Assembly: GCF_030818485.1 (NCBI RefSeq) | Contig: NZ_JAUTAJ010000002.1 | Coordinates: forward strand, 62,001 to 126,000 | DNA length: 64,000 bases | Reading direction: 5' to 3' | Source: Pseudoroseomonas cervicalis | GTDB taxonomy: Bacteria > Pseudomonadota > Alphaproteobacteria > Acetobacterales > Acetobacteraceae | Shown here: one piece after another, positions 1 through 64,000 of the stretch | Position numbering within the stretch: the stretch's first letter is position 1 | How the letters are laid out: every line of letters begins with the position of its first letter | Made by a program: the position numbers and the translations under genes | Notes under the pieces: model-generated | What the model was told of the DNA's origin: nothing | The model's database searches: none | What the model saw: only the letters and a program-made list of their open reading frames with translations

Positions 1-945
1 CGCAACACGCTCGACCTGGAGATCCAGGGGCTGCAGGCATTGCGCCGCGCCCTGGAGAACGGCCTGGCCGAGCCGCTGGCGCAGGCCATGCAGGCGATCC
101 GCGACACCGCCAATGGCCGCGTCATCCTGACCGGCATGGGCAAGTCCGGCCATGTCGGGCGCAAGATCGCCGCCACCCTCGCCTCCACCGGCACGCCCGC
201 CTATTTCGTGCATCCGGGCGAGGCCAGCCATGGCGATCTCGGCATGATCCGGGGCGAGGATGTGGTGCTGGCGCTGTCCTGGTCGGGCGAGGCGCCGGAG
301 CTGTCCGACATCGTCGCCTATACCCGCCGCTTCAAGGTGACGCTGATCGCCATCACCTCGCGCCCCGGCAGCTCGCTGGCCAGTGCCGCCGACATCGCGC
401 TGATCCTGCCGGCGATGCCGGAGGCCTGCCCGAACGGGCTGGCGCCCACCACCTCCACCACCATGCAGATGGCGCTGGGCGATGCGCTGGCGGTCGCGCT
501 GCTGTCGCAGCGCGGCTTCTCGGCCAAGGATTTCCGCCAGTTCCATCCGGGCGGCAAGCTCGGCGCCCAGCTGCGCCGCGCGCGCGAGCTGATGCATGAC
601 GGCACCGCCGTGCCGATGGTGCCGCAGACCGCGACACTGTCCCAGGCCATCGTCGAGATGACCGGCAAGCGCTTCGGCGTCACCGCCGTGGTGGATGCAG
701 AAGGCCGGCTGATCGGCGCGGTGACCGATGGCGATGTGCGCCGCGCCTTCGAGGCCGCCTTCGTCGACCGCCCAGTGACCGAGGTGATGAACCGCGAGCC
801 GCGCACCATCGGCCCCGACATGCTGGCGCAGGAAGCGCTGGCGCTGATGACCGGCCACCGCATCACCAGCCTTTTCGTGGTGGAGCAGGGCCGGCCGGCC
901 GGCATCCTGCACATGCACGACCTGCTGCGCGCCGGCGTGGCCTGA
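1..945 (+). CDS. kdsD: Arabinose-5-phosphate isomerase, KdsD/KpsF/GutQ family (5' end outside window)
   Basis: Interconverts D-ribulose-5-phosphate and D-arabinose-5-phosphate, the first step towards Kdo for LPS or capsule. The reading frame is open from base 1 (LDLEIQGLQALRRAL is a typical KdsD N-terminus), so the start lies upstream. A SIS domain comes first, with the sugar-phosphate loop LTGMGKSGHVGRKIA, the segment HPGEASHGDLGMI and SWSGEAPEL. Next is FHPGGKLGAQL, then two CBS domains in the last ~120 residues (GVTAVVDAEGRLIGAVTDGD and ITSLFVVEQGRPAGILHMHD). The 315 visible residues are close to the usual ~325. It sits at the edge of a surface-glycan cluster, which fits a Kdo or capsule role. 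Family assignment is firm; whether it is the housekeeping KdsD or a capsule-dedicated KpsF copy cannot be told here. Confidence 0.93.
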   Translation, partial: RNTLDLEIQGLQALRRALENGLAEPLAQAMQAIRDTANGRVILTGMGKSGHVGRKIAATLASTGTPAYFVHPGEASHGDLGMIRGEDVVLALSWSGEAPELSDIVAYTRRFKVTLIAITSRPGSSLASAADIALILPAMPEACPNGLAPTTSTTMQMALGDALAVALLSQRGFSAKDFRQFHPGGKLGAQLRRARELMHDGTAVPMVPQTATLSQAIVEMTGKRFGVTAVVDAEGRLIGAVTDGDVRRAFEAAFVDRPVTEVMNREPRTIGPDMLAQEALALMTGHRITSLFVVEQGRPAGILHMHDLLRAGVA

Positions 946-967
946 GGCAGCAGGGCTGAGGCGGGTG

Positions 968-987
968 GGCCGCGCCCTGGCGCGGCC
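968..987. terminator. GC-rich hairpin between convergent genes
   Basis: GGCCGCGC (968-975) and GCGCGGCC (980-987) form a perfect 8-bp stem with a 4-nt loop. It lies between the stop of kdsD and the stop of the convergent secreted-protein gene. There is no T-tract, so a bidirectional terminator function is only inferred from position and symmetry. Confidence 0.35.
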
Positions 988-995
988 GCCCGGCC

Positions 996-2210
996 CTATT
1001 GGAGGCGCAGCCGGTAGCGCACCAGGTCGCGGTTCATGCCGCGGCGGCAATCCTGCCAATTGGCGCGGGTGAGGTAGAGATAGGGCGCCTGGCCCACCGT
1101 CTCGAAGGTGGTGTCGCGGCTGGCATGGTCGATCACCGAGGGGTATTCGTAGAATTCCCCGCAGGCGGTGCGGCCCCAGAAGGGCTCGAAGGGCGCCAGC
1201 AGCGCCGGCTCCGACCAGTTCTGCAGATCGGGCGAGGTGGCGTAGAACACGCCGGTCGCGCCCTTCTGCCCGGGGAGGTCGACATTGCGCGTGGCATAGA
1301 CGGCCAGCCACAGGCGCTGCTGCTCCAGCCAGACCACCGAGCGCACCTTGCCGCGCAGGCCGCGCTGGCCGATCTTGTCGCAGCCCGGCGGCGGGCTGCG
1401 GCCATCGCCCTCATAGGCATCGGCCATCGGCAGGTAGCGGCCGCCGCTGAGCACGCTCCAGCCGCCCAGCGGATTGGCGCGCTCGGCGCGGAACAGGCAA
1501 TTGCCGCGGCCGCCCGGGCCGGAGCTGTCCTCGGTCCAGCCGATGAAATGGATCCAGCGGCCGCGCCCGTCATGCCGGCCGGCATCATCGGCGGTGACGA
1601 TGTTGCTGACGGTGGAGAAGCCGGTGCGCCCGGTCTCCGTCGTGAAGCGCGACGGCGCCGCAGCCACCACCCGGTTCTGCCGCGGCAGCAGGCTGAACTG
1701 CATGTCGCCGGGCTGCGCCACCAGCGCGGTGATCGCCATGTACCAGCATTCCGGCCGCCCCTGACCCGCCTGGCAGGCGCGGTGCCGGCGCCCGGCGAAT
1801 TCATTGCTGGCCAGCCCCAGCACCCGGCCATCCGGCAGCGGGTAGAAGGCTTGGATCCAGTAGCGGTCGTCGAAGCGCGAAGGATCGTCGGATTCGGCGC
1901 CGCGCGAGACATGGCGGCAATCCAGGCGCAGCGAATCGAAATCGCGGCCGAACATCATGCGATTCTGGAAATGCGCGGCGATCAGCGCGATCGAGCCATC
2001 GGGGCGGCGATAGGCGCGGGCCGGGGAATCCGGGATGGATTGCGGGTCGCAGCGATCGGCGGCGTAGCGATAGACCAGCTGCGGCTCGCCCTCGACCGAG
2101 AGGCGCGGCGCCGGCTGGGCCTGTGCCGCGCCGGCCAGCAGCGCCGGCCACAACAGGGCGGCGCCGAGCAGGCCCAGCAGGGCCGCGCGGCGCTTCGGGA
2201 CAATCGGCAT
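996..2210 (-). CDS. Secreted protein with GH43-like beta-propeller features, function unknown
   Basis: A 404-residue protein. The ATG at 2210 is chosen because a GGGGGAG ribosome site precedes it and a clean signal peptide follows (RRAALLGLLGAALL..., Ala-rich, cleavage near AQA-QP). An upstream in-frame extension reads like non-coding sequence. The mature part is rich in Trp, Tyr, Gly and Asp. The segment FYATSPDLQNWSEPALLAP resembles blades of GH43/GH32-type propellers that report on sugar binding. Cys pairs (e.g. RCDPQ, LDCRH) suggest disulfides in the periplasm or outside the cell. No catalytic residues can be assigned with confidence. It is convergent with kdsD and upstream of a putative glycosyltransferase on the same strand. 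A glycan-binding or glycan-trimming role is an inference from context. Confidence 0.7.
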   Translation of the reverse strand: MPIVPKRRAALLGLLGAALLWPALLAGAAQAQPAPRLSVEGEPQLVYRYAADRCDPQSIPDSPARAYRRPDGSIALIAAHFQNRMMFGRDFDSLRLDCRHVSRGAESDDPSRFDDRYWIQAFYPLPDGRVLGLASNEFAGRRHRACQAGQGRPECWYMAITALVAQPGDMQFSLLPRQNRVVAAAPSRFTTETGRTGFSTVSNIVTADDAGRHDGRGRWIHFIGWTEDSSGPGGRGNCLFRAERANPLGGWSVLSGGRYLPMADAYEGDGRSPPPGCDKIGQRGLRGKVRSVVWLEQQRLWLAVYATRNVDLPGQKGATGVFYATSPDLQNWSEPALLAPFEPFWGRTACGEFYEYPSVIDHASRDTTFETVGQAPYLYLTRANWQDCRRGMNRDLVRYRLRLQ

Positions 2211-2337
2211 GGGCTCCCCCTCTTGCATCCGGTGCCACCGCCCGCGCCCGGCCTGCGCGGCGGCGGCTGTCGGGAAGCTGGGCCGGCGGGCGGCGCAGGG
2301 AAGCCGGGCGCGGCTCAATCCCGCGTGTGCGGCGCGC

Positions 2338-3267
2338 TCAGGCGGCCTTGGCGGATTGGCGCAGCCGCTCGAAATGCTGGTTGAACTCGGCCACCCCCGC
2401 CTCGCCGCATTCGCGCGCGATCAGGGCGAGGCCGGTGGTGCCGTAGAATTCCTGCAGCTCCTCGACCGGGCGGCCGCCACGGAACTCGATGGACAGGCGC
2501 ATCTTCATCTTGCGCAGATAGTGCTGGCCGGCATGCACCGGGTGGTAGACCAGCCCGTCATTCGGCGCCGCCTCCAGCGCCAGATGCGACATCGGCCGGC
2601 CGACGCGGAAACTGTCGCGGGTGATGAAGACGCGGCCCTGCTTGTTGATGTCGCGGCAGTCCAGCCCGCGCGCCATCAGGGTGGAGGCGACGAAGGATTC
2701 GTCGTTGGGATAGGGCGACTTCTTCTCCAGCGCCGCATTGGCCTCGAGCCAGCGGGCCGAGAGGCGGATGCGCTCCTGCAGCAGCAGGTCGATGGCCTGG
2801 CCGCTCAGCCGGGTGACGGGAAAGATGCAGCCATGCACCTGCTCGACATAGGGCTGCATCGGCGCGTGCCAGGACCATTTCGGCGCCGCCTTCCACAGCT
2901 GCGGCGCCACCAGATCGGCGGGCAGGGCGGCGAAATGGTCGAAGAACTCCGACAGCCGGTCGAATTTGAAGCGCACATCGGTCTCGACCAGCCAGTAGCG
3001 GTCGAAGCCGGGATGGGCGCGCCGCGCGGCATAGTGGAAATAGTCGCCGCAGAGCCAGCCGGCATTGTTCGGATAATGCAGCCCCTCGCCGGCGAACAGC
3101 GCCGGGGTCAGCGAGGCCTTGGCCATGTCGGCGGGCAGCGCGACCTCGCCCTTCGCCTCGTCGCAGGCGACGATGACGGCGCGTCCGGTCTCGGCCAGCA
3201 GGCGGCGGCAGAAGGCATCGATCAGGTCGTCATAGAAATGCGTCCTGATCACGATCGCTTCGCGCAT
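2338..3267 (-). CDS. Putative glycosyltransferase-like protein of the surface-glycan cluster
   Basis: 309 residues with no signal peptide or membrane segment. The start has a GAGGG ribosome site six bases upstream. The N-terminus (REAIVIRTHFYDDLIDAF) looks like a Rossmann-type opening. The segment DRYWLVETDVRFKFD carries a TD-x-R motif that could stand in for the metal-binding DxD of a GT-A fold, and a late PNDESF resembles acceptor-site motifs of GT-A enzymes. I do not recognise a named family. It is divergent from the pyruvyl transferase gene at 3428, with 160 bp between them that should hold promoters for both. The glycosyltransferase call is inference from fold-like features and neighbours. 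Confidence 0.6.
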   Translation of the reverse strand: MREAIVIRTHFYDDLIDAFCRRLLAETGRAVIVACDEAKGEVALPADMAKASLTPALFAGEGLHYPNNAGWLCGDYFHYAARRAHPGFDRYWLVETDVRFKFDRLSEFFDHFAALPADLVAPQLWKAAPKWSWHAPMQPYVEQVHGCIFPVTRLSGQAIDLLLQERIRLSARWLEANAALEKKSPYPNDESFVASTLMARGLDCRDINKQGRVFITRDSFRVGRPMSHLALEAAPNDGLVYHPVHAGQHYLRKMKMRLSIEFRGGRPVEELQEFYGTTGLALIARECGEAGVAEFNQHFERLRQSAKAA

Positions 3268-3427
3268 CCCGGGCCCTCTTCGGCTAGCCTGGACCCTTTA
3301 GCACGCCCGCCGCGCCGCACCAATGCCAGCGGCGGCCCGCCCGCGACGGCCCGGCCCCGGCTCGACGGGCGTTTTGACGGGTGGGGGTTCGTTGTTATGG
3401 TCGGCGCACGCAGCAGGGCAGCGCGAG

Positions 3428-4621
3428 ATGGCCGTTCCGGACAAGGTCGTTCCTTATCGTTATTACAACGTCATCCGCAATTGCGGCGACGCCATCACCG
3501 CCGACATCCTCTCCGGGGTGCTGGGCGTCACCGGCAAGGTGGTGGACGGGTCGAAGCCGCATCTGCTCGGCATCGGCAGCATCTTCTTCATGGCGACGCC
3601 GCATTCGCATATCTGGGGCTCGGGCGTGCTGAACCCGGCCAATGCGCTGCCCGGCTTCGATCCGGCCAAGATCCACGCGCTGCGCGGCGCGCTGACGCGC
3701 GAGCATCTGCGCAGCCTGGGCCACCGCCTGCCGGATGTTCCGCTTGGCGATCCCGGGGTGCTGGTGGACGGGCTGATGCAGGGCTTCACGCCGCAGCGGC
3801 GCTACCGCGCCGCCGTGGTGCCGCACCATTCCTCCTTCCACAGCAGGAAATACGACGCCTTCCGCGGCAGCGAGGAATTCTGCCTCGTCGACATGATGGA
3901 TGATTCGCGCCTGCCGCTGGAGCAGATCGCCGCGGCCGATGTGGTGATCTCGCAGAGCCTGCACGGGCTGATCTTCGCCGAGGCGCTGGGCAAGCCCAAT
4001 CTCTGGGTGTCGGACAATGCCAGCCCGGCCTGGACCTTCAAGTTCCGCGACTGGTACAGCACGACCGAGGCGCCGCAGGCCGAGCCCGCGCCGCTCAGCC
4101 TGACGCCCGAGGAGATGCTGCGCCAGGCGGCGCGACGCGGGCTGAAGATCGACCGCGCCGCGCTGAAGGCCGCCTTCCCGCACCAGCTGGCGGCGCCGGG
4201 ACCGGAGGCGGGGCAGGATGCGATGGCGCTGCGCGCCCTCTCCCCGCTTCAAATCTTCGTGGAGGAGGCGCTGTCGGCGCAGCCGCCCGAGCCGCTGATC
4301 CGCCGGCTGCGCGCGCTGCGCGCCCTCGCCTTCCGCGACGTGCCGGAGCCCACCTATCTCGCCGTGCTCGGCCTCGGCGCCGGAAGGCCGCCCAGCCGGG
4401 CCGAGCTGCTGGCGGCGCAGCGCCATCTCGACCTGCTGCGCGAGAGCGATTTCGTCTGGTTCCTGCCGCCCGGGGCCGAGGCGGGGGAGATCCCGCCCGG
4501 CCTGTCGCGCGCCAAGGCCACGCTGGGGGAGAGCAGCCTGCCCGCCGGCAGCGTGCTGCTGCGGCCGAATGGCGCATTCTCGGCGGCTTCGAAATTCTCC
4601 TATTTTCGCCCGGCGGCCTGA
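3428..4621 (+). CDS. Polysaccharide pyruvyl transferase family protein
   Basis: Family members transfer a pyruvate ketal from phosphoenolpyruvate to a sugar in exopolysaccharide or capsule repeat units. The first ~260 residues show the family pattern: N-terminal YYNVIRNCGDAITADIL, then VVPHHSSFHSRKYD, and the diagnostic ISQSLHGLIFAEALGKP near residue 180, followed by a WTFKFRDWYS segment. The remaining ~130 residues (from AFPHQLAAPG) are an extra C-terminal region not expected for the family and of unknown role. The ATG at 3428 is used because family similarity begins right after it; the longer upstream frame reads as Pro/Arg-rich noise. It runs in the same direction as a second pyruvyl transferase, so the glycan may carry two pyruvyl groups. 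Confidence 0.85.
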   Translation: MAVPDKVVPYRYYNVIRNCGDAITADILSGVLGVTGKVVDGSKPHLLGIGSIFFMATPHSHIWGSGVLNPANALPGFDPAKIHALRGALTREHLRSLGHRLPDVPLGDPGVLVDGLMQGFTPQRRYRAAVVPHHSSFHSRKYDAFRGSEEFCLVDMMDDSRLPLEQIAAADVVISQSLHGLIFAEALGKPNLWVSDNASPAWTFKFRDWYSTTEAPQAEPAPLSLTPEEMLRQAARRGLKIDRAALKAAFPHQLAAPGPEAGQDAMALRALSPLQIFVEEALSAQPPEPLIRRLRALRALAFRDVPEPTYLAVLGLGAGRPPSRAELLAAQRHLDLLRESDFVWFLPPGAEAGEIPPGLSRAKATLGESSLPAGSVLLRPNGAFSAASKFSYFRPAA

Positions 4622-4733
4622 AGCGGCGGTCGAGACTGGCCGCGGCGCGGTCGATCCTATACTAGGGACGGGTCACCGCCCGGCCCTCCCAGGGCCGGGG
4701 TCCCCCGGGGCGATCCTGACCAGAGAGGCGCAG

Positions 4734-6245
4734 ATGGGCGAGAGCAAGCAGGAAGTGTCCGCAGCGACGGCCGAGATCACGGCGGATGCGAGCACGGCAC
4801 CCTCCGCCATCGACATCCGGGTGGACGCCATCACCTGCGACCATGCGGTGCTGTCCACCACCGCGCCGGGCCCGGTCCTGGCGAAGGAGCATCTGATCCT
4901 TTCGGTGGGCGGGCGGCGCTTCGCGCATTTCTCGCCCGCCGCCCTGGCCGGCACCGGGCAGAAGCGGGCGGATGGCCGGGTCTATTTCCGCATCCGCCTG
5001 CCCTGCGACGTCCCCGACGCCCATGACCGTCCGGAGATCGAGTTCCGGCTGCGCAACAGCGGCGAGCTGCTGGCCAATGGCGCGCGCAAGCCGCTGCCCA
5101 AGACGCGCAAGGCGCGCGCCCTGGTGCTGATCCCGGCCGGCTCCCGCTACGACCACGACAAGATCCGCCTGCACAACTGGCCGGTCTCGCGCGTCATCGA
5201 CACCTACTCGAACATCGGCGACCTGATGGTCTACGATTCGACGCTGAAGATGCTCGATTTCCAGACCGTCGAGGTCGGCAACATCACGACCTTCACGCAG
5301 AAGGAAGTGGACTACTACAATTCCGAGTTCGACTTCGCCTTCCTGCGCGGTTCCAACTTCATCCATGAGTATATGGACTGGGCGCGCGCCGGCGAGCTGA
5401 TCGAGCAGCTGAAGATCCCGGTCTTCGCCATCGGCGTCGGTGCCCAGGCCGAGCGCCGGCGCATGATCGACCTGCCGGAATCCGGGCTGCGGGTGTGGAA
5501 GGCGATCGCCGACCATTGCGGCAGCATCGGCGTGCGCGGCGACTACTCGGCCGAGGTGCTGGCGCATAACGGCATCAAGAACGTCCAGGTGGTGGGCTGC
5601 CCCTCGGTGTTCCGCATGTGCAAGCCCGAGCTGCAGCTGAAGCTGAAGCCGGCCTTCGACGTGCACAAGGTCGCCTTCAGCCTGCGCCGCGAGGCCAGCG
5701 GCAATTACGCGCGCGACGTGGAGAACTACCTGAAGGTGCAGCGCGACTTCATGCTGCAGGTCGACCAGGAAAGCCGCATGACCGTCACCCTGCATGGCGA
5801 GGCGGAGGAGAAGGCCTTCTTCTTCCGCGATGCCAAGCGGCGCGAGCTGGCGACGGTCAAGCTGCGCTCCTCCGGCTGGTTCACGCCGGAGAACGAGGCG
5901 CAGATGCAGCGCATCTACCGCGACCAGCTCTTCTTCAACACCAGCGTCGAGCAGTATGACGAGTTCATCCGCACCCAGGACTTCGCCATCGGCTGGCGGG
6001 TGCATGGCGTGCTGCCGGCGCTGGCCAATGGCGTGCCCGGCATGCTGGTCAATTACGATGAGCGCAGCGCCGAGCTGGCGGAGACCTTCCGCATCCCGCT
6101 GATCGAGGAAAGCCAGCTGCCCGGCGCCTCCTGGCGCGATTTCTACACGCCCGACGCCTTCGCCCCCTTCCTGAAGGCCTATCCGCAGCGCTACGCGGCG
6201 ATGCAGACCTATCTGCAGCAGAACGGCGTGCCGAACCGGCTCTGA
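4734..6245 (+). CDS. Polysaccharide pyruvyl transferase family protein with N-terminal extension
   Basis: 503 residues from an ATG with an AGAGAGG ribosome site seven bases upstream. The first ~150 residues (IDIRVDAITCDHAVLS ... VYFRIRLPCDVPD ... IEFRLRNSGELLAN) look like a beta-sandwich accessory domain. The pyruvyl transferase core follows: NIGDLMVYDS near residue 165, IPVFAIGVGAQAERRR, GVRGDYSAEVL, VVGCPSVFRM, then IGWRVHGVLPALANGVPGML near residue 430, the equivalent of the family's SxRxH segment. It is in line with the preceding paralogue and the downstream glycosyltransferases. Core family is firm; acceptor sugar and the role of the N-terminal domain are unknown. Confidence 0.85.
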   Translation: MGESKQEVSAATAEITADASTAPSAIDIRVDAITCDHAVLSTTAPGPVLAKEHLILSVGGRRFAHFSPAALAGTGQKRADGRVYFRIRLPCDVPDAHDRPEIEFRLRNSGELLANGARKPLPKTRKARALVLIPAGSRYDHDKIRLHNWPVSRVIDTYSNIGDLMVYDSTLKMLDFQTVEVGNITTFTQKEVDYYNSEFDFAFLRGSNFIHEYMDWARAGELIEQLKIPVFAIGVGAQAERRRMIDLPESGLRVWKAIADHCGSIGVRGDYSAEVLAHNGIKNVQVVGCPSVFRMCKPELQLKLKPAFDVHKVAFSLRREASGNYARDVENYLKVQRDFMLQVDQESRMTVTLHGEAEEKAFFFRDAKRRELATVKLRSSGWFTPENEAQMQRIYRDQLFFNTSVEQYDEFIRTQDFAIGWRVHGVLPALANGVPGMLVNYDERSAELAETFRIPLIEESQLPGASWRDFYTPDAFAPFLKAYPQRYAAMQTYLQQNGVPNRL

Positions 6246-6287
6246 CGCGCGGCAGCCGGGCGGCCCACCGCCCGGCGCCTGCCGCCC

Positions 6288-7697
6288 TTGGCCCATCCCG
6301 GGTGGACATGCCCGGGACAGAAGGCCGGATTGCGACCTGCCGGAGTGGAATCTGCGCCCTTGGAACAGCCTGCCCCGCCGCCGGTGACGCCACCCCCGCC
6401 GGGCGCGGCCGCGCCCCGCCCGCTTCGGGACCTGCCGCGCGGCCCCGCTTCGCTCGCCGCCACCCCGCTGGCCCGCCGCACCCTGCGCCATCTGCTGATC
6501 GCGCTCCCCTCCGCGGCGCATGGCGGGACCGAGCGCCACGCCCTGGCGCTGGCGCGCATGCTGCACGCCGCCGGCGTCGCCATCACCATCGTGGCCGACC
6601 CCGAGCGGCACCCGGCGCTGGCGCGCGATGCCGGCCAGGCGCTGGCCGGCCGCCTGCGCGGCGCCCGCATCGCCTGGGATGCCGAGACGGCGGTGGAGGA
6701 GAATATCCGCCGCCAACGCGTGGCGCTGGAGGCGGTGCTGGAGGGGATGCGCGTCGATGCGGCGCTGCTGCCGCTGCCCTGGCCGAATGCCGGGCTCGGC
6801 CTGCAGGCGGCGCTCGGCGCCGCCGGGCTGCCGACGCTGGTGATCGGCCATCTGGCGCCGCCCGAGACACCCCCCGGCATCGGGCCCGAGGCGCAGGCCG
6901 ACGCCGCGCGCCTGCCCGGGCTCTGGGCCGCCGTCTCGGCGCCGATCGCGGCGCGGCTGGAGGCGGCCTTCGGCCTGCCACCCGGCCGTGTCGTGGTGGT
7001 GCCGAACGGCGTCGCCCCGCCGCCGGCGGTGGATGCGGCGCGCCGCCGCAGCCTGCGCGCCGCGCTGCGCGCCGAGCTCGATCTGCCGGCGGAGGCGCCG
7101 GTCGCGCTGTTCCTCGGCCGGCTGGAGCCGGTGAAGGGCGCCGAGCTGCTGCCCTTCCTGGCCCAGGCCTTCATCCGCCGCGGCGGCGCCGCGCTGGCGG
7201 CCGCCGGCGGCGGCCCGCTGGAGGCGCGGCTGGCCGCGGCCATGCCGGGCGGGCGCTCGCCGCTGCGGCTGCTCGGCCATCGCAGCGACGCCGGCAATCT
7301 GCTGCTGGCGGCCGATGCGCTGCTGCTGCCCTCGCGGCTGGAGGGCTGCCCGCTGGTCTTCCTGGAGGCCGCGTCGCGCCACTGCCCCGTCGTCGCCACC
7401 CCGGCGGCGCTGGAGGCGCTGGGCGAGGCGGCGCCGCGCCTGGCCGCGCTCTGCCCGGCCGAGGACATCGCCGGCCTGGCCGATGCGCTGGTCGAGGCCT
7501 GCGCCGGCGCGGGCGAGACCGGATCGCGCATCGCCGCCGCCGCCGCCCATGCGGCGCGGCAGGATGAGGCGGCGATGCTGGCGCAGTATCGCGACCTGCT
7601 GCGCGCCCTGCCCGGCCTGGCGCCCGGCGGCCTGCCTGCCACGGGCCGCGCCGCCGGCATGTCCGGCGGTTCCGCCCTGCCCGGAGGCGGGCTATGA
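6288..7697 (+). CDS. Glycosyltransferase, GT4 family
   Basis: A GT-B retaining glycosyltransferase. The N-terminal acceptor half opens with LLIALPSAAHGGTERHALALARML (Gly-rich loop near residue 75-80). The C-terminal donor half contains VALFLGRLEPVKGAELL, the Gly-rich LAAAGGGPLEARL, and LLLPSRLEGCPLVFLEA, which is the EX7E nucleotide-sugar motif. The start is uncertain: the frame opens with TTG at 6288, and GTG 6345 or TTG 6360 are alternatives; the first ~60 residues are Pro/Ala-rich and may not all be translated. Its stop overlaps the next start (ATGA), so it is translationally coupled to the GT2-GT4 gene. Confidence 0.85.
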   Translation: MAHPGWTCPGQKAGLRPAGVESAPLEQPAPPPVTPPPPGAAAPRPLRDLPRGPASLAATPLARRTLRHLLIALPSAAHGGTERHALALARMLHAAGVAITIVADPERHPALARDAGQALAGRLRGARIAWDAETAVEENIRRQRVALEAVLEGMRVDAALLPLPWPNAGLGLQAALGAAGLPTLVIGHLAPPETPPGIGPEAQADAARLPGLWAAVSAPIAARLEAAFGLPPGRVVVVPNGVAPPPAVDAARRRSLRAALRAELDLPAEAPVALFLGRLEPVKGAELLPFLAQAFIRRGGAALAAAGGGPLEARLAAAMPGGRSPLRLLGHRSDAGNLLLAADALLLPSRLEGCPLVFLEAASRHCPVVATPAALEALGEAAPRLAALCPAEDIAGLADALVEACAGAGETGSRIAAAAAHAARQDEAAMLAQYRDLLRALPGLAPGGLPATGRAAGMSGGSALPGGGL

Positions 7698-10348
7698 TTG
7701 CGTTCCGGCAACAGGCGGCGGAGGCAGGCGGGGTGCAGAGCATGGCCGGGCCGGAACTGGCCATCATCATCCCCGTCCATCGCCAGCCCGGCCTGCTGGC
7801 CGAGGCGCTGGAGGATGCGCTGGCGCAGCAGGGCGCCCCGCGCCATGCCATCGTCATCGTCGATGATGGCTGCCCGCTGCCGGAGACCGCCGAGACCGCG
7901 CTGGCCTATGCGCGGCGCCATCCCGGCCGCATCGTGCTGCTGCGCCGGCCGAATGGCGGGCTGCCGGCGGCGCGCAACAGCGGCATCGATTTCGTGCTGC
8001 GCGCCTGGCCGAATTGCCGCGCCCTGCTGATGCTGGATGCCGACAACCGGCTGCGCCCGCATTTCCTGGCGCGCGCCGCGGCGGCGCTGGATGCGGCTTC
8101 AGAGCGCATCGGCTGGGTCTATCCCGATCTCGACAGCTTCGGCCTGCCGCAGCACTACGCGCTGGATGGCGAATATTCCGCCTTCCTGCATCTGCACGAG
8201 AATTTCTGCGATGCCGGCAGCCTGATCGCCCGCCGCGTCTTCGAGCGCGGGCTGCGCTTCGATGAGCGGCTGCGCGAGGGCTTCGAGGATTGGGAATTCT
8301 GGATGCGCGCCGGCCGCGCCGGCTTCCGCGGCCAGCACCTGCCCGAGGCCGGCTTCCTCTACCGCAAGCGCCCCGAGAGCATGCTGGCGCATGCCGAGCG
8401 GGCGCGCGGCGCCATCCTCGGCGCGCTGCGGCTGGAGGCGCGCCAGGCCCTCTCCGCCCGCGCCCTGCAGCGCCTGGAGGCGGAGGAGCTGCCGCGCTTC
8501 GCCCTCACCGTCGCCGGGGAGGCCGAGGCGCGCCGCGTCACCGACCCGCTGCATCCGCGCCACGCGCCGGAGAGCCCGGAGGCGCTGCGCCGCCGTGCCC
8601 TGCGCGCCGCGCGCCGGCCGCAGGCCGAGAGCTTCCCGCCGGTCTGGGCCTTCGCCAGCCGCGCCGGGCTCGACCTGCTGGCGCGGCTGCGGCTGCTGCA
8701 CAATGTCTTCTGGCAGGCGCAGCGCCTGCTGATGCAGAGCCCGAAATCCGCCTTCGTGCTGGTCGAGCTGGCGCCCGCCGCCGCGGCCGCCGGCCCGGGC
8801 GCTGGCTTCGGCCTGCGCCTGCCGCCCTCCGCCCCGGCCAGCGCGGCGCGCGCGCAGCTGATCTTCGCGCGCAGCGAAAGGCTGCTGGCCGCCGCCCGCG
8901 ATGCGCGGCTGGACTGGGCGCAGCCGCTCTCCGGCGGCACCGCGCCGGAGGCGGTGACGCTGCGCGTCGAACTGCCCTGGCCGGTCGCCGAGGCCGAGCT
9001 GCTGCGCCCGCCCGGCGCGCAGGACGCGCTGGTGGCGGAGGTGGCGGCGCTGCGCGCCCTGGCCGCCACCCGCTCCCGCCTGCCCACCGAATGGCGGCGC
9101 GACTGGCGCGGCAGCCGGCTGCGCACGCCCGGGCTGCACCGCGCGCTGAACGGCGCCGGCGCCGTGCTGCCCTGGCTGCCGCCGCATCCCGGCCGGCAGA
9201 TCGGCTTCGTGCTGCCGGTCTATGCCTTTGGCGGCGTCGAGAAGGTGGTGCAGAACCAGGCCGAGGTGCTGCGCCGCCAGGGCTGGACGCCGCATCTGTT
9301 CCTGACCGGGGCGGAAAGCGCGGCGCTGCCCGCCAGCCAGTCCGGCGCCTTCGAGACGGTGCAGTTCTTCCCGCTGCCGGCGGCCGAGCGCGCCGACCGC
9401 GCGCAGCGCTATTTCGCCGCCCGCCTGCCGGAACAGGCGGATGCCACCGCCGCGGCCGATGCGCTGGGGCTGCTGGCGGCGATGGATGTCGTGGTCAACA
9501 CCCATGCGCTGGCGGCGCATCCGCTGATGGGCCAGCTGCGCCGCCAGGGTGTCCGCAGCTGGCTCGGCCTGCATCTGCTGGACAATGGCCCGCGCGGCGA
9601 GCCGGTGGGCAACCCGCTCACCGCCCTGGCCTATGAGGCCGGCTATGACGGCATCCTGGTGATCTCCCGGCAATTGCGCGACTGGTGCCACGCCCAGGGC
9701 GTGCCGGCGGACAAGCTGGTGGTGCTGCCCAATGCCGCCTCCTACCCCGCCGACCCGAAGCGGGTGGCCGCGGCGCTGGCGGCGCGGCAGGCGCGCGACC
9801 CGGCGGCGCCGCTGAAGGTGCTGTTCCTCGGCCGGCTGGACCACCAGAAGGGCCCGGACCGGCTGCGCGAGATCATGCTGGCGACACGCGGCGCGGCGCT
9901 GCAATGGCGCGTCGTCGGCCAGCCGGTGCTGGATGCGGCGCCGCCCGATTTCAGCGGCACCGGCGTGCTGCCCGAGCCGCCGGCGGCGACCCCCGCCGCG
10001 CTCGACGCGCTCTATGCCTGGGCGGATGTCGTCATCCTGCCCTCGCGCTTCGAGGGCGCGCCGCTGACCATCCCGGAGGCGCAGCGCTTCGGCTGCGTCG
10101 TGCTGGCGACCGACACCGGCGCGGTGGCCGAGATGCTGCGCGACGGGGTGGACGGGCTGCTGGTGCCGGCGGCGGAGGAGCAGGTGGTGGCGGAATGCGC
10201 GGCGCGGCTGCGCGCCCTGGCCGCCGACCCGGCGCGCTGCCGGGCGATCGCCGCCGCGGCCGCGGCGCGCGCGGCGGAGACGAGTTGGGAGACGAACATG
10301 GCAGGCTGGATGCGCATCCTGGGCGCCGGGGCGGGGCTCGCGGCATGA
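7694..10348 (+). CDS. Two-domain GT2-GT4 glycosyltransferase fusion
   Basis: 884 residues with two enzyme domains of opposite stereochemistry. Residues ~20-250 are an inverting GT2 (GT-A) domain: AIIIPVHRQPGLLAEAL, VIVDDGCPLPE, RNSGIDF, the metal-binding DAD at 115-117 and EGFEDWEFWMR as the catalytic ED-type motif. Residues ~500-880 are a retaining GT4 domain: GFVLPVYAFGGVEKVVQNQA, VLFLGRLDHQKGPDRL and ILPSRFEGAPLTIPEA. The ~250 residues between them are Ala/Arg-rich and unassigned. The architecture suggests that two consecutive sugars are added by one polypeptide. Start and stop overlap both neighbours by 4 nt (ATGA), marking a tightly coupled operon 6288-12963. Confidence 0.88.
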   Translation: MIAFRQQAAEAGGVQSMAGPELAIIIPVHRQPGLLAEALEDALAQQGAPRHAIVIVDDGCPLPETAETALAYARRHPGRIVLLRRPNGGLPAARNSGIDFVLRAWPNCRALLMLDADNRLRPHFLARAAAALDAASERIGWVYPDLDSFGLPQHYALDGEYSAFLHLHENFCDAGSLIARRVFERGLRFDERLREGFEDWEFWMRAGRAGFRGQHLPEAGFLYRKRPESMLAHAERARGAILGALRLEARQALSARALQRLEAEELPRFALTVAGEAEARRVTDPLHPRHAPESPEALRRRALRAARRPQAESFPPVWAFASRAGLDLLARLRLLHNVFWQAQRLLMQSPKSAFVLVELAPAAAAAGPGAGFGLRLPPSAPASAARAQLIFARSERLLAAARDARLDWAQPLSGGTAPEAVTLRVELPWPVAEAELLRPPGAQDALVAEVAALRALAATRSRLPTEWRRDWRGSRLRTPGLHRALNGAGAVLPWLPPHPGRQIGFVLPVYAFGGVEKVVQNQAEVLRRQGWTPHLFLTGAESAALPASQSGAFETVQFFPLPAAERADRAQRYFAARLPEQADATAAADALGLLAAMDVVVNTHALAAHPLMGQLRRQGVRSWLGLHLLDNGPRGEPVGNPLTALAYEAGYDGILVISRQLRDWCHAQGVPADKLVVLPNAASYPADPKRVAAALAARQARDPAAPLKVLFLGRLDHQKGPDRLREIMLATRGAALQWRVVGQPVLDAAPPDFSGTGVLPEPPAATPAALDALYAWADVVILPSRFEGAPLTIPEAQRFGCVVLATDTGAVAEMLRDGVDGLLVPAAEEQVVAECAARLRALAADPARCRAIAAAAAARAAETSWETNMAGWMRILGAGAGLAA

Positions 10349-12963
10349 GGACGGTGCAGATCCTGCCGGCCGATCTGGCGGCGCTGATGAGCGGCGGCCC
10401 GGCGCTGATCCTGGGCGAGGAGCTGGCCGGCGCCGAGCCGGCGGCGCCGGACGGGCTCGGCGCCTTCCTGGCCCGCCGCCTGCCGGGCGGCGATGTCTGG
10501 CTGCACCGCCCCGGCACCGCGCCCGACCCGGCCGCGCTGTCGCCGCTGCCCTGGCCGCCGGCCGACATCCTGGCCGTGGTGGAGAGCGACGCCGCCCGGC
10601 TGGAAGCCTGGCAGGGCTGGTGGGAGGAGGCCGGCCAGGCGCCGCCGCCGCGCATCCTGGCCGACAGCCTGACCGCCGCCCTGCCCGAGCTGATGGCGGC
10701 GCTGGCCCGCGCGCTGCTCGGCGTCAATGACCGCGCGGTGACGCTGCAGCGCAGCCTGGTGGCGCTGCGCCAGGACCATGAGGCGCTGCGCGAGGCGCAT
10801 GGCGCGCTGACCCGCCGCCTGGCGCATCAGCCCGAGGCGGCGCCGCGGCTGGTGCTGGCGACCGAGCCCGGGCCGCATCGCCTGGCCGCCGGCGGCGCGC
10901 CCTTCCGGCTGCGCCAGCGGCTCGGCGTCGCGCTGGACGGGCTGGCGCGGCTGGCGCTGCATGTCGCCGAGGCCGATCCGGAAGCGGTGGGCGAGGCGCT
11001 GCTGCGGCTGCGGCTGATCGGCGCCGAGAGCGGCCGGGTGCAGGGCGCCTGGACCCTGGCGCTGCGCGGCCTGGCGCCGGGCTGGCTGGTGCTCGACCTG
11101 CCGACGCCGCTCGGCGCGCTGGGCGAGGGCGCGGTGCTGGAGCTGCAGGCCGAGGCCGCGCCCGCCGGCGGCTTCGCCCTGTCCCTGGATGCCGGCTGGA
11201 CCGAGGACAGCGCCGCGCTGCAGGCCGAGGGCGCCGCCGCGCCGGGTGAGCATGCCCTGGCGCTGCGGCTCTGGACCGGCGAGCCGGGCAGCCGCTTCCT
11301 GGCGCCGGCGCATTGGCGCTGGGACGCGCCCGGCCTGGCCCTGCCGGAGGCCGGCGTGCCGCATGCCGTGCCGGAATCCAGCTGGGCCGCCGCCCGGGCG
11401 CTTTCGGGCGAGGCCAGCCTGATCGGGCTGGGCGAGGAGATGCCGCGCGCCCTGCTGCGCGCCGGCGGCAGCGGCCCGGCGCTGCTGCACCTGCCCTATC
11501 TGCATGGCGCGGGGCTCGACCTGCTGCGGCTCGGCGCGGTGCTGCGCCAGGGCAGTGCGGCGGACCTGCGGCTCGGCCTCTGGCTGCTGCCGCTGGACCG
11601 GCGGCTGGAGCAGGCTTCCGACCTGGCGCCGCGCGCCGATGGCGGCAGCTGGAGCGGCTGGCTCGGCTTCAACCCGGACGGCACGCTGGAGGCGGCGCTG
11701 CCGCTGCCGCTGGCGCTCGGCCTGCGCTTCCAGCTGGTGCTGGCGCTGGCCGGCCCGGATGGCGCCGCGGCGCCCGCCGGCAGCGCGGTCGAGCTGACGC
11801 GGCTGGCGCTGCAGACCGCCGAGGGCGCGGCGCCGCTGCTGGAGCGCGCGGCGGTGGACCTGCCGCAGGCGCTGCCGCCCATCGCCCCCCTGCCCGTGGC
11901 AGCCCTGCCCGAGGCCGGACCCGGACCCGCCGCCGCGCCGGCACCGGCTGCCGCCCCGGAGGCGGCGGCCGCCGAGGCCACGGCCCCGCTGCCCGCCACC
12001 ACCCTGCAGCCCGTGGCGACGCTGGAGGCGGTGATGCTGAACCAGTACCGCCCGCCGCCGCCGCAGGATGCGCAGGGCTACCGGCATCTCGACATGACCA
12101 TCATGAGCCTGGGCGTCGGCGAGACGCGCTGGCCCGGGGTGCGCTTCAAGCTCTCGCTGTCCGGCGAGCAGCCGCGGCTGGAATTCCGCCAGGCGCAGGG
12201 CCATCCGGAGGCGTTCAGCCGCTGGCTGGGCCAGGGCGAGGACAAGTTCGGCCCCTTCCTGCGCCTCGGCCTGGCCGAGCTGCCGGCGCAGCTGGCGCGC
12301 GAGGATGCCGAGCCGCGCGACACGCTGCTGCTGCGCACCCTGCTGCGCCTGCTGCCCGGGGCCACCGCCAATGCCGCCCGCGCCGCCGGGCTGCTGCCCG
12401 AGGAGATGGGCCAGTGGCTGGAGGCCGCGCGCCTGCTGGCGGCGCAGGCCAGCCTCGGCGAGCCCGGCGCCGACGCCCCCGGCGCGCCGCCCGAGGAGGC
12501 GGAGAAGCTGCTGCTGAACCAGCATTATGCCGGGACCGGCGATTACCGGCATCTCGACATCACCGTGCTGAACCTGCGCGGCGACCCGGCGGAGGGCATG
12601 GAGGGCGAGGCGGCCTGGCCGATGGTGCGGCTGAAGCTCGGCCGCACCAGCCGCAGCGAGAGCATCGAGTTCCGCCAGAGCCAGGGCTGGCCGCAGGCCT
12701 TCGAGGAATGGACCGAGACCGGCTTCGACCGCTTCGGCCCCTTCATCCGGCTGACGGCGGAGAACCTCGCCAGCTATCGCGAGGCGCTGGCGGCGCCGCG
12801 CGACCGGGCGCTGCTGGCGGTGCTGCTGCAGCGCCTGCCGGGGCTGACCCGCGCCGCCGCGGCCGAGGCCGGGCTGGACGAGGCGGCGCAGGCGGACTGG
12901 GCGGCGGCGGCGGAGCGCCTGGCGGTGGCCCTGGCCGGCACGGCGGCGCCGGCCGCCGGCTGA
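10345..12963 (+). CDS. Large glycan-locus protein of unknown function with a duplicated C-terminal module
   Basis: 872 residues, starting inside the stop of the GT2-GT4 gene (ATGA). There is no signal peptide and no clear membrane segment. Residues 1-170 include a helical stretch (ITLQRSLVALRQDHEALREAHGAL type heptads) that may form a short coiled coil. Residues ~170-530 are predicted beta-rich by eye. After a Pro/Ala linker (~510-560) come two copies of a ~140-residue module, at about 563-705 and 721-865. Both contain a YRHLD(M/I)T core, W-P-x-V-R-x-K-L, EFRQ-x-QG-x-P, and FGPF-x-RL. I do not recognise a characterised family. Context says it works with the coupled glycosyltransferases, perhaps as an assembly or length-control factor, but no function can be assigned. 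Confidence 0.8.
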   Translation: MRTVQILPADLAALMSGGPALILGEELAGAEPAAPDGLGAFLARRLPGGDVWLHRPGTAPDPAALSPLPWPPADILAVVESDAARLEAWQGWWEEAGQAPPPRILADSLTAALPELMAALARALLGVNDRAVTLQRSLVALRQDHEALREAHGALTRRLAHQPEAAPRLVLATEPGPHRLAAGGAPFRLRQRLGVALDGLARLALHVAEADPEAVGEALLRLRLIGAESGRVQGAWTLALRGLAPGWLVLDLPTPLGALGEGAVLELQAEAAPAGGFALSLDAGWTEDSAALQAEGAAAPGEHALALRLWTGEPGSRFLAPAHWRWDAPGLALPEAGVPHAVPESSWAAARALSGEASLIGLGEEMPRALLRAGGSGPALLHLPYLHGAGLDLLRLGAVLRQGSAADLRLGLWLLPLDRRLEQASDLAPRADGGSWSGWLGFNPDGTLEAALPLPLALGLRFQLVLALAGPDGAAAPAGSAVELTRLALQTAEGAAPLLERAAVDLPQALPPIAPLPVAALPEAGPGPAAAPAPAAAPEAAAAEATAPLPATTLQPVATLEAVMLNQYRPPPPQDAQGYRHLDMTIMSLGVGETRWPGVRFKLSLSGEQPRLEFRQAQGHPEAFSRWLGQGEDKFGPFLRLGLAELPAQLAREDAEPRDTLLLRTLLRLLPGATANAARAAGLLPEEMGQWLEAARLLAAQASLGEPGADAPGAPPEEAEKLLLNQHYAGTGDYRHLDITVLNLRGDPAEGMEGEAAWPMVRLKLGRTSRSESIEFRQSQGWPQAFEEWTETGFDRFGPFIRLTAENLASYREALAAPRDRALLAVLLQRLPGLTRAAAAEAGLDEAAQADWAAAAERLAVALAGTAAPAAG
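12031..12942 (+). repeat. In-gene tandem duplication of a ~145-codon module
   Basis: Copy A spans about 12031-12459 and copy B about 12505-12942. Matching anchors are VMLNQY / LLLNQH at the start, GYRHLDMTIM / DYRHLDITVL, WPGVRFKL / WPMVRLKL, LEFRQAQGHPEAF / IEFRQSQGWPQAF and DKFGPFLRL / DRFGPFIRL, followed by a Leu-rich helical tail. The DNA has diverged clearly, so this is an old duplication kept by selection at the protein level. Confidence 0.75.
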
Positions 12964-12996
12964 GCGGGGCGGGCGCGGCCGGCGGACCATGCCGGC

Positions 12997-13827
12997 TCAG
13001 CGGGCGGGGATGAAGAAGGCCTGCATGCCCTCGGCCGGCACCCGGTTGTTCGGCCCGATGCGGCAGCGCGTGTCGAGGAAGAGCAGCCGGTCGGGGCCGA
13101 TCGCCTGGTCGGCGATGGTCATCACCCCGCTCAGCTCCTCCTCCTGCCCGCGATGCGAGCCGGGCAGGATGTCGAGCTGGCCGGGGCTGCGGCTCCACAG
13201 CGCCACCACCAGCCCGGCCTCGCCGCCGCGCAGCGCGCCGAGCCCGGCCAGATCCTCCGGCGCCGCCACATGCTCCTGCTCGATCGGGCCCTCCTGCAGC
13301 GTCACCAGCTGCAGCAGGTCGGCCGCCATCTGCACCACCTCCTTCAGCCGCGGCGGCGCATGGCCCTGCCCGCTGCCCGGCTCGACCAGCGAGCGGTCAT
13401 AGACGCCAAATTGCGGCAGGTGGCGCGCCAGGTCGTAATCCGCGTCGCTCAGCCAGCCGCGGGCGCGCAGCCAGCGCATCAGCGCGAGCGGCTCGGACAG
13501 GCCCGGCCCCGCCGCGGCCTCCTGCGCCGCGCCGTCGGTGACGCGGCTCTGCCGCTGCAGCAGCACGGCGTCGCTGCCCTCGAGGCGGATGACAATGCGC
13601 CCGGCATCGCGCCGGTGCCGCAGCGTCACCCAGAAGGAGAAGCCGAGATAGCCATCGCCCAGCCCGGCCGCGGCCAGGTCGGGGCGGTACAGCTCGGCCT
13701 CGCCCGCGCCCACGCATTCCTCATCGACAAAGGCCAGCACCTTGCTGCCACGGAAATTCTCCGCCGGTGCGTAGATCCATCCGCTGATCTTGTTGCCGAT
13801 CACGCTTTCGATCGCGCCTCTGACCAT
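12997..13827 (-). CDS. Protein of unknown function in the glycan cluster, beta-sandwich-like N-terminus
   Basis: 276 residues. The N-terminal ~90 residues (IGNKISGWIYAPAENF, VLAFVDEECVGAG, ELYRPDLAAAGLGDGYLGFSFWV) match a pattern I associate with accessory domains attached to glycosyltransferases and sulfotransferases of capsule loci: a Trp-containing strand, RPDL, then G-x-G-x-x-GF. The C-terminal ~170 residues contain LDILPGSHRGQEEEL and end in a region with an RIGPNNRVP segment, reminiscent of dioxygenase-like or cupin sugar-binding sheets, but I cannot assign them. It is convergent with the 10345 gene and divergent from 14023. No signal peptide, so likely cytosolic. Confidence 0.65.
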   Translation of the reverse strand: MVRGAIESVIGNKISGWIYAPAENFRGSKVLAFVDEECVGAGEAELYRPDLAAAGLGDGYLGFSFWVTLRHRRDAGRIVIRLEGSDAVLLQRQSRVTDGAAQEAAAGPGLSEPLALMRWLRARGWLSDADYDLARHLPQFGVYDRSLVEPGSGQGHAPPRLKEVVQMAADLLQLVTLQEGPIEQEHVAAPEDLAGLGALRGGEAGLVVALWSRSPGQLDILPGSHRGQEEELSGVMTIADQAIGPDRLLFLDTRCRIGPNNRVPAEGMQAFFIPAR

Positions 13828-13883
13828 CAGCTGCTGCTCCCTGTGGGTCGGCAGAAGGGTGATGCGGCGAGCCTATCTCGCAG

Positions 13884-13897
13884 TTGCGAAATCGCAA
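13884..13897. promoter_or_regulatory. Dyad in an AT-rich divergent promoter region
   Basis: TTGCGA-aa-TCGCAA is a perfect 6-bp inverted repeat with a 2-bp spacer. It lies in the AT-rich stretch 13868-13932, between the divergent genes starting at 13827 (-) and 14023 (+). Position and symmetry suggest a repressor or activator site; no regulator can be named. Confidence 0.35.
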
Positions 13898-14022
13898 AGA
13901 TTTCTGTTAAGAAGACCGAAATATTTAATTGGCAGCCGCGCCCGGCCGCCAGGGGGCGCCAATTGCCGCCCGGCGGGGCTGTGGTATCGTGCGGCTCCTC
14001 CACGCCTGACGGGAGCCTGCCC

Positions 14023-14778
14023 TTGGCCGCTGACAATCCCCCCTCCTCGGAGCTCGACCTGGCCAGCCTGAAGCGGGCCGATTCCCTGGTCTCCGAGGCC
14101 GGGCTGCGGATGCGGGCGGAGCCGATGCTGGCCCGGCTGCAGCCGATGCTGGCGCGGCTGGACCCGGCGCTGCAGGCCCTCGGCCGCGAGCTGGTGCAGG
14201 AGATCGCGCGCATCGGCGTCACCACCGAGACGCTGCGCCAGGAGCTGGCGGCGACGAAGCGCAGCCGCGAGGACTGGGTGCGGCTGGACCCGCTGCGCTA
14301 CATTCCGGCCTCGCGCCGCGCCGCCGCGCCGCCGCCGCCGCCGCGCGTGGTGCTGACCCCGCGCGACGACCATTTCGCCGGCGCCGGCTGGCACGGGGCG
14401 GAGACCGATGGCAGCCGCGAATGGCGCTGGAGCGGCCGCAATGGCGAGACCTGCACCCTGCTGCTGCCCAGTCTCGGCGCCGGCCGGCTGCGGCTGACGC
14501 TGCAGATGGTGATGCCCTTCGGCGCGCGCTGGGCGCCGGAACGCTCGACCCTGGTGCTGAACGCGCAGCCGGTCGCGCTGCGCCTGCTGACGCCGCCCGA
14601 CAGCACCCAGCCGCTGCTGCAGGGCGAGATCGAGGTGGAGGATGATGCCGGGCTCGGCCCGCTCTCCCTGGTGCTGGTGGCGCCGCGCCACACCGCCCCC
14701 TCGGGCGGCGACACGCGGGCGCTGGGGCCGGGGCTGGTGCGGCTGGAGATCGAGCGCGTCGACGCCCTCACCGCCTGA
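14023..14778 (+). CDS. Hypothetical glycan-locus protein, helical N-terminus and beta-rich C-terminus
   Basis: 251 residues from a TTG with an ACGGGAG ribosome site eight bases upstream; no ATG fits better. Residues ~10-90 are charged and helical with heptad spacing (LKRADSLVSEAG, LARLQPMLARLDPALQALG, RELVQEIARIG), compatible with a coiled coil. A poly-Pro linker follows. Residues ~110-250 look like a beta-sandwich (DDHFAGAGWHGAET, EWRWSGRNGETCTLLLP, RLRLTLQMVMPFG), similar in style to carbohydrate-associated domains. Part of the pattern (Leu-rich, W-x-G-x-x-G) recalls the middle of the 10345 protein, but the link is weak. Function unknown. Confidence 0.65.
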   Translation: MAADNPPSSELDLASLKRADSLVSEAGLRMRAEPMLARLQPMLARLDPALQALGRELVQEIARIGVTTETLRQELAATKRSREDWVRLDPLRYIPASRRAAAPPPPPRVVLTPRDDHFAGAGWHGAETDGSREWRWSGRNGETCTLLLPSLGAGRLRLTLQMVMPFGARWAPERSTLVLNAQPVALRLLTPPDSTQPLLQGEIEVEDDAGLGPLSLVLVAPRHTAPSGGDTRALGPGLVRLEIERVDALTA

Positions 14779-14791
14779 GGGCCAGCACGGG

Positions 14792-14829
14792 CAGGCCGGC
14801 GCGGCTCAGCGCCGCGCCGCGCCGGCCTG
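14792..14829. terminator. 14-bp perfect inverted repeat at a convergent junction
   Basis: Arms at 14792-14805 (CAGGCCGGCGCGGC) and 14816-14829 (GCCGCGCCGGCCTG) are perfectly complementary with a 10-nt loop. It lies just past the stop of the + gene and overlaps the last codons of the convergent - gene. No T-tract. Probably a bidirectional transcription stop, inferred from position. Confidence 0.5.
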
Positions 14830-15924
14830 GTAGAGCTGCACGACGAAATCGCTGCTCAGCTCGTTGAAGCCCCAGAAATTGCGCAGCGAGATGCGCAGGC
14901 TGTTGGGCGGCAGCGCCATGCGCAACCCGTCCTTCGCCGTCACCGCCAGGCGCGGCGCCAGCGCGTCGCGCCAGAAATCCGCGCTGAGCACACCGTCCAC
15001 GATGCTGAGATGCTGCCCCTCCCGCGCCGCCTGGCGCGAACCGGCCAGGTCGAAGGGCGAGCGGTGCAGGAAGATGGCGCGCTTGCCGAAATAGGGCGCC
15101 TCCACCAGCAGGGAGGAGGAGATGCCCACCACCTCCTTCAGCTGGTCATGCGCCAGCAGCGCATAGGCATTGGCCTTCAGCATCTGCACGCGGCGGAACG
15201 GCACGCCGGAGGTGAACAGGCCGAAATCGCCGCTGTTGTAGGGGTGCGGCTTGAAGCCCAGCATGCGGTGCCGCAGCAGCAGCGCCTGCAGCTCCGGCGC
15301 GAAGCGGGTGAGGTCGAGCAGCTCGCCCTGCCGCACCAGGGAGCGGTCGACGCGGGTCTGGCCGACCAGCAGCGCCGGCGAATCCAGCCGCAGATCCGGG
15401 GTGAACTTCACCGCCGTCGCCGCCAGCAGATCGGCCCAGCCATAGAAGCCGTCCGGATCGCTGTGATGGCCGAGCAGGGCTGCGAAGATCTCGGGATCGT
15501 TGGTCTGCGCGCCGAAGAACACGTCCGGCAGGAAGCGCACCGGATGGATGTTGAGATCGACGAAGGCGATGCCGAGATGCGACAGCGCCGCCTTGCACCA
15601 TTCGGCCAGCTCGAAGCCCACCACCAGGGCCTGGCCGAAGCGCGCCTCCAGCGCCTCCAGCACCTCGGGCGGCACGGTCTCGGCGTTGAAGAACTCGGCC
15701 CAGCCGGCAGCGCTGTATTCGGCGCCGAAGGCCTCGTAGAAGGGCTCGGGCTGCACCCCCTCGCCCCAGACCATGCATTCCACCGGCAGGCCGGTCGCGC
15801 GCGCCAGATGGCCGCGGATCAGCCGGTACAGCCAGCGGATATTCTCGGTCTGCGAGCTGCGGAAGCCGCGATCGGTCGGGCGCAGGAAATCGCCGGTGAC
15901 GATGATGTGCTCGACCGGGCGCAT
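14806..15924 (-). CDS. Putative capsule/glycan biosynthesis protein, family not recognised
   Basis: 372 residues from the ATG at 15924, which has GGTGGAG six bases upstream; TTG 15939 is a less likely alternative. It opens with HIIVTGDFLRPTDRGFRSSQ, has a TENIRWLYRLIRGHL segment typical of cytosolic glycan enzymes, and later LGFKPHPYNSGDF and VVGISSSLLVEAPYFGKRAIFL. The KPHP...SSS-E-P-GK arrangement resembles the donor half of capsule transferases (KpsC/KpsS-like, CDP-glycerol or Kdo transferases), where the His and Ser-rich loop bind the nucleotide sugar. A GT-B-like transferase is plausible but inferred. It follows a GT4 gene on the same strand by 17 bp, so they are likely co-transcribed. 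Confidence 0.6.
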   Translation of the reverse strand: MRPVEHIIVTGDFLRPTDRGFRSSQTENIRWLYRLIRGHLARATGLPVECMVWGEGVQPEPFYEAFGAEYSAAGWAEFFNAETVPPEVLEALEARFGQALVVGFELAEWCKAALSHLGIAFVDLNIHPVRFLPDVFFGAQTNDPEIFAALLGHHSDPDGFYGWADLLAATAVKFTPDLRLDSPALLVGQTRVDRSLVRQGELLDLTRFAPELQALLLRHRMLGFKPHPYNSGDFGLFTSGVPFRRVQMLKANAYALLAHDQLKEVVGISSSLLVEAPYFGKRAIFLHRSPFDLAGSRQAAREGQHLSIVDGVLSADFWRDALAPRLAVTAKDGLRMALPPNSLRISLRNFWGFNELSSDFVVQLYQAGAARR

Positions 15925-15941
15925 GGCGGCTCCACCCAATT

Positions 15942-16973
15942 TCAGAGCGTGCGTTGCAGGAAGTCGAGGAAACGCGAGGCGGCGGCGCGGATCGCCGGCA
16001 CGCCATGGTGGCGCTCCACATGCTCGCGCGCCGCCTGGCTCATGCGCTGTCTCAGCGCCTCGTCGCCGAGCAGCCGGCGCACCGTCTCCTCCAGCTCCTC
16101 GGGCGCGATCAGGAAACCCTGCACCCCGTGCTGCAGCCCGCCCTGGACGGTGCCGCGATAGGCGATGACCGGCAGGCCGCAGGCCATGCCCTCCACCATC
16201 GCGCGCGGCAGCCCGTCCATGGTCGAGGTGTGCACCATGATGCGGCTGCGATGCAGCAGCGGGAACAGCGCCGCATGGTCCAGCCGGCCCGGGAAATGCA
16301 CCCGCCCGCTCTGCTCCGCCGCGCCGAACACCGCCTTGTCGGGGCGGCCGCCGCCGGCCAGCAGCAGGCGGAACTCCGGCACGAAGCGCAGCAGGTCGCG
16401 CTGGTTCTTCCGCTTCTCATAGAAATTGCCGACATTGGCGATGTCGTATTCGGCCGGCGGCGGCGGCTCGGGCGGGCTGGTCGATTCGAGGTCGATATAT
16501 TTCGGCAGCACGAAGCCGGTGCCCATGGCGGCGAAACCGGCGAAATGCTCGGCCAGCTGCTCCTCATACTCGCCGAAGACGAAGGCGGCCCGGTCCAGCA
16601 CCGGATCGGTGACGCTGCCGCCGACGATGAAGCCATAGGCCGGGCCATGGCCCAGCGCCTCGGCGACATGCGCGTTGATGGCGTAGCTCAGCCCCTTGAA
16701 GATCACGACATCGGGAGCGAAACCGCGCAGCGCCTCCACCATGGCGGCGGAGATCTTGTGGTGCGGCACCGGATGCGCGCCCTTGTCCTCGGGCGTGAAG
16801 GTGACGGTGACGCTGCCGCCGAGGAAGCTTTCCTGCTCGGTCTCCGCCCCGGGATGGATGCGGAACACGGCCACCTCCGCCCCCTGTTCGCGCAACGTCC
16901 GCATGAAATGCAGCTCGCGGGTCGCGCCGCCCATGGAACGGTCGGCGTGGCTCATGATCAAGGCGATGCGCAT
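15942..16973 (-). CDS. Glycosyltransferase, GT4 family
   Basis: 343 residues. The N-terminal half has RIALIMSHADRSMGGATRELHFMRTL, the typical GT4 Gly-rich loop. The C-terminal half has DIANVGNFYEKRKNQRDLLR, LLLAGGGRPDKA, VHFPGRLDHAALFPLL and MVHTSTMDGLPRAMVEGMACGLPVIA, where D-G-L-P-R-A-M-V-E is the EX7E-like nucleotide-sugar site with the first Glu replaced by Asp. Upstream is the divergent GT4 gene at 17144, with 170 bp between the starts. Cytosolic, acting on a lipid-linked glycan. Sugar specificity unknown. Confidence 0.85.
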   Translation of the reverse strand: MRIALIMSHADRSMGGATRELHFMRTLREQGAEVAVFRIHPGAETEQESFLGGSVTVTFTPEDKGAHPVPHHKISAAMVEALRGFAPDVVIFKGLSYAINAHVAEALGHGPAYGFIVGGSVTDPVLDRAAFVFGEYEEQLAEHFAGFAAMGTGFVLPKYIDLESTSPPEPPPPAEYDIANVGNFYEKRKNQRDLLRFVPEFRLLLAGGGRPDKAVFGAAEQSGRVHFPGRLDHAALFPLLHRSRIMVHTSTMDGLPRAMVEGMACGLPVIAYRGTVQGGLQHGVQGFLIAPEELEETVRRLLGDEALRQRMSQAAREHVERHHGVPAIRAAASRFLDFLQRTL

Positions 16974-17143
16974 CGTGTCTGAGGGGCCTCGCGGAGCAGG
17001 AGGGGCGGCGCCTGGCCGCGGGAATGTGTCCGGCCCTCCTTATACCGCGCCGCATCATGGCTGGATATCCTGCCGCGGCATGGCTGGGCCGAAGCCACCA
17101 AAAATGTTAACCTGCTCTTGCCCGAGGAGGATCCCCTCAGCCG

Positions 17144-18691
17144 ATGCGTTGCCTCGTCATCTCGCCCACCCCGAGCCATCCCGGCAATGCCGGCAACCGC
17201 CAGCGCATCCAGGCGCTGCTGAAGCGGCTGAAGGGCTTCGGCCATGAGGTGCATTTCTGTTTCGTCATGCGCGAGACGGTGGGGGAGCGCGACCTCGCCG
17301 CCATGCGCGAGGCCTGGGATTCGCTGATCACCCTGCCCTATGACCGGCAGCAGGAACGGCGCAGCCTGGGCAATGTCTTCGGCATCGACGACTGGTTCCC
17401 GGCCTCGCTGCAGGCCTCCATCGCCGCCATCGCCGACGCCGATTCCTATGATCTGGTGCTGGTCGAATACGTCTTCCTCAGCAAGGCGCTGGAGCTGTTC
17501 CCGCCGGGCACGCTGAAGATCATCGACACCCACGACGTCTTCGCGCATCGCGACCAGCGGCTGCGCGCCATCGGGCTCGAGCCCTCCTTCTTCTACACCA
17601 CGCCGGAGGAGGAGGCGCGCGGCCTCGACCGCGCCGACCTCGTGCTGGCGATCCAGGACGAGGAACGCGCCGAGCTGGAGGAGCGCAGCCGCGCCCGGGT
17701 GGTGACGCTGGGCCATGTGCCCGAGGCGCCTTCCCTGCCGCCGCGCGCCGCCACGGCCGCGCCGGTGATCGGCTATCTCGGCAGCGCCAACCCGATCAAC
17801 CAGTCGGCGCTGCGCGCGCTGCTCGGCGCGCTCGACCTGCCGGAGCTGGCGGCGCAGGGGGCGCGGCTGCTGGTCGGCGGCGGCGCCAGCCGTGCCGCCG
17901 AGGGCCAGCCCGCCCCGGTGCAGCCGGTGGGCGAGGTGGCCGAGCTCGCCGGCTTCTATGCCGGGCTCGACCTCGCCGTGAACCCGCACCAGGGCGGCAC
18001 CGGCCTCAAGATCAAGACGGTGGAGGCGCTGGCGCATGGGCGGCCGGTGCTCGGCACCGCGGACGCCTTCCTGGGCCTGGAGCCCGAGGCGCCCTATCAC
18101 GCGGTGGGCAGCGCCGCGGCGCTGGCGCCGCATCTGCTGCGCTACGCCGCCGAGCCCGGCTTCCGCGCCGAGGTCGCCGCCGCCAGCCAGGCGCTCTATG
18201 CGCGCTACGTCGCCGCGGTGGAGCGCCAGGCCTCGCTGCTGCGCAACCGCGCCGCGCTGCGCGCCGCGCTGCAGCGGCCGCGCGTGCTGCTGGTGACCGA
18301 CCTGCCCTTCTGGCAGGAAAGCCTCGGCAACCATGCCCGCATCGCCGAGATGCTGCGGGTCGGCCGGCAGCTGATGGATTTCGACGTCTTCTCGCTGCGC
18401 AGCCTGTCGCCCGCCGAGCGCGCCACGGCGCAGCGCCTGGTGGGCGGGCGCGGCCGGGTCTTCTCCTTCAAGGACTATCCGGCCGGGGTGAGCCCGCTGC
18501 CCGAGCTGGATCGAGACCGCCGGGCTGATGCAGCCATTCGAGCGCACGCAATTCGCCCGCGCCTTCTTCGGCGCGCTGGAGGCGCATCTGGCGCAGCACA
18601 GCTACGCCATCGGCATCGTCGAATACATCCGGCTGAGCTATCTGCGGCACGCCAAGGGCTTCCCGGGCCTGTCGGTGCTCGACACGCATGA
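17144..18691 (+). CDS. GT4 glycosyltransferase, N-terminal part of a frameshifted double GT4 gene
   Basis: Residues 1-~375 form a GT4-like domain: CLVISPTPSHPGNAGNRQRIQALL, VLVEYVFLSKALE, IIDTHDVFAHRDQRLRAIG, VIGYLGSANPINQSALRAL, NPHQGGTGLKIKTVEALAHGRPVLG. A second domain of the same type then begins (RVLLVTDLPFWQESLGNHARIAEMLR). Its frame is lost near 18505-18515: after PLPELDRD the translation becomes Arg/Ala-rich noise to the stop at 18691, while genuine sequence continues in the next frame (gene at 18528). The distance 17144-19454 is 770 codons plus one base, so one inserted base explains the break. The true product was probably one ~769-residue two-domain enzyme. A base-calling error in a GC-rich stretch cannot be excluded. 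Confidence 0.8.
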   Translation: MRCLVISPTPSHPGNAGNRQRIQALLKRLKGFGHEVHFCFVMRETVGERDLAAMREAWDSLITLPYDRQQERRSLGNVFGIDDWFPASLQASIAAIADADSYDLVLVEYVFLSKALELFPPGTLKIIDTHDVFAHRDQRLRAIGLEPSFFYTTPEEEARGLDRADLVLAIQDEERAELEERSRARVVTLGHVPEAPSLPPRAATAAPVIGYLGSANPINQSALRALLGALDLPELAAQGARLLVGGGASRAAEGQPAPVQPVGEVAELAGFYAGLDLAVNPHQGGTGLKIKTVEALAHGRPVLGTADAFLGLEPEAPYHAVGSAAALAPHLLRYAAEPGFRAEVAAASQALYARYVAAVERQASLLRNRAALRAALQRPRVLLVTDLPFWQESLGNHARIAEMLRVGRQLMDFDVFSLRSLSPAERATAQRLVGGRGRVFSFKDYPAGVSPLPELDRDRRADAAIRAHAIRPRLLRRAGGASGAAQLRHRHRRIHPAELSAARQGLPGPVGARHA

Positions 18692-19454
18692 CGTGATGTC
18701 GCTGCGGGCGCAGAATTTCGCGCATTTCGGCCTGGACCACCATATCCGCATCGAGGTGCCGGACGAGCTGCGCATCATGGACGGCTTCGGCCTGCTGCTG
18801 GCGATCCAGGCGGAGGAGCATCGCTTCCTGTCGCGCAGCCTGCCGGGCAAGTCGCTCTACCTGCCGCATTCCATGCCGGCCTCGCCGCGCATCGACAGCA
18901 GCCGCCCGGCGCGGCGCGTCGTCTTCGTCGGCGGCGACAGCCCGATGAACCGCGACGGGCTGCGCTGGTTCGTCGAGCAGGTCTGGCCCTGCTTCGAAGA
19001 CAGCGAGGCCGAGCTGCATGTGGCGGGCGGCGTCTGCGACACGCTGCGCGACCTGGCCGCCGGCACCCGCCGCCTCGTGCTGCACGGCCAGGTGGCCGAC
19101 CTCGCCGGCTTCCTCGACGCCGCCGATATCGGCATCAACCCGGTCTTCTATGGCGGCGGGCTGAAGATCAAGACGGTCGAGTATCTCTGCCGCGGCATCC
19201 CCTCGGTGCTGAGCGAGGAGGCGGTGTTCGGCATCGAGGGCGGCGCCGGCGAGGCCTATCTGCTGGCCCGCTCGCGCGGCGAATTCGTCGCCGGCCTCGA
19301 CCGGCTGCTGCGCGAGCCGGCGCTGCGGCAGCGCCTCTCGGCCGCGGCGCATGGCTTCGGCCGGCGGCATTTCGGCCGGGCCGCGACCCGCCGGGCGCTG
19401 CTCGCCATGGCCGATCAGGCGCGCGGCGCGGAGGCGCCCCGCCGGGTCGCCTGA
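18528..19454 (+). CDS. GT4 glycosyltransferase, C-terminal part of a frameshifted double GT4 gene
   Basis: 308 residues from an internal ATG. The sequence is homologous to the first domain of the upstream gene: VEYIRLSYLRHAKGFPGL, SVLDTHDVMSLRAQNFAHFGL, RVVFVGGDSPMNRDGLRWFVEQVWP and NPVFYGGGLKIKTVEYLCRGIPSVLS correspond to VLVEYVFL, IIDTHDVF, GYLGSANPIN and NPHQGGTGLKIKTVEALAHG. It lacks its own N-terminal ~65 residues, which are encoded at the end of the upstream frame. In-frame sequence (IETAGLMQPFERTQ) extends upstream of this ATG without a ribosome site, supporting the frameshift reading. As a stand-alone protein it would probably be inactive. Confidence 0.78.
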   Translation: MQPFERTQFARAFFGALEAHLAQHSYAIGIVEYIRLSYLRHAKGFPGLSVLDTHDVMSLRAQNFAHFGLDHHIRIEVPDELRIMDGFGLLLAIQAEEHRFLSRSLPGKSLYLPHSMPASPRIDSSRPARRVVFVGGDSPMNRDGLRWFVEQVWPCFEDSEAELHVAGGVCDTLRDLAAGTRRLVLHGQVADLAGFLDAADIGINPVFYGGGLKIKTVEYLCRGIPSVLSEEAVFGIEGGAGEAYLLARSRGEFVAGLDRLLREPALRQRLSAAAHGFGRRHFGRAATRRALLAMADQARGAEAPRRVA

Positions 19455-19629
19455 GCGGGACGGGAGGGGGCAGGGCGGCGGCGGGGATTCGTATTCCTGG
19501 CGCAACGATGGGGCTCCGCTCTAGCCTGCCGGAGCCAGGGGGAGAAAACGCCGCAAGGAAGCGGTCCGCAGAGGACCGTGCGGGATGCAACGCGGCCGGC
19601 AGCGAGCCCGGCGCGACGGGGAGCCATGG

Positions 19630-21192
19630 ATGGTCATTTACTTCTCCGAGACCCTGCAGATCGCGATCGATTGCGTCGCCCCGCTGGGATCGCGGCAGCA
19701 CATGGTCTGCGGCTGGGTGATGACCCCGCGTGGCACGCCCTTCGACATGCGGGTGCTGGGGCCGCAGGGGCGCGAGCTGCGGCCGGCCTTCCGCCTGCTC
19801 TATGCGCGGCCGGACGTGGCCGCGCCCGACCCGCAGCTGGCGCTGGTCAGCGGCTTCACCCTGGTGGTGGAGGATGTGGCGGAGACCGCGCCGCTCGAGA
19901 TCCTGCTCGGCTCGGCCGGGGTCGGCGGCCGCATCAACCTGCGCGACGGCAGCATCAACCGCGACCTGCAGGCGGTGATCGCAGGGCAGGATTGGCGGAT
20001 CAATTTCCGCCTGCTGCGCGCGGCGCTGGAGCGCGGCGAGACGCTGCCGCTGATGCGCCACCAGTACCGCCCCTATGGCGCCTTCGCCGCCTGGCTGGCG
20101 CGGCTGCCGCTGGTCAAGCACCGGGCGGAGCATTTCGGCATCATGACGCGCATGGAATGCCTGGCCTCGCCGGCGGGGGAATACGCGCTCGGCGTGCAGT
20201 TCGGCGGCCGGCCGGAGCGGCGGCTGCAGATCGAGGTGATCGCCATCGGCGCGCTGCGCGCCGCGGATGGCGGCCCGGACGAGCTGGTGCTGCTGCCGCA
20301 GGAGGATGGCACCGTCTTCCAGGCGGCGAGCTTCGGCTGCGCCTATGGCCGCGTGCCCTCGGAACTGCTGCCGCGGCTGCGCCGCATCGAGCTGGTGGCG
20401 CAGATCGCCTTCGACGAGGAAATGCTGTGGCTGCGCGCCGAGCCGCGCGCCGAGCAGGTGCCGGGCTTCCTGGACGGGCTGGTCTCCCTGCCGGGCGAGG
20501 CGATGGACGGCTCGGTGCCGGTCGCGCTGATGCAGCAGGTGCTGGAGAGCCGCGAGCGCGGGCTGCGGCCGGCGCTGGCCGCGCTGGCCCGGGCGGCGCC
20601 GCGCGGCAGCAGCGGCCGCCCCGGCCTCGCCATCATGGTCGGGGTGGACGATCCGGGCTGCGTGCCGCTGCTCGACATCCTGGCGCCGCGCATCGAGGCG
20701 CTGTGCGGTTCGCTGCTGCTGATCGGCCAGCGGGCCGAGCAGGCGGTGCAGGTGTTCCACCGCCGCGGCCGCATCAGCGCCAGCACCGAGCGCGAGGCGG
20801 CGATCGCGCTGGGCCGCGCGGCCGAGGCCGGCGCCGCGGTGGTGCCGCTCGACCCGCTGCGGCTGGGGCGGGCGGTGATCGCGGATGATCTGGGCGCGCT
20901 CTTCGCCCACCGGCTGGAGGGGGAGGAGCTGGCGCTGCTGCGCAATCTGCACGCCGCCGCCGGTTGCAGCGCCGACCTGGCCGACAGCCTGGCGCGGCTG
21001 CTGAAGCTGCGCGAGCAGCCGGAGCAGCCCTGGCAGCCGCCGGCCCATGCCTGGCGCAGCCCGCTGGCCGCGCATCTGGTCAATGCCCATCTGGAACGGC
21101 TGTGGACCCTGCCGGCCCGCCCGGCCGCTGCCGGCGAGACCCCTGTCCCGCCTCCCCTCGCGGCCTCCCCCTCGGCCAAGGTCCCCGCCTGA
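19630..21192 (+). CDS. Glycan-locus protein of unknown function
   Basis: 520 residues from an ATG with GGGGAG six bases upstream. No signal peptide or membrane helix. The N-terminal ~110 residues look beta-rich (MVIYFSETLQIAIDCVAPLGS, HMVCGWVMTPRGTPFDMRVLG, GFTLVVEDVAETAPLEILLG) and resemble the accessory N-terminus of the 4734 and 12997 proteins in style. A middle part holds RPGLAIMVGVDDPGCVPLLDILAPRIEALCG, which could be a Rossmann-type strand-turn-helix. The C-terminus is Pro/Ala-rich. Not recognised. Its stop overlaps the next GT4 start (TGATG), so the two are coupled and likely act in the same glycan pathway. Confidence 0.7.
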   Translation: MVIYFSETLQIAIDCVAPLGSRQHMVCGWVMTPRGTPFDMRVLGPQGRELRPAFRLLYARPDVAAPDPQLALVSGFTLVVEDVAETAPLEILLGSAGVGGRINLRDGSINRDLQAVIAGQDWRINFRLLRAALERGETLPLMRHQYRPYGAFAAWLARLPLVKHRAEHFGIMTRMECLASPAGEYALGVQFGGRPERRLQIEVIAIGALRAADGGPDELVLLPQEDGTVFQAASFGCAYGRVPSELLPRLRRIELVAQIAFDEEMLWLRAEPRAEQVPGFLDGLVSLPGEAMDGSVPVALMQQVLESRERGLRPALAALARAAPRGSSGRPGLAIMVGVDDPGCVPLLDILAPRIEALCGSLLLIGQRAEQAVQVFHRRGRISASTEREAAIALGRAAEAGAAVVPLDPLRLGRAVIADDLGALFAHRLEGEELALLRNLHAAAGCSADLADSLARLLKLREQPEQPWQPPAHAWRSPLAAHLVNAHLERLWTLPARPAAAGETPVPPPLAASPSAKVPA

Positions 21193-22469
21193 TGCCCGAC
21201 CGCACCATCTGCGTCATCGCCCATTCCCATCCGGATTTCTCCAAGGGCGGGGGCGAGGTCTCGGCCTATCGCCAGGTGCAGACGCATCGCAGCGTCGGCC
21301 AGCGGGCGATCTATGTCGCGGCCTCGGAGACCAACACCGCCTATGCGGCGCAGCGGCCGATCGACCTGGTCATGCCCTATGCGGAGGACGAGTATCTCTT
21401 CGCCTTCGGCGGCATGGACCCGGACCGGCTGTGGTGGGACGACCCGTTCCAGCGCCGCAACCTGGTGCGCTTCCTGGCGGCGCTGCCGGTGCAGGTCTAT
21501 CATTTCCACCATTACTGGCGGATCGGCGCCGACATGATCGCCGAGCTGATGGAGGCGCGCCCGGATGCGCGCTTCGTCATCACGCTGCATGAGATGCTGG
21601 CGATCTGCCTGCATCACGGCCAGATGATCCGCACCCGCGGGCGCGAGCTGTGCCGCGCGGAATCGCCGCTGCGCTGCCTGGGCTGCTTCCCCGACAAGGC
21701 GATCGAGACGATGGTGCTGCGCAAGGCGGTGCTGCTCGACACGCTGCGCCGCTTCGACCATGTGCTCTACCCGAGCGAGTTCATCCGGCTGCGCTACGAG
21801 GCCTGGGGCTTGCGCGATGTGCGCTCCAGCGTGCTGGAGAACTATCTGGGCGACGAGCTGCTGGCGGTGCCACGGCCGCCGCAGCCGGCGCCCGCCATGG
21901 CCAAGCGCTTCGGCTTCTTCGGCCAGCCGACGCCGTTCAAGGGGCTCGACATCCTGGTCAAGGCGCTGTCGCTGGCCCTCGTCGAGGATCCGGAGATCAC
22001 GCTGACGGTGTTCGGCGCCGAGCGCGAGGACATGCTGCGCTTCTTCCCCGAGACCAAGACGATCATCGAGGATGCCGCGCACAGCATCGCCTTCGCCGGG
22101 CGCTACGACCCGTCCGACGTGCTGTCGCTGATGGGCGCGGTGGGCTGGGTCATCATCCCCTCGATCTGGTGGGAGAATTCGCCCGTCGTCATCCAGGAGG
22201 CGCGGCGCGTCGGCACGCCGCTGATCGCCTCCGATATCGGCGGCATGGCGGAGAAGGTGCAGAACGAGGTGGACGGGCTGCATTTCAAGCGCGCCTCCCC
22301 GGTCGACCTGGCCCGGGTGCTGGTCGAGGCCGGCAAGCCGGAGACGCGGGCGCGGCTCGGCATGACGGTGCGCGACGTGATCAGCAAGGAGGAGTTCCTG
22401 GCCGGGCTGGCCGAGGCCTTCGCGCCGCCCGCCAGGCCTGTGCCGGCGGAGGCCGAGGCGGCGCTGTAG
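21192..22469 (+). CDS. Glycosyltransferase, GT4 family
   Basis: 425 residues; the ATG shares bases with the preceding stop. The N-terminus (ICVIAHSHPDFSKGGGEVSAYRQVQ) is the acceptor-side Gly-rich loop. VYHFHHYWRIGADMIAEL and VITLHEMLAICLHHGQM follow, with a Cys-rich segment RCLGCF near residue 160 also seen in related GT4 enzymes. The donor half has RFGFFGQPTPFKGLDILVKAL, LTVFGAERED and IIPSIWWENSPVVIQEARRVGTPLIAS, the E-N-S-P-V-V-I-Q-E nucleotide-sugar motif. It closes the polysaccharide region on the + strand. Cytosolic; sugar unknown. Confidence 0.87.
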   Translation: MPDRTICVIAHSHPDFSKGGGEVSAYRQVQTHRSVGQRAIYVAASETNTAYAAQRPIDLVMPYAEDEYLFAFGGMDPDRLWWDDPFQRRNLVRFLAALPVQVYHFHHYWRIGADMIAELMEARPDARFVITLHEMLAICLHHGQMIRTRGRELCRAESPLRCLGCFPDKAIETMVLRKAVLLDTLRRFDHVLYPSEFIRLRYEAWGLRDVRSSVLENYLGDELLAVPRPPQPAPAMAKRFGFFGQPTPFKGLDILVKALSLALVEDPEITLTVFGAEREDMLRFFPETKTIIEDAAHSIAFAGRYDPSDVLSLMGAVGWVIIPSIWWENSPVVIQEARRVGTPLIASDIGGMAEKVQNEVDGLHFKRASPVDLARVLVEAGKPETRARLGMTVRDVISKEEFLAGLAEAFAPPARPVPAEAEAAL

Positions 22470-22524
22470 ACCCCCCTCCCCCGCCCCGCCGCGTCGGGCT
22501 ATGGCTGGGGCGGGAGGATCTGTC

Positions 22525-23520
22525 ATGTCGGTTCTGGTCGAGGTCACGCGCGGGGGGCGGGTAGAATCTCGCCATGCCGGCGCCTTCGCGGTGGTGGATG
22601 CCGAGGGCGCGCTGGTGCTCTCGGAAGGGGATATCGACCGCCCGGTCTTCCCGCGCTCGGCGGTGAAGCTGATCCAGGCGCTGCCGCTGGTGGAGAGCGG
22701 CGCCGCCGACCGTTTCGGGCTGGATGATGAGTCGCTGGCGCTGGCCTGCGCCTCGCACAATGGCGAGGAGCGGCATGCGGAGGTGGCGGCGCGCGGGCTG
22801 GCGCGGCTCGGCCTCGATGCGGCGGCGCTGGAATGCGGCGCGCATTGGCCGAGCCTGCCGGCCGCCAGCCAGCGCCTGGCGCGGCAGGGGGCCTCGCCCA
22901 GCGCGCTGCACAACAACTGCTCGGGCAAGCATACCGGCTTCCTCTGCCTGGCCTGCGGGCTGGGCGCCGAGCCGCGCGGCTATATCCAGCCGGAGCATGC
23001 CGTGCAGCGGGCGGTGAAATCGGCGCTGGAGGAGGTCACCGGCTTCGCGCTGGCGGAGGGCAGCCATGGCATCGATGGCTGTTCCATCCCGACCTATGCG
23101 GTACCCTTGCGGGCGCTGGCGCTGGGCTTCGCGCGGCTGGGCAGCGGCCATGGGATGTCGCTGTCGCGCGCCCAGGCGGCGGCGCGGCTGCGGCGGGCGG
23201 TGGCCCGGCACCCCTTCATGGTGGGCGGCACGGGCCGGTTCGACACGGTGGTGATGGAGGCGCTGGGCGAGCGCGCCTTCACCAAGACCGGGGCCGAGGG
23301 TGTGTTCTGCGCCGCCCTGCCGGAGCTTGGCCTCGGCGTCGCGCTGAAATGCGAGGATGGCGCCGGCCGCGCCGCCGAGGTGGTGATGGCTGCCCTGCTG
23401 CTGCGTCTGCTGCCGATGTCGGAAGCCGAGCGCGGCGTGGTGGCGCCGCTGGCGGCGCCGATCCTGCTCAACTGGAATGGCATCGAGGTCGGCCAGCTGC
23501 GCGCCACCCTGCCGGCGTGA
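22525..23520 (+). CDS. L-asparaginase of the Rhizobium etli ReAV type
   Basis: Hydrolyses L-asparagine to aspartate and ammonia. 331 residues from an ATG with GGGAGGA upstream. The family's serine-lysine tandems are visible: S45-x-x-K48 (RSAVKLIQ), HNNCSGKHTG with C132 and K135, and GIDGCSIPT with C186. These sit at a constant minus-3 offset from ReAV residues S48, K51, C135, K138 and C189, which bind zinc and substrate. No signal peptide, so cytoplasmic. It is not part of the glycan operon by function, and a terminator follows. Family (asparaginase II, PF06089 type) is firm. Confidence 0.92.
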   Translation: MSVLVEVTRGGRVESRHAGAFAVVDAEGALVLSEGDIDRPVFPRSAVKLIQALPLVESGAADRFGLDDESLALACASHNGEERHAEVAARGLARLGLDAAALECGAHWPSLPAASQRLARQGASPSALHNNCSGKHTGFLCLACGLGAEPRGYIQPEHAVQRAVKSALEEVTGFALAEGSHGIDGCSIPTYAVPLRALALGFARLGSGHGMSLSRAQAAARLRRAVARHPFMVGGTGRFDTVVMEALGERAFTKTGAEGVFCAALPELGLGVALKCEDGAGRAAEVVMAALLLRLLPMSEAERGVVAPLAAPILLNWNGIEVGQLRATLPA

Positions 23521-23566
23521 CGCCGGCCGCCAGCGGCGGCCGGCCCTGCCAGAGAAAAGAAGGGGT

Positions 23567-23599
23567 CCAGGGGAATTCCTTCCCCTGGCCTTTTTGTTT
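23567..23599. terminator. Rho-independent terminator
   Basis: CCAGGGGAA (23567-23575) pairs with TTCCCCTGG (23580-23588) over 9 bp with a TTCC loop, followed by CCTTTTTGTTTT on the + strand. It ends the asparaginase transcript and lies between convergent genes. It is one of only two hairpins in the window with a clear T-tract. Confidence 0.85.
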
Positions 23600-23619
23600 T
23601 CTTTGTCTTTGTCTTTTTC

Positions 23620-25548
23620 TTACTCCGGCGCCCGCGCCGCCGTGCGTGCGCAGGCGATGACGGCCTCGCGCAGCGTGCCCACCACCAGCGGCACGCCAAG
23701 CGACTGGTGCAGCGCATCGTCCAGCGCATTGTCCGGCGCCGCCCAGAGCCCCACCATCAGCGGCAGCCGGGGCAGGCGCTGGCGCAGGCGGCGCAGCAGG
23801 TAGCGCAGATGGGTGGGCGCGCCGCGCATCTGCACGGCGCAGATGCAGGCCATGCGGGCGCCCGGCGCCTCGAAATGCCCGACGGCACGGCGGGAGACCT
23901 CGGCATAGGGCACGACCTGCGCGCCCAGCCCGTGCTTGCGCAGGATCTGGGCCAGCATGGTGGCGGAGACCTCGTCCAGCGGCCCGCGGCCGGCGATGCA
24001 GAGCACGGCGCCCTCGGCCTGCCAGGCGGGCGGGATGCTCTCGGCGGAGGGCAGCGCCATGGGGGCCGGGCGGGGCAGGCGCTGCTCGGCGCCGGAGAGG
24101 CGCAGCATGCGGCCGGCGCCATTGGCGGGGGGCGGCGGGGTGGGCTCGGAATCATCGTGCTCGTCGAGGGATTCGGCCAGCTCGGTGACGCTGTCGCGGA
24201 TGCGGTCGAGCTGCGTCGGCGTGACCAGGCCGCGCCGCACATCCGCCGCGGCGAGCGCCAAGCCCTTCAGCGCCACCTCGTCATAATAGGAGGAGAGCGA
24301 GCGCTCCTTCAGCAGGGCCTCGGCCTGTTCCTGGGCCTCGTCCGGGTCGCCGGCCAGAGCGCGCTGGTAGAAATTCTCGACCGGGGTGAGGGCCGGCCTG
24401 TCGCCCAGCAGCACGTCGAGGAATTCCAGCCGCTCGACATGGCGGCCCAGCACGACCAGGCAGAGGGTGACGGGGGTGGCGATGATCAGCCCGATCGGGC
24501 CCCAGATCCAGCTCCAGAAGATGGCGGCGATGATGACCGAGACCGGCGACATGCCGGTGGAGTGGCCATAGGTCAGCGGCTCGACCACATGCGCCGCGAT
24601 GGGCTCGACGGCCAGGAAGAGCGCGGCGGTCCAGAGCGCCATGGACCAGCCCGGATCGACCGAGGCGGCGAGGCCGATGGGCAGCACGGCGCCGAGGATG
24701 CCGCCGATGAAGGGCACGAAGCGCAGCAGCGCCGCGACCAGGCCCCAGAGCAGCGGGCTCGGCACGCCGATCAGCAGCAGGCCGAGGCCGATGACGGCGC
24801 CGAAGCCCAGATTGATGCAGAGCTGGGCCAGGAAGAAGCGGCTGAGGCGGATGGCGGCGTCGTCCATGGCCACGGTGGTGCGGTGCAGGTCGGTCGAGCC
24901 GAACAGGCGGATCAGCCGGTCGCGCAGATCCTCCCGCTGCAGCAGCACGAAGATGGTGACCACCAGCACGATGCCGGCCTGGGTCAGCGGCCCGGCCAGC
25001 GGAGCCAGGAAGGCCCGCACCATCTGCATCGGCGTCATGTCGGGGCTGTGGATCTCCACCGGCAGGGGCGGCACTGCCGCGTCGCGCGGCGGGGTGATGG
25101 AGGGCACGGGCGGTGGGGCGCGGCCGAAATCCTCGCCCAGGCGCTCGACCAGGGAGCCGATGCGGCCGATGGTCATCTGCCGCAGCGTGTCCAGCTTCTG
25201 CTGCACGGTGTGCTGGTAGAGCGGCGCGTTCTGCGCCAGCTCGGCGAGCTGGGCGCCGATCAGCGCGGCGGCGGCCAGGATGATACCCAGCGCCACCAGC
25301 ACCGCCAGCAGCACCGCGGTGATGCGCCCGACCCTGAGCCGCCGCAGCACCCGCACCAGGGGCGAGAGCACCAGGCTGAGCAGGATGGCGAGCGTGACCG
25401 GGATCAGCACCTCGCGGCCGAGATAGAGGCCGGCGACCACCACGACGCCGCCGGCCAGCGTGGTCAGGCTGCGCAGATCGGGGGCTTCGGCCGGGGCGAC
25501 CTTCGCCCTCGTCGCCGGGCCATTGGCGCGCAGCGGTGGTTCGGCCAT
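23620..25548 (-). CDS. AI-2E family (PerM/UPF0118) membrane protein with long C-terminal cytosolic part
   Basis: 642 residues. Residues ~30-400 hold the family's eight or so membrane helices: paired helices at ~30-90 (LAGGVVVVAGLYLGREVLI, VTLAILLSLVLSPLV), ITAVLLAVLVALGIILAAAALIG, a periplasmic loop, then the signature block LRFVPFIGGILGAVLPIGLAA and the late SPVSVIIAAIFWSWIWGPIGLIIATP. Usual members are ~350 residues. The extra ~240 C-terminal residues (from LLGDRPALTPVENFYQRALAG) are soluble: a helical part, an acidic/Pro linker, and an end domain with a Rossmann-like look (GAVLCIAGRGPLDEVSATMLAQILR). I believe this long form occurs in alphaproteobacteria. Transport substrate uncertain. The start at 25548 is the first ATG before the hydrophobic region. 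Confidence 0.85.
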   Translation of the reverse strand: MAEPPLRANGPATRAKVAPAEAPDLRSLTTLAGGVVVVAGLYLGREVLIPVTLAILLSLVLSPLVRVLRRLRVGRITAVLLAVLVALGIILAAAALIGAQLAELAQNAPLYQHTVQQKLDTLRQMTIGRIGSLVERLGEDFGRAPPPVPSITPPRDAAVPPLPVEIHSPDMTPMQMVRAFLAPLAGPLTQAGIVLVVTIFVLLQREDLRDRLIRLFGSTDLHRTTVAMDDAAIRLSRFFLAQLCINLGFGAVIGLGLLLIGVPSPLLWGLVAALLRFVPFIGGILGAVLPIGLAASVDPGWSMALWTAALFLAVEPIAAHVVEPLTYGHSTGMSPVSVIIAAIFWSWIWGPIGLIIATPVTLCLVVLGRHVERLEFLDVLLGDRPALTPVENFYQRALAGDPDEAQEQAEALLKERSLSSYYDEVALKGLALAAADVRRGLVTPTQLDRIRDSVTELAESLDEHDDSEPTPPPPANGAGRMLRLSGAEQRLPRPAPMALPSAESIPPAWQAEGAVLCIAGRGPLDEVSATMLAQILRKHGLGAQVVPYAEVSRRAVGHFEAPGARMACICAVQMRGAPTHLRYLLRRLRQRLPRLPLMVGLWAAPDNALDDALHQSLGVPLVVGTLREAVIACARTAARAPE

Positions 25549-25624
25549 CGGGGCAGTCTCCAGCGGGGGTTGAATCCGCTGGGCTAACGCGCCGCAGTGC
25601 AAAAAGGATATGTCTACCGGCGGC

Positions 25625-25639
25625 GTGGACTTTGCCGAC
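25625..25639 (+). repeat. Outlying iteron copy downstream of the initiator gene
   Basis: GTGGACTTTGCCGAC is the same 15-mer as the repeats upstream of the initiator gene, here 23 bp beyond its stop and upstream of the AI-2E gene. It could bind the initiator and so link origin and gene ends by handcuffing or autoregulation; that is inference. Confidence 0.6.
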
Positions 25640-25661
25640 CTCGCCCGGGCCGTTCCCGGCC

Positions 25662-26597
25662 TCAGCGCAGCAGCTTGCGCACCGGTGGGGCGGAGGGGTG
25701 CAGCAGCAGCCCGTCCGGCGTCAGCTCGACCCGGGCGTCGCGATAGACCGCCTGGGCCAGCTGCAGATTCTCGGTGAAGGCCGCCTTGAAATGCTTGCGC
25801 AGGCGGATGCCGGCGCCGAACTGGGTCGCCAGCGCCGTCCAGCTGATCAGCTTGCTGTCGTTCAGCGAATGCAGCCGGTAGGCCAGCCAGCAATAGACGT
25901 CGAGCGCCATGGAGGAGTTGCGGATGTGGCGGATCGCCGCCTCGTCCAGCGGCACGGCGTGCTGGCGCAGCTGCTGGAAGAAGCTCTCCGAGAGCCGCGC
26001 GGTCTCGACGAAGAGATCCCCCTGCCCGCCCGGCGCGTTGGGGTCGTCGACGAACATGGCGATGTCGACGATGTTCTGGTTCACCAGCACCGAGGTGCCG
26101 TTGCGGGTGAAGTGGAAGGAGAGGCGGCAGCGGCTGATGCGGTCCGCCTGCTCGCGCACCAGCTTGGTGGTCTTGCCGCCGACCGAGACGCCGAGGCGGC
26201 CCAGGAAGTCGCGCAACGAACGCCCGAGCTGCACATCGCGCGAGCCGGTGCGCAACGCCTCCGACTGCAGATAGATCAGGATCAGCCGGGCGATGGCGCC
26301 GAAGGGCACGCCGACATGGGCGGGTGCCCCATCCGGCCCCAGCCGGACACCGGGCTCGACCAGCAGGGTCAGGCTGTCGGTCTCGAGCTTCCAGATCGAG
26401 GCGTCATCCGCCGGCCGCCGGTGCGGCAGGGCGGTCTGGCACCAGCCGGAATGGATGTAGCCGATGCCGACATCCTCATCGGAGGCCCAGGAGGCCGCGG
26501 CCTCGACGATCCGCGCGCCGCGCCTGCCCTCCACCAGCTCCCGGCTGGCCTGGCGCCCATGCGTCTCGATGAGGGTGTGGACCGTGCCCATGACCAT
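25662..26597 (-). CDS. repA: Plasmid replication initiator, RepA superfamily (PF04796-like), not RepC
   Basis: 311 residues, replication initiator by family resemblance. Recognisable parts include AHVGVPFGAIARLILIYLQSEA (the conserved 'G-x-x-P-x-G-x-x-AR' segment), LGRSLRDFLGRLGV, NSSMALDVYCWLAYRLHSL and SWTALATQFGAGIRLRKHFK (a winged-helix-like DNA-binding end). This is the pattern of 'plasmid encoded RepA' proteins, shorter than and unlike RepC (~400 residues), which normally follows repA-repB. It lies downstream of repB on the same strand, separated by a 494-bp spacer full of iterons it probably binds. The start may be 26597 or 26591 (two nearby ATG codons). Family assignment is from pattern recall, fairly confident. 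Confidence 0.85.
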   Translation of the reverse strand: MVMGTVHTLIETHGRQASRELVEGRRGARIVEAAASWASDEDVGIGYIHSGWCQTALPHRRPADDASIWKLETDSLTLLVEPGVRLGPDGAPAHVGVPFGAIARLILIYLQSEALRTGSRDVQLGRSLRDFLGRLGVSVGGKTTKLVREQADRISRCRLSFHFTRNGTSVLVNQNIVDIAMFVDDPNAPGGQGDLFVETARLSESFFQQLRQHAVPLDEAAIRHIRNSSMALDVYCWLAYRLHSLNDSKLISWTALATQFGAGIRLRKHFKAAFTENLQLAQAVYRDARVELTPDGLLLHPSAPPVRKLLR

Positions 26598-26648
26598 CCG
26601 CTGCTGCTTGCCGGCCGGACATTGGCGCGGCCGGTCGCCCCTGTCGAC

Positions 26649-27045
26649 GTGGACTCTGCCGACCCAAAGCTAATTGGAAGATATTTGGTCTTAGTATTTG
26701 TATATGCCGGCAAAGTCCTCGGGATAAGGCCCGCAAGCCCTTGTTCCGTGGCGGGCCCCGGCGGCAGAGTCCACGCCGTGGCCGGCAGGGTCCACGCCGG
26801 GTGCTGTGGCCGACTCGCGGGGCGCCGCCGGAGTCGGTTTCCCGGCCTGTCGGGCGGCCCGCCGCGTGGACTCTGCCGACCCTCCACGACCTCGCCGCAG
26901 CCGTTGCAGGGCCGTTTCGCCGAGATTTTCCGCCCCTGGCGCCGCTGGCGCGCCACAGGTCGGCAAAGTCCACAGGGCTGCGCTGCGGGGCCACGCCTGA
27001 AGCACACGGCGCGGGCTGCGCCGGGGGATGGTCGCCAAAGTCCAC
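26649..27045. repeat. Iteron array, consensus GTGGACTYTGCCGAC
   Basis: Copies on the + strand: 26649-26663 and 26866-26880 (both GTGGACTCTGCCGAC). Copies on the - strand, read on + as GTCGGCARAGTCCAC: 26706-26720 (degenerate, ends TCCTC), 26760-26774, 26781-26795 (GCCGGCAGGGTCCAC), 26959-26973 (perfect GTCGGCAAAGTCCAC) and 27031-27045 (one mismatch). With the copy at 25625 this makes eight. Spacing is irregular and orientation mixed, unlike tight direct-repeat iterons of classic plasmids. Confidence 0.75.
26664..26707. other. AT-rich island inside the putative origin
   Basis: About 44 bp with roughly two thirds A+T, flanked by iterons at 26649 and 26706, in DNA that is otherwise strongly GC-rich. 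Candidate duplex-unwinding element and/or promoter of the initiator gene, which starts at 26597 on the - strand. Confidence 0.5.
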
Positions 27046-27091
27046 GCCCTGCGCCGCAGGCGAGCGGCCGCGGCGCAGGCCGGGGAGCGGC

Positions 27092-28078
27092 TCACCCCCC
27101 CTCCCCTTCGCGGAAGCTGCGATAGAGCGCGTCCAGCCGCGCCACCAGGAAACGGCCGAATTCCGGCTCCAGCCGCTCATTCACCGTCAGCCGCAGGCCC
27201 TGCGGCCCGGGCTCGATCTTCACCAGCGGGTCGCCCTGCGGGGTGCGCCACCAGGGGTCGGCCTCCACCGCCGGCTTGCCGTCGCGAAGGGCGGCGAAGA
27301 TGCGCTGGAAGCGGGCATCGCTGTTCAGCGCGCGGAAGCCGGGGCTGGCCATGGCGCGCTCGGCGAGGTCGGCCGCGCCCGCCTCGGCGAAGAGGCGCTG
27401 CAGCTCCAGCCAGCGCGGCCTGCCGGTGCGCGGCGCCGGGCCGATCGCCAGGATCACCGCCCGCGGGATGGCGCGCACCACCTGGAGGTAGCGGGTCATC
27501 TCCGCCGATTGCACGGCCAGTGCCGCATGCAGGGTCGGGCGGTCGAAGCCGCGCGCCTCCAGATGCGCGGCGAAGAGGGCGCGCTCGATGAAGGTGAGGT
27601 TGCGCCGCTCGATATTCTCCTTGCCCTGGGCCACCACCAGCTCGGCATCGGAGAGCGCGCGGATCACCGCCTTGATCGGGATGCCGAGCCGCTTCACCGC
27701 CAGCAGGCGGCGATGCCCATAGGCCATCTGGTAATGGCCCGGCTTCTCCGGGTGGGGCCGCACCAGCACCGGTACCTGCTGGCCGGAGCCGGCGATGCTC
27801 TGCACCAGCTCGGAAAGCTCCGCCTCGCTGTCGCCGGCGATCCGGTCGGCGACGAAGGAGGCCTCGACGAAAGCGGGGTCGAGCGCCACCACCGTCTCGC
27901 CGCCCTCGACGCGGGCGCGCAGCGCCTCCGCCTCCTCGCGCAGCTGGCCGAGGCTGAGGCCCATGGCGCGCACGGCGCCGGAGGGGACGCGGGCGGTGGC
28001 CGGGGCGGGTTGCGGCTCGGCCATTTCCTCGGCCGGGCCGGCGCCGAGCAGGCGCTTCAGCGTGTCCTTGCGGCTCAT
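27092..28078 (-). CDS. repB: Plasmid partition protein RepB (ParB family)
   Basis: Centromere-binding protein of the partition system. 328 residues, opening with MSRKDTLKRLLG, the hallmark start of RepB from repABC replicons (binds RepA). The ParB nuclease-like/CTPase domain is at ~90-170: GQQVPVLVRP, the CTP-binding GHRR at 121-124, and ENIERRNLTFIE at 154-165. A helix-turn-helix region follows (LHAALAVQSAEMTRYLQVVRAIP), then a C-terminal dimerisation part. The start overlaps the repA stop by 4 nt (TCAT on the + strand), so the two are coupled. Its likely target is the palindromes at 29346 and 29405, upstream of repA. Confidence 0.92.
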   Translation of the reverse strand: MSRKDTLKRLLGAGPAEEMAEPQPAPATARVPSGAVRAMGLSLGQLREEAEALRARVEGGETVVALDPAFVEASFVADRIAGDSEAELSELVQSIAGSGQQVPVLVRPHPEKPGHYQMAYGHRRLLAVKRLGIPIKAVIRALSDAELVVAQGKENIERRNLTFIERALFAAHLEARGFDRPTLHAALAVQSAEMTRYLQVVRAIPRAVILAIGPAPRTGRPRWLELQRLFAEAGAADLAERAMASPGFRALNSDARFQRIFAALRDGKPAVEADPWWRTPQGDPLVKIEPGPQGLRLTVNERLEPEFGRFLVARLDALYRSFREGEGG

Positions 28079-29274
28079 CGGGCGGCGCGGCCCCAGGCCT
28101 GGGCGACCAGCTGGCGGACCTCGCCATTCACCGAATCCAGCGCCTCCGCCGCGCGGTTGTAGGTTTCGCGGCTGAAATTCTGCGGCCCCACCTCATAGAG
28201 GGTCTGCTTGGTCAGCCCGGCATCGGAGATGGCGGTCGATTTGATCATCGGATTGGTCAGCACCCGCTCGCCGAACAGGCTGCGCAGGAAGCCCACCACC
28301 TGGGTCTGGGGGCCGTCCTGCGGCTCGTAGCGGGTGACCAGGTAGCGCAGGAAATCATAGTCGAGCCGCCCGCCGGCCTCCCGCACCACGGAGAGAAGAT
28401 CGGCCGTCATCAGCAGGAACTGGCACATGCTGGCGATGTCGAGCATCTGCGGATGCACGGTGATCAGCACGCCCGTCGCGGCGCAGAGGGCGGCCAGCGT
28501 CAGGAAGCCCAGCTGCGGCGGGCAGTCGATGACGACGATGTCGTACTCCGCCTCGACGGTGGCCAGCGCCTCGGTCAGGCGGGTGAAGAACAGCGTCTCC
28601 TTGGCCCGCTCGGATTGCGCCAGCATGCGCGGCGTGTCGTGCTCAAATTCGTGCAGCTCCAGATTGGCCGGCACGATGTCGAGGCCGGCGATATAGCTCG
28701 GCCGGATCACCTCGCGCAGCGGGCGGCGCTGCCTGTCGTAGCGCAGCGCCGCGTAGAGCGTCTCATTCTCCCCGATATCCAGCTCCGGCTGGTAGCCGAA
28801 CAGGGCGGAGAGGCTGGCCTGCGGGTCGAGGTCCAGCGCCAGCACCCGGTGGCCCTGGAAGGCCAGGTACTGCGCCAGATGCGCGGCCGTGGTGGTCTTG
28901 CCGGAGCCGCCCTTGAAATTGGCCACCGCGATGACCTGGAGGTGCTCGCCCTCCTGCCGGCGCGGCGGGGCCTGGCGGTTCTTGCCCTTGAGCAGGCCGC
29001 GCAGCGCATGGATCTGCTCCAGCGTATAGGCGCGGCGGCCGCCGGGGCCTTTTTCCGGCACCGGGCCTTCCCCCGCCAGGGCCAGCTGGCGCAGATAGGA
29101 ATCGCTGATGCCGAGCAGATGCGCGACCTCGCCGCTGGAGAAGCGGCGCAGCGTCTTCTGCGCGGCGGGGGGGAAGATGCGGTTGCGGAGCAGGGCGAGC
29201 TGGGCGCTGAGCGCCCGCGCATCGGCGCCGATGCGCTGGTCGATCGGCTCCGGCGCGGCGGTGGTGGCGGACAT
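28075..29274 (-). CDS. repA: Plasmid partition ATPase RepA (ParA family, N-terminal helix-turn-helix)
   Basis: ATPase that moves replicon copies apart and, in repABC systems, represses its own operon. 399 residues. Residues ~40-100 are a MerR-like helix-turn-helix (FSSGEVAHLLGISDSYLRQLALAG, RRAYTLEQIHALRGLL). The deviant Walker A KGGSGKTT is at 121-128, the Walker A' region LDLDPQASLSALFG follows, and the Walker B-like IVVIDCPPQLGFLTLAAL. The C-terminal TNPMIKSTAISDAGLTKQTLYEV and TYNRAAEALDSVN are characteristic of the RepA branch. It is first in the repA-repB unit. The 217 bp upstream carries two parS-like palindromes, consistent with autoregulation. Named repA in the repABC sense, distinct from the initiator. 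Confidence 0.93.
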   Translation of the reverse strand: MSATTAAPEPIDQRIGADARALSAQLALLRNRIFPPAAQKTLRRFSSGEVAHLLGISDSYLRQLALAGEGPVPEKGPGGRRAYTLEQIHALRGLLKGKNRQAPPRRQEGEHLQVIAVANFKGGSGKTTTAAHLAQYLAFQGHRVLALDLDPQASLSALFGYQPELDIGENETLYAALRYDRQRRPLREVIRPSYIAGLDIVPANLELHEFEHDTPRMLAQSERAKETLFFTRLTEALATVEAEYDIVVIDCPPQLGFLTLAALCAATGVLITVHPQMLDIASMCQFLLMTADLLSVVREAGGRLDYDFLRYLVTRYEPQDGPQTQVVGFLRSLFGERVLTNPMIKSTAISDAGLTKQTLYEVGPQNFSRETYNRAAEALDSVNGEVRQLVAQAWGRAAR

Positions 29275-29345
29275 GGCCGACGCTTTTCTCCGAAAAAGAG
29301 GCTTTTCGGCGTTAGCACAACGCTGCTGCGTCGACTACAGACCTT

Positions 29346-29367
29346 GCCGTTGACAGCTGTCAACGGC
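29346..29367. promoter_or_regulatory. parS: parS-type centromere palindrome 1
   Basis: A perfect 22-bp palindrome whose central 20 bases are CCGTTGACAGCTGTCAACGG. Its 16-bp core GTTGACAGCTGTCAAC fits the published repABC parS consensus GTTNNCNGCNGNNAAC at every fixed position. It lies 72 bp upstream of repA. Expected RepB binding site. Confidence 0.8.
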
Positions 29368-29404
29368 GCCGTGACGGTTCGCGGCGTCGGCCAGCGATGC
29401 GCGC

Positions 29405-29422
29405 CATTGACAGCTGTCAATG
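29405..29422. promoter_or_regulatory. parS: parS-type centromere palindrome 2
   Basis: A perfect 18-bp palindrome CATTGACAGCTGTCAATG. It shares the 14-bp core TTGACAGCTGTCAA with the first palindrome but has A/T instead of G/C at the outer consensus position. Centres of the two sites are 57 bp apart, about five and a half helical turns. Confidence 0.7.
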
Positions 29423-29490
29423 CGCGCTGCCCTTGTCCCGCCCAAACCTCATGCGACATGCGGCGTTGGAGGCACGGAATTGACCTGTCG

Positions 29491-30507
29491 ATGAGAAGCC
29501 TGATCCTGCTGGCCGGCACGCTGCTGCTGGCCCTGCCCCCCATCCCGCCCGCGCTGGGCCGCGATGCGCCCGCCGCCCCCTCCCAGGCCGCCGCGCCCGG
29601 CGTCGGCGCGCTGGGGCGGGTCGAGCCCGCCTCCCGCATCCGCCGCATCGGCGCGCCGGGCGGGATGAACGTCACCCGCCTGGGCCGGCTGCTGGTCGAG
29701 GAAGGCCAGCGCGTCGAGGAAGGCGCGCTGCTCGCGGAACTGGCCGATGCGCCGCAGAAGGAGGCGCAGCGCCAGCGCGCCGCCGCCGCCCTGGCCGAGG
29801 CCGAGGCGCGGCTGGCCCTGATGCAGGCCGCCGCCCGGCCGGAGGAGATCACGGCGCAGCGGGCGCGCCTCGCCGGGCTGCGCGCCGAGGCGGAGAATGC
29901 CCGGCGCGAGGCGGCGCGCGCCGAACGCCTGGTGCCAAGCGGTGCCGGCGGCCAGGCCGAGGCCGAGCGCCGCCGCTTCGCCGCGCTGCGCGCCGAGGCC
30001 TCGCTGGCCGAGGCCGAGGCCGAGCTGGCCAGGCTGCAGAGCCCGCGCCCCGAGGATGTCGCCATGGCCCGCGCCCAGCGCGACGCGGCGGCCGCGGATG
30101 CGCGGGCGGCCGAGGCCGAGCTGGAGCTGGCCCGCATGCGCGCACCGATCGCCGGCACCATCCTCACCCTTTATGTCCGGCCCGGCGATCCGGTGGGCAA
30201 TGACGGGCTGCTCGACATGGCGGATCTGGAGCGCATGGATGTGGTGGCCGATGTCTATGAGACCGACCTGCCGCGCCTGCGCCTCGGCCAGCGGGCGGAG
30301 GTGCTGGTGCCCGGCCATCCGGAGCGGCTCGGTGCCACGCTGCGCGAGATCGGCTGGCAGGTGCGCCGCACCACCCAGGCCGGCACCGACCCGGTCGCCG
30401 CCGTCGATGCCCGCACCGTGCCGGTGCGGCTGACGCTGGACGCGGAAGGCGCGGCGCTGCTGGCGCGGCGCTCCAACATGCAGGTGCAGGTGGCGATCCG
30501 CCCATGA
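29491..30507 (+). CDS. HlyD/DevB-type periplasmic adaptor of an ABC exporter
   Basis: Membrane-fusion protein linking an inner-membrane ABC exporter to the periplasm. 338 residues with an N-terminal signal or anchor helix (SLILLAGTLLLALPPIPPALG), a first lipoyl half (GALGRVEPASRIRRIGAPGG), a long Ala/Glu/Arg helical hairpin (~85-215), the second lipoyl half (ARMRAPIAGTILTLYVRPGDPV) and a beta-barrel part (LERMDVVADVYETDLPRLRLGQ). This is the DevB family pattern. The stop overlaps the permease start (ATGA). ATG 29458 is an alternative start. It is divergent from repA, with the parS palindromes in between. Confidence 0.88.
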   Translation: MRSLILLAGTLLLALPPIPPALGRDAPAAPSQAAAPGVGALGRVEPASRIRRIGAPGGMNVTRLGRLLVEEGQRVEEGALLAELADAPQKEAQRQRAAAALAEAEARLALMQAAARPEEITAQRARLAGLRAEAENARREAARAERLVPSGAGGQAEAERRRFAALRAEASLAEAEAELARLQSPRPEDVAMARAQRDAAAADARAAEAELELARMRAPIAGTILTLYVRPGDPVGNDGLLDMADLERMDVVADVYETDLPRLRLGQRAEVLVPGHPERLGATLREIGWQVRRTTQAGTDPVAAVDARTVPVRLTLDAEGAALLARRSNMQVQVAIRP

Positions 30508-31680
30508 GGCTCGCCACCACGCTCTGGCTGCCGCTGCGGCTCGCCTGGCGGCAGCTGCGCGCCGACAAGGCCCGGCTGGCCACCGCCATCGCCGGCGTGC
30601 TCTTCGCCTGCGTGCTGGTCTTCATGCAGCTCGGCTTCCGCGCCGCGCTGTTCGATTCCGCCACCTCGCTGATCACCGCCATGCGCGGCGAGGTGTTCCT
30701 GATCCACCCGATGACGCTGGCCAGCTTCCGGCCCGAGCCGCTGCCGCGGGTGCGCGCCAGCCAGGCCCTGGCCCTGCCGGAGGTGGCGCAATCCGTGCCG
30801 ATCTACATGGCGCAGAGCACCTGGCGAAATCCGGAGACGGGGGAGCGCCGCACCATCCAGCTGGTGGGCTTCGATGTCGAGGCCGGCGCCATGCGCTTCG
30901 AGGGGCTGGAGCGGGTGGCCGAGGCGCTGAAGCGCCCCGACACGGTGGCTTTCGACCGCCGCTCCCGTCCCGAATTCGGGCCCGTCGAGGCGCTGCTGGC
31001 GGGCGCGCGGCGGCAGCCTGCCGGTGCAGATCAGCAACCGGCAGATCGAGGTGGTGGGGGTGGTGGAGATCGGCGCCTCCTTCGGCGCCGATGGCAATGT
31101 CATCATGAGCGAGACGAATTTCCGCCGCCTGATGCCGGAACGCCCCTTCTCCAATGCTGATCTGGTGGCGATCCGGCTGCGCCCGGGCGCCGACCCGGCC
31201 GCGGTGCGCGACCGGCTGGCCGCCCTGCTGCCGCCCGATGTGGCGGTGCTGACCCAGCCCGAGCTGGTCGCCTGGGAGCTGCGCTACTGGGAGACGGCGA
31301 CGCCGATCGGCTTCATCTTCACCTTCGGCAGCCTGATGGGGCTGATCGTCGGCATGGTCATCGTCTACCAGATCCTGTTCAGCGACGTGGCCGGGCATCT
31401 GCGCGAATACGCCACGCTGAAGGCGATCGGCTACACCAATGCCTATCTGGGGCGGGTGGTGCTGTCGGCGGCGCTGCTGCTGGCGGTGCTGGGCTTCATC
31501 CCCGGCGCCATCGCCGCTGGCCTGCTTTATGAGGTGGTGGGGCGCGCTACCTTCCTGCCGCTGGCCATGGAATGGGGGCGCAGCCTGATGATCTTCGCCA
31601 TGATCTTCGGCATGTGCGGCCTGGCCGGGCTGCTGGCCATGCGCAAGCTGCGCGACGCCGATCCGGCGGACATGTTCTGA
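30504..31680 (+). pseudogene. DevC-type ABC exporter permease, interrupted by a +1 frameshift
   Basis: The first part (30504 to ~31005) encodes an N-terminal membrane helix (ATAIAGVLFACVLVFMQLGF), then a periplasmic MacB-like part (LPEVAQSVPIYMAQSTWRN, VGFDVEAGAMRFEGL, RPDTVAFDRRSRPEFGPVEALLAG). Genuine sequence continues in the next frame (SLPVQISNRQIEVVGVVEIGASFG, then helices GFIFTFGSLMGLIVGMVIVYQILF, VVLSAALLLAVLGFIPGAIAAGLLY, SLMIFAMIFGMCGLAGLLAMRKL). The frames meet in the GC-only stretch around 31001-31013. The span is 392 codons plus one base, so a single extra base explains it, and a repaired product of ~391 residues matches DevC size. Both flanking partners are intact, so a sequencing error is a real possibility. 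A GTG at 31024 could start a truncated product. Confidence 0.8.
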
Positions 31681-32366
31681 TGCCGGGCGGCGAACCCCCC
31701 GTTGCGCTCGACGGCGTCTCCTATGCCTATGGCAGCGGCGAGCTGCGCCGCCCCGTGCTGCGCGAGGTCGATCTGCGCGTGGCGCCGGGGGAGATCGTGC
31801 TGCTGACCGGCCCCTCGGGCTCGGGGAAGACCACGCTGCTCACCCTGGTGGGGGCGCTGCGCGCCATGCAGCAGGGCTCGGCGCGGGTGCTGGGCCAGGA
31901 GCTGGCCGGCGCGACGGAGCGCCAGCGCGTCACGCTGCGCCGGCGCATCGGCTTCATCTTCCAGGCGCACAACCTGCTGGGCTTCCTGACGGCGCGGCAG
32001 AATGTCGCCATGGCGCTGGAGATGGCGGCGGAGCTGCCGGAGGCCGAGCGCCTGGACCGCGCCGATGCCATGCTGGAGGCGGTGGGCCTGGCCGAGCACC
32101 GCCACAAGCCGCCCGCCCAGCTCTCGGGCGGGCAGCGCCAGCGCGTCGCCGTCGCCCGTGCGCTGGTGGGCGCGCCGGGGCTGATCCTGGCCGATGAGCC
32201 CACCGCCGCGCTTGACAAGGCAAGCGGGCAGGAGGTTGTTCAACTGATGCGCGATCTGGCCCGCCGCCGGAGCGTCGCCATTCTGCTGGTGACACATGAT
32301 CCGCGCATCCTGGACATTGCGGACAGGGTCGTCAGCATGGAGGATGGTCGGGTGATGACGGCATAA
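31680..32366 (+). CDS. DevA/LolD-type ABC transporter ATPase
   Basis: 228 residues, ATP-binding subunit of the exporter encoded with the two preceding genes. Walker A GPSGSGKTT near residue 42-50, Q-loop FIFQAHNLLGFLT, signature LSGGQRQRVAVARALVG, Walker B LILADEPTAALD and the switch His in LLVTHDPRILDIADRVV. The Q-loop and 'EPTAALD' wording match the LolD/MacB/DevA subgroup used for lipid or lipoprotein export. The ATG shares its A with the devC stop (TGATG). In cyanobacteria DevBCA exports glycolipids; the substrate here is unknown. Confidence 0.92.
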   Translation: MPGGEPPVALDGVSYAYGSGELRRPVLREVDLRVAPGEIVLLTGPSGSGKTTLLTLVGALRAMQQGSARVLGQELAGATERQRVTLRRRIGFIFQAHNLLGFLTARQNVAMALEMAAELPEAERLDRADAMLEAVGLAEHRHKPPAQLSGGQRQRVAVARALVGAPGLILADEPTAALDKASGQEVVQLMRDLARRRSVAILLVTHDPRILDIADRVVSMEDGRVMTA

Positions 32367-32424
32367 GCCCGGCGCCGTTGCCGGGTGGGCTGTTTGGCAC
32401 CGCCATGGTCAAGGATTGCCTGTC

Positions 32425-34656
32425 GTGACACCGCCTGACCAATCAGCCCCCGCGCGGGCCGAGGCCGAGCGTCTGGCGGCGCTGTACCGGTTGCGTCTGC
32501 TCGACACCGCGCCGAGCCCGGATTTCGATGCCGTGGTCTCCCTGGCATCGCGGTATTTCGACTGCCCGGTGGTGATGCTGCTGCTGGTCGACCGCGACCG
32601 GCAATGGGCCAAGGCGGTGCATGGCCGGCTGCCCGGCTGGCAGGGGCCGCGGCAGCATTCCATCTGTCACTGGACCATCCAGGGCGAGGATGTGCTGACG
32701 GTCGAGGATCTGCACCTTGATCCGCGCTTCCGCGACCTGCCCGAGAAGAGCGGCCTGCCGGATCTGCGCTTCTATGCCGGGCTGCCGCTGCCGGTCGAAG
32801 GGCAGAATGTCGGCACGCTCTGCCTGCTCGACAGCCGGCCGCGACGCTTCGGCGAGGCCGACCGCCAGGCGCTGCGGCAGTTCGGCCTGCTGGCCCAGGG
32901 TCTGCTGCTGGCCCAGTCCCAGGCCCGCCGGGCCGAGACGGCCTGGCAGGAGAGCCGCACCCTGGCCGCCCTCTCCGCCCGCAAGACCCGCCTGCTGCAG
33001 CAGACCGAGCGCCTGGCGCAGCTCGGCGGCTGGGAGCTGGACGCGCAGGGCCGTGGCCCGCTCTGGTCGGACGAGGTGTTCCGCATCCATGAGCTGCCCT
33101 TCGGCGCGCCGGTCTCGCTGCCGGATTCCTTGCTGCACTACCCGCCCGGCGACCGGGAAAGGGTGGCGGCGGCGGTCAGCGCCATCCTCGAACAGGGCCA
33201 GACCGCCGAGCTGGAAGCCGATTTCGTCACCGCCAAGGGCCGGCTGCGCCGGGTGCGCATCAGCGGCGAGCCGGAGCGCGACCAGCATGGCCAGGTGGTG
33301 CGTGCCGTGGGCCTGATCCAGGACATCACCGAGGCCTGGCAGTTGCGCCAACGTTTGCAGACCCTGGCGCTGCAGGATCCGCTGACCGGCCTGGCCAACC
33401 GCACCCAGCTGCTGCAATGGCTGGAGGCGGCGCTGCAGCGCGCGCCCGAGGAAGGCTCGCTGGCGCTGCTGCTGCTCGATCTCGACAATTTCCAGGATCT
33501 CAACGACCGCCATGGCCATGTCCAGGGCGATGCGCTGCTGCGCGGCATCGCCGCCCGGCTGCAGCGCAGCGCCGGCAGCCCGGGCATGGCGGCGCGCACC
33601 GGCAGCGACGAATTCGCCCTGCTGCTGCCCGGCACCGACGAGGATGGCGCCCGCCGCCGGGCCGAGCTGGTGCATGACATGCTGCGCGAGCCGCTGGTGC
33701 TGGATGGCGTGCCGGTCGGCGTCTCGGCCAGCATCGGCGTGGCGCTCGGCCCGCGCGACGGCACGACCGGGGAGATGCTGATGCGCCAGGCTGACATCGC
33801 CCTGTCGCATGGCCGGCGCCAGGGGCGCGGCCGCGTCACCCTCGCCTCGCCCGAGATCGCGCAGCGTTTCCTGGCCCGGCGCGAGGCGATCGAGCTGGTG
33901 CGCCTGGCGCTGCAGGAGGGCTGGGTGCGGCCCTTCTACCAGCCCAAGCTGCGGCTGGCGGACCGCCAGCGCACCGGCTTCGAATCCCTGGTGCGCATCC
34001 TGCCGCCGGATGGGCGGGTGCTGGGCCCGGGCCAGTTCTGGCCGGCGCTGCAGGAGGAGGAGACGGCCCGCCTGCTGGGCCAGCACATGCTGCAGGCGGT
34101 GACCGCCGATCTCTGCCGCTGGCGCGAGGCCGGGCTGGCGCCGAGCCGGGTCGGGCTGAACGTGTCGGAGGCGGATTTCGCCGGCGGCACCCTGGCGCAG
34201 CGCGTGGTGGCGCAGCTGGCCGCGCGGGAGCTGCCCGCCGCCTGCCTGACCATCGAGGTGACCGAGACGGTGCTGCTGAGCGAGGCGGCCTCCGCCGTCA
34301 TCGGCACGCTGTCACGGCTGCATGCCGCCGGCATCGCCATCTCGCTCGACGATTTCGGCACCGGCTATGCCTCGCTGACGCATCTGCGCGACTTCCCGAT
34401 CCAGGAGCTGAAGATCGACCAGAGCTTCGTCGCCCGGCTGCAGGAGGATCGGCGCAGCGGCCGCATCATCGGCAGCATCGTCGACCTGGCGCATGGCCTG
34501 GGCATGCGGGTGGTGGCCGAAGGGGTGGAAAGCGAGGCGCAGCACGCCGCGCTGCGCCGCCTCGGCTGCGATGAGGGGCAGGGCTATTATTACAGCCGCC
34601 CCATGCCCGCCGCCGGGGCCGAGGCCTGGCTGCGCGGCGAAGGCGGCGCCACCTAG
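32425..34656 (+). CDS. GAF-PAS-GGDEF-EAL cyclic-di-GMP signalling protein with variant motifs
   Basis: About 743 residues, no membrane segment. Order: N-terminal GAF domain (~10-165; LYRLRLLDTAPSPDFDAVVSLA, HSICHWTI, FYAGLPLPV), a short helix, PAS domain (~200-310; AQLGGWELDAQG ... GLIQDITEAWQ), diguanylate cyclase (~320-480) and phosphodiesterase (~490-740). The cyclase motif is GSDEF rather than GGDEF (near 33601-33615). The EAL motif reads ESL (FESLVRI), but downstream metal and catalytic segments are intact (LNVSEADF, IEVTETVLLS, SLDDFGTGYASLTHLRDFPI, LKIDQSFV, VAEGVESEAQ). Net activity may be c-di-GMP breakdown. GTG 32425 follows AAGGA by nine bases; TTG 32416 is the alternative. Its stop overlaps the convergent thioesterase stop. 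Confidence 0.9.
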   Translation: MTPPDQSAPARAEAERLAALYRLRLLDTAPSPDFDAVVSLASRYFDCPVVMLLLVDRDRQWAKAVHGRLPGWQGPRQHSICHWTIQGEDVLTVEDLHLDPRFRDLPEKSGLPDLRFYAGLPLPVEGQNVGTLCLLDSRPRRFGEADRQALRQFGLLAQGLLLAQSQARRAETAWQESRTLAALSARKTRLLQQTERLAQLGGWELDAQGRGPLWSDEVFRIHELPFGAPVSLPDSLLHYPPGDRERVAAAVSAILEQGQTAELEADFVTAKGRLRRVRISGEPERDQHGQVVRAVGLIQDITEAWQLRQRLQTLALQDPLTGLANRTQLLQWLEAALQRAPEEGSLALLLLDLDNFQDLNDRHGHVQGDALLRGIAARLQRSAGSPGMAARTGSDEFALLLPGTDEDGARRRAELVHDMLREPLVLDGVPVGVSASIGVALGPRDGTTGEMLMRQADIALSHGRRQGRGRVTLASPEIAQRFLARREAIELVRLALQEGWVRPFYQPKLRLADRQRTGFESLVRILPPDGRVLGPGQFWPALQEEETARLLGQHMLQAVTADLCRWREAGLAPSRVGLNVSEADFAGGTLAQRVVAQLAARELPAACLTIEVTETVLLSEAASAVIGTLSRLHAAGIAISLDDFGTGYASLTHLRDFPIQELKIDQSFVARLQEDRRSGRIIGSIVDLAHGLGMRVVAEGVESEAQHAALRRLGCDEGQGYYYSRPMPAAGAEAWLRGEGGAT

Positions 34657-35084
34657 CCCGCGGGCGGCATCGACAGGGCCTGCAGCGCCTCGCGCAGCGG
34701 GCCGGGCAGCGGGGTGGAGCGGCGTGTCGCGGCATCCACCAGCACCACCACACCCTCTCCCGTGGCGGCGCAGAGCGCCCCCTGGAACACGCCCTGCCCG
34801 GTGGTGAAGGAGGAGCGGCCGATGCCCGTCACCGCCGTGCCGATCTCGATCGGGCCCAGCTCGCGCAGCTCGGCGCGGTAGTCGATGGCCATGCGCGCCA
34901 GCACGAAATAGGTCTCCGGCCCCTTCAGCAGGCGCTGCATCAGCTCGACCCGCGCGGTTTCCAGATAGGTCGCGTATTTGGCGTTGTTGACATGGCCCAG
35001 CCGGTCGGTGTCGCCGAAGCGCACCCGGTCCTCGGCCCAGAGCGGATAGCTCGCCCGCTGCAGCAGCCTGGGGTCGTTCGCCAT
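34653..35084 (-). CDS. Acyl-CoA thioesterase, 4HBT hot-dog family
   Basis: 143 residues from the ATG at 35084; the longer upstream frame is Arg/Pro-rich and not credible. The hot-dog core is clear: VRFGDTDRLGHVNNAKYATYLETARVE (Asp of GDTD is the catalytic acid in 4-hydroxybenzoyl-CoA thioesterase-type enzymes; HVNN caps the helix). ARMAIDYRAELREL and IGTAVTGIGRSSFTTGQGVF follow. It hydrolyses a fatty-acyl or aromatic-acyl CoA in the cytosol; substrate unknown. It ends on the same CTAG as the convergent GGDEF-EAL gene, and is divergent from the MFS gene at 35231. Confidence 0.88.
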   Translation of the reverse strand: MANDPRLLQRASYPLWAEDRVRFGDTDRLGHVNNAKYATYLETARVELMQRLLKGPETYFVLARMAIDYRAELRELGPIEIGTAVTGIGRSSFTTGQGVFQGALCAATGEGVVVLVDAATRRSTPLPGPLREALQALSMPPAG

Positions 35085-35230
35085 GGGGATGTCCTTCTGC
35101 CTGGGGCGCGCCCAGCATGGCGGCGGGCGCGGCGCCTGGCCAGAGCGCCCCGCCCGGCGGGGCCGCGTTGCCCTCGCGCCCGGGCTTCGCCACAAGGGCC
35201 GGAAGAACCATGGCGGAGGAGGCGTGTCGC

Positions 35231-36448
35231 ATGCGGGATGAACGAGCGGAGGGGGAGGCCGCGCATCGCTGGCGCGTGCTGCTCGGCCTCTGCGCCTGCG
35301 TGGTGCTCAGCATGACCAGCTGGTTCTCCGCCGCCGCGGTGCTGCCGCAGCTGCGCGCGCTGTGGCAGATGGGCGATGCCGCCGCCGGCTGGCTGACCAT
35401 CGCGGTGCAGCTCGGCTTCGTGCTCGGCGCCGTGGGGGCGGCGCTCAGCGGGTTGCCGGACCGGGTGCCGCCGCGCCGGCTGATGCTGGTCTCGGGCCTC
35501 GGCGCGGCGCTGGCCAATCTCGGCCTGCTCTGGGCGCCGGGCCCGGGCAGCGCGCTGGCGCTGCGGCTGCTGACCGGTGTGCTGATGGCCGGCCTCTACC
35601 CGCCGGCGATGAAGCTGGTCGCCACCTGGTTCCGCGCCGGACGCGGCCTGGCGCTGGGCTGCGTCATCGGCGCGCTGACGCTGGGTTCGGCCCTGCCGCA
35701 TGCGGTGAATGCGGTGGGCGGGCTGCCCTGGCAGGGTGTCATCATCGCCGCCAGCCTGGCGACGCTGGCCGGCGCCATCGGCATCCTCAGCCTGAAGGAG
35801 GGGCCCTACCCCTTCCCGCGCGCGCCCTTCGAGCCGGCGAAGCTGCGCCAGGCCCTGTCGCAGCGCGCCGTGCTGCTGGCGAGCGCCGGCTATCTCGGCC
35901 ATATGTGGGAGCTCTACGCCATGTGGAGCTGGATGCTCTCCTTCCTGCGCGAGCGGCTGGGGGAGGGGGGCGGCGGCCTTGCCTCCTGGTTGACCTTCGC
36001 CATGGTCGCCGCCGGCGCGCCGGGCTGCGTGCTGGCCGGGCGCCTGGCGGACCGGCTGGGGCGGACCCGCACCACCATCGGGCTGATGGCGCTCTCCGGC
36101 GGCTGCGCGGCGGTGATCGGCCTCGCCTATGCCGGGCCGCTCTGGCTGGTGGTGCTGGTGGGGCTGCTCTGGGGCTTCAGCATCGTGGCCGATTCCGCGC
36201 AATTCTCCGCCATCGTCACCGAGGTCGGCGAGCCCTCCCTGGTCGGCACGGCGCTGACCGTGCAGCTCGGCCTCGGCTTCGCGCTGACCGGACTGGCCAT
36301 CGGGCTGCTGCCCTGGACGGCGTCCGTCATGGGCAGCTGGCAATGGGTGTTCCTGGTGCTGGTGCCGGGGCCGCTGCTCGGCATCCTGGCCATGGCCCGG
36401 CTGAAGCGCCTGCCGGAAGCGGCGCGTATCGCCGGCGGGCGCGGCTAG
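35231..36448 (+). CDS. Major facilitator superfamily transporter
   Basis: 405 residues with about 12 membrane helices: VLLGLCACVVLSMTSWFSAA, GWLTIAVQLGFVLGAVGAAL, the loop 2-3 motif LPDRVPPRRLMLVSG (variant of G-x-x-D-R-x-G-R-R), LALRLLTGVLMAGLYPPAMKLVA, GCVIGALTLGSALPHAV, and in the second half LAGRLADRLGRTRTTIGLM, which is the cleaner MFS signature. It resembles nitrate/nitrite-type and CynX-like carriers only loosely, so the substrate is not predicted. The ATG at 35231 has GGAGGAGG eight bases upstream; ATG 35210 is the alternative. Confidence 0.88.
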   Translation: MRDERAEGEAAHRWRVLLGLCACVVLSMTSWFSAAAVLPQLRALWQMGDAAAGWLTIAVQLGFVLGAVGAALSGLPDRVPPRRLMLVSGLGAALANLGLLWAPGPGSALALRLLTGVLMAGLYPPAMKLVATWFRAGRGLALGCVIGALTLGSALPHAVNAVGGLPWQGVIIAASLATLAGAIGILSLKEGPYPFPRAPFEPAKLRQALSQRAVLLASAGYLGHMWELYAMWSWMLSFLRERLGEGGGGLASWLTFAMVAAGAPGCVLAGRLADRLGRTRTTIGLMALSGGCAAVIGLAYAGPLWLVVLVGLLWGFSIVADSAQFSAIVTEVGEPSLVGTALTVQLGLGFALTGLAIGLLPWTASVMGSWQWVFLVLVPGPLLGILAMARLKRLPEAARIAGGRG

Positions 36449-36455
36449 CGGGCCC

Positions 36456-37151
36456 TCAGCCGCGGCGCGAGAGCTGGGCCTCGATCTGGCGCAGCCGGGT
36501 GTCGACCGCTTCCAGCTCCTCCGCCAGCCGGTCGCGCCGCAGCGCCAGGCGGCGCTGCTCCTCCCGCAGCGCCGCGCGGTCCGGCCGGGCGGGGGAGGGG
36601 GCCTCCGGCACGGTGCGGCGCAGCTCCAGGATTTCCCGGCGTGTCACATCCGGGCGGATCAGCCCGCGTTCCCGGGCCAGCCGCAGCTGCCCATCGCTCA
36701 GCAGGGTGATCTGATAGGCCGTGCCATAGGAGCCGGGGCAGTCCTGCTGCGGCAGCCGGCCGGATTCCACCGCGCGGGCGATCTGCCGCAGCTGCGTCGC
36801 CGTGGCGTCGGAGAAGGGGAAGATGCGCTCCGTGCCCTGGCGCAGGCGCTGCATCTCGGCCCGCGTCAGGCTCTGTTCCAGCGCCAGCAGGGCGCGGCCG
36901 ATGGCCAGGAAGCTGTCGCGCGCATCGGCCCACTCCTTGCGGATCTCGGCGCGGATGCGCAGCATCTGCCGCAGCTTGGCCGGGTTGTCCGGCAGCTCGG
37001 TGCCGGCGAAGACGCTGCGGATGGCCTCCAGCCCCTCCGCCTCCTCCGCCGCCAGCCCCTGCAGCGCCGTCGCGCGCGGATCGGCGGGGGGGGCTTCCTC
37101 CTCCTGCGCCAGGAAGGCGCGCAGCGCGCTTTTCGATCGCTTGCCGCTCAC
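36456..37151 (-). CDS. Unknown partner of the second ParA, possibly ParB-like or DUF3102-like
   Basis: 231 residues from a GTG (37151) that overlaps the parA stop (GTGA). Family not recognised. The N-terminus SGKRSKSALRAFLAQEEE is basic then acidic. The middle RKEWADARDSFLAIGRALLALEQSL and FPFSDATATQLRQIARAVESGRLP resemble DUF3102-type proteins found beside ParA on plasmids. YGTAYQITLLSDGQLRLARERGLI could be a helix-turn-helix-like part. The C-terminal ~60 residues (RAALREEQRRLALRRDRLAEELEAVD) are a strong coiled coil. By position it should be the DNA-binding or adaptor partner of the ParA, but a centromere-binding role is inference. Confidence 0.7.
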   Translation of the reverse strand: MSGKRSKSALRAFLAQEEEAPPADPRATALQGLAAEEAEGLEAIRSVFAGTELPDNPAKLRQMLRIRAEIRKEWADARDSFLAIGRALLALEQSLTRAEMQRLRQGTERIFPFSDATATQLRQIARAVESGRLPQQDCPGSYGTAYQITLLSDGQLRLARERGLIRPDVTRREILELRRTVPEAPSPARPDRAALREEQRRLALRRDRLAEELEAVDTRLRQIEAQLSRRG

Positions 37152-37807
37152 AGCCCGGCCTCCCGCTTCACATAGGCCCAGACCTCCTCGAAGGGCGCGA
37201 TGCCGCGCGACTTCGAATAGTCGAGCAGGGTGAGCCCCTTGGCCGCCGGCACATGCACATCCTCCAGTTGCGGCAGTTCGGTCGGGCAGACCGGGCCGGC
37301 CTTCACCAGCAGGCCGCGCATGCGGGCATAGGAGGTGGTGCGGCGATTGGCGCGGTTCAGCACCACCGAGGCGCGCCGGCCCTTCTCCGCCAGGCTGCGC
37401 AGCCAGGGGGCGACGCTGTCGATGTCGTCCTGGGTGCAGATGGCCGGTACCAGGATCAGGTCGGCGGCTTCGCCCAGCGCGTCGATGGCTGGCAGATGGT
37501 CCTCGACGCTGGGCGGGGTATCCAGCACGGCCAGGCGATACCCCGCCGCCTGGCGCAGCGCGCCGCGCCAATCCTGCAGGCTGGCCGGCTGCACGGGGAC
37601 GGCGGCAAAATCCGGGAAGGCTTCCCGCGTGCGCTCTCGCCGCGCCGCCCATTTGGCCAAGGTCTGCTGCCTGTCGAAATCCAGCCCGAGGACCGGCAGG
37701 CCTTCCTGGGCGGCGGCCACCAGCAGATGCCGGCTGAGCACGGATTTGCCCGAGCCGCCCTTGGGCGAGGAGACGAGGATGATGCGCGGTGCCGGGGTGC
37801 GAGCCAT
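37148..37807 (-). CDS. parA: Second ParA-family ATPase (short form, no helix-turn-helix)
   Basis: 219 residues, without the N-terminal DNA-binding domain of the RepA at 28075. Deviant Walker A KGGSGKS at 16-22 (PKGGSGKSVLSRHLLVAA), then VLGLDFDRQQTLAKWAARR (Walker A'), and AVLDTPPSVEDHLPAIDALGEAADLILVPAI as the Walker B-like strand. It belongs to the short ParA/MinD-like group used by type Ib partition, but also by systems that position non-DNA cargo. The downstream partner overlaps by 4 nt. A 22-bp perfect palindrome starts 61 bp upstream and is a candidate operator and centromere. Confidence 0.9.
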   Translation of the reverse strand: MARTPAPRIILVSSPKGGSGKSVLSRHLLVAAAQEGLPVLGLDFDRQQTLAKWAARRERTREAFPDFAAVPVQPASLQDWRGALRQAAGYRLAVLDTPPSVEDHLPAIDALGEAADLILVPAICTQDDIDSVAPWLRSLAEKGRRASVVLNRANRRTTSYARMRGLLVKAGPVCPTELPQLEDVHVPAAKGLTLLDYSKSRGIAPFEEVWAYVKREAGL

Positions 37808-37868
37808 GCAGCGCAGATTAAGCTGCTGGAATGGCGCGCGAAAGCCCGGAAGCGCGGCCAGCTCCGGC

Positions 37869-37890
37869 GGAATTAGACATGTCTAATTCC
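37869..37890. promoter_or_regulatory. 22-bp perfect palindrome upstream of the second parA
   Basis: The central 20 bases are GAATTAGACATGTCTAATTC, and one more G-C pair completes the 22-bp palindrome. It is AT-rich in a GC-rich setting, 61 bp upstream of parA and 15 bp beyond the iclR stop. It is unrelated to the TTGACAGCTGTCAA sites of the repA-repB system. Candidate binding site for the parA partner protein. Confidence 0.65.
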
Positions 37891-37905
37891 CGGCCTGCAA
37901 CGATC

Positions 37906-38706
37906 CTACCAGGCGGTGACGGTCCCGGCGATGCGCTGGGCCGCCTGCCGCAGCACGGGCAGGAAGTGCCGCCGCATCGTCTCCAGCGGCGCGCGCGCGG
38001 CCGAGGTGCCGATGTTCAGCGCCGCCACATCGCGCCCCGCGGCGTCCGGCACCGGCACGGCGATGGACCGCGCGCCGAGCTCCAGCTCGCCATCGATCAC
38101 GGCGTAGCGCTGCCGGCGGATCTCCGCCAGGCGGGCGCGGAACTGCGCGGGGTCGGTCACGGTGCGCTCGGTCCAGGCGCGCAGCGGATGGCGCTGCAGC
38201 CATTCCTCCAGCGCGGCCTCGTCGAGCGCCGCCAGCAGCACGCGCCCGAGAGAGGAGGCATGGGCCGGCAGCCGCGTGCCGATATCGATGCGCGAGGAAT
38301 AGACCCGCCGCGCCTCCACCCGCGCCACATAGACGACATCCGCCCCGTCCAGCACGGCGAGCGAACAGCTTTCGTTCAGCTCGCGCGACACCGCCTCGAT
38401 GACCGGCCGCACCGCCTCGGCGCGCGCGAAGCCGGCCAGATAGCCCTGGCCGAAACGCAGCACGCGCGGGGTCATCCAGAACAGCTTGCCATCGCTGGCG
38501 AGATAGCCGAGCGCGGTGAGGGTCAGCAGGAAGCGCCGCGCCGTGCCGCGGCTGAGCCCGGTCTGCTGCGCCACCTGGGACAGCGTCATGCGCTCCCGCC
38601 CCGGGGCGAAGCATTCCAGCACCTGCAGGCCGCGGCCGAGGGCGGCAACGAAATCCCCCTCTTTCAGGCCGGGGGGAGGGGAGGGGATGGCGGCACCGGT
38701 CGCCAT
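37906..38706 (-). CDS. IclR-family transcriptional regulator
   Basis: 266 residues from ATG 38706; ATG 38718 is an alternative and has AGGAG directly upstream. The N-terminal winged helix is FVAALGRGLQVLECFAPG, MTLSQVAQQTGLSRGTARRFLLTLTALGYL. The effector domain follows: SCSLAVLDGADVVYVARVEARR, TRLPAHASSLGRVLLAAL and YAVIDGELELGARSIAVPVPDA, ending with ALNIGTSAARAPLETM. IclR proteins of this shape control aromatic-acid pathways (PcaR/PcaU/PobR type). It is divergent from the Liv-type importer and lactone genes at 38928-45411, whose regulator it most likely is. The 14-bp palindrome at 38844 is its probable operator. Confidence 0.92.
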   Translation of the reverse strand: MATGAAIPSPPPGLKEGDFVAALGRGLQVLECFAPGRERMTLSQVAQQTGLSRGTARRFLLTLTALGYLASDGKLFWMTPRVLRFGQGYLAGFARAEAVRPVIEAVSRELNESCSLAVLDGADVVYVARVEARRVYSSRIDIGTRLPAHASSLGRVLLAALDEAALEEWLQRHPLRAWTERTVTDPAQFRARLAEIRRQRYAVIDGELELGARSIAVPVPDAAGRDVAALNIGTSAARAPLETMRRHFLPVLRQAAQRIAGTVTAW

Positions 38707-38843
38707 GAAGCCGCGCATCTCCTGGATTGTGCAAAGCCCGATGCTGCCGCTTAGCCGCGCGCGCGCCATGGCGGCAAGCGGAAAGCTGCCGCGCGAAGAG
38801 GCTTGACAGCGGCGTCCTCCGGGTCCGACGCTGGGCGCAAATT

Positions 38844-38857
38844 CGGACATATGTCCG
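38844..38857. promoter_or_regulatory. Palindromic operator candidate between iclR and the Liv operon
   Basis: CGGACATATGTCCG is a perfect 14-bp palindrome in the 221-bp divergent spacer, 138 bp from the iclR start and 70 bp from the substrate-binding protein start. A half site (CGGACA) recurs at 38883-38888 region-wise as GCGGACAAAACCGG. Likely bound by the IclR protein. Confidence 0.5.
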
Positions 38858-38927
38858 GCCAGCGGACAAAACCGGCGGACTGCACAGCCGGCCCCCGCTG
38901 CGGAACCAAGCGTGAGGACGCCAAGAG

Positions 38928-40043
38928 ATGACCACCCGCCGCACCCTGCTGGCGGCCACGGCCTTTGGCCTGGCCGCGCCGCGCCTGCTTCGCGCCCAGC
39001 CCGCCAGCCATGTCATCGGCACGCTGTTCCCGATGGCCGGGCCGAATGCCGAATACGGCGCCATCTTCACCGCCGGCATCGAGCTGGCGCTGCAGCATCT
39101 GCGCGACGACCGCGTGCTGCAGCGGCCCGTCGAGCTGCGCGCGCAGGACAGCCTGGCGACGCCGCAGGGCGGCGCTGTCGGCATGACCAAGCTCGCCAAT
39201 GTCGACCGCGCCGTCTATGTCATGCTGGGCTTCACCGGTGTGTCCAAGGCGGCGGCGCCGATCGGCACCCGCGCCAAGGTCGTGATGGTCAATGGCGGCG
39301 GCGTCGGGCCGGATCTCGCCGAGCTTTCCCCCTACTACTGGAACGTCATCCCGCTGGTGAACCAGGAGGTGCGCGCCCTGCTGCCCTGGCTGCAGGAGAA
39401 GGGGCTGAAGCGCATCGCCCTGGTCTATGTCGACGATCCGCTGGGCAATGGTGTGCTGCAGGAGCTGCGCAACGGCCTGCCGCCCACCGGCGGCACCCTG
39501 GCCGGCAGCTTCAGCATCCCGCCCGCCACGCAGCAATTCGCCGCCATCGCCGCGCGGGTGCGCGATGCGCGGCCGGATGCGGTGTATTTCGCCAGCTATG
39601 GCGCGCAGCAGGCGCAGATCATCAAGCAGCTGCGCGACAATGGCGTCAGTCAGCCACTGCTCTCCTATTCCGGCGGCGGCATTCCCTCGGTGCTGACGCT
39701 GCCGGAGAGCGAGGGGCTGGTCTATACCAGCCAGGCCGCCGACTGGTCGCTCTCCGACCCGGTCACGCAGCGCTTCGTCACCGATTGGCGGGCGAAGCAT
39801 GGCGGCGATCCCTCCGCCTATCACCAGAACTACTACAATGCGATGCGGCTGTTCGGCCTGCTGGCGCAGTCGCTGGAGAAGGCGGGCAAGCCGGTGGAGG
39901 GCGAGAGCCTGCGCGAGGAGATGCTGCGCACCCGCCGCTTCGCCCTTGTCGGCGGCGAGGGCGAGTTCAGCGAGCAGGGCACCATGCGCATGCCGATGCA
40001 GATCAACGAGATCCGCGGCGGGCGCGGGCAGAAGATCGCCTGA
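38928..40043 (+). CDS. Branched-chain amino acid/aromatic-type ABC transporter, substrate-binding protein
   Basis: 371 residues, periplasmic, LivK/HAAT family. The N-terminus TTRRTLLAATAFGLAAPRLLRAQ is a Tat-like signal peptide (RR then hydrophobic core, cleavage near RAQ). The type I periplasmic-binding fold follows: VIGTLFPMAGPNAEYGAIFTAGIELAL, VMLGFTGVSKAAAPI, ALVYVDDPLGNGVLQELRN, VYFASYGAQQAQIIKQLRDNG. Many LivK-like proteins bind aromatic acids or other catabolic substrates rather than amino acids, and the downstream lactone genes favour that here. First gene of a unit running without large gaps to 45411. Confidence 0.9.
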   Translation: MTTRRTLLAATAFGLAAPRLLRAQPASHVIGTLFPMAGPNAEYGAIFTAGIELALQHLRDDRVLQRPVELRAQDSLATPQGGAVGMTKLANVDRAVYVMLGFTGVSKAAAPIGTRAKVVMVNGGGVGPDLAELSPYYWNVIPLVNQEVRALLPWLQEKGLKRIALVYVDDPLGNGVLQELRNGLPPTGGTLAGSFSIPPATQQFAAIAARVRDARPDAVYFASYGAQQAQIIKQLRDNGVSQPLLSYSGGGIPSVLTLPESEGLVYTSQAADWSLSDPVTQRFVTDWRAKHGGDPSAYHQNYYNAMRLFGLLAQSLEKAGKPVEGESLREEMLRTRRFALVGGEGEFSEQGTMRMPMQINEIRGGRGQKIA

Positions 40044-40047
40044 GCGC

Positions 40048-40917
40048 ATGCTGCTGCTCCAGCTTTTCCTCAGCGGCCTGCAGACCGGCGCCATCTATGC
40101 GCTGACGGCGGCGGGATTCGCGCTGATCTTCGGTGCCACGCGCATCTTCCATGTCGCGCATGGCGCCGCCTTCGCCCTTGCAGGCTATGCCTTCCTCGCC
40201 AGCACCGAGGCGGGGCTGCCCTGGCTGTTCGGCATCCTGCTGGCGCTGGTGCTGGCCATCGGCTTCGGCCTGTTCATGGACGCGGCGATCTACCGGCCGA
40301 TCCAGCGGCATGAAGGCTCCTTCTTCACCGTCTTCGTCGCCGCCTTCGGCATGTCGATCGTGATGCAGAGCCTGATCGAGCTGGGCTTCGGCCGCGGCTT
40401 CGTGGTGGTCTCCACCCCGCTGACGCGGGCGCGGGAGGTGCTGCCGGGCCTCTACCTGGCCGATGTCTTCTGGGTGGCGCTTGGCACGGCGCTGCTGCTC
40501 TTCGCGGCGGTGACGCTGTTCCTGGAGCGCAGCCGCGCCGGCACCGGCCTGCGCGCCCTGTCGGAAAATCCCGAGCTGCTGCGCGCCTTCGGCCTGTCCT
40601 CGCGCCGGCTGTCGATGCTGGCCTTCGCGCTGGGCTCGGCGTTGGTGGTGCCGGGCGCGGTGCTGACCGCCATCACCTCCGGCCTGCAGCCGGCGATCGC
40701 GGCGCAGGTCATGCTGGTCAGCCTGGCGGCCGCCGTGGTGGGCGGCATTGGCAGTCTGCGCGGCGCGGCACTGGCCGGGCTGCTGCTGGGCGTCGTCGAG
40801 AATCTTGTCGTCGCCGTGCTGGACACGCAATGGAGCGCGGCGGCCGGCTTCGTGGTGCTCTTCGCCTTCATCCTGTTCAGGCCGAGCGGTCTGTTCGGCC
40901 AGGCGGTGGCAAGATGA
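40048..40917 (+). CDS. livH: ABC transporter permease, LivH family
   Basis: 289 residues, start four bases after the binding-protein stop. Typical LivH opening LQLFLSGLQTGAIYALTAAGFALIFGATRIFHVAHGAAFALAGYAF, the substrate-path helix with an 'I-F-x-V-A-H-G' motif. Then about eight helices in all, the coupling segment SRAGTGLRALSENPELLRAFGL for the ATPases, and a final helix set ending LFAFILFRPSGLFG. Forms the channel with LivM. Its stop overlaps the livM start (ATGA). Confidence 0.92.
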   Translation: MLLLQLFLSGLQTGAIYALTAAGFALIFGATRIFHVAHGAAFALAGYAFLASTEAGLPWLFGILLALVLAIGFGLFMDAAIYRPIQRHEGSFFTVFVAAFGMSIVMQSLIELGFGRGFVVVSTPLTRAREVLPGLYLADVFWVALGTALLLFAAVTLFLERSRAGTGLRALSENPELLRAFGLSSRRLSMLAFALGSALVVPGAVLTAITSGLQPAIAAQVMLVSLAAAVVGGIGSLRGAALAGLLLGVVENLVVAVLDTQWSAAAGFVVLFAFILFRPSGLFGQAVAR

Positions 40918-41792
40918 TCGCCTATCTGCTGAACCTGGCGACGCTGGCCACCATCTTCGGCATCCTGGCCGCCAGCCTCAACCTGCTGATCGGCTATGCC
41001 GGCATCTTCAGCATCGCCCATGCGGTGTTCTTCGGCCTGGGCGCCTATGCGGGCGCGCAGCTGGCCCTGCTCTGGGTTCCGGATGTGCTGCTGGCCTGCC
41101 TGGTGGGTGCGGCGCTGTCCGGCGCGCTGTCGCTCTGCCTGGCGCTGCCGGCGCTGCGCGTGCGCGGCGAGTATTTCGTTGCCGCCAGCCTCGGGCTGCA
41201 GATGATGGCCGTCACCGTCTTTTCGGAAGCGCATGCGCTGACCGGCGGGCATGGCGGGCTGGTGGGCATCCCGCCGGCGACGCTGCTCGGCCTCGACCTC
41301 GCCGATCCGGCGCGCTTCCTGGCCCTCTGCCTGGTCTTGCTGGGCGGCGCGCTGCTGCTGATCCGCCTGCTGATGCGCGGCAGCTTCGGCCGTGCGCTGA
41401 TGGCCATCCGTGACAGCGAAAGCGCGGCCGAGGCCTTCGGCAAGGATGTGCGGGCGCTGAAGACGCTGGCCGTGGCGCTGGGCTGTTCCCTGGCCGGCGT
41501 CGCCGGCGCGCTCTTCGCCTTCTACATGGCCTTCGTCAATGTCGAGAGCTTCACGCTGGAACAGTCGATCCTGGTGATGGCCATGGTCATCATCGGCGGC
41601 ACGGCGACGCTGGCCGGGCCGCTGATCGGCGTGCTGCTGCTGCTGCTGTTGCCGGCGGGGCTCTCCTTCCTGCCCTTCATCCCGCCGACGCAGATCGGCG
41701 CGGTGCAGCAGCTGGTCTATGGCCTGGCCATGGTGCTGCTGATGATCTATCGCCCGGCGGGTCTCGCCGGCCTCGCCACGGGGCGCCGCTGA
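40914..41792 (+). CDS. livM: ABC transporter permease, LivM family
   Basis: 292 residues from an ATG inside the livH stop. The opening ATIFGILAASLNLLIGYAGIFSIAHAVFFGLGAYAG is the LivM counterpart of the LivH motif (GYAG-x-x-S-x-x-H). FGRALMAIRDSESAAEAFGKDVRALKTLAVALGCSLAGVAGALF is the ATPase-coupling region, and SFLPFIPPTQIGAVQQLVYGLAMVLLMIYRPAGL ends the protein. Its last base is the first base of livG (TGATG-type overlap). Confidence 0.92.
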   Translation: MIAYLLNLATLATIFGILAASLNLLIGYAGIFSIAHAVFFGLGAYAGAQLALLWVPDVLLACLVGAALSGALSLCLALPALRVRGEYFVAASLGLQMMAVTVFSEAHALTGGHGGLVGIPPATLLGLDLADPARFLALCLVLLGGALLLIRLLMRGSFGRALMAIRDSESAAEAFGKDVRALKTLAVALGCSLAGVAGALFAFYMAFVNVESFTLEQSILVMAMVIIGGTATLAGPLIGVLLLLLLPAGLSFLPFIPPTQIGAVQQLVYGLAMVLLMIYRPAGLAGLATGRR

Positions 41793-42541
41793 TGCAGCCC
41801 GCCCCGCTCAGCGTGCGCGGCCTCGACAAGCATTTCGGCGGCGTCGCCGCGGTTCAGAAGGTCGATCTGGAGCTGCGCCCCGGCATCACCACCGCCCTGG
41901 TCGGCCCGAACGGCGCCGGCAAGACCACCGTCTTCAACCTGATCACCGGCCATATCGCTCCCGATGCGGGGGAGGTGCTGCTGGATGGGCAGGATGTGCG
42001 CGGCGTCGCGCCGCATCGCCTGGCGCGGCGCGGCATCGCCCGCTCCTTCCAGGATCTGCGCCTGTTTGCGCGGATGAGCGTGCGCGACAATGTGCGCGCC
42101 GCGATCGAGCCCGTCTCCTGGTTCTGGCAGCCCGGGGGCCGCAAGGCCGCCGCCGCGCGGGAGGAGGCCGTGCAGCAGGCGCTGGAACGCACGGGCCTTG
42201 CCGGCCTGGCCGAGGCGCGCGCCGCCGACCTCGCCTATGCCGAGCGCAAATTCCTGTCCGTTGCCCGCATCCTGGCGACGGGCGCGCGCATCTGGCTGCT
42301 GGACGAGCCCGCCTCCGGCCTCGACCCGCAATCGCGCGCCCGCTTCGTGCGGCTGGTGCGGGAGGCGGTGGCCGAGGGTGTGACCATCTGCCTGATCGAG
42401 CACAATCTGGACATCGTCACGGAACTGGCCGACCGCATCGCCTTCCTCGACCGCGGTGCCAAGCTGGCGGAGGGCGAGCCGCAGGCCATCCTGCGCGACC
42501 CGAAGCTGATCGCCATCTATTTCGGGGAGCGCCGGACATGA
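41792..42541 (+). CDS. livG: ABC transporter ATPase, LivG family
   Basis: 249 residues. Walker A GPNGAGKTTVFNLITG near 36-45, Q-loop RSFQDLRLFARMSVRDNV, signature region AADLAYAERKFLSVARILATG (LivG proteins often have a weak LSGG), Walker B IWLLDEPASGLDPQSR, switch His in CLIEHNLDIVTELADRI. The signature helix reads DLAYAERKFLSVAR, lacking a clear LSGGQ, which departs somewhat from E. coli LivG. Overlaps livF by 4 nt. Cytosolic motor of the importer. Confidence 0.92.
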   Translation: MQPAPLSVRGLDKHFGGVAAVQKVDLELRPGITTALVGPNGAGKTTVFNLITGHIAPDAGEVLLDGQDVRGVAPHRLARRGIARSFQDLRLFARMSVRDNVRAAIEPVSWFWQPGGRKAAAAREEAVQQALERTGLAGLAEARAADLAYAERKFLSVARILATGARIWLLDEPASGLDPQSRARFVRLVREAVAEGVTICLIEHNLDIVTELADRIAFLDRGAKLAEGEPQAILRDPKLIAIYFGERRT

Positions 42542-43257
42542 GCGGCATCGCTGTTCCCGCGCTCGCCATGCAGGGCCTCGCCGCCGGCTATGGCGGGCGC
42601 GAGGTGCTAAGCGGCCTCGACCTTGCCCTGCCGCAGGGCGAGGTGCTCTGCCTGGTCGGCCATAATGGCGCCGGCAAGTCGACGCTGATGAAGCTTCTCT
42701 TCGGGCTGCACGCGCCCTCGGCCGGCGAGATCCGTCTGCGCGGCACGCCGCTGCGGCCCCGGCCGGAGGCGATGGCGCGCGAGGGTGTCGCCTATGTGCC
42801 GGAGGGCAGGGGCGTCTTCCCCGGCCTCAGCGTGCGCGAGAATTTCCTGCTGGCGCTCTGGTCCGGTGGGCTGGAGGGGGCGGAGGCCGAGGCGCGCACC
42901 GAGGAGGTGCTGACCATCCTGCCGCGCATCCGTGAATTCTGGACGCGCCGCGCCGGCACCCTCTCGGGCGGGCAGCAGCAGATGGTCTCGGTCGGGCGCG
43001 CGCTGCTGTCGCGCCCCTCCATCCTGCTGCTGGACGAGCCCTCGATCGGCCTGGCGCCGAAGACCTTCCAGGATCTGATGGCGCCGATCCGCGCAAGGCA
43101 GCAGGAGACGGGCATGTCGATCCTGCTGGTGGAGCAGAATGTCGGCGAGGCCTTCGCCGTCTCCGACCGTGTCGCCGTGATGAAATCCGGCCGCGTGATC
43201 TTCGAGGGCGTGCCCGCCGACCTCGCCGACACCGCGCGGCTGATGGACATGTTCTGA
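42538..43257 (+). CDS. livF: ABC transporter ATPase, LivF family
   Basis: 239 residues. Walker A GHNGAGKSTLMKLLFG, the LivF-type segment GVAYVPEGRGVFPGLSVRENFLLAL, signature LSGGQQQMVSVGRALLSRP, Walker B ILLLDEPSIGLAPKTFQDLM and SILLVEQNVGEAFAVSDRVAVMKSG. All canonical for LivF. Completes the five-subunit importer; a gap of only 12 bp leads to the catabolic genes. Confidence 0.93.
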   Translation: MSGIAVPALAMQGLAAGYGGREVLSGLDLALPQGEVLCLVGHNGAGKSTLMKLLFGLHAPSAGEIRLRGTPLRPRPEAMAREGVAYVPEGRGVFPGLSVRENFLLALWSGGLEGAEAEARTEEVLTILPRIREFWTRRAGTLSGGQQQMVSVGRALLSRPSILLLDEPSIGLAPKTFQDLMAPIRARQQETGMSILLVEQNVGEAFAVSDRVAVMKSGRVIFEGVPADLADTARLMDMF

Positions 43258-43269
43258 AGGAGCCCAAGC

Positions 43270-43563
43270 ATGCTGTTCCACGTCGCCATGCAGGTGCGCC
43301 TGCCGCCCGACATGCCGGCCGACCGCGCCGATGCGCTGAAATCGCGCGAGAAGGCGGTGGCCCAGGAGATCCAGCGCCAGGGCAAATGGCCGCATCTGTG
43401 GCGCGTCGCCGGCCGCTACGCCAATATCTCGATCTTCGACGTGGCGGACAATGACGAGCTGCACGGCCTGCTCTCCAGCCTGCCGCTGTTTCCCTATATG
43501 GACATCACGGTGACGCCGCTGGCGCAGCACCCCTCGGCCCTGCCGGCGGAGGCGCGGACATGA
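43270..43563 (+). CDS. Muconolactone delta-isomerase-like protein
   Basis: 97 residues, the exact size of muconolactone isomerase (CatC). AAGGAG lies upstream of the ATG. Sequence features match: MLFHVAMQVRLPPDM at the start, REKAVAQEIQRQGKWPHLWRVAGRYANISIFDVADNDELHGLLSSLPLFPYMDI in outline (L-W-R-x-x-G-x-Y, the P-L-F-P-Y-M end). CatC moves the double bond of (+)-muconolactone to give 3-oxoadipate enol-lactone in catechol degradation. No catA or catB is in the window, so it may act on a related lactone. Its stop overlaps the SMP-30 start. Confidence 0.85.
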   Translation: MLFHVAMQVRLPPDMPADRADALKSREKAVAQEIQRQGKWPHLWRVAGRYANISIFDVADNDELHGLLSSLPLFPYMDITVTPLAQHPSALPAEART

Positions 43564-44480
43564 GCGGGATGCGCATCCTGGCCGAGGGGCTGCGTTTCCC
43601 CGAGGGCCCCGTCGCCTTCGCCGATGGCAGCGTGGCGCTGGTGGAGCTGGAGGCGAAGCGCATCACCCGCATCGCCGCGGATGGGGCGAAGAGCACCATC
43701 GCCACCGTCGATGGCGCGCCGAACGGGCTGGCGGTCGGTTCGGATGGCGCGCTCTATCTCTGCAACAATGGCGGCTTCGCCTGGCATGAGGAGGAGGGGC
43801 TGCTGCGCCCCTCCGGGCAGGCGGCCGATTATTCCGGCGGGCGGATCGAGCGCATCGACCCCGCCACCGGCGCCATCACCCGGCTTTACGACAGCTGCGA
43901 CGGCGTGCCGCTGAAGGGGCCGAACGATTTGGTCTTCGACGGCAAGGGCGGCTTCTGGTTCACCGATCTCGGCAAGGTGCGGGCGCGCGACCGCGACCAT
44001 GGCGGTGTCTACTGGGCGGCCGAGGATGGTTCGCGCATCGTCGAGGCCGCCTATCCGGTCTTTGGCGGCGGCAATGGCATCGGCCTGTCGCCGGATGGCG
44101 AAGTGCTCTATGTGGCGGAGACCGAGACCGGGCGGCTCTGGGCCTGGGACATTCTGGGTCCCGGGCGGCTGCGCAAGGCGCCCTGGCCCAGCGTGCATGG
44201 CGGGCGGCTGCTCTGCCAGTTTCCGGGCTTCCGGCGGCTGGACAGCCTGGCCGTCGCCGCCTCGGGCAATGTGGTGGTGGCCACATTGGTCAGTGGGGAG
44301 ATCACCACGGTCTCGCCGGCCGGGGATATTCTGGAGGTGGTGACGATGCCCGACCGCATGCCCACCAATATCTGCTTCGGCGGGGCGGATCTGCGCACCG
44401 CCTATGTGACGCTGTCCACCACCGGGCGGCTGGCGGTGCTGCCCTGGTCCGAGCCGGGGCTGCACCTGGCCTATGGCTGA
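43560..44480 (+). CDS. SMP-30/gluconolactonase family lactone hydrolase
   Basis: 306 residues, six-bladed beta-propeller calcium/zinc lactonase. Metal ligands of the family are in place: Glu in LRFPEGPVAF near residue 16, Asn in KGPNDLVFDGKGGFWFTD, and Asp in GIGLSPDGEVLYVAETETGRLWAW. A histidine-containing blade (GGFAWHEEEGLL) may line the pocket. It probably opens a sugar or aromatic-derived lactone in the cytosol. It overlaps the preceding isomerase gene by 4 nt, tying the two reactions together. Confidence 0.88.
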   Translation: MSGMRILAEGLRFPEGPVAFADGSVALVELEAKRITRIAADGAKSTIATVDGAPNGLAVGSDGALYLCNNGGFAWHEEEGLLRPSGQAADYSGGRIERIDPATGAITRLYDSCDGVPLKGPNDLVFDGKGGFWFTDLGKVRARDRDHGGVYWAAEDGSRIVEAAYPVFGGGNGIGLSPDGEVLYVAETETGRLWAWDILGPGRLRKAPWPSVHGGRLLCQFPGFRRLDSLAVAASGNVVVATLVSGEITTVSPAGDILEVVTMPDRMPTNICFGGADLRTAYVTLSTTGRLAVLPWSEPGLHLAYG

Positions 44481-44496
44481 GATGACGGAGAGAGCC

Positions 44497-45411
44497 GTGA
44501 CCGAAAGAACCCTGCCCCCGCTGCCGCAGGCGCGGCTGCCCCAGGCCCAGGTGCCGGGGCTGATGCATCGCCGGGTGGGGGAGATCGTGGTCAGCGCCGT
44601 CAGCGACGGTTTCCTGAACGGCTCCAACGCCACGCTGCAGAACATCGCGCAGGAGGAGGTGGCGGCCATGCTGGTCGGCGCCTTCCGCCCGACGCCGCGG
44701 CGCACCGCCATCAACACCTTCCTGGTCTGGTCGGCCGGGCGGGTGGCGCTGATCGACACCGGCTGCGGCCCGCATCTGCAGCCCTCCGCCGGCAAGCTGT
44801 TTGCCCATCTGGCGGCCGCCGGGGTGCCGCCGGAAGCGGTGGACACGGTGCTGATGACGCATCTGCACCCCGACCACGCCAATGGCCTGACCGATGTGCA
44901 TGGCGAGGCGCTGTTCCCGCATGCCGAGCTGGCGCTGCACGAGGCCGAGCTGGCCTATTGGCGGGACGAGGCCGCCGCCGCCCGCGCCGCCGCCAGCGGC
45001 CAGGGCGTGCCCTATTTCGCCGCCGCCCAGGCGCAGCTCGCCCCCTATCGCGACCGGCTGAAGCCCTTCGTCGATGGGGCGGCGCTGTTCCCGGGTGTCA
45101 CGGCGGTGCATCTGCCCGGCCATACCCCCGGCCATTGCGGCTTCCGCATCAGCTCGGGCCAGGAGCAGCTGCTGATCTGGGGCGACATCGTGCATGTGCC
45201 GGAGGTGCAGGTGCCGCGCCCCGAGGTGACCATGCAATTCGATGTCGAGCCGGAGCTGGCCATCGCCACGCGCCGCCGCGCCTTCGACATGGTGGCGCGT
45301 GACCGGCTGCTGGTGGCGGGCATGCATCTGCACTTCCCGGGCTATGCGCATCTGCTGCGCGAGGGCCAGGGCTATCGCCTGCTGCCCGAGGCCTTCCGGC
45401 TGGAGTTCTGA
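44497..45411 (+). CDS. Metallo-beta-lactamase-fold hydrolase (AttM/lactonase-like)
   Basis: 304 residues from a GTG preceded by GGAGAG; ATG 44473, overlapping the SMP-30 stop, is the alternative. The metal-binding motif THLHPDHANGL (H122, H124, D126, H127) follows VALIDTGCG, a later His is in GHTPGHCGFRI, then an Asp in WGDIVHVPEVQ and a final His in VAGMHLHFPGY. The overall pattern resembles AHL-lactonase/AttM-like and methyl-parathion-hydrolase-like enzymes. With the SMP-30 protein it makes two lactone-type hydrolases in one operon. Could be quorum-quenching, but the catabolic context makes a pathway lactone more likely. Confidence 0.87.
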   Translation: MTERTLPPLPQARLPQAQVPGLMHRRVGEIVVSAVSDGFLNGSNATLQNIAQEEVAAMLVGAFRPTPRRTAINTFLVWSAGRVALIDTGCGPHLQPSAGKLFAHLAAAGVPPEAVDTVLMTHLHPDHANGLTDVHGEALFPHAELALHEAELAYWRDEAAAARAAASGQGVPYFAAAQAQLAPYRDRLKPFVDGAALFPGVTAVHLPGHTPGHCGFRISSGQEQLLIWGDIVHVPEVQVPRPEVTMQFDVEPELAIATRRRAFDMVARDRLLVAGMHLHFPGYAHLLREGQGYRLLPEAFRLEF

Positions 45412-45481
45412 GCCGGCGGGCGCGGCAAAGTGAAGCCCGCGCCCCTGGCCCGCCGGCCCTGGCCAGGGCTAGGCCGTGGGC

Positions 45482-46213
45482 ATGACCATCGACGAGGCGG
45501 CTGGCCCGGCCGTCCCCCCGCCCGCTTCTCCTCCGCCGCCCAGGGCAGCACCCTCGGCCGGGCCGTTGATGCTCGGCCTGCTGCTTCTGCTGCTGCTGAC
45601 CGGGCCGTTCGGCTGGCTGGCCGCCCTTGGCGCCGGCATCGCGCTCTGGGCGCTGCTGCCGCAGGCGCTGGCCGTGCTGGGCATGGGCACGCTGTATCTG
45701 CTGGCCGGGCAGGGGCCGCCGGGTGGGCGTGGCTGGGGCGCCCTGGCCTGGGGCGGCGGCGGCGCCTGCGTGGCGGCTGTGCCGGTCGCGCTGGCCCTGG
45801 TCGTCTTCCCCTGGCTGGAAGACCGGCTCATGCCCCTTCTGCCCCGGCTGCTCACCCTGGCGGATCTGGCCTGGCTGGCGCTGGTCGCCGCCGCGCCGCT
45901 CTGGCTGCCGGGGCGGGCGCGCTGGGCGGGGCCGCTGCTGGCCCTGGCCACCGGCACCTCCTGGCTGGTCGCCATGCCGACGGGCCTGCTGCTGGGCGTG
46001 TCGGAGGGCGGGATCCTGGCCTTGCCGCTGTTCCTGCTGGGCCTGGCGGGGGGCGTTTTTCTGGTGCTGGGCCTCGGGCTGATCCTGGCCGCGCCACCCT
46101 GGGCGCTGCGGCATCGCTGGCCGGTGTGGCGCAGCCTGTCGGCCTTGGCGCTGCTGCTCATGGCGCTGCGCCTGCTGGTGATCGCCGCCGGCTGGCGGCC
46201 CTTCGGCAGCTGA
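45482..46213 (+). CDS. Hypothetical membrane protein
   Basis: 243 residues from ATG 45482 (GTG 45476 possible). A Pro/Ala-rich cytosolic N-terminus of ~30 residues is followed by six to seven Leu/Ala/Gly-rich hydrophobic segments: LMLGLLLLLLLTGPFGWLAAL, LLPQALAVLGMGTLYLLAG, CVAAVPVALALVVFPWLED, LADLAWLALVAAAPLWLPG, LLALATGTSWLVAMPTGLLLG, LPLFLLGLAGGVFLVLGLG and SLSALALLLMALRLLVIAAG. No known motif. The gap to glucokinase is 77 bp. Function unknown. Confidence 0.7.
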   Translation: MTIDEAAGPAVPPPASPPPPRAAPSAGPLMLGLLLLLLLTGPFGWLAALGAGIALWALLPQALAVLGMGTLYLLAGQGPPGGRGWGALAWGGGGACVAAVPVALALVVFPWLEDRLMPLLPRLLTLADLAWLALVAAAPLWLPGRARWAGPLLALATGTSWLVAMPTGLLLGVSEGGILALPLFLLGLAGGVFLVLGLGLILAAPPWALRHRWPVWRSLSALALLLMALRLLVIAAGWRPFGS

Positions 46214-46290
46214 CAGGCCGGTCCCGCGTTGACTTTGCCGCGGACCGGGGCGACCCCATCTGCAACCGGAGCGGCAGCAGGAGAGGATGA

Positions 46291-47235
46291 ATGGCGGAGA
46301 CCGTCACGCGGCTGATCGGCGATATCGGCGGCACCCATGCGCGTTTCGCGCTGTGCAATCCGGGCGGCCCGCCGCGCGAGGAGCGCAAGCTGCTGGTGGC
46401 CGAGCATGCCGGTCTGGTCGAGGCGGCCGCCGAATATCTGCAGGGGCGGCGGGTGCAGGAGGCGGTCTTCGCCGTCGCCACCCCGGTGCTGGGCGATGAG
46501 GTCGCCTTCACCAACAGCTCCTGGCGCTTCTCCATCCGCGCCGCCGAGGCCGCGCTGGCGGTGGACCGGCTGGTCATCATCAATGATTTCGTGGCCCAGG
46601 CCTCGGCCGTGCCGCTGCTGCAGGGCGAGGATCTGGCGCCGCTGAAGCAGGGTCCGGTCCGCGATGGCGCGCCGCGGCTGGTGATCGGGCCGGGCACCGG
46701 CCTCGGCGTCGCCTTCCTGATCGACCAGGGCGGCCGGCCCCGCGTGCTGCCAAGCGAAGGCGGCCATGCCTCCTTCGCGCCGCAGGATGAGGAACAGGAC
46801 GCGCTGCTGCGCCATCTGCGACAGCACCATGGCGGGCATGTCTCGGCCGAGCGCGCCGTCTCCGGCCCCGGCCTGCTGGCCATCGCGCAATATCTCGCGG
46901 CCCAGGCGGGGGAGGGGGCGCCGCGCTTCGCCGACCCGCATGACGTCTCGGCCGGGGCCGAGCGCGGCTGCCCGGTCAGCCTGCAGGCCATTTCGCTGTT
47001 CTGCGGGCTGCTGGGCGGGGTGATGGGCAATCTGGCGCTGTCGCTGCTGACCGAGGGCGGCGTCTATCTGACCGGCGGCCTGGCCCGCGCCCTGCGCCCG
47101 CTGCTGGATCGCGACGCGCTGCAGCGCGGCTTCACCGGCAAGGGCCGCTTCGGCACGCTGCTGCAGCGCATCCCCATCACCCAGGTGGTGCGGCCGCATA
47201 CCGGGCTGCTGGGGGCCGCCGCCTACCATCTCTGA
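46291..47235 (+). CDS. glk: Glucokinase
   Basis: Phosphorylates glucose with ATP. 314 residues, bacterial Glk of the E. coli type. The ATP-site phosphate motif is LIGDIGGTHARFALC, the catalytic Asp is in VIINDFVAQASAVPLL, the adenosine motif region VIGPGTGLGVAFLI, then LPSEGGHASFAPQDEEQ and ERAVSGPGLLAIAQ, and a C-terminal LTEGGVYLTGGLARALRP. A GGAGAGG ribosome site precedes the ATG. Cytosolic; feeds Entner-Doudoroff or glycan precursor synthesis. Confidence 0.93.
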   Translation: MAETVTRLIGDIGGTHARFALCNPGGPPREERKLLVAEHAGLVEAAAEYLQGRRVQEAVFAVATPVLGDEVAFTNSSWRFSIRAAEAALAVDRLVIINDFVAQASAVPLLQGEDLAPLKQGPVRDGAPRLVIGPGTGLGVAFLIDQGGRPRVLPSEGGHASFAPQDEEQDALLRHLRQHHGGHVSAERAVSGPGLLAIAQYLAAQAGEGAPRFADPHDVSAGAERGCPVSLQAISLFCGLLGGVMGNLALSLLTEGGVYLTGGLARALRPLLDRDALQRGFTGKGRFGTLLQRIPITQVVRPHTGLLGAAAYHL

Positions 47236-47323
47236 TCGGCCGCCGGCCCGGCTTGCGCATCGGCGCGGCCGGGCCATCATGCGCGCCTCATCCCCGGCAC
47301 TTCAGGGGAGGCAGGAGGTTGGC

Positions 47324-48553
47324 ATGACGTCTTATCTGTTCACCGGCGGCCCGGTCCTCGACCCGCGCCAGGGCGTGCTGCGCGAGGGGCTGGAGGTGCT
47401 GGTGGAGGGCGGGCGGATCCGCGAGGTGTCCGACACCCCGATCCGCAGCCCCAGCGCCGAGCGGGTCGAGCTGCGCGGCCGCACCCTGATGCCGGGGCTG
47501 ATCGACGCGCATGTGCATGTCATCGCCTCGCAGGTCGATCTGGCCGCCAATGCCATGCAGCCTTCCTCGCTGGCGACTCTGCGCGCGGCGAAGGTGATGC
47601 GCGGCATGCTGCTGCGCGGCTTCACCACGGTGCGCGATGTCGGCGGTGCCGATGCGGGCCTGGCCCAGGCGGTGGAGGAAGGGCTGGTGGAGTCGCCCCG
47701 CCTGGTGGTCTGCGGCAAGGCGCTGAGCCAGACCGGTGGACACGCCGATCTGCGCCCGCGCTTCGACGACCGGCCGGGCATGTTCGCCGAGCGGGTCGGC
47801 GCGCTGGGCCGCGTCTGCGATGGCGTCGATGCGGTGCGGCAGGCGGCGCGGCAGGAGCTGCGGGCGGGCGCGCAATTCATCAAGGTGATGGCCAATGGCG
47901 GCGTCGCCTCGCCCTCCGACCCGATCCATGCGCTGGGCTATTCGCGCGAGGAGCTGATCGCCATCGTCGAGGAGGCGGCGAATTTCGGCACCTATGTCTC
48001 GGCGCATCTCTACACCGACGCGGCGATCCGCCGTGCCGTCGAATGCGGCATCCATTCGCTCGAGCATTGCAACATGATCACGGCGGAGACCGCCGGCTTC
48101 GCGGCGGAGAAGGGTGCCGTCGCGGTGCCGACGCTGGTCACCTATGAGGCGCTGGCGCGCGAGGGCGCCTCGCTCGGGCTGAAGCCGGATTCGGTCGCCA
48201 AGATCGAGACGGTGCGGCGCTCCGGCCTCGAATCCCTCTCGATCATGCGCGAGGCGGGGCTGGCCATGGCCTATGGCTCCGACCTGCTGGGCGAGATGCA
48301 CAAATACCAGCTGCTGGAGTTCGAGCTGCGCGGACGGGTGATGCCGGCGGCCGAGGTGATCGCCAGCGCCACCATCGTGGCGGCGAAGCTGTGCGGGCTG
48401 GAGGGCGAGGTGGGCGAGATCATCCCCGGCGCCAGCGCCGACCTGCTGGTGATCGAGGGCGACCCGCTGCGCGATCTCGGCCTGCTGCACCGGGAGGAAG
48501 GCGCGCTGAAGGCGATCCTGCGCGAGGGTCGTTTCGTTCACCGCATCGATTGA
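47324..48553 (+). CDS. Amidohydrolase (imidazolonepropionase/prolidase-like, Sgx9260 type)
   Basis: 409 residues from an ATG with AGGAGGT upstream; the earlier in-frame codons are not convincing. The metal-dependent amidohydrolase barrel is shown by LIDAHVHVIAS (HxH), FIKVMANGGVAS (Lys for the bridging carbamate), YVSAHLYTDAAIRRAVECGIHSLEHCNMI (two His) and AMAYGSDLLGEMHKY (Asp). An N-terminal and C-terminal beta-sandwich flank the barrel (LLVIEGDPLRDLGLL). Closest in wording to Xaa-Pro dipeptidase/arginine carboxypeptidase-type amidohydrolases. Substrate not predicted. Followed by a strong terminator. Confidence 0.9.
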   Translation: MTSYLFTGGPVLDPRQGVLREGLEVLVEGGRIREVSDTPIRSPSAERVELRGRTLMPGLIDAHVHVIASQVDLAANAMQPSSLATLRAAKVMRGMLLRGFTTVRDVGGADAGLAQAVEEGLVESPRLVVCGKALSQTGGHADLRPRFDDRPGMFAERVGALGRVCDGVDAVRQAARQELRAGAQFIKVMANGGVASPSDPIHALGYSREELIAIVEEAANFGTYVSAHLYTDAAIRRAVECGIHSLEHCNMITAETAGFAAEKGAVAVPTLVTYEALAREGASLGLKPDSVAKIETVRRSGLESLSIMREAGLAMAYGSDLLGEMHKYQLLEFELRGRVMPAAEVIASATIVAAKLCGLEGEVGEIIPGASADLLVIEGDPLRDLGLLHREEGALKAILREGRFVHRID

Positions 48554-48589
48554 TGCGGCGAAGCATGGCTTGAACCGGGCCGCGCCAAC

Positions 48590-48621
48590 AACTCCGGAGC
48601 CGAAAGGTTCCGGAGTTTTTG
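48590..48621 (+). terminator. Rho-independent terminator with GAAA tetraloop
   Basis: AACTCCGGAGCC and GGTTCCGGAGTT form a 12-bp stem (one G-U pair) capped by a GAAA tetraloop, followed by TTTTTGTTTGATTTTTT. A textbook intrinsic terminator for the amidohydrolase transcript. Confidence 0.92.
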
Positions 48622-48707
48622 TTTGATTTTTTCTGAGAGAGATGACCGCTTTTTATTGGCCGCATGCTGAAAACATGGCGGTGGTCAAGCCGTTCTTCCT
48701 GGCACAA

Positions 48708-48725
48708 GGCCCCGAAAGAGGGGCC
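48708..48725 (+). other. Hairpin in the leader of the PepSY-like gene
   Basis: GGCCCC (48708-48713), loop GAAAGA, GGGGCC (48720-48725). No T-tract follows; the AAGGGAG ribosome site lies 9 bp downstream and the start at 48747. Could be an mRNA-stabilising or translation-modulating leader element. Confidence 0.35.
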
Positions 48726-48746
48726 ATGACCATAAGGGAGACCAGC

Positions 48747-49223
48747 ATGCGCTCCACGACCACGGCTTTTGCCCTTGCGGCAGCCCTTCTGGCGGCGCCG
48801 GCCGCGATGGCCCAGGCGACGGGCGGCACCGGCACGGCGGGCTCGCCCGAGGCGCCGCGCGGCGGCGGCACGACGATGCAGCAGGGCACGCCCGGCACGG
48901 GTGCGACCGGCGCGGCCCCGGCCCCCGGCATGAATCCGGCGCCGGCCGATGGCAGCCGCACCGAGCGGCCCAGCACCGGCGGCGCCAACGCGCCCGGCAC
49001 CGACAGCCCGCCCACCACCACCACCCCGGCCCAGGGTGCCAACAGCTTCACCGAGGGCCAGGCGCGCAGCCGCATCGAGGCCGCCGGCTACACCGATGTC
49101 CGCGACCTGCGCAAGGACGACCAGGGCGTGTGGCGCGGCCGCGCGATGCGCAACGGCACCCAGGCCGATGTCGGGCTGGACTTCCAGGGCAATGTGGTGA
49201 CCGGGAACGCGCCGGCGCGCTGA
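48747..49223 (+). CDS. Secreted Pro/Thr/Gly-rich protein with C-terminal PepSY-like domain
   Basis: 158 residues. AAGGGAG seven bases before the ATG supports this start. A clear signal peptide (TTAFALAAALLAAPAAMAQA) is followed by ~75 low-complexity residues rich in Gly, Thr, Pro and Ala. The end domain FTEGQARSRIEAAGYTDVRD, LRKDDQGVWRGRA and ADVGLDFQGNV has the PepSY beta-alpha pattern. Such proteins are periplasmic or extracellular and often accompany stress genes. The next gene, a stress-type protein, follows by 42 bp on the same strand. Confidence 0.8.
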   Translation: MRSTTTAFALAAALLAAPAAMAQATGGTGTAGSPEAPRGGGTTMQQGTPGTGATGAAPAPGMNPAPADGSRTERPSTGGANAPGTDSPPTTTTPAQGANSFTEGQARSRIEAAGYTDVRDLRKDDQGVWRGRAMRNGTQADVGLDFQGNVVTGNAPAR

Positions 49224-49265
49224 TCGCGCGCCGCGTCCCCTCACCCTGACAGAAAGGCATTCCCC

Positions 49266-49928
49266 ATGAACAACAGGACGATCACCCGCCTGTTCGACAC
49301 GCGCGACCATGCCCTGGCGGCGGTGCGCGATCTCGAGGCCGCGGGCTTCAACCATGATGATGTCGGCGTCATCGCCAACAATCATGACGGCCACTATTCC
49401 AGCACCGTCGATCCGCGCCCCGGCGTCGATCCGGTGACGGAGGATCGCTCGGTCGAGAAGACCAAATCCGGCGCCGGCATCGGCGCGACGCTGGGCACCG
49501 TGGTCGGCGGCGGCGCCGGCCTGGCGGCGGGGCTGGGCGCCCTGGCCATTCCGGGTATCGGCCCGATCGTGGCGGCGGGCGCGCTGGTCGCGGCGCTGAC
49601 CGGCGCCGGCGCCGGTGCGGCGGCGGGCGGCCTGATCGGCAGCCTGACCGGCGCCGGTGTCAGCGAGCGCGAGGCGCCCGTCTATGCCGAGGGCATGAAG
49701 CGCGGTGGCAGCATGGTGGTGGTGCGCACCAATGATGCGCGCGCCGCCGAGGCCGAGGCCATCCTGGCCCGCCACAACCCGGTCGATGTCAATGCGCGCG
49801 AGGCCGAGTATCGCGCCGGCGGCTGGGAAGGCTATCGCGACGAGCCGCATGCGGCAGATCTGCCCGGCACCCCGGCCGGCCGCAGCTTCACCGCCCCGGG
49901 CGTGAGCACCCCTGACCGCCGGATCTGA
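49266..49928 (+). CDS. General stress protein 17M-like (YflT-type) protein with glycine-zipper segment
   Basis: 220 residues. The N-terminal ~35 residues (ITRLFDTRDHALAAVRDLEAAGFNHDDVGVIAN) match the YflT/GSP17M opening. The middle (~65-130) is a Gly/Ala-rich double segment (GIGATLGTVVGGGAGLAAGLGAL, VAALTGAGAGAAAGGLIGSLTGAGV) typical of glycine-zipper membrane-associating sequences. A ferredoxin-like half follows (EAPVYAEGMKRGGSMVVVRTND, AEAEAILARHNPVDV). Likely induced under general stress in alphaproteobacteria; no sigma-factor site was identified. Membrane association inferred. Confidence 0.82.
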   Translation: MNNRTITRLFDTRDHALAAVRDLEAAGFNHDDVGVIANNHDGHYSSTVDPRPGVDPVTEDRSVEKTKSGAGIGATLGTVVGGGAGLAAGLGALAIPGIGPIVAAGALVAALTGAGAGAAAGGLIGSLTGAGVSEREAPVYAEGMKRGGSMVVVRTNDARAAEAEAILARHNPVDVNAREAEYRAGGWEGYRDEPHAADLPGTPAGRSFTAPGVSTPDRRI

Positions 49929-49947
49929 TCCCGGCGGCAGGGCGGCA

Positions 49948-49997
49948 CAGGGCACTGTCACCGCGGCGGAGCGATCCGCCGCGGGGGCGGTGCCCTG
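49948..49997. terminator. Compound GC-rich hairpin at a convergent junction
   Basis: An inner 10-bp stem, CCGCGGCGGA (49961-49970) with TCCGCCGCGG (49975-49984) and a GCGA tetraloop, is nested inside an outer 8-bp stem, CAGGGCAC (49948-49955) with GTGCCCTG (49990-49997). It sits between the convergent stress-protein gene and hemH. No T-tract; probably a bidirectional stop. Confidence 0.55.
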
Positions 49998-50009
49998 GCG
50001 CCTGCGCGG

Positions 50010-51038
50010 CTAGAACATGTTGTCCCGCACCAGCGCCCGCAGCAGGCGGATCGCATCCGGCGTGTCGTTCAGGCAGGGGATAACGGTCAGCGTCTCGCCA
50101 CCGGCCTCGAGGAACTCCTCGCGCAGCTCGTGGCCGATCTCGTCCAGCGTCTCGATGCAATCGGACAGGAAGCCCGGCGTGATCACCGCGACCCGGGTGA
50201 TGCCGCGCTTCGGCAGGCTGGTGATGCGCTCATCCGTATAGGGTTCCAGCCAGGGCTCGCGGCCGAAGCGGGACTGGAAGGTCATCGGGAAGTCCCGCGC
50301 CGTCAGGCCGAGCGAAGCGCGCAGCGCCCGCATGGTGCGGTTGCACTCCGCCGGATAGGGATCGCCCGCCTTGACATAGCGGCGCGGCAGCCCGTGGAAG
50401 GAGGCGACCAGCAGCTGCGGCGCCTGCGGCAGGGTTGCCAGCGTCTCGCGCACCGATTTCGCCAGACCCTCGATATAGAGCGGATGATCGGGGAAGGGCG
50501 GCGCGATGCGGATGGTGGGCTGGCGCCGCATGCGCATCAGCGCGCGGAACACCTGGTCGTTTACCGTCGCCGTGGTGGTGGCGCTGTATTGCGGGTAGAG
50601 CGGCACCACCAGGATGCGGTCGCAGCCCTGGTCCTGCATCGCCTCCAGCTTTTCCGCGATGCTGGGGCGGCCATAGCGCATGGCCCAGTCGATCAGCGGG
50701 CCGTCCTCCGGGAAGGCGTGCTGCAGCTTCTCCGCCTGGCTGCGGGTGAAGCTGCGCAGCGGCGATTCATCCAGCGCCGTGTTCCAGATGCGGCGATAGG
50801 CCGCGCCGCTGCGGAAGGGGCGCGTCGTCAGGATGACGCCCTGCAGCAGCGGCTGCCAGAGCAGCGGATTGATCTCGATGACGCGCCGGTCGGAGAGGAA
50901 TTCCGACAAATAGCGCCGCACATCCCAGTAGCGCGTGGAATCGGGCGTTCCGAGATTGACCAGCAGCACGCCGCTGCGCCCGGTCTCGCTGGCCGCGCGC
51001 CGCAGCGGGCGGGGCGGGGTGGCGGAGAGGAAGCTCAT
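50010..51038 (-). CDS. hemH: Ferrochelatase
   Basis: Inserts ferrous iron into protoporphyrin IX, the last step of heme synthesis. 342 residues. GVLLVNLGTPDS opens the family fold; VVPLYPQYSATTTATV, the catalytic His215 in ASFHGLPRRYVKAGDPY, and the acidic partner E296 in PGFLSDCIETLDEIG are all present. ATG overlaps the hemC stop by 4 nt on the - strand, so hemC-hemH are coupled. Soluble or membrane-peripheral, as usual for bacteria. Confidence 0.96.
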   Translation of the reverse strand: MSFLSATPPRPLRRAASETGRSGVLLVNLGTPDSTRYWDVRRYLSEFLSDRRVIEINPLLWQPLLQGVILTTRPFRSGAAYRRIWNTALDESPLRSFTRSQAEKLQHAFPEDGPLIDWAMRYGRPSIAEKLEAMQDQGCDRILVVPLYPQYSATTTATVNDQVFRALMRMRRQPTIRIAPPFPDHPLYIEGLAKSVRETLATLPQAPQLLVASFHGLPRRYVKAGDPYPAECNRTMRALRASLGLTARDFPMTFQSRFGREPWLEPYTDERITSLPKRGITRVAVITPGFLSDCIETLDEIGHELREEFLEAGGETLTVIPCLNDTPDAIRLLRALVRDNMF

Positions 51039-52036
51039 GCGAAGAGATCCGCCGGGCTGTCGGCGCGCAGCTCCGCGCCCAGCGCCGCGCCGAGGCGCGC
51101 GGCATCGGCCGCGGACCCGCTGATCCGGCGGCGCAGCAGGAAGGTGCCGTCCTCCCGCGCCACCAGCCCGGTCAGCCGCAGCGCGCCGCTGCCATCCAGC
51201 ACGGCATGGGCGCCGACCGGCGTGCGGCAGGAACCTTCCAGCGCCGCCAGCAGGGCACGCTCGGCGGCCGCGGCCAGGCGGGTCTCTGCATGGTCGATGG
51301 CTGCCAGCCGCTCGCGCAGCGCGTCATCCCCCGCGCGGGCGGTGACGGCGATGACACCCTGGCCGGCCGCCGGCAGCATCTCCTCCGGGGAGAGCACCCG
51401 GGTGGCGCGGGCGGCGAGGTCCAGCCGCTTCAGCCCGGCCATGGCCAGCACCGTCACGGCGAAATCGCCCTGTTCCAGCCGGCCCAGCCGCGTCTGCACA
51501 TTGCCGCGCAGCAGGCCGAAGCGCAGATCCGGGCGCAGATGCCGCAGCTGCGCCGCCCGCCGCGCCGAGGCGGTGCCGATGCGCGCCCCCACCGGCAGGA
51601 AGCCCAGCGGCAGGGCGCGCTCCTCCGGCGGGCAGGCGGGGGCCAGCAGCAGCGCGTCGCGCGCATCCTCGCGCGGCAGGCAGGCGGCGATGACCAGGCC
51701 GGGCGGCAGCTCGGTCTCCAGATCCTTCAGGCTGTGCACGGCGAAATCGACCCGGCCGTCCAGCAGCGCCTCATGGATCTCCTTGGCGAACAGGCCCTTG
51801 CCGCCCAGCTCCGCCAGGCGGCGGCGCTGCTCGGCATCGCCGCTGGTGGAGAGCGGCACCGGCAGGGCGCGCGCCTCGCCCAGCGCCGCCAGCACCAGCG
51901 CCGTCTGGCGCAGCGCCAGGGGGGAGGCGCGGGTGCCGGCGCGCAGCGGCGCGGCGCCGGCGCGCAGGGGGCGGCGCGGACGCGACGGGATGGTCACCGC
52001 CGCGCCGGGCGCGGCATGCTGCAAGGCGGCGGACAT
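51035..52036 (-). CDS. hemC: Porphobilinogen deaminase (hydroxymethylbilane synthase)
   Basis: Joins four porphobilinogen units into hydroxymethylbilane. 333 residues with GGAG six bases before the ATG. TRASPLALRQT, the catalytic Asp105 in VHSLKDLETELPPGL, RGNVQTRLGRL and the dipyrromethane cofactor Cys270 in ALEGSCRTPVGAH are all seen. An N-terminal extension of ~30 residues (Ala/Arg/Pro-rich) precedes the usual start of homology. Transcribed ahead of hemH. Essential in most heme-making bacteria, which bears on the status of this replicon. Confidence 0.96.
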   Translation of the reverse strand: MSAALQHAAPGAAVTIPSRPRRPLRAGAAPLRAGTRASPLALRQTALVLAALGEARALPVPLSTSGDAEQRRRLAELGGKGLFAKEIHEALLDGRVDFAVHSLKDLETELPPGLVIAACLPREDARDALLLAPACPPEERALPLGFLPVGARIGTASARRAAQLRHLRPDLRFGLLRGNVQTRLGRLEQGDFAVTVLAMAGLKRLDLAARATRVLSPEEMLPAAGQGVIAVTARAGDDALRERLAAIDHAETRLAAAAERALLAALEGSCRTPVGAHAVLDGSGALRLTGLVAREDGTFLLRRRISGSAADAARLGAALGAELRADSPADLFA

Positions 52037-52186
52037 GGGCGGCTCCAGGCAGGTCAGAGGCCGGGGAGGGGCTGCGGGCCGGCGAAGTATGGCCGGCCCG
52101 CCCCCGTGCGGCGCGGCGGCAGGGGTATCAGTGGCCGCCGCGCCCCGGAGGGTGGAAGGGGCGCGCCGCGCCCCCTCCGCATCGGG

Positions 52187-53677
52187 TCACTCGGCGGCCT
52201 GCGCGTTGGTCGGCGCGGAATCCGCTTCCGGCTGCAGATGCTTCAGCGCCTCGGCCACACCGGCGGCATAGGCCGGGTCCACCTTCTCGAAATGCCCGAG
52301 CTGCCGGTCGATGATGAATTGCGGCACGCCCTGCATGGCGCCGGCGATATTCTTGAACAGCCGCTGCTGCTGCTCGGCGCCGAGCAGGTGGAACAGCGCG
52401 CGGGGCTGGCTGTAATCGTCATTGCCCTCGCGGTGGTTGTAGCGGTCGGCATCGCCGGTGATGCGCAGCGGCGGCTCCTGGGCGGATTTCGCCTCGACCG
52501 GGCCGTTGAAGGAGTTCGGCTCGTAATAGGCATCCGTCCCCACCGGCGCGTCGAAGCGCATGGCGCCATCGGCGTGGTAGTGATGCACCTGCGCCTTCGG
52601 GCGGTTCACCGGCAGCGCCTCGTAATGCGTGCCGACGCGGTAGCGATGCGCATCCGCATAGGCGAAGATGCGGCCCTGCAGCATCTTGTCCGGCGAGAAG
52701 CCGATGCCGGGCACGATGTTCGAGGGCGAGAAGGAGGATTGCTCGATCTCGGCGAAATAGTGCTTGGCGTTGCGGTTCAGCTCGAGGATGCCGACCTCGA
52801 TCAGCGGGTAGTCGGCATGCGGCCAGACCTTGGTCAGGTCGAAGGGGTTGTAGGCGGTCTTCTCCGCATCCAGCTCCGGCATGATCTGCACGCACATGCG
52901 CCAGCGCGGGAATTCGCCCCGCTCGATCGCCTCGTACAGGTCGCGCTGCGAGCTCTCGCGGTCATGCGCGATGACGGCGTTGCCCTCGTCATTCGTCCAG
53001 GTCTTGATGCCCTGCATGCACTTGAAGTGGAACTTCACCCAGTAGCGCTCGCCGGCATCGTTCCAGAAGGAGAAGGTGTGGCTGCCATAGCCGTTCACGA
53101 AGCGGTAGCCCTGCGGCAGGCCGCGATCGCTGAACAGGATGGTCACCTGGTGCAGGCTCTCGGGCGAGAGCGACCAGAAATCCCACATGGCGGTCGGCGA
53201 GCGCATATTGGTCGCCGGGTGGCGCTTCTGGGTGCGGATGAAATCGGGGAACTTCACCGGGTCGCGGATGAAGAAGACCGGCGTGTTGTTGCCGACGAGG
53301 TCCCAATTGCCCTCCTCGGTGTAGAATTTCAGCGCGAAGCCGCGCACATCGCGCTCGGCATCGGCCGCGCCGCGCTCGCCGGCGACGGTGGAGAAGCGCA
53401 GCAGAACCTCAGTCTGCTTGCCGATGCCGTCGAACAGCTTCGCCTTGGTGTATTTCGTGATGTCGTTGGTGATGGTCAGGGTGCCATAGGCGCCGGAGCC
53501 CTTGGCATGCACCACGCGCTCGGGGATGCGCTCGCGGTTCTGGTGCGCCAGCTTCTCGATCAGCTGGTAGTCCTGCAGCAGCAGCGGGCCGCGCGGCCCG
53601 GCGGAGAGCGAATTCTGGTTGTCGGGCACCGGGGCGCCGGCGGTGGTGGTCAGGGTCGGGCGCTGGGTCTCGGACAT
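52187..53677 (-). CDS. katA: Monofunctional heme catalase (clade 3, small subunit)
   Basis: Breaks down hydrogen peroxide. 496 residues, the small-subunit size. Active-site His57 in [12 protein letters not shown], Asn in [12 protein letters not shown] (130-131), the proximal heme ligand Tyr340 in [15 protein letters not shown], and [23 protein letters not shown] for the channel. Divergent from oxyR with a 100-bp shared promoter region that carries an inverted repeat; OxyR-activated expression is expected. The gene lies upstream of hemC on the same strand, with a 150-bp gap. Cytosolic by lack of signal peptide. Confidence 0.95.
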
Positions 53678-53728
53678 TTCTGGCAGCTCCTCTGGCAGGG
53701 GTGCGAACTGACTTAACAGCCTCGCTTC

Positions 53729-53745
53729 GATCGGTTAAATCGATC
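53729..53745. promoter_or_regulatory. Putative OxyR-binding inverted repeat
   Basis: GATCG-N7-CGATC lies midway in the katA/oxyR spacer, in an AT-rich patch (GGTTAAAT in the centre). It has the dyad spacing expected of a LysR-type site. Assignment to OxyR rests on position. Confidence 0.5.
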
Positions 53746-53777
53746 TTGTATTTTCGTGCGATAGGGAAAACCGAAGA

Positions 53778-54722
53778 ATGCCGGCCCCCCCTTCGACGCT
53801 CGCAGGCCTGTCCCTGCGCGACCTGGAATATGCCGTGACCGTTGCGGAAATGCGACATTTCGGTCGTGCCGCGGAGCGCTGCGGCGTCAGCCAGCCGGCG
53901 CTGTCCGAGCAGATCCGCAAGCTGGAGGCGCTGCTGGGCGTCGCCCTGTTCGAGCGCGCCGCCCGCCGGGTGGAGGTGACCCCGCAGGGCGAGGCGCTGC
54001 TGGCCCAGGCCCGGGCGGTGACGCGCGCCGCGCGCGGGCTGCTCGACCTGGCCCAGCAGCAGGCCGAGCCGCTCTCGGGCCCGCTGCGACTGGGGGTGAT
54101 CGCGACCCTCGGCCCCTATTACCTGCCCGGCGTGCTGCGCGCGGTGCGCGACCGCTTCCCCCGGCTGGTGCTGCGGCTGCAGGAGGGGCGCACCGCCGCC
54201 CTGGTGGCGGCGCTGGAGCAGGGCGAGCTGGATGCGGCGCTGATCGCCCTGCCGGCGCCCTCCGACAGCCTGGCCGCCGCGCCGCTCTTCTTCGAGCCCT
54301 TCCTGCTGGCCTGCCCGCAGGGGCATGGGCTGCTCGACCAGCCGGAGCTGACGCTGGCCGATCTGCGCGGTAGCGACCTGCTGCTGCTGGAGGAGGGGCA
54401 TTGCCTGCGCGACCAGGCGCTCTCCCTCTGCGCCGTGCCGCGCGGCGAGCGCGACAGCCGCTTCGCCACCAGCCTGGAGATGCTGCGCCACATGATCGCC
54501 GCCGGGGAGGGGATCTCCCTGCTGCCGCAGCTGGCGGCGCAGGGGCGCAGCGATCTGGGCGGGCTGGTGGCGCTGCGCCGGCTGGAGGATGCCGAGGCCG
54601 GGCGGCGCATCGGCCTGGTCTGGCGCGGCACCGACCCGCGTCGGGAGAGTTTTCGCGCGCTGGCCGGCTTCCTGCGCGAGACGGCGCCGCTGCCGCCGGC
54701 GCCCGATGGCGTCCCCGGCTGA
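53778..54722 (+). CDS. oxyR: Hydrogen-peroxide-sensing LysR regulator OxyR
   Basis: 314 residues. N-terminal LysR helix-turn-helix: LSLRDLEYAVTVAEMRHFGRAAERCGVSQPALSEQI in outline. The redox pair is preserved: Cys209 and Cys218 in EEGHCLRDQALSLC, the same nine-residue spacing as C199/C208 of E. coli OxyR. LGVIATLGPYYLPGVL starts the effector domain. Divergent from katA, its expected target. Probably autoregulated from the shared spacer. Confidence 0.95.
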   Translation: MPAPPSTLAGLSLRDLEYAVTVAEMRHFGRAAERCGVSQPALSEQIRKLEALLGVALFERAARRVEVTPQGEALLAQARAVTRAARGLLDLAQQQAEPLSGPLRLGVIATLGPYYLPGVLRAVRDRFPRLVLRLQEGRTAALVAALEQGELDAALIALPAPSDSLAAAPLFFEPFLLACPQGHGLLDQPELTLADLRGSDLLLLEEGHCLRDQALSLCAVPRGERDSRFATSLEMLRHMIAAGEGISLLPQLAAQGRSDLGGLVALRRLEDAEAGRRIGLVWRGTDPRRESFRALAGFLRETAPLPPAPDGVPG

Positions 54723-54826
54723 GCGCGATTCCACCTGTCCTCATTGTGAATATGACAGTTTTGTTGCATTGAAGGGTCCGCCAGCTCAACGCGCCGCCCC
54801 CCGAGGGCGGAGAGGGGGGAAGACCC

Positions 54827-55867
54827 ATGAACACGATCTCGCTGCGCCGCGCCCTGCTGGGTGCCGGCTTTGTCCTGGCCGCCGGCCTGGCGGCCAAGCC
54901 CGCCGCCGCCCAGGGCAGCCTCAACATCTACTGCTCGGCGCTGGTCGAATGGTGCCAGGCGGCGGCCAATGCCTTCGCGCGTGAGACCGGCATCCGCGTC
55001 AACATGTCGCAGAAGGGCAGCGGCGAGGTGCTGGCGCAGATCCGCGCCGAGGCGCAGAACCCGCGCGGCGACATCTGGTATGGCGGCACCGGCGACCCGC
55101 ATCTGCAGGCGGCCGAGGACAATCTGAGCGCCGAGTACCGTTCCCCCCTGCTCGACCAGCTGCATGACTGGGCGCAGAAGCAGGCGCGCGATTCCCAGTA
55201 TCGCACGGTCGGCATCTATGCCGGCGCGCTGGGCTTCGGCTTCAACACCGAGCTGCTGGCCCGCCGCGGCATCACGCCCCCCGCCTGCTGGCGCGACCTG
55301 CTGACCGGGCCCTTCCGCAACGAGATCCAGATGGCCAACCCGCAATCCAGCGGCACCGCCTATGTGATGATCGCGACCATGGTGCAGGTGATGGGGGAGG
55401 AGCCGGCCTTCGACTATCTCCGCCAGCTGCACCGCAACATCAATGCCTATCCGCGCAGCGGCACGGCGCCGGTCAAGGCGGTGGCGCGGGGCGAGACGGG
55501 GGTCTCCATCTCCTTCGTGCATGACGTGGTGACCGAGCGGCTGGGCGGCTTCCCGGTGGGCTATGCGGTGCCCTGCGAGGGCACGGGCTACGAGATCGGC
55601 TCCATGTCGATCATCCGCGGCGCCCGCAATGAGCGCAATGCCCGCCGCTTCTATGACTGGGCGCTGTCGCCCGAGGGCCAGCGCGTCGCCGCCGAGGCGA
55701 AATCCTTCCAGACGCCGTCCAACCGCAACACCCCCGTGCCGGCCGAGGCGCCGCAGATGAGCCAGATCCGCCTGATCGACTACGACTTCGCCAAATACGG
55801 CACCAGCGCGGAGCGGCGGCGGCTGATCGAGCGCTGGGACCGCGAAGTCAACAGCCTGCCGCGCTGA
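54827..55867 (+). CDS. Ferric-iron-type ABC transporter, periplasmic binding protein (FbpA/AfuA family)
   Basis: 346 residues. Signal peptide SLRRALLGAGFVLAAGLAAKPAAAQ. The mature start SLNIYCSALVEWCQAAANAFARETGIRV and QIRAEAQNPRGDIWYGGTGDPHLQAAED follow the FbpA/AfuA pattern. The typical iron-binding Tyr pair region near the hinge is not fully clear, and related proteins bind thiamine, phosphonates or polyamines. First of three genes with gaps of 7 bp and a 4-nt overlap. The 104-bp leader is relatively AT-rich (GTGAATATGACAGTTTTGTT) and should hold the promoter. Confidence 0.87.
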   Translation: MNTISLRRALLGAGFVLAAGLAAKPAAAQGSLNIYCSALVEWCQAAANAFARETGIRVNMSQKGSGEVLAQIRAEAQNPRGDIWYGGTGDPHLQAAEDNLSAEYRSPLLDQLHDWAQKQARDSQYRTVGIYAGALGFGFNTELLARRGITPPACWRDLLTGPFRNEIQMANPQSSGTAYVMIATMVQVMGEEPAFDYLRQLHRNINAYPRSGTAPVKAVARGETGVSISFVHDVVTERLGGFPVGYAVPCEGTGYEIGSMSIIRGARNERNARRFYDWALSPEGQRVAAEAKSFQTPSNRNTPVPAEAPQMSQIRLIDYDFAKYGTSAERRRLIERWDREVNSLPR

Positions 55868-55874
55868 TCCGACC

Positions 55875-58073
55875 ATGCGCGCAGCCGGCCTGTCCGGCGC
55901 GGCGATCACCCTGGTCGCCGCGCTGCTCCTGCCCTGGTACCTGCTCCAGGACGGGATCCTCACGACTCCCCTGGCCGGCTTCGCCTGGCTGAACGACCCC
56001 GATTACGCCCCGGCCCTGGGCCAGGCGCTGAGCCAGGGCCGCTGGTGGCTCTGGCCCGCGGTGCTGGCCCCGGCGCTGGCGCTGGCGGCGGGGCTCGCCC
56101 CCCTGCCGCGTGCCCGCCGCGCCGATCTCTATCTGTTGGCGGGCGGGCTCGGCCTGCTGCTTCTGGTGGCGCAGGGCGAGGCCATCGGCGTGCGCGGCTG
56201 GAACCATGCCTGGCTGGAAGGCCTGTTCGGCCCGATGGAGGACCGGCAATTCGGCATCGGCTGGGGCGGCGCCGTCGTGGCGCTGGGCCTCTGCCAGGTG
56301 CTGGCGGCGGGGCTGGCCGGGCGCGGCGCCTTCCGCGGCGATGCCTTCACCGCCAGCGCGGCGGTGGCCATCGGCGTCGGCGTGCTGCTCTTCACCTTCC
56401 TGCCCATCGCGGCGCTGCTGGGCGATGCCTTCCGCGACCCGGCGGGCGCCTTCAGCCCGCTGGCCTCGGCGCCGCGGCTGCTGGATGACCGGCTCTGGGG
56501 GCTGGGCTGCCTGGCGGGCGCGCCGCGCTGCGGCGTGGTGTGGAACACCGTCTTCCTGGCCACGCTGGTGGGCTTCGGCACCACCGCCCTCGGCCTCGCC
56601 TTCGCCCTGCTGGTCACCCGCGGGCGGCTGCGCTACGCGGCGCCGCTGCGCTGGCTGACCGTGCTGCCCATCGTCACGCCGCCCTTCATCCTGGGCCTCG
56701 GGCTGATCCTGATCTTCGGCCGCTCCGGCCTGGTCTCGCTGGCGGCGGCCAACTGGTTCGGCATCGAGCTCGGCCGCTGGATCTATGGCCTGCCGGGCCT
56801 GCTGCTGGCGCAGCTCTTCGCCTTCACCCCGATCGCCTTCCTGGTGCTGATCGGCGTGGTCGAGGGGCTGTCGCCGACGCTCGAGGAAGCGGCGTCGATG
56901 CTGCGCGCCTCGCCGGAGAAGACCTTCCGCACCGTCACCCTGCCGCTGCTGATGCCGGGGCTGGCCAATGCCTTCCTGCTCGGCTTCATCGAGAGCATCG
57001 CCGATTTCGGCAATGCCGTGGTGCTGGGCGGCAGCTTCAACGTGCTGGCCACCGAGATCTTCTTCGCGGTGGTCGGCGCCCAGGCCGATCCGGGCCGGGC
57101 GGCGGCGCTGTCGCTGGTGCTGCTGGCGCTGGCCTGCCTGATCTTCATCGCGCAGCAGCGGCTGACAGGCGGCCGCAAATCCTTCGTCTCGATCGGCGGC
57201 AAGGGCGATTCCGGCCTGCCGCCGGCGCTGCCGCCGCGCATCCGCCGGCTGTGCCTGTCCCTGGCGCTGCCCTGGGCGGGGCTGACCATCGCGCTCTATG
57301 TGCTGGCCATCTCCGGCGCCTTCGTCGAGATCTGGGGCCGCGACTACACGCCGACGCTGCGCCACATGGTCAAGGCCTTCGACTTCGAATGGGCGGACGG
57401 GCTGCAGCTGACCGGCATGGCCTGGAACAGCGTGCTGACCACGCTGGAGCTCTCGGCCATCGCCGCCCCCATCACCGCCATGCTCGGCATCCTGGCGGCC
57501 TGGCTGTTCAGCCGCACCCGCTTCGCCGGGCGGGGCGTCCTGGAATTCGCGACCCTGCTCTCCTTCGCCGTGCCCGGCACGGTGATCGGCGTCGCCTATC
57601 TGCGCGCCTTCAACCTCCCCCCGCTGGAGCTGGCGGGGACGGGGGCGATCATCGTGCTCTGCTTCATCTTCCGCAATCTGCCGGTGGGCTTGCGCTCCGG
57701 CATGGCGGCGATGGCGCAGATCGACCGCTCGCTGGACGAGGCCTCGCACACGCTGGGCGGCGGTGGCATGGACGCCTTCCGCCGCGTGCTGATGCCGCTG
57801 CTGCGCCCCGCGCTGATCGCCGGCCTCACCTACGCCTTCGTCCGCGCCATGACGACGATCAGCGCGGTCATCTTCCTCGTCACCGCCGAGACCGAGCTGG
57901 CGACCGTCTTCATCGTCAACCGCGTCATCAATGGCGATTACGGCCTGGCCATTGCCGTCGCCGTCGCGCTGATCGTGCTGATGCTGGCCGTGCTCGGCCT
58001 GGCGCAGCTGGCGGTCGGCCGCCGCCGCATCGGCCGCCGCGCCGCCACTCCCGTTGCAGGAACCGCCGCATGA
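55875..58073 (+). CDS. Fused ABC importer permease, FbpB/AfuB family
   Basis: 732 residues, about 14 membrane segments, with two permease halves in one chain. Each half ends in an EAA coupling loop: LEEAASMLRASPEKTFRTVTLPLLMPG in the first and LDEASHTLGGGGMDAFRRVLMPLLRPA in the second. An N-terminal extension (~200 residues, about five extra helices such as LYLLAGGLGLLLLVAQGEAIG) precedes the first core half and makes it longer than the usual ~550. It works with the binding protein before and the ATPase after it; stop and next start overlap (ATGA). Confidence 0.9.
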   Translation: MRAAGLSGAAITLVAALLLPWYLLQDGILTTPLAGFAWLNDPDYAPALGQALSQGRWWLWPAVLAPALALAAGLAPLPRARRADLYLLAGGLGLLLLVAQGEAIGVRGWNHAWLEGLFGPMEDRQFGIGWGGAVVALGLCQVLAAGLAGRGAFRGDAFTASAAVAIGVGVLLFTFLPIAALLGDAFRDPAGAFSPLASAPRLLDDRLWGLGCLAGAPRCGVVWNTVFLATLVGFGTTALGLAFALLVTRGRLRYAAPLRWLTVLPIVTPPFILGLGLILIFGRSGLVSLAAANWFGIELGRWIYGLPGLLLAQLFAFTPIAFLVLIGVVEGLSPTLEEAASMLRASPEKTFRTVTLPLLMPGLANAFLLGFIESIADFGNAVVLGGSFNVLATEIFFAVVGAQADPGRAAALSLVLLALACLIFIAQQRLTGGRKSFVSIGGKGDSGLPPALPPRIRRLCLSLALPWAGLTIALYVLAISGAFVEIWGRDYTPTLRHMVKAFDFEWADGLQLTGMAWNSVLTTLELSAIAAPITAMLGILAAWLFSRTRFAGRGVLEFATLLSFAVPGTVIGVAYLRAFNLPPLELAGTGAIIVLCFIFRNLPVGLRSGMAAMAQIDRSLDEASHTLGGGGMDAFRRVLMPLLRPALIAGLTYAFVRAMTTISAVIFLVTAETELATVFIVNRVINGDYGLAIAVAVALIVLMLAVLGLAQLAVGRRRIGRRAATPVAGTAA

Positions 58074-59131
58074 GCCGCGCCGCCGAGATCCGCTTCAACA
58101 ACGTCGTCAAGCGCTTCGGCACGGCGACCGCGGTGCGGAACGTGTCCTTCACCATCCCCGCCGGGCAGCTCTGCACGCTGCTCGGCCCCTCGGGCTGCGG
58201 CAAGACGACAATCCTGCGCATGGTGGCCGGGCTGGAATACCCGACCGAGGGCCAGGTGATGATCGGCGGCCGCGACGTCTCCGGCCTGCCGCCGGCCGAG
58301 CGCGACGTCTCCATGGTGTTCCAGTCCTACGCGCTGTTCCCGCATATGAGCGTGCTGGAGAATGTCGCCTATGGCCTGACCGTCTCCGGCCGCCCGAAGC
58401 GGGAGGCGATGGAGGCGGCGAAGGCCGCGCTGAACTCGGTGGGGCTGGCCGGTTTCGACGCCCGCCTGCCCTCCGAGCTGTCGGGCGGCCAGCAGCAGCG
58501 CGTCGCGGTGGCGCGCGCGCTGGTGCTGGAACCCTCCGTGCTGCTGTTCGACGAGCCGCTCTCCAATCTCGACGCTCGGCTCCGCCGCCACATGCGCGAG
58601 GAGATCCGCGAGCTGCAGCAGCGCCTCGGCGTCACGGTGGTCTATGTGACGCATGACCAGAGCGAGGCGCTGGCGATCAGCGACAAGATCATCGTCATGA
58701 ACAATGCGGTGATCGCGCAGGAGGGCACACCCTCCGAGCTCTATGAGGCGCCGCGCAACGCCTTCGTCGCCGGCTTCATCGGCGATGCCAACCAGCTGCC
58801 GGTGACGATCGGCCGCATCGAGGGCGAGCTGGCCGAGGTGGTGCTGGGCCAGGCGCGGCTGATGCTGCCGCATCGCGGCCGGGCCCCGGGTGCCGCGCAG
58901 GTGGCGCTGCGGCCCGAGGCGGTGCGCCTGCTGCCCCCCGATGCGCCGGAGGCCGCGACCACCGGCCGCGTCGCCAAGGCCGCCTATCTCGGCGGCATCA
59001 TGGAGTACACGGTGGAGACGAAGCTGGGCCCGGTCTTCATCACCGCGCCGGCGTCAGGCCCGCATCTGGCGGCGGGCGATGCGGTGGGCATCGGCGTCGG
59101 TGGCAGCGGCATCGCCGTGCTGGCGGAGTGA
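58070..59131 (+). CDS. ABC importer ATPase, FbpC/PotA type with TOBE domain
   Basis: 353 residues. Walker A GPSGCGKTTILRMVAG, Q-loop MVFQSYALFPHMSVLENVAYGL, signature LSGGQQQRVAVARALVLEP, Walker B VLLFDEPLSNLDARLRRHMREE and switch YVTHDQSEALAISDKI. The last ~100 residues form a TOBE regulatory domain (VALRPEAVRLLPPD, KAAYLGGIMEYTVET). Typical of ferric-iron or related MOI-type importers. Completes the three-gene importer. Confidence 0.93.
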   Translation: MSRAAEIRFNNVVKRFGTATAVRNVSFTIPAGQLCTLLGPSGCGKTTILRMVAGLEYPTEGQVMIGGRDVSGLPPAERDVSMVFQSYALFPHMSVLENVAYGLTVSGRPKREAMEAAKAALNSVGLAGFDARLPSELSGGQQQRVAVARALVLEPSVLLFDEPLSNLDARLRRHMREEIRELQQRLGVTVVYVTHDQSEALAISDKIIVMNNAVIAQEGTPSELYEAPRNAFVAGFIGDANQLPVTIGRIEGELAEVVLGQARLMLPHRGRAPGAAQVALRPEAVRLLPPDAPEAATTGRVAKAAYLGGIMEYTVETKLGPVFITAPASGPHLAAGDAVGIGVGGSGIAVLAE

Positions 59132-59137
59132 CGCGCC

Positions 59138-59164
59138 GGGCGGGGGCGCCGCACGCCCCCGCCC
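59138..59164. terminator. 11-bp perfect GC hairpin at a convergent junction
   Basis: GGGCGGGGGCG (59138-59148) and CGCCCCCGCCC (59154-59164) with a 5-nt loop. It fills the 36-bp gap between the FbpC-type gene and the convergent cysteine-hydrolase gene. No T-tract. Confidence 0.55.
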
Positions 59165-59167
59165 CGC

Positions 59168-59779
59168 TCACGGCCAGGCGCGGAGAATCTCCTCCGTCGC
59201 CGCGGCCTCGATCTGCTGGCCGAAGCGCTCCTGGTAGAGCGTCAGCAGCGCGTCATGCGTGCGGTCGGAGGAGGAGCAGATAGCATCCACCGGCACCACC
59301 ACGCGATAGCCGCGATCCACCGCGCCCAGCACGGCGGCCAGCACGCAGACATCCGTCTCCGCCCCGCTGATGATCAGCGTGTCCACGCCCCGCTCCTGCA
59401 GCAGCGTCTCCAGCCCGTCCTCCAGCCAGGGCGAATACACCGTCTTGTCGATGACCGGCGCCGGCGGGGTGAAGCGGCGCAGGCTGGGCAGCAGCTCCAC
59501 CGCGTCCGGCGGCAGCGCCTGCAGCGTCATCTGCGGCCAGTTCTCGTAGTAGCGGCGCCAGGCGCCCTTGCCCTCGCCGGGGCGGGGCTGCGGGATGAAG
59601 CGGGTGAAGATGGTCTGCGCCGGCTGCGCCTCCGCCAGCCGCTCCACCACCGGCAGCACACGCGCCATCCAGGGCGTGTGCCAGGCGGAGCCTTCGGCGA
59701 AGAGGTTCTGCATGTCGACGCAGAGATGGTGGCAACGCGCCCCCAAGGGGCCGTAGCGGAGCCCGCGTTTCGCGGCCAT
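59168..59779 (-). CDS. Cysteine hydrolase, isochorismatase/nicotinamidase superfamily
   Basis: 203 residues with GGGAGGG before the ATG. The catalytic triad is complete: Asp22 (CVDMQNLF), Lys112 (VIDKTVYSPW) and Cys145 (GAETDVCVLAAV). The DxHxxxH zinc motif of classic nicotinamidase (PncA) is absent: after the triad Asp the chain reads TIFTRFIPQPRPG. It is therefore nearer to isochorismatase-like or carbamoylsarcosine-amidase-like enzymes. Last in a same-strand run antitoxin-toxin-nadE-hydrolase, 38 bp after nadE. A link to NAD metabolism is suggested by position only. Confidence 0.85.
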   Translation of the reverse strand: MAAKRGLRYGPLGARCHHLCVDMQNLFAEGSAWHTPWMARVLPVVERLAEAQPAQTIFTRFIPQPRPGEGKGAWRRYYENWPQMTLQALPPDAVELLPSLRRFTPPAPVIDKTVYSPWLEDGLETLLQERGVDTLIISGAETDVCVLAAVLGAVDRGYRVVVPVDAICSSSDRTHDALLTLYQERFGQQIEAAATEEILRAWP

Positions 59780-59817
59780 GATGTGCCCTCCCGGTTGGTG
59801 ACCAGGAGGCCAACGCC

Positions 59818-61854
59818 TCAGGCCTCGGGCACGTTGCGGCGCAGCTCCTCCAGCCAGATCTCCGCATTGCCATCGGACGGCGCGCGCCAATCGCCGCGCG
59901 GCGAGAGCGAGCCGCCCGCCACCACCTTCGGCCCGTTCGGCAGGGCCGAGCGCTTGAACTGCGCGAAGCCGAAGAAGCGCTGCAGGAACACCTCCAGCCA
60001 ATGGCGGATGGTGGCCAGGTCGTAGGTGTTGCGCCGCTCCTCCGGGAAGCCCGGCGGCCAATGGCCGCGTGCCGCATCGCCCCAGGCCTGCAAGGCCAGG
60101 AAAGCGATCTTCGAGGGCCGGAAGCCGTAGCGCAGCGTATAAAACAGATGAAAATCCTGCAGTGCATAGGGGCCGATCTTGGCCTCGGTGCTCTGCAGCG
60201 CCTGGCTTTCGCCATCGGCCGGGATCAGCTCGGGCGAGATCTCCGTCTCCAGGATCGCCTGCAGCGTCGTGCCGACCTCCGCCGAGAACTGGCCGGACTG
60301 GATCACCCAGCGGATCAGATGCTGGATCAGCGTCTTCGGCACGCCGGCATTGACGTTGTAATGCGACATCTGGTCGCCCACGCCATAGGTGCACCAGCCC
60401 AGCGCCAGCTCCGACAGGTCGCCGGTGCCGAGCACCATGCCGCCATGCCGGTTGGCGGCGCGGAACAGATAGTCGGTGCGCAGCCCGGCCTGGACATTCT
60501 CGAAGGTCACGTCATAGACCGGCTCGCCCTGCGCGAAGGGATGGCCGAGATCGGCCAGCATCTGCCGGGCCGCGGGGCGGATATCCAGCTCATGCGCGGT
60601 GACGCCAAGGCTCGCCATCAGCGCATGCGCATTGGTCTTGGTGCCGGCGCTGGTGCCGAAGCCGGGCATGGTATAGGCGATGATGTCGCTGCGCGGCCGC
60701 CCCATCACATCCATCGCGTGCGCCGCGACGATCAGCGCCTGGGTCGAATCCAGCCCGCCCGAGACGCCGATGATGATCTTGCGGTTGCGCGTCGCCTGGC
60801 AGCGCTGCACCAGCCCCGCGACCTGGATGTTGTAGGCCTCGTAGCAATCCTGGTGCAGCCGCGCCGCATCGGCGGGCACGAAGGGGAAACGCTCCAGCGC
60901 GCGCAGGAAGCCGATATCGCCCTGCGGCGGGTCGAGGCGGAAGGCAATCTCGCGGAAGGGAGCGCCGAAGCCGCGGCGGTTGTCGTCGAAAGTGCCCTGG
61001 CGCGACCGCTCCTGCCGCAGCAGGTCGAGATCGATATCGGCCAGCACCATCTGCTCGCCCTCAGGGAAGCGCTCGCTCTCCGCCAGCACCGCGCCATTCT
61101 CGAAGATCGAGACCTGGCCGTCCCAGGCGAGGTCGGTGGTGGATTCGCCGGCGCCGGCGGCGGCGTAGAGATAGGCGCCGAGGCAGCGCGCCGATTGCGA
61201 CTGGCAGAGCAGCCGCCGCGTCTCCGCCTTGCCCACGGTGATGTTGCTGGCCGAGAGATTGGCCAGCACCACGGCGCCGGCCAGCGCCGCCTGCGAACTG
61301 GGCGGGATCGGCACCCAGAAATCCTCGCAGATCTCGGCATGGATGGTGAGGCCCGGCACATCCTCGGCGCGGTAGATCAAATCGCCGCCGAAGGGCACCT
61401 CCTGCCCCAGCAGGCGGATGCTGCCCGCCATGCCCTGGCCGGAGGCGAAATGCCGGTGCTCGTAGAATTCGCGGTAGTTCGGCAGATGCTGCTTCGGCGT
61501 GACGCCGAGCAGCCTGCCGCCCTGCATGGCCACGGCGCAATTGTAGAGCCGCCCCTGGTGGCGCAGCGGCGCGCCCACCAGCAGCAGCGGCCGCAGCCCC
61601 GCGCTCTCCGCCAGCATGGTGGCCAGCGCCTGCTCCACCGCGTCCAGCAGCGTGTCCTGCAGCAGCAGATCGTCGATGGCGTAGCCGGACAGGCCCAGCT
61701 CCGGGAACACCACCAGCGCCGCGCCCTGCTCATGCGCGCGGCGGGCGGCCTCCAGCATGGCGGCGGCATTCGCCGCCGGATGGGCGATGCTGCAGCGCGT
61801 GGTGCAGGCGGCGACGCGGGCGAAGCCGTGGCGGTAGAGGGAGAGGAAGCTCAT
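59818..61854 (-). CDS. nadE: Glutamine-dependent NAD+ synthetase
   Basis: Makes NAD+ from nicotinate adenine dinucleotide, ATP and glutamine. 678 residues. N-terminal glutaminase (nitrilase-like) domain with the triad E52 ([11 protein letters not shown]), K121 ([14 protein letters not shown]) and C176 ([11 protein letters not shown]), the same numbers as the well-studied mycobacterial enzyme as I recall it. The C-terminal synthetase domain has the PP-loop SGGLDS at 365-370, then [17 protein letters not shown] and [26 protein letters not shown]. It lies 49 bp downstream of the RES toxin gene on the same strand, an unusual and telling neighbour. Confidence 0.96.
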
Positions 61855-61903
61855 GCCCCAAGGATGGGGCGCGCCGCGCCCGCCGTCCAGCTTGGCCGCG
61901 CTT

Positions 61904-62422
61904 CTATCGCCAGGAGGAATCGTCGCGCGGCAGGCGCCGCTCGTCATCGACCAGGCGCAGGCTGTGCGGCGCCGCCTCGCCCCAGTCCCAGAAGACGGCA
62001 TTCACATCCTCGGGCGTGGCGCCGGGGGCGTAGCTCGGCACCAGGATGGCGGCGATGCCGGCCTCGCGCAGCCGCCGGGCCAGGCGCCAGCTCGGCGGCT
62101 CGATGCCGCGATCGGCCAGATCCTCCCAGGCGCAGGCGAGATCGCCAGGGCGGATGCCATGCGCCTCTCGCGTGGCCGGGTCGGTCAGGTCCAGCACGTC
62201 GTCGCATTCGGCGCGATAGGCGCAAAGTGTCAGCGGCTGGGCCTTGAAGGCGAAGCCCTGCTGCGCCTCGCGCCAGGCGGTCTCGAAGCGCAGCGAGGTG
62301 TAGAGGGCGGCCATACCGCGCGGGTTGAAGCGCCCGCCATACCGCGCCGCCCCGGCACCCGAGAGCGGGTCGAAGGACCAGCGCGGATGATGCGCGCGGT
62401 AGACCGTGGCGGAGAGCAGCAC
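61904..62422 (-). CDS. RES-domain toxin (NAD+ phosphorylase family)
   Basis: 172 residues. RES proteins of toxin-antitoxin modules degrade NAD+ (by phosphorolysis in MbcT; related ParT modifies a host enzyme). Family features: [28 protein letters not shown] with the key Arg31, [12 protein letters not shown] with Glu47, and a later Ser/Tyr-containing strand ([16 protein letters not shown]) ending [14 protein letters not shown]. The start lies 7 bp after the antitoxin stop. No truncation. Whether it phosphorolyses NAD+ or ADP-ribosylates a target cannot be read from sequence. Confidence 0.9.
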
Positions 62423-62429
62423 GCCGCGG

Positions 62430-62792
62430 TCAGGCGTAGCCGCCGACCGCCATCCGGTCGAGATAGCGCTTCACCGCCTCGGCCCGGCCTTCCTTCACCA
62501 GCGCCTCGGCGGTCTGGTCGCCGAAGGAGGGCAGGGGCTGCGCCCGGTACCAGGCGAAGGCCTGGGCGGTGGAGCCGGCCCAGGGGCGGACGCGGTTGAT
62601 GATCTCCACCATGTCGCGCAGCCGGGACTGGGTGGCGCCGGCCTTCAGCCGCGCCAGCTTGGAGACGGCGTCGCGCGACAGGCCGGCGACCAGCGCCAGC
62701 TCCACCTTGGTGATGCGGAACTGCTCCACCAGGCGGTCGGCGGTGATGTAGCCATCCGGCCCCATCACCTCGGCGATGAACCGCGGATCCAT
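62430..62792 (-). CDS. Xre/MbcA/ParS-type antitoxin with DUF2384 end
   Basis: 120 residues from ATG 62792, which has GAGG nine bases upstream; ATG 62822 and TTG 62858 are longer alternatives without a ribosome site. The N-terminal helix-turn-helix is ADRLVEQFRITKVELALVAGLSRDAVSKLARL. The C-terminal DUF2384 toxin-binding part is RLRDMVEIINRVRPWAGSTAQAFAWYRAQPLPSFGDQTAEALVKEGRAEAVKRYLDR in outline (W-x(n)-A-x-x-W-x-x-x-x-x-P, G-x-T-A-x-x-L-V-x-x-G). It neutralises the RES toxin and represses the operon. Confidence 0.92.
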   Translation of the reverse strand: MDPRFIAEVMGPDGYITADRLVEQFRITKVELALVAGLSRDAVSKLARLKAGATQSRLRDMVEIINRVRPWAGSTAQAFAWYRAQPLPSFGDQTAEALVKEGRAEAVKRYLDRMAVGGYA

Positions 62793-62813
62793 CCGCACTG
62801 CCTCAACAGATGT

Positions 62814-62825
62814 CCCATTCATGGG
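62814..62825. promoter_or_regulatory. Inverted repeat upstream of the antitoxin
   Basis: CCCAT-tc-ATGGG, 22 bp upstream of the preferred antitoxin start. Candidate operator for autorepression by the Xre protein. If the longer start 62822 were used the repeat would fall across the start codon, another reason to prefer 62792. Confidence 0.45.
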
Positions 62826-62882
62826 GCAGATGATGGGGCGGCGAGGCCGCCGCTTCAAGGGTTTTCGGCGGCGGCCGCGCCC

Positions 62883-63659
62883 TCAGGGGCGGAGGGCGGC
62901 GGCGTAGCGCGGCAGCAGCGCCTCCTCCGTCGCCAGGAAGGGGATGCCATAGACCGCCTCCAGCCGCGCCGGCTGGAACACGGCCTCCGGCGGGCCCTCG
63001 GCCACCAGCCGGCCCTGCTCCAGCAGGGCGACGCGGTCGGCGACGTAGCGCGCCTCGTTCAGGTCGTGCAGCACGATCAGCACTGCCAGCCCCTCCGCCG
63101 CCAGCTCGCGCAACAGGCGCAGCAGCTGGGCGCGATGGCCGGCATCCAGGCTGGCCGTCGGCTCGTCCAGCAGCAGCGCCGCCGGCCTTGCCATGCCGGA
63201 GAGCTGCGCCAGGGCGCGGGCGATCTGCACCCGCTGCTGCTCGCCGCCCGAGAGCCGCCCATAGGGCCGTTCCGCCAGATGCGCGATGCCGGCGCGGGCC
63301 ATGGCCTCGGCCACCGCCGCGCGGTCCTGGCGCATCGCCCCGGTGCCGTGCCAGGGCAGCCGGCCGAGGGCCGCCACCTCCGCCGCGCGCAGCGGGAAGG
63401 AGAGGGCGATCTTCTGGCTGACCACGGCGCGCCGCCGCGACAGCGCCAGCGGGTCCCAGGCGGCGAGGTCGCGCCCCTCCAGCCGCGCCGCGCCCGCATC
63501 GGGGGCCAGCTCGCCGGAGAAGAGCCGCAGCAGGGTGGATTTCCCGGCGCCATTGGGGCCGACCAGCGCCAGCACCTCGCCCGGGCGCAGCGCCAGGGAG
63601 ACACCCTCCAGCAGCACCCTGCCGCCGCGCGACAGGCGGCATTCCTGCAGCCCGATCAT
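62883..63659 (-). CDS. hmuV: Heme ABC transporter ATPase HmuV
   Basis: 258 residues, ATPase of a FecCD-type heme importer. Walker A GPNGAGKSTLLRL at ~34-44, RRAVVSQKIALSFPLRAAEVAALGRLPW is the HmuV-type Q-loop region, signature LSGGEQQRVQIARALAQL, Walker B ALLLDEPTASLDAGHR, switch VLHDLNEARYVADRV. Length and the 'LSGMARPAALLLDEP' insertion fit HmuV. The start overlaps the permease stop by 4 nt. Likely iron-repressed; no operator is in view because the operon promoter lies outside the window. Confidence 0.93.
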   Translation of the reverse strand: MIGLQECRLSRGGRVLLEGVSLALRPGEVLALVGPNGAGKSTLLRLFSGELAPDAGAARLEGRDLAAWDPLALSRRRAVVSQKIALSFPLRAAEVAALGRLPWHGTGAMRQDRAAVAEAMARAGIAHLAERPYGRLSGGEQQRVQIARALAQLSGMARPAALLLDEPTASLDAGHRAQLLRLLRELAAEGLAVLIVLHDLNEARYVADRVALLEQGRLVAEGPPEAVFQPARLEAVYGIPFLATEEALLPRYAAALRP

Positions 63660-64000
63660 GCCACCCCCCCGCGCCGCAGCAGCCACAGGAAGAAGGGCGC
63701 GCCGAGGAGGGCGGTGACGACGCCGATCGGCAGCTCGGCCGGGGCGGCCAGGCTGCGCGCGGCGAGGTCGGCCAGCACCAGCAGCGCGGCGCCGAGCAGG
63801 GCGGAGAGCGGCAGCACCAGCCGGTGATCCGCCCCCCAGGCCAGCCGCACCAGATGCGGCACGACCAGGCCCACGAAGCCGATCAGCCCGGTGAAGGCCA
63901 CGCCGGCGGAGACGGCGATGGCGGCCAGCAGCGTCGCCTGGCGCTTCACCCGCTCCACCTTCAGGCCAAGATGGAAGGCCTCGGCCTCACCCAGCACCAG
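63656..64000 (-). CDS. hmuU: Heme ABC transporter permease HmuU, FecCD family (5' end outside window)
   Basis: Only the C-terminal 114 residues are present; the frame is open to the window end. GEAEAFHLGLKVERVKRQATLLAAIAVSAGVAFTGLIGFVGLVVPHLVRL in outline is the FecCD signature (GxIxFxGLxxPHxxR). Then GADHRLVLPLSALLGAALLVLADLAAR and the closing PAELPIGVVTALLGAPFFLWLLRR are diagnostic for the family. It pairs with hmuV and a periplasmic heme-binding protein expected upstream. Confidence 0.93.
   Translation of the reverse strand: MVLGEAEAFHLGLKVERVKRQATLLAAIAVSAGVAFTGLIGFVGLVVPHLVRLAWGADHRLVLPLSALLGAALLVLADLAARSLAAPAELPIGVVTALLGAPFFLWLLRRGGVA

Follow-up and report, generated by a model that had tools for sequence, protein, structure and literature searches.

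What replicates a plasmid on which the partition genes of a repABC operon are followed by an initiator gene of another family? This question is raised by a three-gene module of Pseudoroseomonas cervicalis, which lies at 87.6-91.4 kb of a 450,223-bp contig (C2) and was analysed within a stretch of 64,000 nucleotides (hereafter the window). All three genes already have a RefSeq annotation, on a plasmid of this species. The first-pass annotation read the module as a swap that kept repABC-type segregation and changed replication control; it noted that classical repABC replicons have their origin inside repC and no iterons, which holds for p42d in the part of PMC3155836 that deals with this plasmid. 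Our sequence analysis indicates that the plasmid is probably segregated by repABC-family genes and replicated from a different, repeat-bearing origin.

Results

The partition genes are of the repABC type

RepA matched TIGR03453 with 630.3 bits (cut-off 348.45) and, at its N-terminus, the MerR-type family PF00376 with 30.3 bits (cut-off 28.2). RepB, which starts with MSRKD, matched TIGR03454 with 347.8 bits (cut-off 201.5), and the two genes overlap by 4 bp. Upstream of repA, a known place of parS in repABC operons, lies the sole perfect GTTN4GCN4AAC palindrome of the contig (Table 1). It agrees with the parS consensus GTTNNNNGCNNNNAAC and has the same sequence as the experimentally tested parS_BC of Paracoccus pAMI4 (both in the parS passages of PMC9040568). 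Moreover, a search of the window for TTGACAGCTGTCAA at up to 2 mismatches returned only two perfect palindromes 5' of repA (29350 and 29407; shuffled sequences, 0.05). The window and all of L065-L072 share this sequence ahead of repA, and 5 of the 9 loci have it twice. The repABC assignment made by the first-pass annotation is thereby supported. Another ParA-like gene lies 8 kb from the module, and RepAB therefore need not be the sole partition system.

Table 1. Features of the module (window coordinates)
Feature	Position	Strand	Remarks
iteron 8	25625..25640	+	exact; downstream of rep
rep	25662..26597	-	RepA_C replication initiator, 311 aa; PF04796
repB-rep spacer, predicted oriV	26598..27091		494 bp; iterons, AT tract, GANTC cluster
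iteron 7	26649..26664	+	inverted, exact; adjoins rep; GANTC at 26652
AT-richest 60 bp of spacer	26668..26727		candidate melting region; overlaps iteron 6
iteron 6	26705..26720	-	3 mismatches
iteron 5	26759..26774	-	2 mismatches; GANTC at 26767
iteron 4	26780..26795	-	2 mismatches
two GANTC sites outside iterons	26812..26835		at 26812 and 26831
iteron 3	26866..26881	+	inverted, exact; GANTC at 26869
iteron 2	26958..26973	-	exact
iteron 1	27030..27045	-	1 mismatch
repB	27092..28078	-	ParB-type centromere-binding protein, 328 aa; TIGR03454, PF07506, PF02195
repA	28075..29274	-	ParA-type partition ATPase, MerR-like N-terminus, 399 aa; TIGR03453, PF13614, PF00376
parS	29349..29364		GTTGACAGCTGTCAAC; palindrome, upstream of repA
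second parS-like palindrome	29406..29421		ATTGACAGCTGTCAAT

The protein in the place of RepC is a RepA_C initiator

Rep matched PF04796 with 92.5 bits (5e-26; cut-off 26) and gave no match to PF03428 (RepC) in the profile search, which agrees with the proposal that it belongs to another initiator family. It had no match in NCBIfam, and its best match among solved structures had an E value of 0.59. An AlphaFold model built with 9 close sequences reached a mean pLDDT of 40 and was set aside. In RefSeq, the start codon assigned to the homologous rep lies two codons further in (309 aa), which would give a spacer of 500 bp. With tblastn, 906 plasmid records gave a match, all but one of them below 60% identity.

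PF03428 had 0 matches at E <=0.001 in the whole assembly, and PF04796 had a single match on C2. PF10134, PF01051 and Bac_DnaA had none on this contig; the one assembly match of PF10134 is on C1 and that of Bac_DnaA on C4. Thus neither a RepC match nor a second initiator of these families, the two finds that would tell against a substituted initiator, turned up on C2.

The spacer between repB and rep carries iterons and a predicted origin

The iteron-bearing spacer described by the first-pass annotation was found between the two genes with the length given there. The 16-bp iteron GTGGACTYTGCCGACC (<=3 mismatches) occurs nine times in the window, eight of them around rep (shuffled sequences: mean 1.21, maximum 4). 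The eighth lies downstream of rep, so that the gene is bracketed by iterons. Most of the seven in the spacer stand at kept places in relatives, with largely conserved spacing; iteron 3 is absent from 4 of 8 relatives (L069-L072). The spacer has 72% GC and its AT tract 62% AT. Its few blocks conserved among relatives comprise iterons, the AT tract and short flanks, and the rest is poorly conserved. Iterons that exceed chance beside rep and are conserved, together with an AT-rich region, are features of a RepA_C iteron replicon, whereas a repABC replicon would have its origin inside the initiator gene and no iterons. DnaA boxes, a further feature of such replicons, were absent from 10 spacers at <=1 mismatch to TTATNCACA, and a scan of 25400-29600 called 0 sigma-70-type promoters and 0 terminators.

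We searched the region between repB and rep for the control RNAs of repC. Neither ctRNA (RF00489) nor the S-element (RF00490) was detected with Rfam in the window at E <=5 or in 4 relatives at E <=1. One or both elements were recovered in 4 of 7 control loci given as repABC and both were missed in 3, so the search might overlook a ctRNA that has diverged; L095 is among these controls and carries a "repABC" label in the trees, though RepC queries found none there. Antisense control of the RepA_C initiator, as in repABC, by a ctRNA too diverged for Rfam would fit those three misses, but the poor conservation of the spacer outside iterons, AT tract and short flanks, and the lack of a match to either family at relaxed thresholds, make it improbable.

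The spacer is the densest GANTC cluster of the contig

GANTC sites, the targets of CcrM, are denser in the spacer than anywhere else on C2 and lie partly inside iterons. At least three GANTC sites stand upstream of rep in 66 of 85 RepA_C rep genes, the window included. Such a cluster at a predicted origin is what a CcrM-marked origin would present, and we tentatively suggest, with somewhat less than even confidence, that RepA_C iteron origins of Acetobacteraceae are gated by CcrM in the cell cycle. Passage of the fork would set the methylation state of the GANTC sites in and between the iterons, and this state would license binding by Rep, or opening, once in each cycle.

The GANTC peak also bears on whether the module is the active replicon at all. 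It might be a remnant, or a fused plasmid might carry it as one of two replicons, with the origin elsewhere and rep a passenger. The GC-skew curve of the contig reaches its minimum at 36.4 kb and its maximum at 153.6 kb; these turning points lie away from the module and give an origin there no support, and skew was dropped as an origin marker. The second ParA-like gene and the existence of multi-replicon plasmids (L107 carries repAB, RepA_C and repC on one plasmid) point the same way. Against this, the contig has no other initiator among the five families searched, none of the three genes is broken and 9 of 9 relatives keep them, the iterons are conserved, and the GANTC peak falls in the spacer itself. 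We regard a remnant or fused replicon as very improbable.

The pairing of repAB with RepA_C is recurrent

The order repA-repB-rep is kept in 9 of 9 close loci (L002 and L065-L072; L073, which came up as a ninth locus in the RepB scan with a match to just a part of the ParB domain, was excluded). Among 120 genomes of Acetobacteraceae, 11 repABC-type repA loci were counted: 5 have a RepA_C gene as neighbour, with two orientations represented, and 1 has RepC; in the class sample, each of the remaining two repA loci is followed by RepC. The synteny comparison that the first-pass annotation proposed thus bears the pairing out. In unrooted trees, RepA and RepB fall in a clade among repABC-type proteins (exact neighbours are weakly supported for RepA), and repAB + RepA_C loci are scattered over the trees.

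These data separate two parts of the proposed module swap. RepAB stands beside a replication half of another type (PF04796, iterons, AT tract), but a single event looks unlikely, because trees and neighbourhoods pair repAB with RepA_C in several places and orientations. By sequence comparison, an iteron replicon brought together with a repABC-type partition cassette is as good a description as a replaced repC. The reverse order, in which repAB was first paired with RepA_C and RepC was a later arrival, would suit the family counts, and the unrooted trees give no direction. However, RepA_C initiators are widespread, beside other partition genes or none (within the 4.5 kb displayed, 8 of 11 sampled plasmids lack an annotated repAB), the paired loci are scattered, and RepC follows repA in the two class-sample loci; an ancestral pair is therefore unlikely.

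Other loci show the halves in different company. L077 has the iteron of the module and a Rep 69% identical to that of the module, yet its RepA is 42% identical and its RepB 33% (over half of its length). L164 and L169 have Reps 79-80% identical and the same iteron, with no RepAB within about 9 kb. No partner gene of repAB was identified at L078, L079, L080, L083 and L093; at L078 one ORF beside repAB has no Pfam match. Matches of the reference query RepAC_L028 were left out of the gene-neighbour scan (wrong reading frame), and RPA_L001, of doubtful frame (495 aa vs an open frame of 414), supports no claim.

At least three exact TGGACT cores stand beside rep in only 32 of 85 RepA_C loci, so the core is not universal. 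Iteron tails within one genome were unlike in 20 of 20 pairs, only one of which exceeded 70% identity of Rep; in between-genome pairs with similarly unlike Reps (below about 70% identity), the tails differ about as much. The tail as a selected compatibility code was therefore rejected, selection being unsupported.

Discussion

Taken together, the sequence data show a genuine hybrid that recurs, in which a repABC partition cassette is coupled to an iteron replicon. A 450-kb plasmid or chromid of a Roseomonas/Pseudoroseomonas-type bacterium very probably has its basic replicon here, with a repABC-type partition cassette (parS doublet, repA and repB) stably fused to an independent iteron replicon (iterons, AT tract, rep and a further iteron). 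We propose that Rep binds the 16-bp iterons, opens the AT tract beside its own gene and is limited by iteron titration or pairing, replacing RepC and its antisense RNA. RepB would bind parS upstream of repA, while RepA would separate the copies and repress the operon.

If gating by CcrM holds, the Alphaproteobacteria would have in these origins a counterpart to the Dam-dependent iterons of Vibrio chromosome 2, and the ability of an iteron origin to replace RepC without loss of cell-cycle control would be accounted for. The GANTC clustering thus offers a direct test of the cell-cycle ties of alphaproteobacterial iteron plasmids.

More generally, our analysis suggests that the partition cassette of repABC plasmids acts as a portable centromere unit, one that works with an initiator of another family as well, and the replication and partition machinery of plasmids looks like a set of exchangeable parts. 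Plasmid typing by repA alone would consequently mis-file such replicons as repABC. As parS and the iteron tail are two separate compatibility addresses that have been recombined, incompatibility might be predictable from either.

That repAB genes can lie away from repC has already been stated in print (PMC2783167, in the relevant passage). The pairing of repAB with RepA_C was not met in the portions of the literature searched (e.g. PMC9025767, PMC3832669, PMC10645730, PMC12375680). Compared with repABC replicons such as Rhizobium p42d and Paracoccus pAMI4, the module shares repA, repB, their order and overlap, and the parS sequence; the TTGACAGCTGTCAA palindrome also has the form of repABC parS (parS sections of PMC5613091 and PMC9040568). 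The module differs in lacking RepC and a detectable ctRNA or S-element, in having iterons, and in that its predicted origin lies outside the coding sequence. In reshuffled RepABC modules (A2B2C1, Martelella pMM259), partition pair and initiator are likewise of different origin and the palindrome travels with repAB (PMC5613091, in the part on these modules), but the initiator there is still RepC, whereas here both its family and the type of control are different. The Acetobacteraceae RepA_C replicon pGOX2 has the same initiator family (rep 49% identical) and fewer than three TGGACT cores beside rep; unlike the module, it carries a ParA-family gene and no repB there. Chimeric Pseudomonas replicons (REx-C/REx-R) also consist of exchangeable modules, although control and replication modules are exchanged there, and partition and replication modules here (PMC5304414, as far as its account of these replicons goes). 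Finally, the origin of Vibrio chromosome 2 (RctB 12-mers, Dam sites) has methylation sites inside iterons and an AT tract, as here (PMC6090056, origin section); its initiator is different, its sites are GATC for Dam instead of GANTC for CcrM, and methylation dependence in the present module is hypothetical.

Results

A repABC-type partition pair joined to a RepA_C initiator

The first-pass annotation had proposed that the module combines repABC-type repA-repB genes with a RepA-superfamily initiator, and profile searches bear this out (table below); the rep protein gave no match to the RepC profile PF03428. The module is a genuine hybrid replicon. It lies on C2, a contig of 450,223 bp in a five-contig assembly of 4.89 Mb; the window spans C2 positions 62001-126000. 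The top match in the plasmid collection was pL11-A (Pseudoroseomonas cervicalis, circular, 388,753 bp), with 91.3% identity across the 24 kb compared, and its RefSeq annotation lists repA, repB and "replication protein RepA" in the same order.

Features of the module and of a second ParA-like locus (window coordinates)
Feature	Position	Strand	Description
repA	28075-29274	-	TIGR03453, 630 bits; MerR-type N-terminus
repB	27092-28078	-	TIGR03454, 348 bits; overlaps repA by 4 bp
rep	25662-26597	-	PF04796, 92.5 bits
repB-rep spacer			494 bp
parS palindrome	29349		GTTGACAGCTGTCAAC; upstream of repA
parS-like palindrome	29406		ATTGACAGCTGTCAAT; upstream of repA
Second ParA-like ATPase gene	37148-37807	-	PF01656, 46 bits
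Perfect 16-bp palindrome	37872-37887		ATTAGACATGTCTAAT; just upstream of the second ParA-like gene

Neither RepC (PF03428) nor PF01051 had a match anywhere in the assembly, PF10134 and Bac_DnaA had one each (on contigs C1 and C4, respectively), and PF04796 had three, one apiece on C2, C3 and C5. Therefore, among these five families, rep is the single initiator on C2, and the search for a second one left the proposal standing. The cumulative GC skew of C2 turns at 36 and 154 kb, away from the module, which counts against the module as the replicon's own engine. The second ParA-like gene and its palindrome are possibly a second partition locus; in pL11-A, a hypothetical protein gene comes next after the ParA gene.

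Distribution and history of the pairing

A scan for close RepB relatives returned nine loci, eight of them full relatives (L065-L072), and the repA-repB-rep order is kept in all nine loci formed by these eight and pL11-A. The hybrid is ordinary within its own clade, where its genes are already annotated one by one.

A sample of 120 genomes of the family held 11 repABC-type repA genes in 9 genomes (E up to 1e-100), whose positions were matched to those of RepA_C and RepC genes by eye. A RepA_C gene lay within 6 kb of five, collinear in three (C2, G006:C127 and G091:C128) and convergent in two (G006:C122 and G067:C9). RepC adjoined one (G107, upstream of repA), and neither initiator was near the other five, some of which are on short contigs. 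At L090 and L091, where the RepA match is weaker, repC lies downstream, and both other repA loci in a class-wide sample of 142 genomes have RepC behind. Adjacent repAB was found in 3 of the 11 named RepA_C plasmids inspected (H1 collinear, H16 convergent, H20 divergent), and H20 additionally carries repC.

An Acidiphilium multivorum plasmid (L107) combines three elements in a stretch of 10 kb, namely repAB in divergent orientation, a RepA_C initiator and repC, and may represent an intermediate stage in the exchange of modules. L081 (G107:C49) places a same-strand repC upstream of repA-repB, opposite to the usual order; an Acuticoccus plasmid (L093) and L078, L079, L080 and L083 carry repAB pairs with no recognised initiator adjacent. 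Genome G006 has 14 RepA_C matches, and offers a natural test set for how many RepA_C replicons can share one cell.

In trees of RepA (33 rows), RepB (31 rows) and Rep (27 rows), the nine-row clade of the window and L065-L072 was starred for RepA (100/100) and RepB (100/99), falling among repABC-type proteins on both. Support for the neighbours closest to it is weak on the RepA tree (35/30) and better on the RepB tree (93/85), where they are L074, L076 and L082. RepA_C-paired loci occupy more than one place on these two trees, each of which needs three changes of the collinear label. On the Rep tree, the nearest relatives are L164, L169 and L077; no RepAB was found in about 9 kb near the rep genes of the first two, and the partition genes of L077 are only 42% and 33% identical to the window's. 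Judging from these trees, in which many deeper branches are weak, repAB and RepA_C appear to have been paired several times.

Iterons

The spacer had been described as iteron-bearing, and it is: the 16-bp iteron GTGGACTYTGCCGACC (at most 3 mismatches) occurs eight times around rep: the spacer holds seven copies, which face both ways, and the eighth lies downstream of the gene. There is one extra match at 21102, and shuffled windows average 1.21 matches (maximum 4). What is conserved in the spacers of ten loci (window, pL11-A and L065-L072) is chiefly the iterons, along with a short AT tract roughly 130-70 nt ahead of rep and a handful of flanking bases; one of the seven iterons is absent from L069-L072. 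Among 85 RepA_C loci (window, eight close relatives and 76 others), the TGGACT core occurs at least four times in the flanks of 31 (shuffles, 0.05 loci), and the three-prime half of the iteron differs from plasmid to plasmid. An iteron consensus, which needs at least three copies, was reached by 32.

CcrM sites in the spacer

GANTC, the CcrM methylation site (PMC11514494), is the most avoided of 16 like-form gapped palindromes on C2 by first-order expectation (0.27); by third-order expectation it scores 0.64, and TCNGA and TGNCA are lower. The five GANTC of the spacer nevertheless form the densest 494-bp stretch on C2 (P = 2e-4, with the rate of other intergenic regions as reference). The nine clade spacers contain 51 GANTC where the remainder of each locus predicts 3.2, a ratio that none of the other 15 motifs reaches; composition-keeping shuffles of the same spacers predict about 12. 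Taken singly, L072 shows no significant excess.

Three of the five sites in the window's spacer lie inside iterons (C-variant GTGGACTC). Of 225 TGGACT copies, 104 are followed by C and 93 by T, so it may be that the iteron just tolerates both pyrimidines at this place. With iterons masked, 21 sites remain in the nine spacers, and the iteron consensuses of L074, L075 and L104 contain no GANTC, with upstream counts of 4, 7 and 7. At least three GANTC lie within 600 nt upstream of 66 of 85 rep genes (loci not independent, window included); 8.8% of random stretches reach that number. For the 76 non-clade loci, GANTC density is 7.8 per kb upstream and 1.5 elsewhere (ratio 5.2); TANTA reaches a higher ratio (6.8), as expected of an AT tract. 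With every GGACT masked, GANTC density still stands at 6.1 per kb.

Six annotated repABC loci have 1-3 GANTC per repB-repC gap (~200 bp), repABC origins are described as GANTC-rich in one report (PMC6090056), and another reports that the repABC of Agrobacterium chromosome 2 is controlled in a GANTC-dependent manner (PMC11514494). Therefore, we infer that the exchanged origin, too, may be under CcrM control. Possible methylation gating of the CcrM-site iterons is the point worth bench work.

Comparison with known repABC systems

Rfam models of the two repABC control RNAs (ctRNA, RF00489; S-element, RF00490) had no match in the window or in four of the eight relatives (L066, L067, L071, L072), and found at least one RNA in only 4 of 7 control loci (L097, L098, L099 and L100; not L095, L096 or L101).

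The parS palindrome is the sole perfect GTTN4GCN4AAC palindrome on C2, its 14-mer has no further copy there with at most one change, and it equals parS_BC of Paracoccus pAMI4, studied experimentally (PMC9040568). Its frame recurs in repABC-type loci as GTTGCCAGCTGGCAAC (L098), GTTGTCAGCTGACAAC (L097), GTTGGGAGCTCCCAAC (L096, L099, L101) and GTTCTCAGCTGAGAAC (L100), with identical letters in a Shinella plasmid (L094); no palindrome was found in repABC-type L093 and L095 or RepA_C-paired L077 and L104. Rhodobacteraceae compatibility groups are described as marked by the RepABC palindromes TTAACAG/CTGTTAA and TTCACAG/CTGTGAA, mostly adjacent doublets (PMC5613091); the window has TTGACAG/CTGTCAA. 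In its architecture, the hybrid counts as a variant within the modular repABC family already known.
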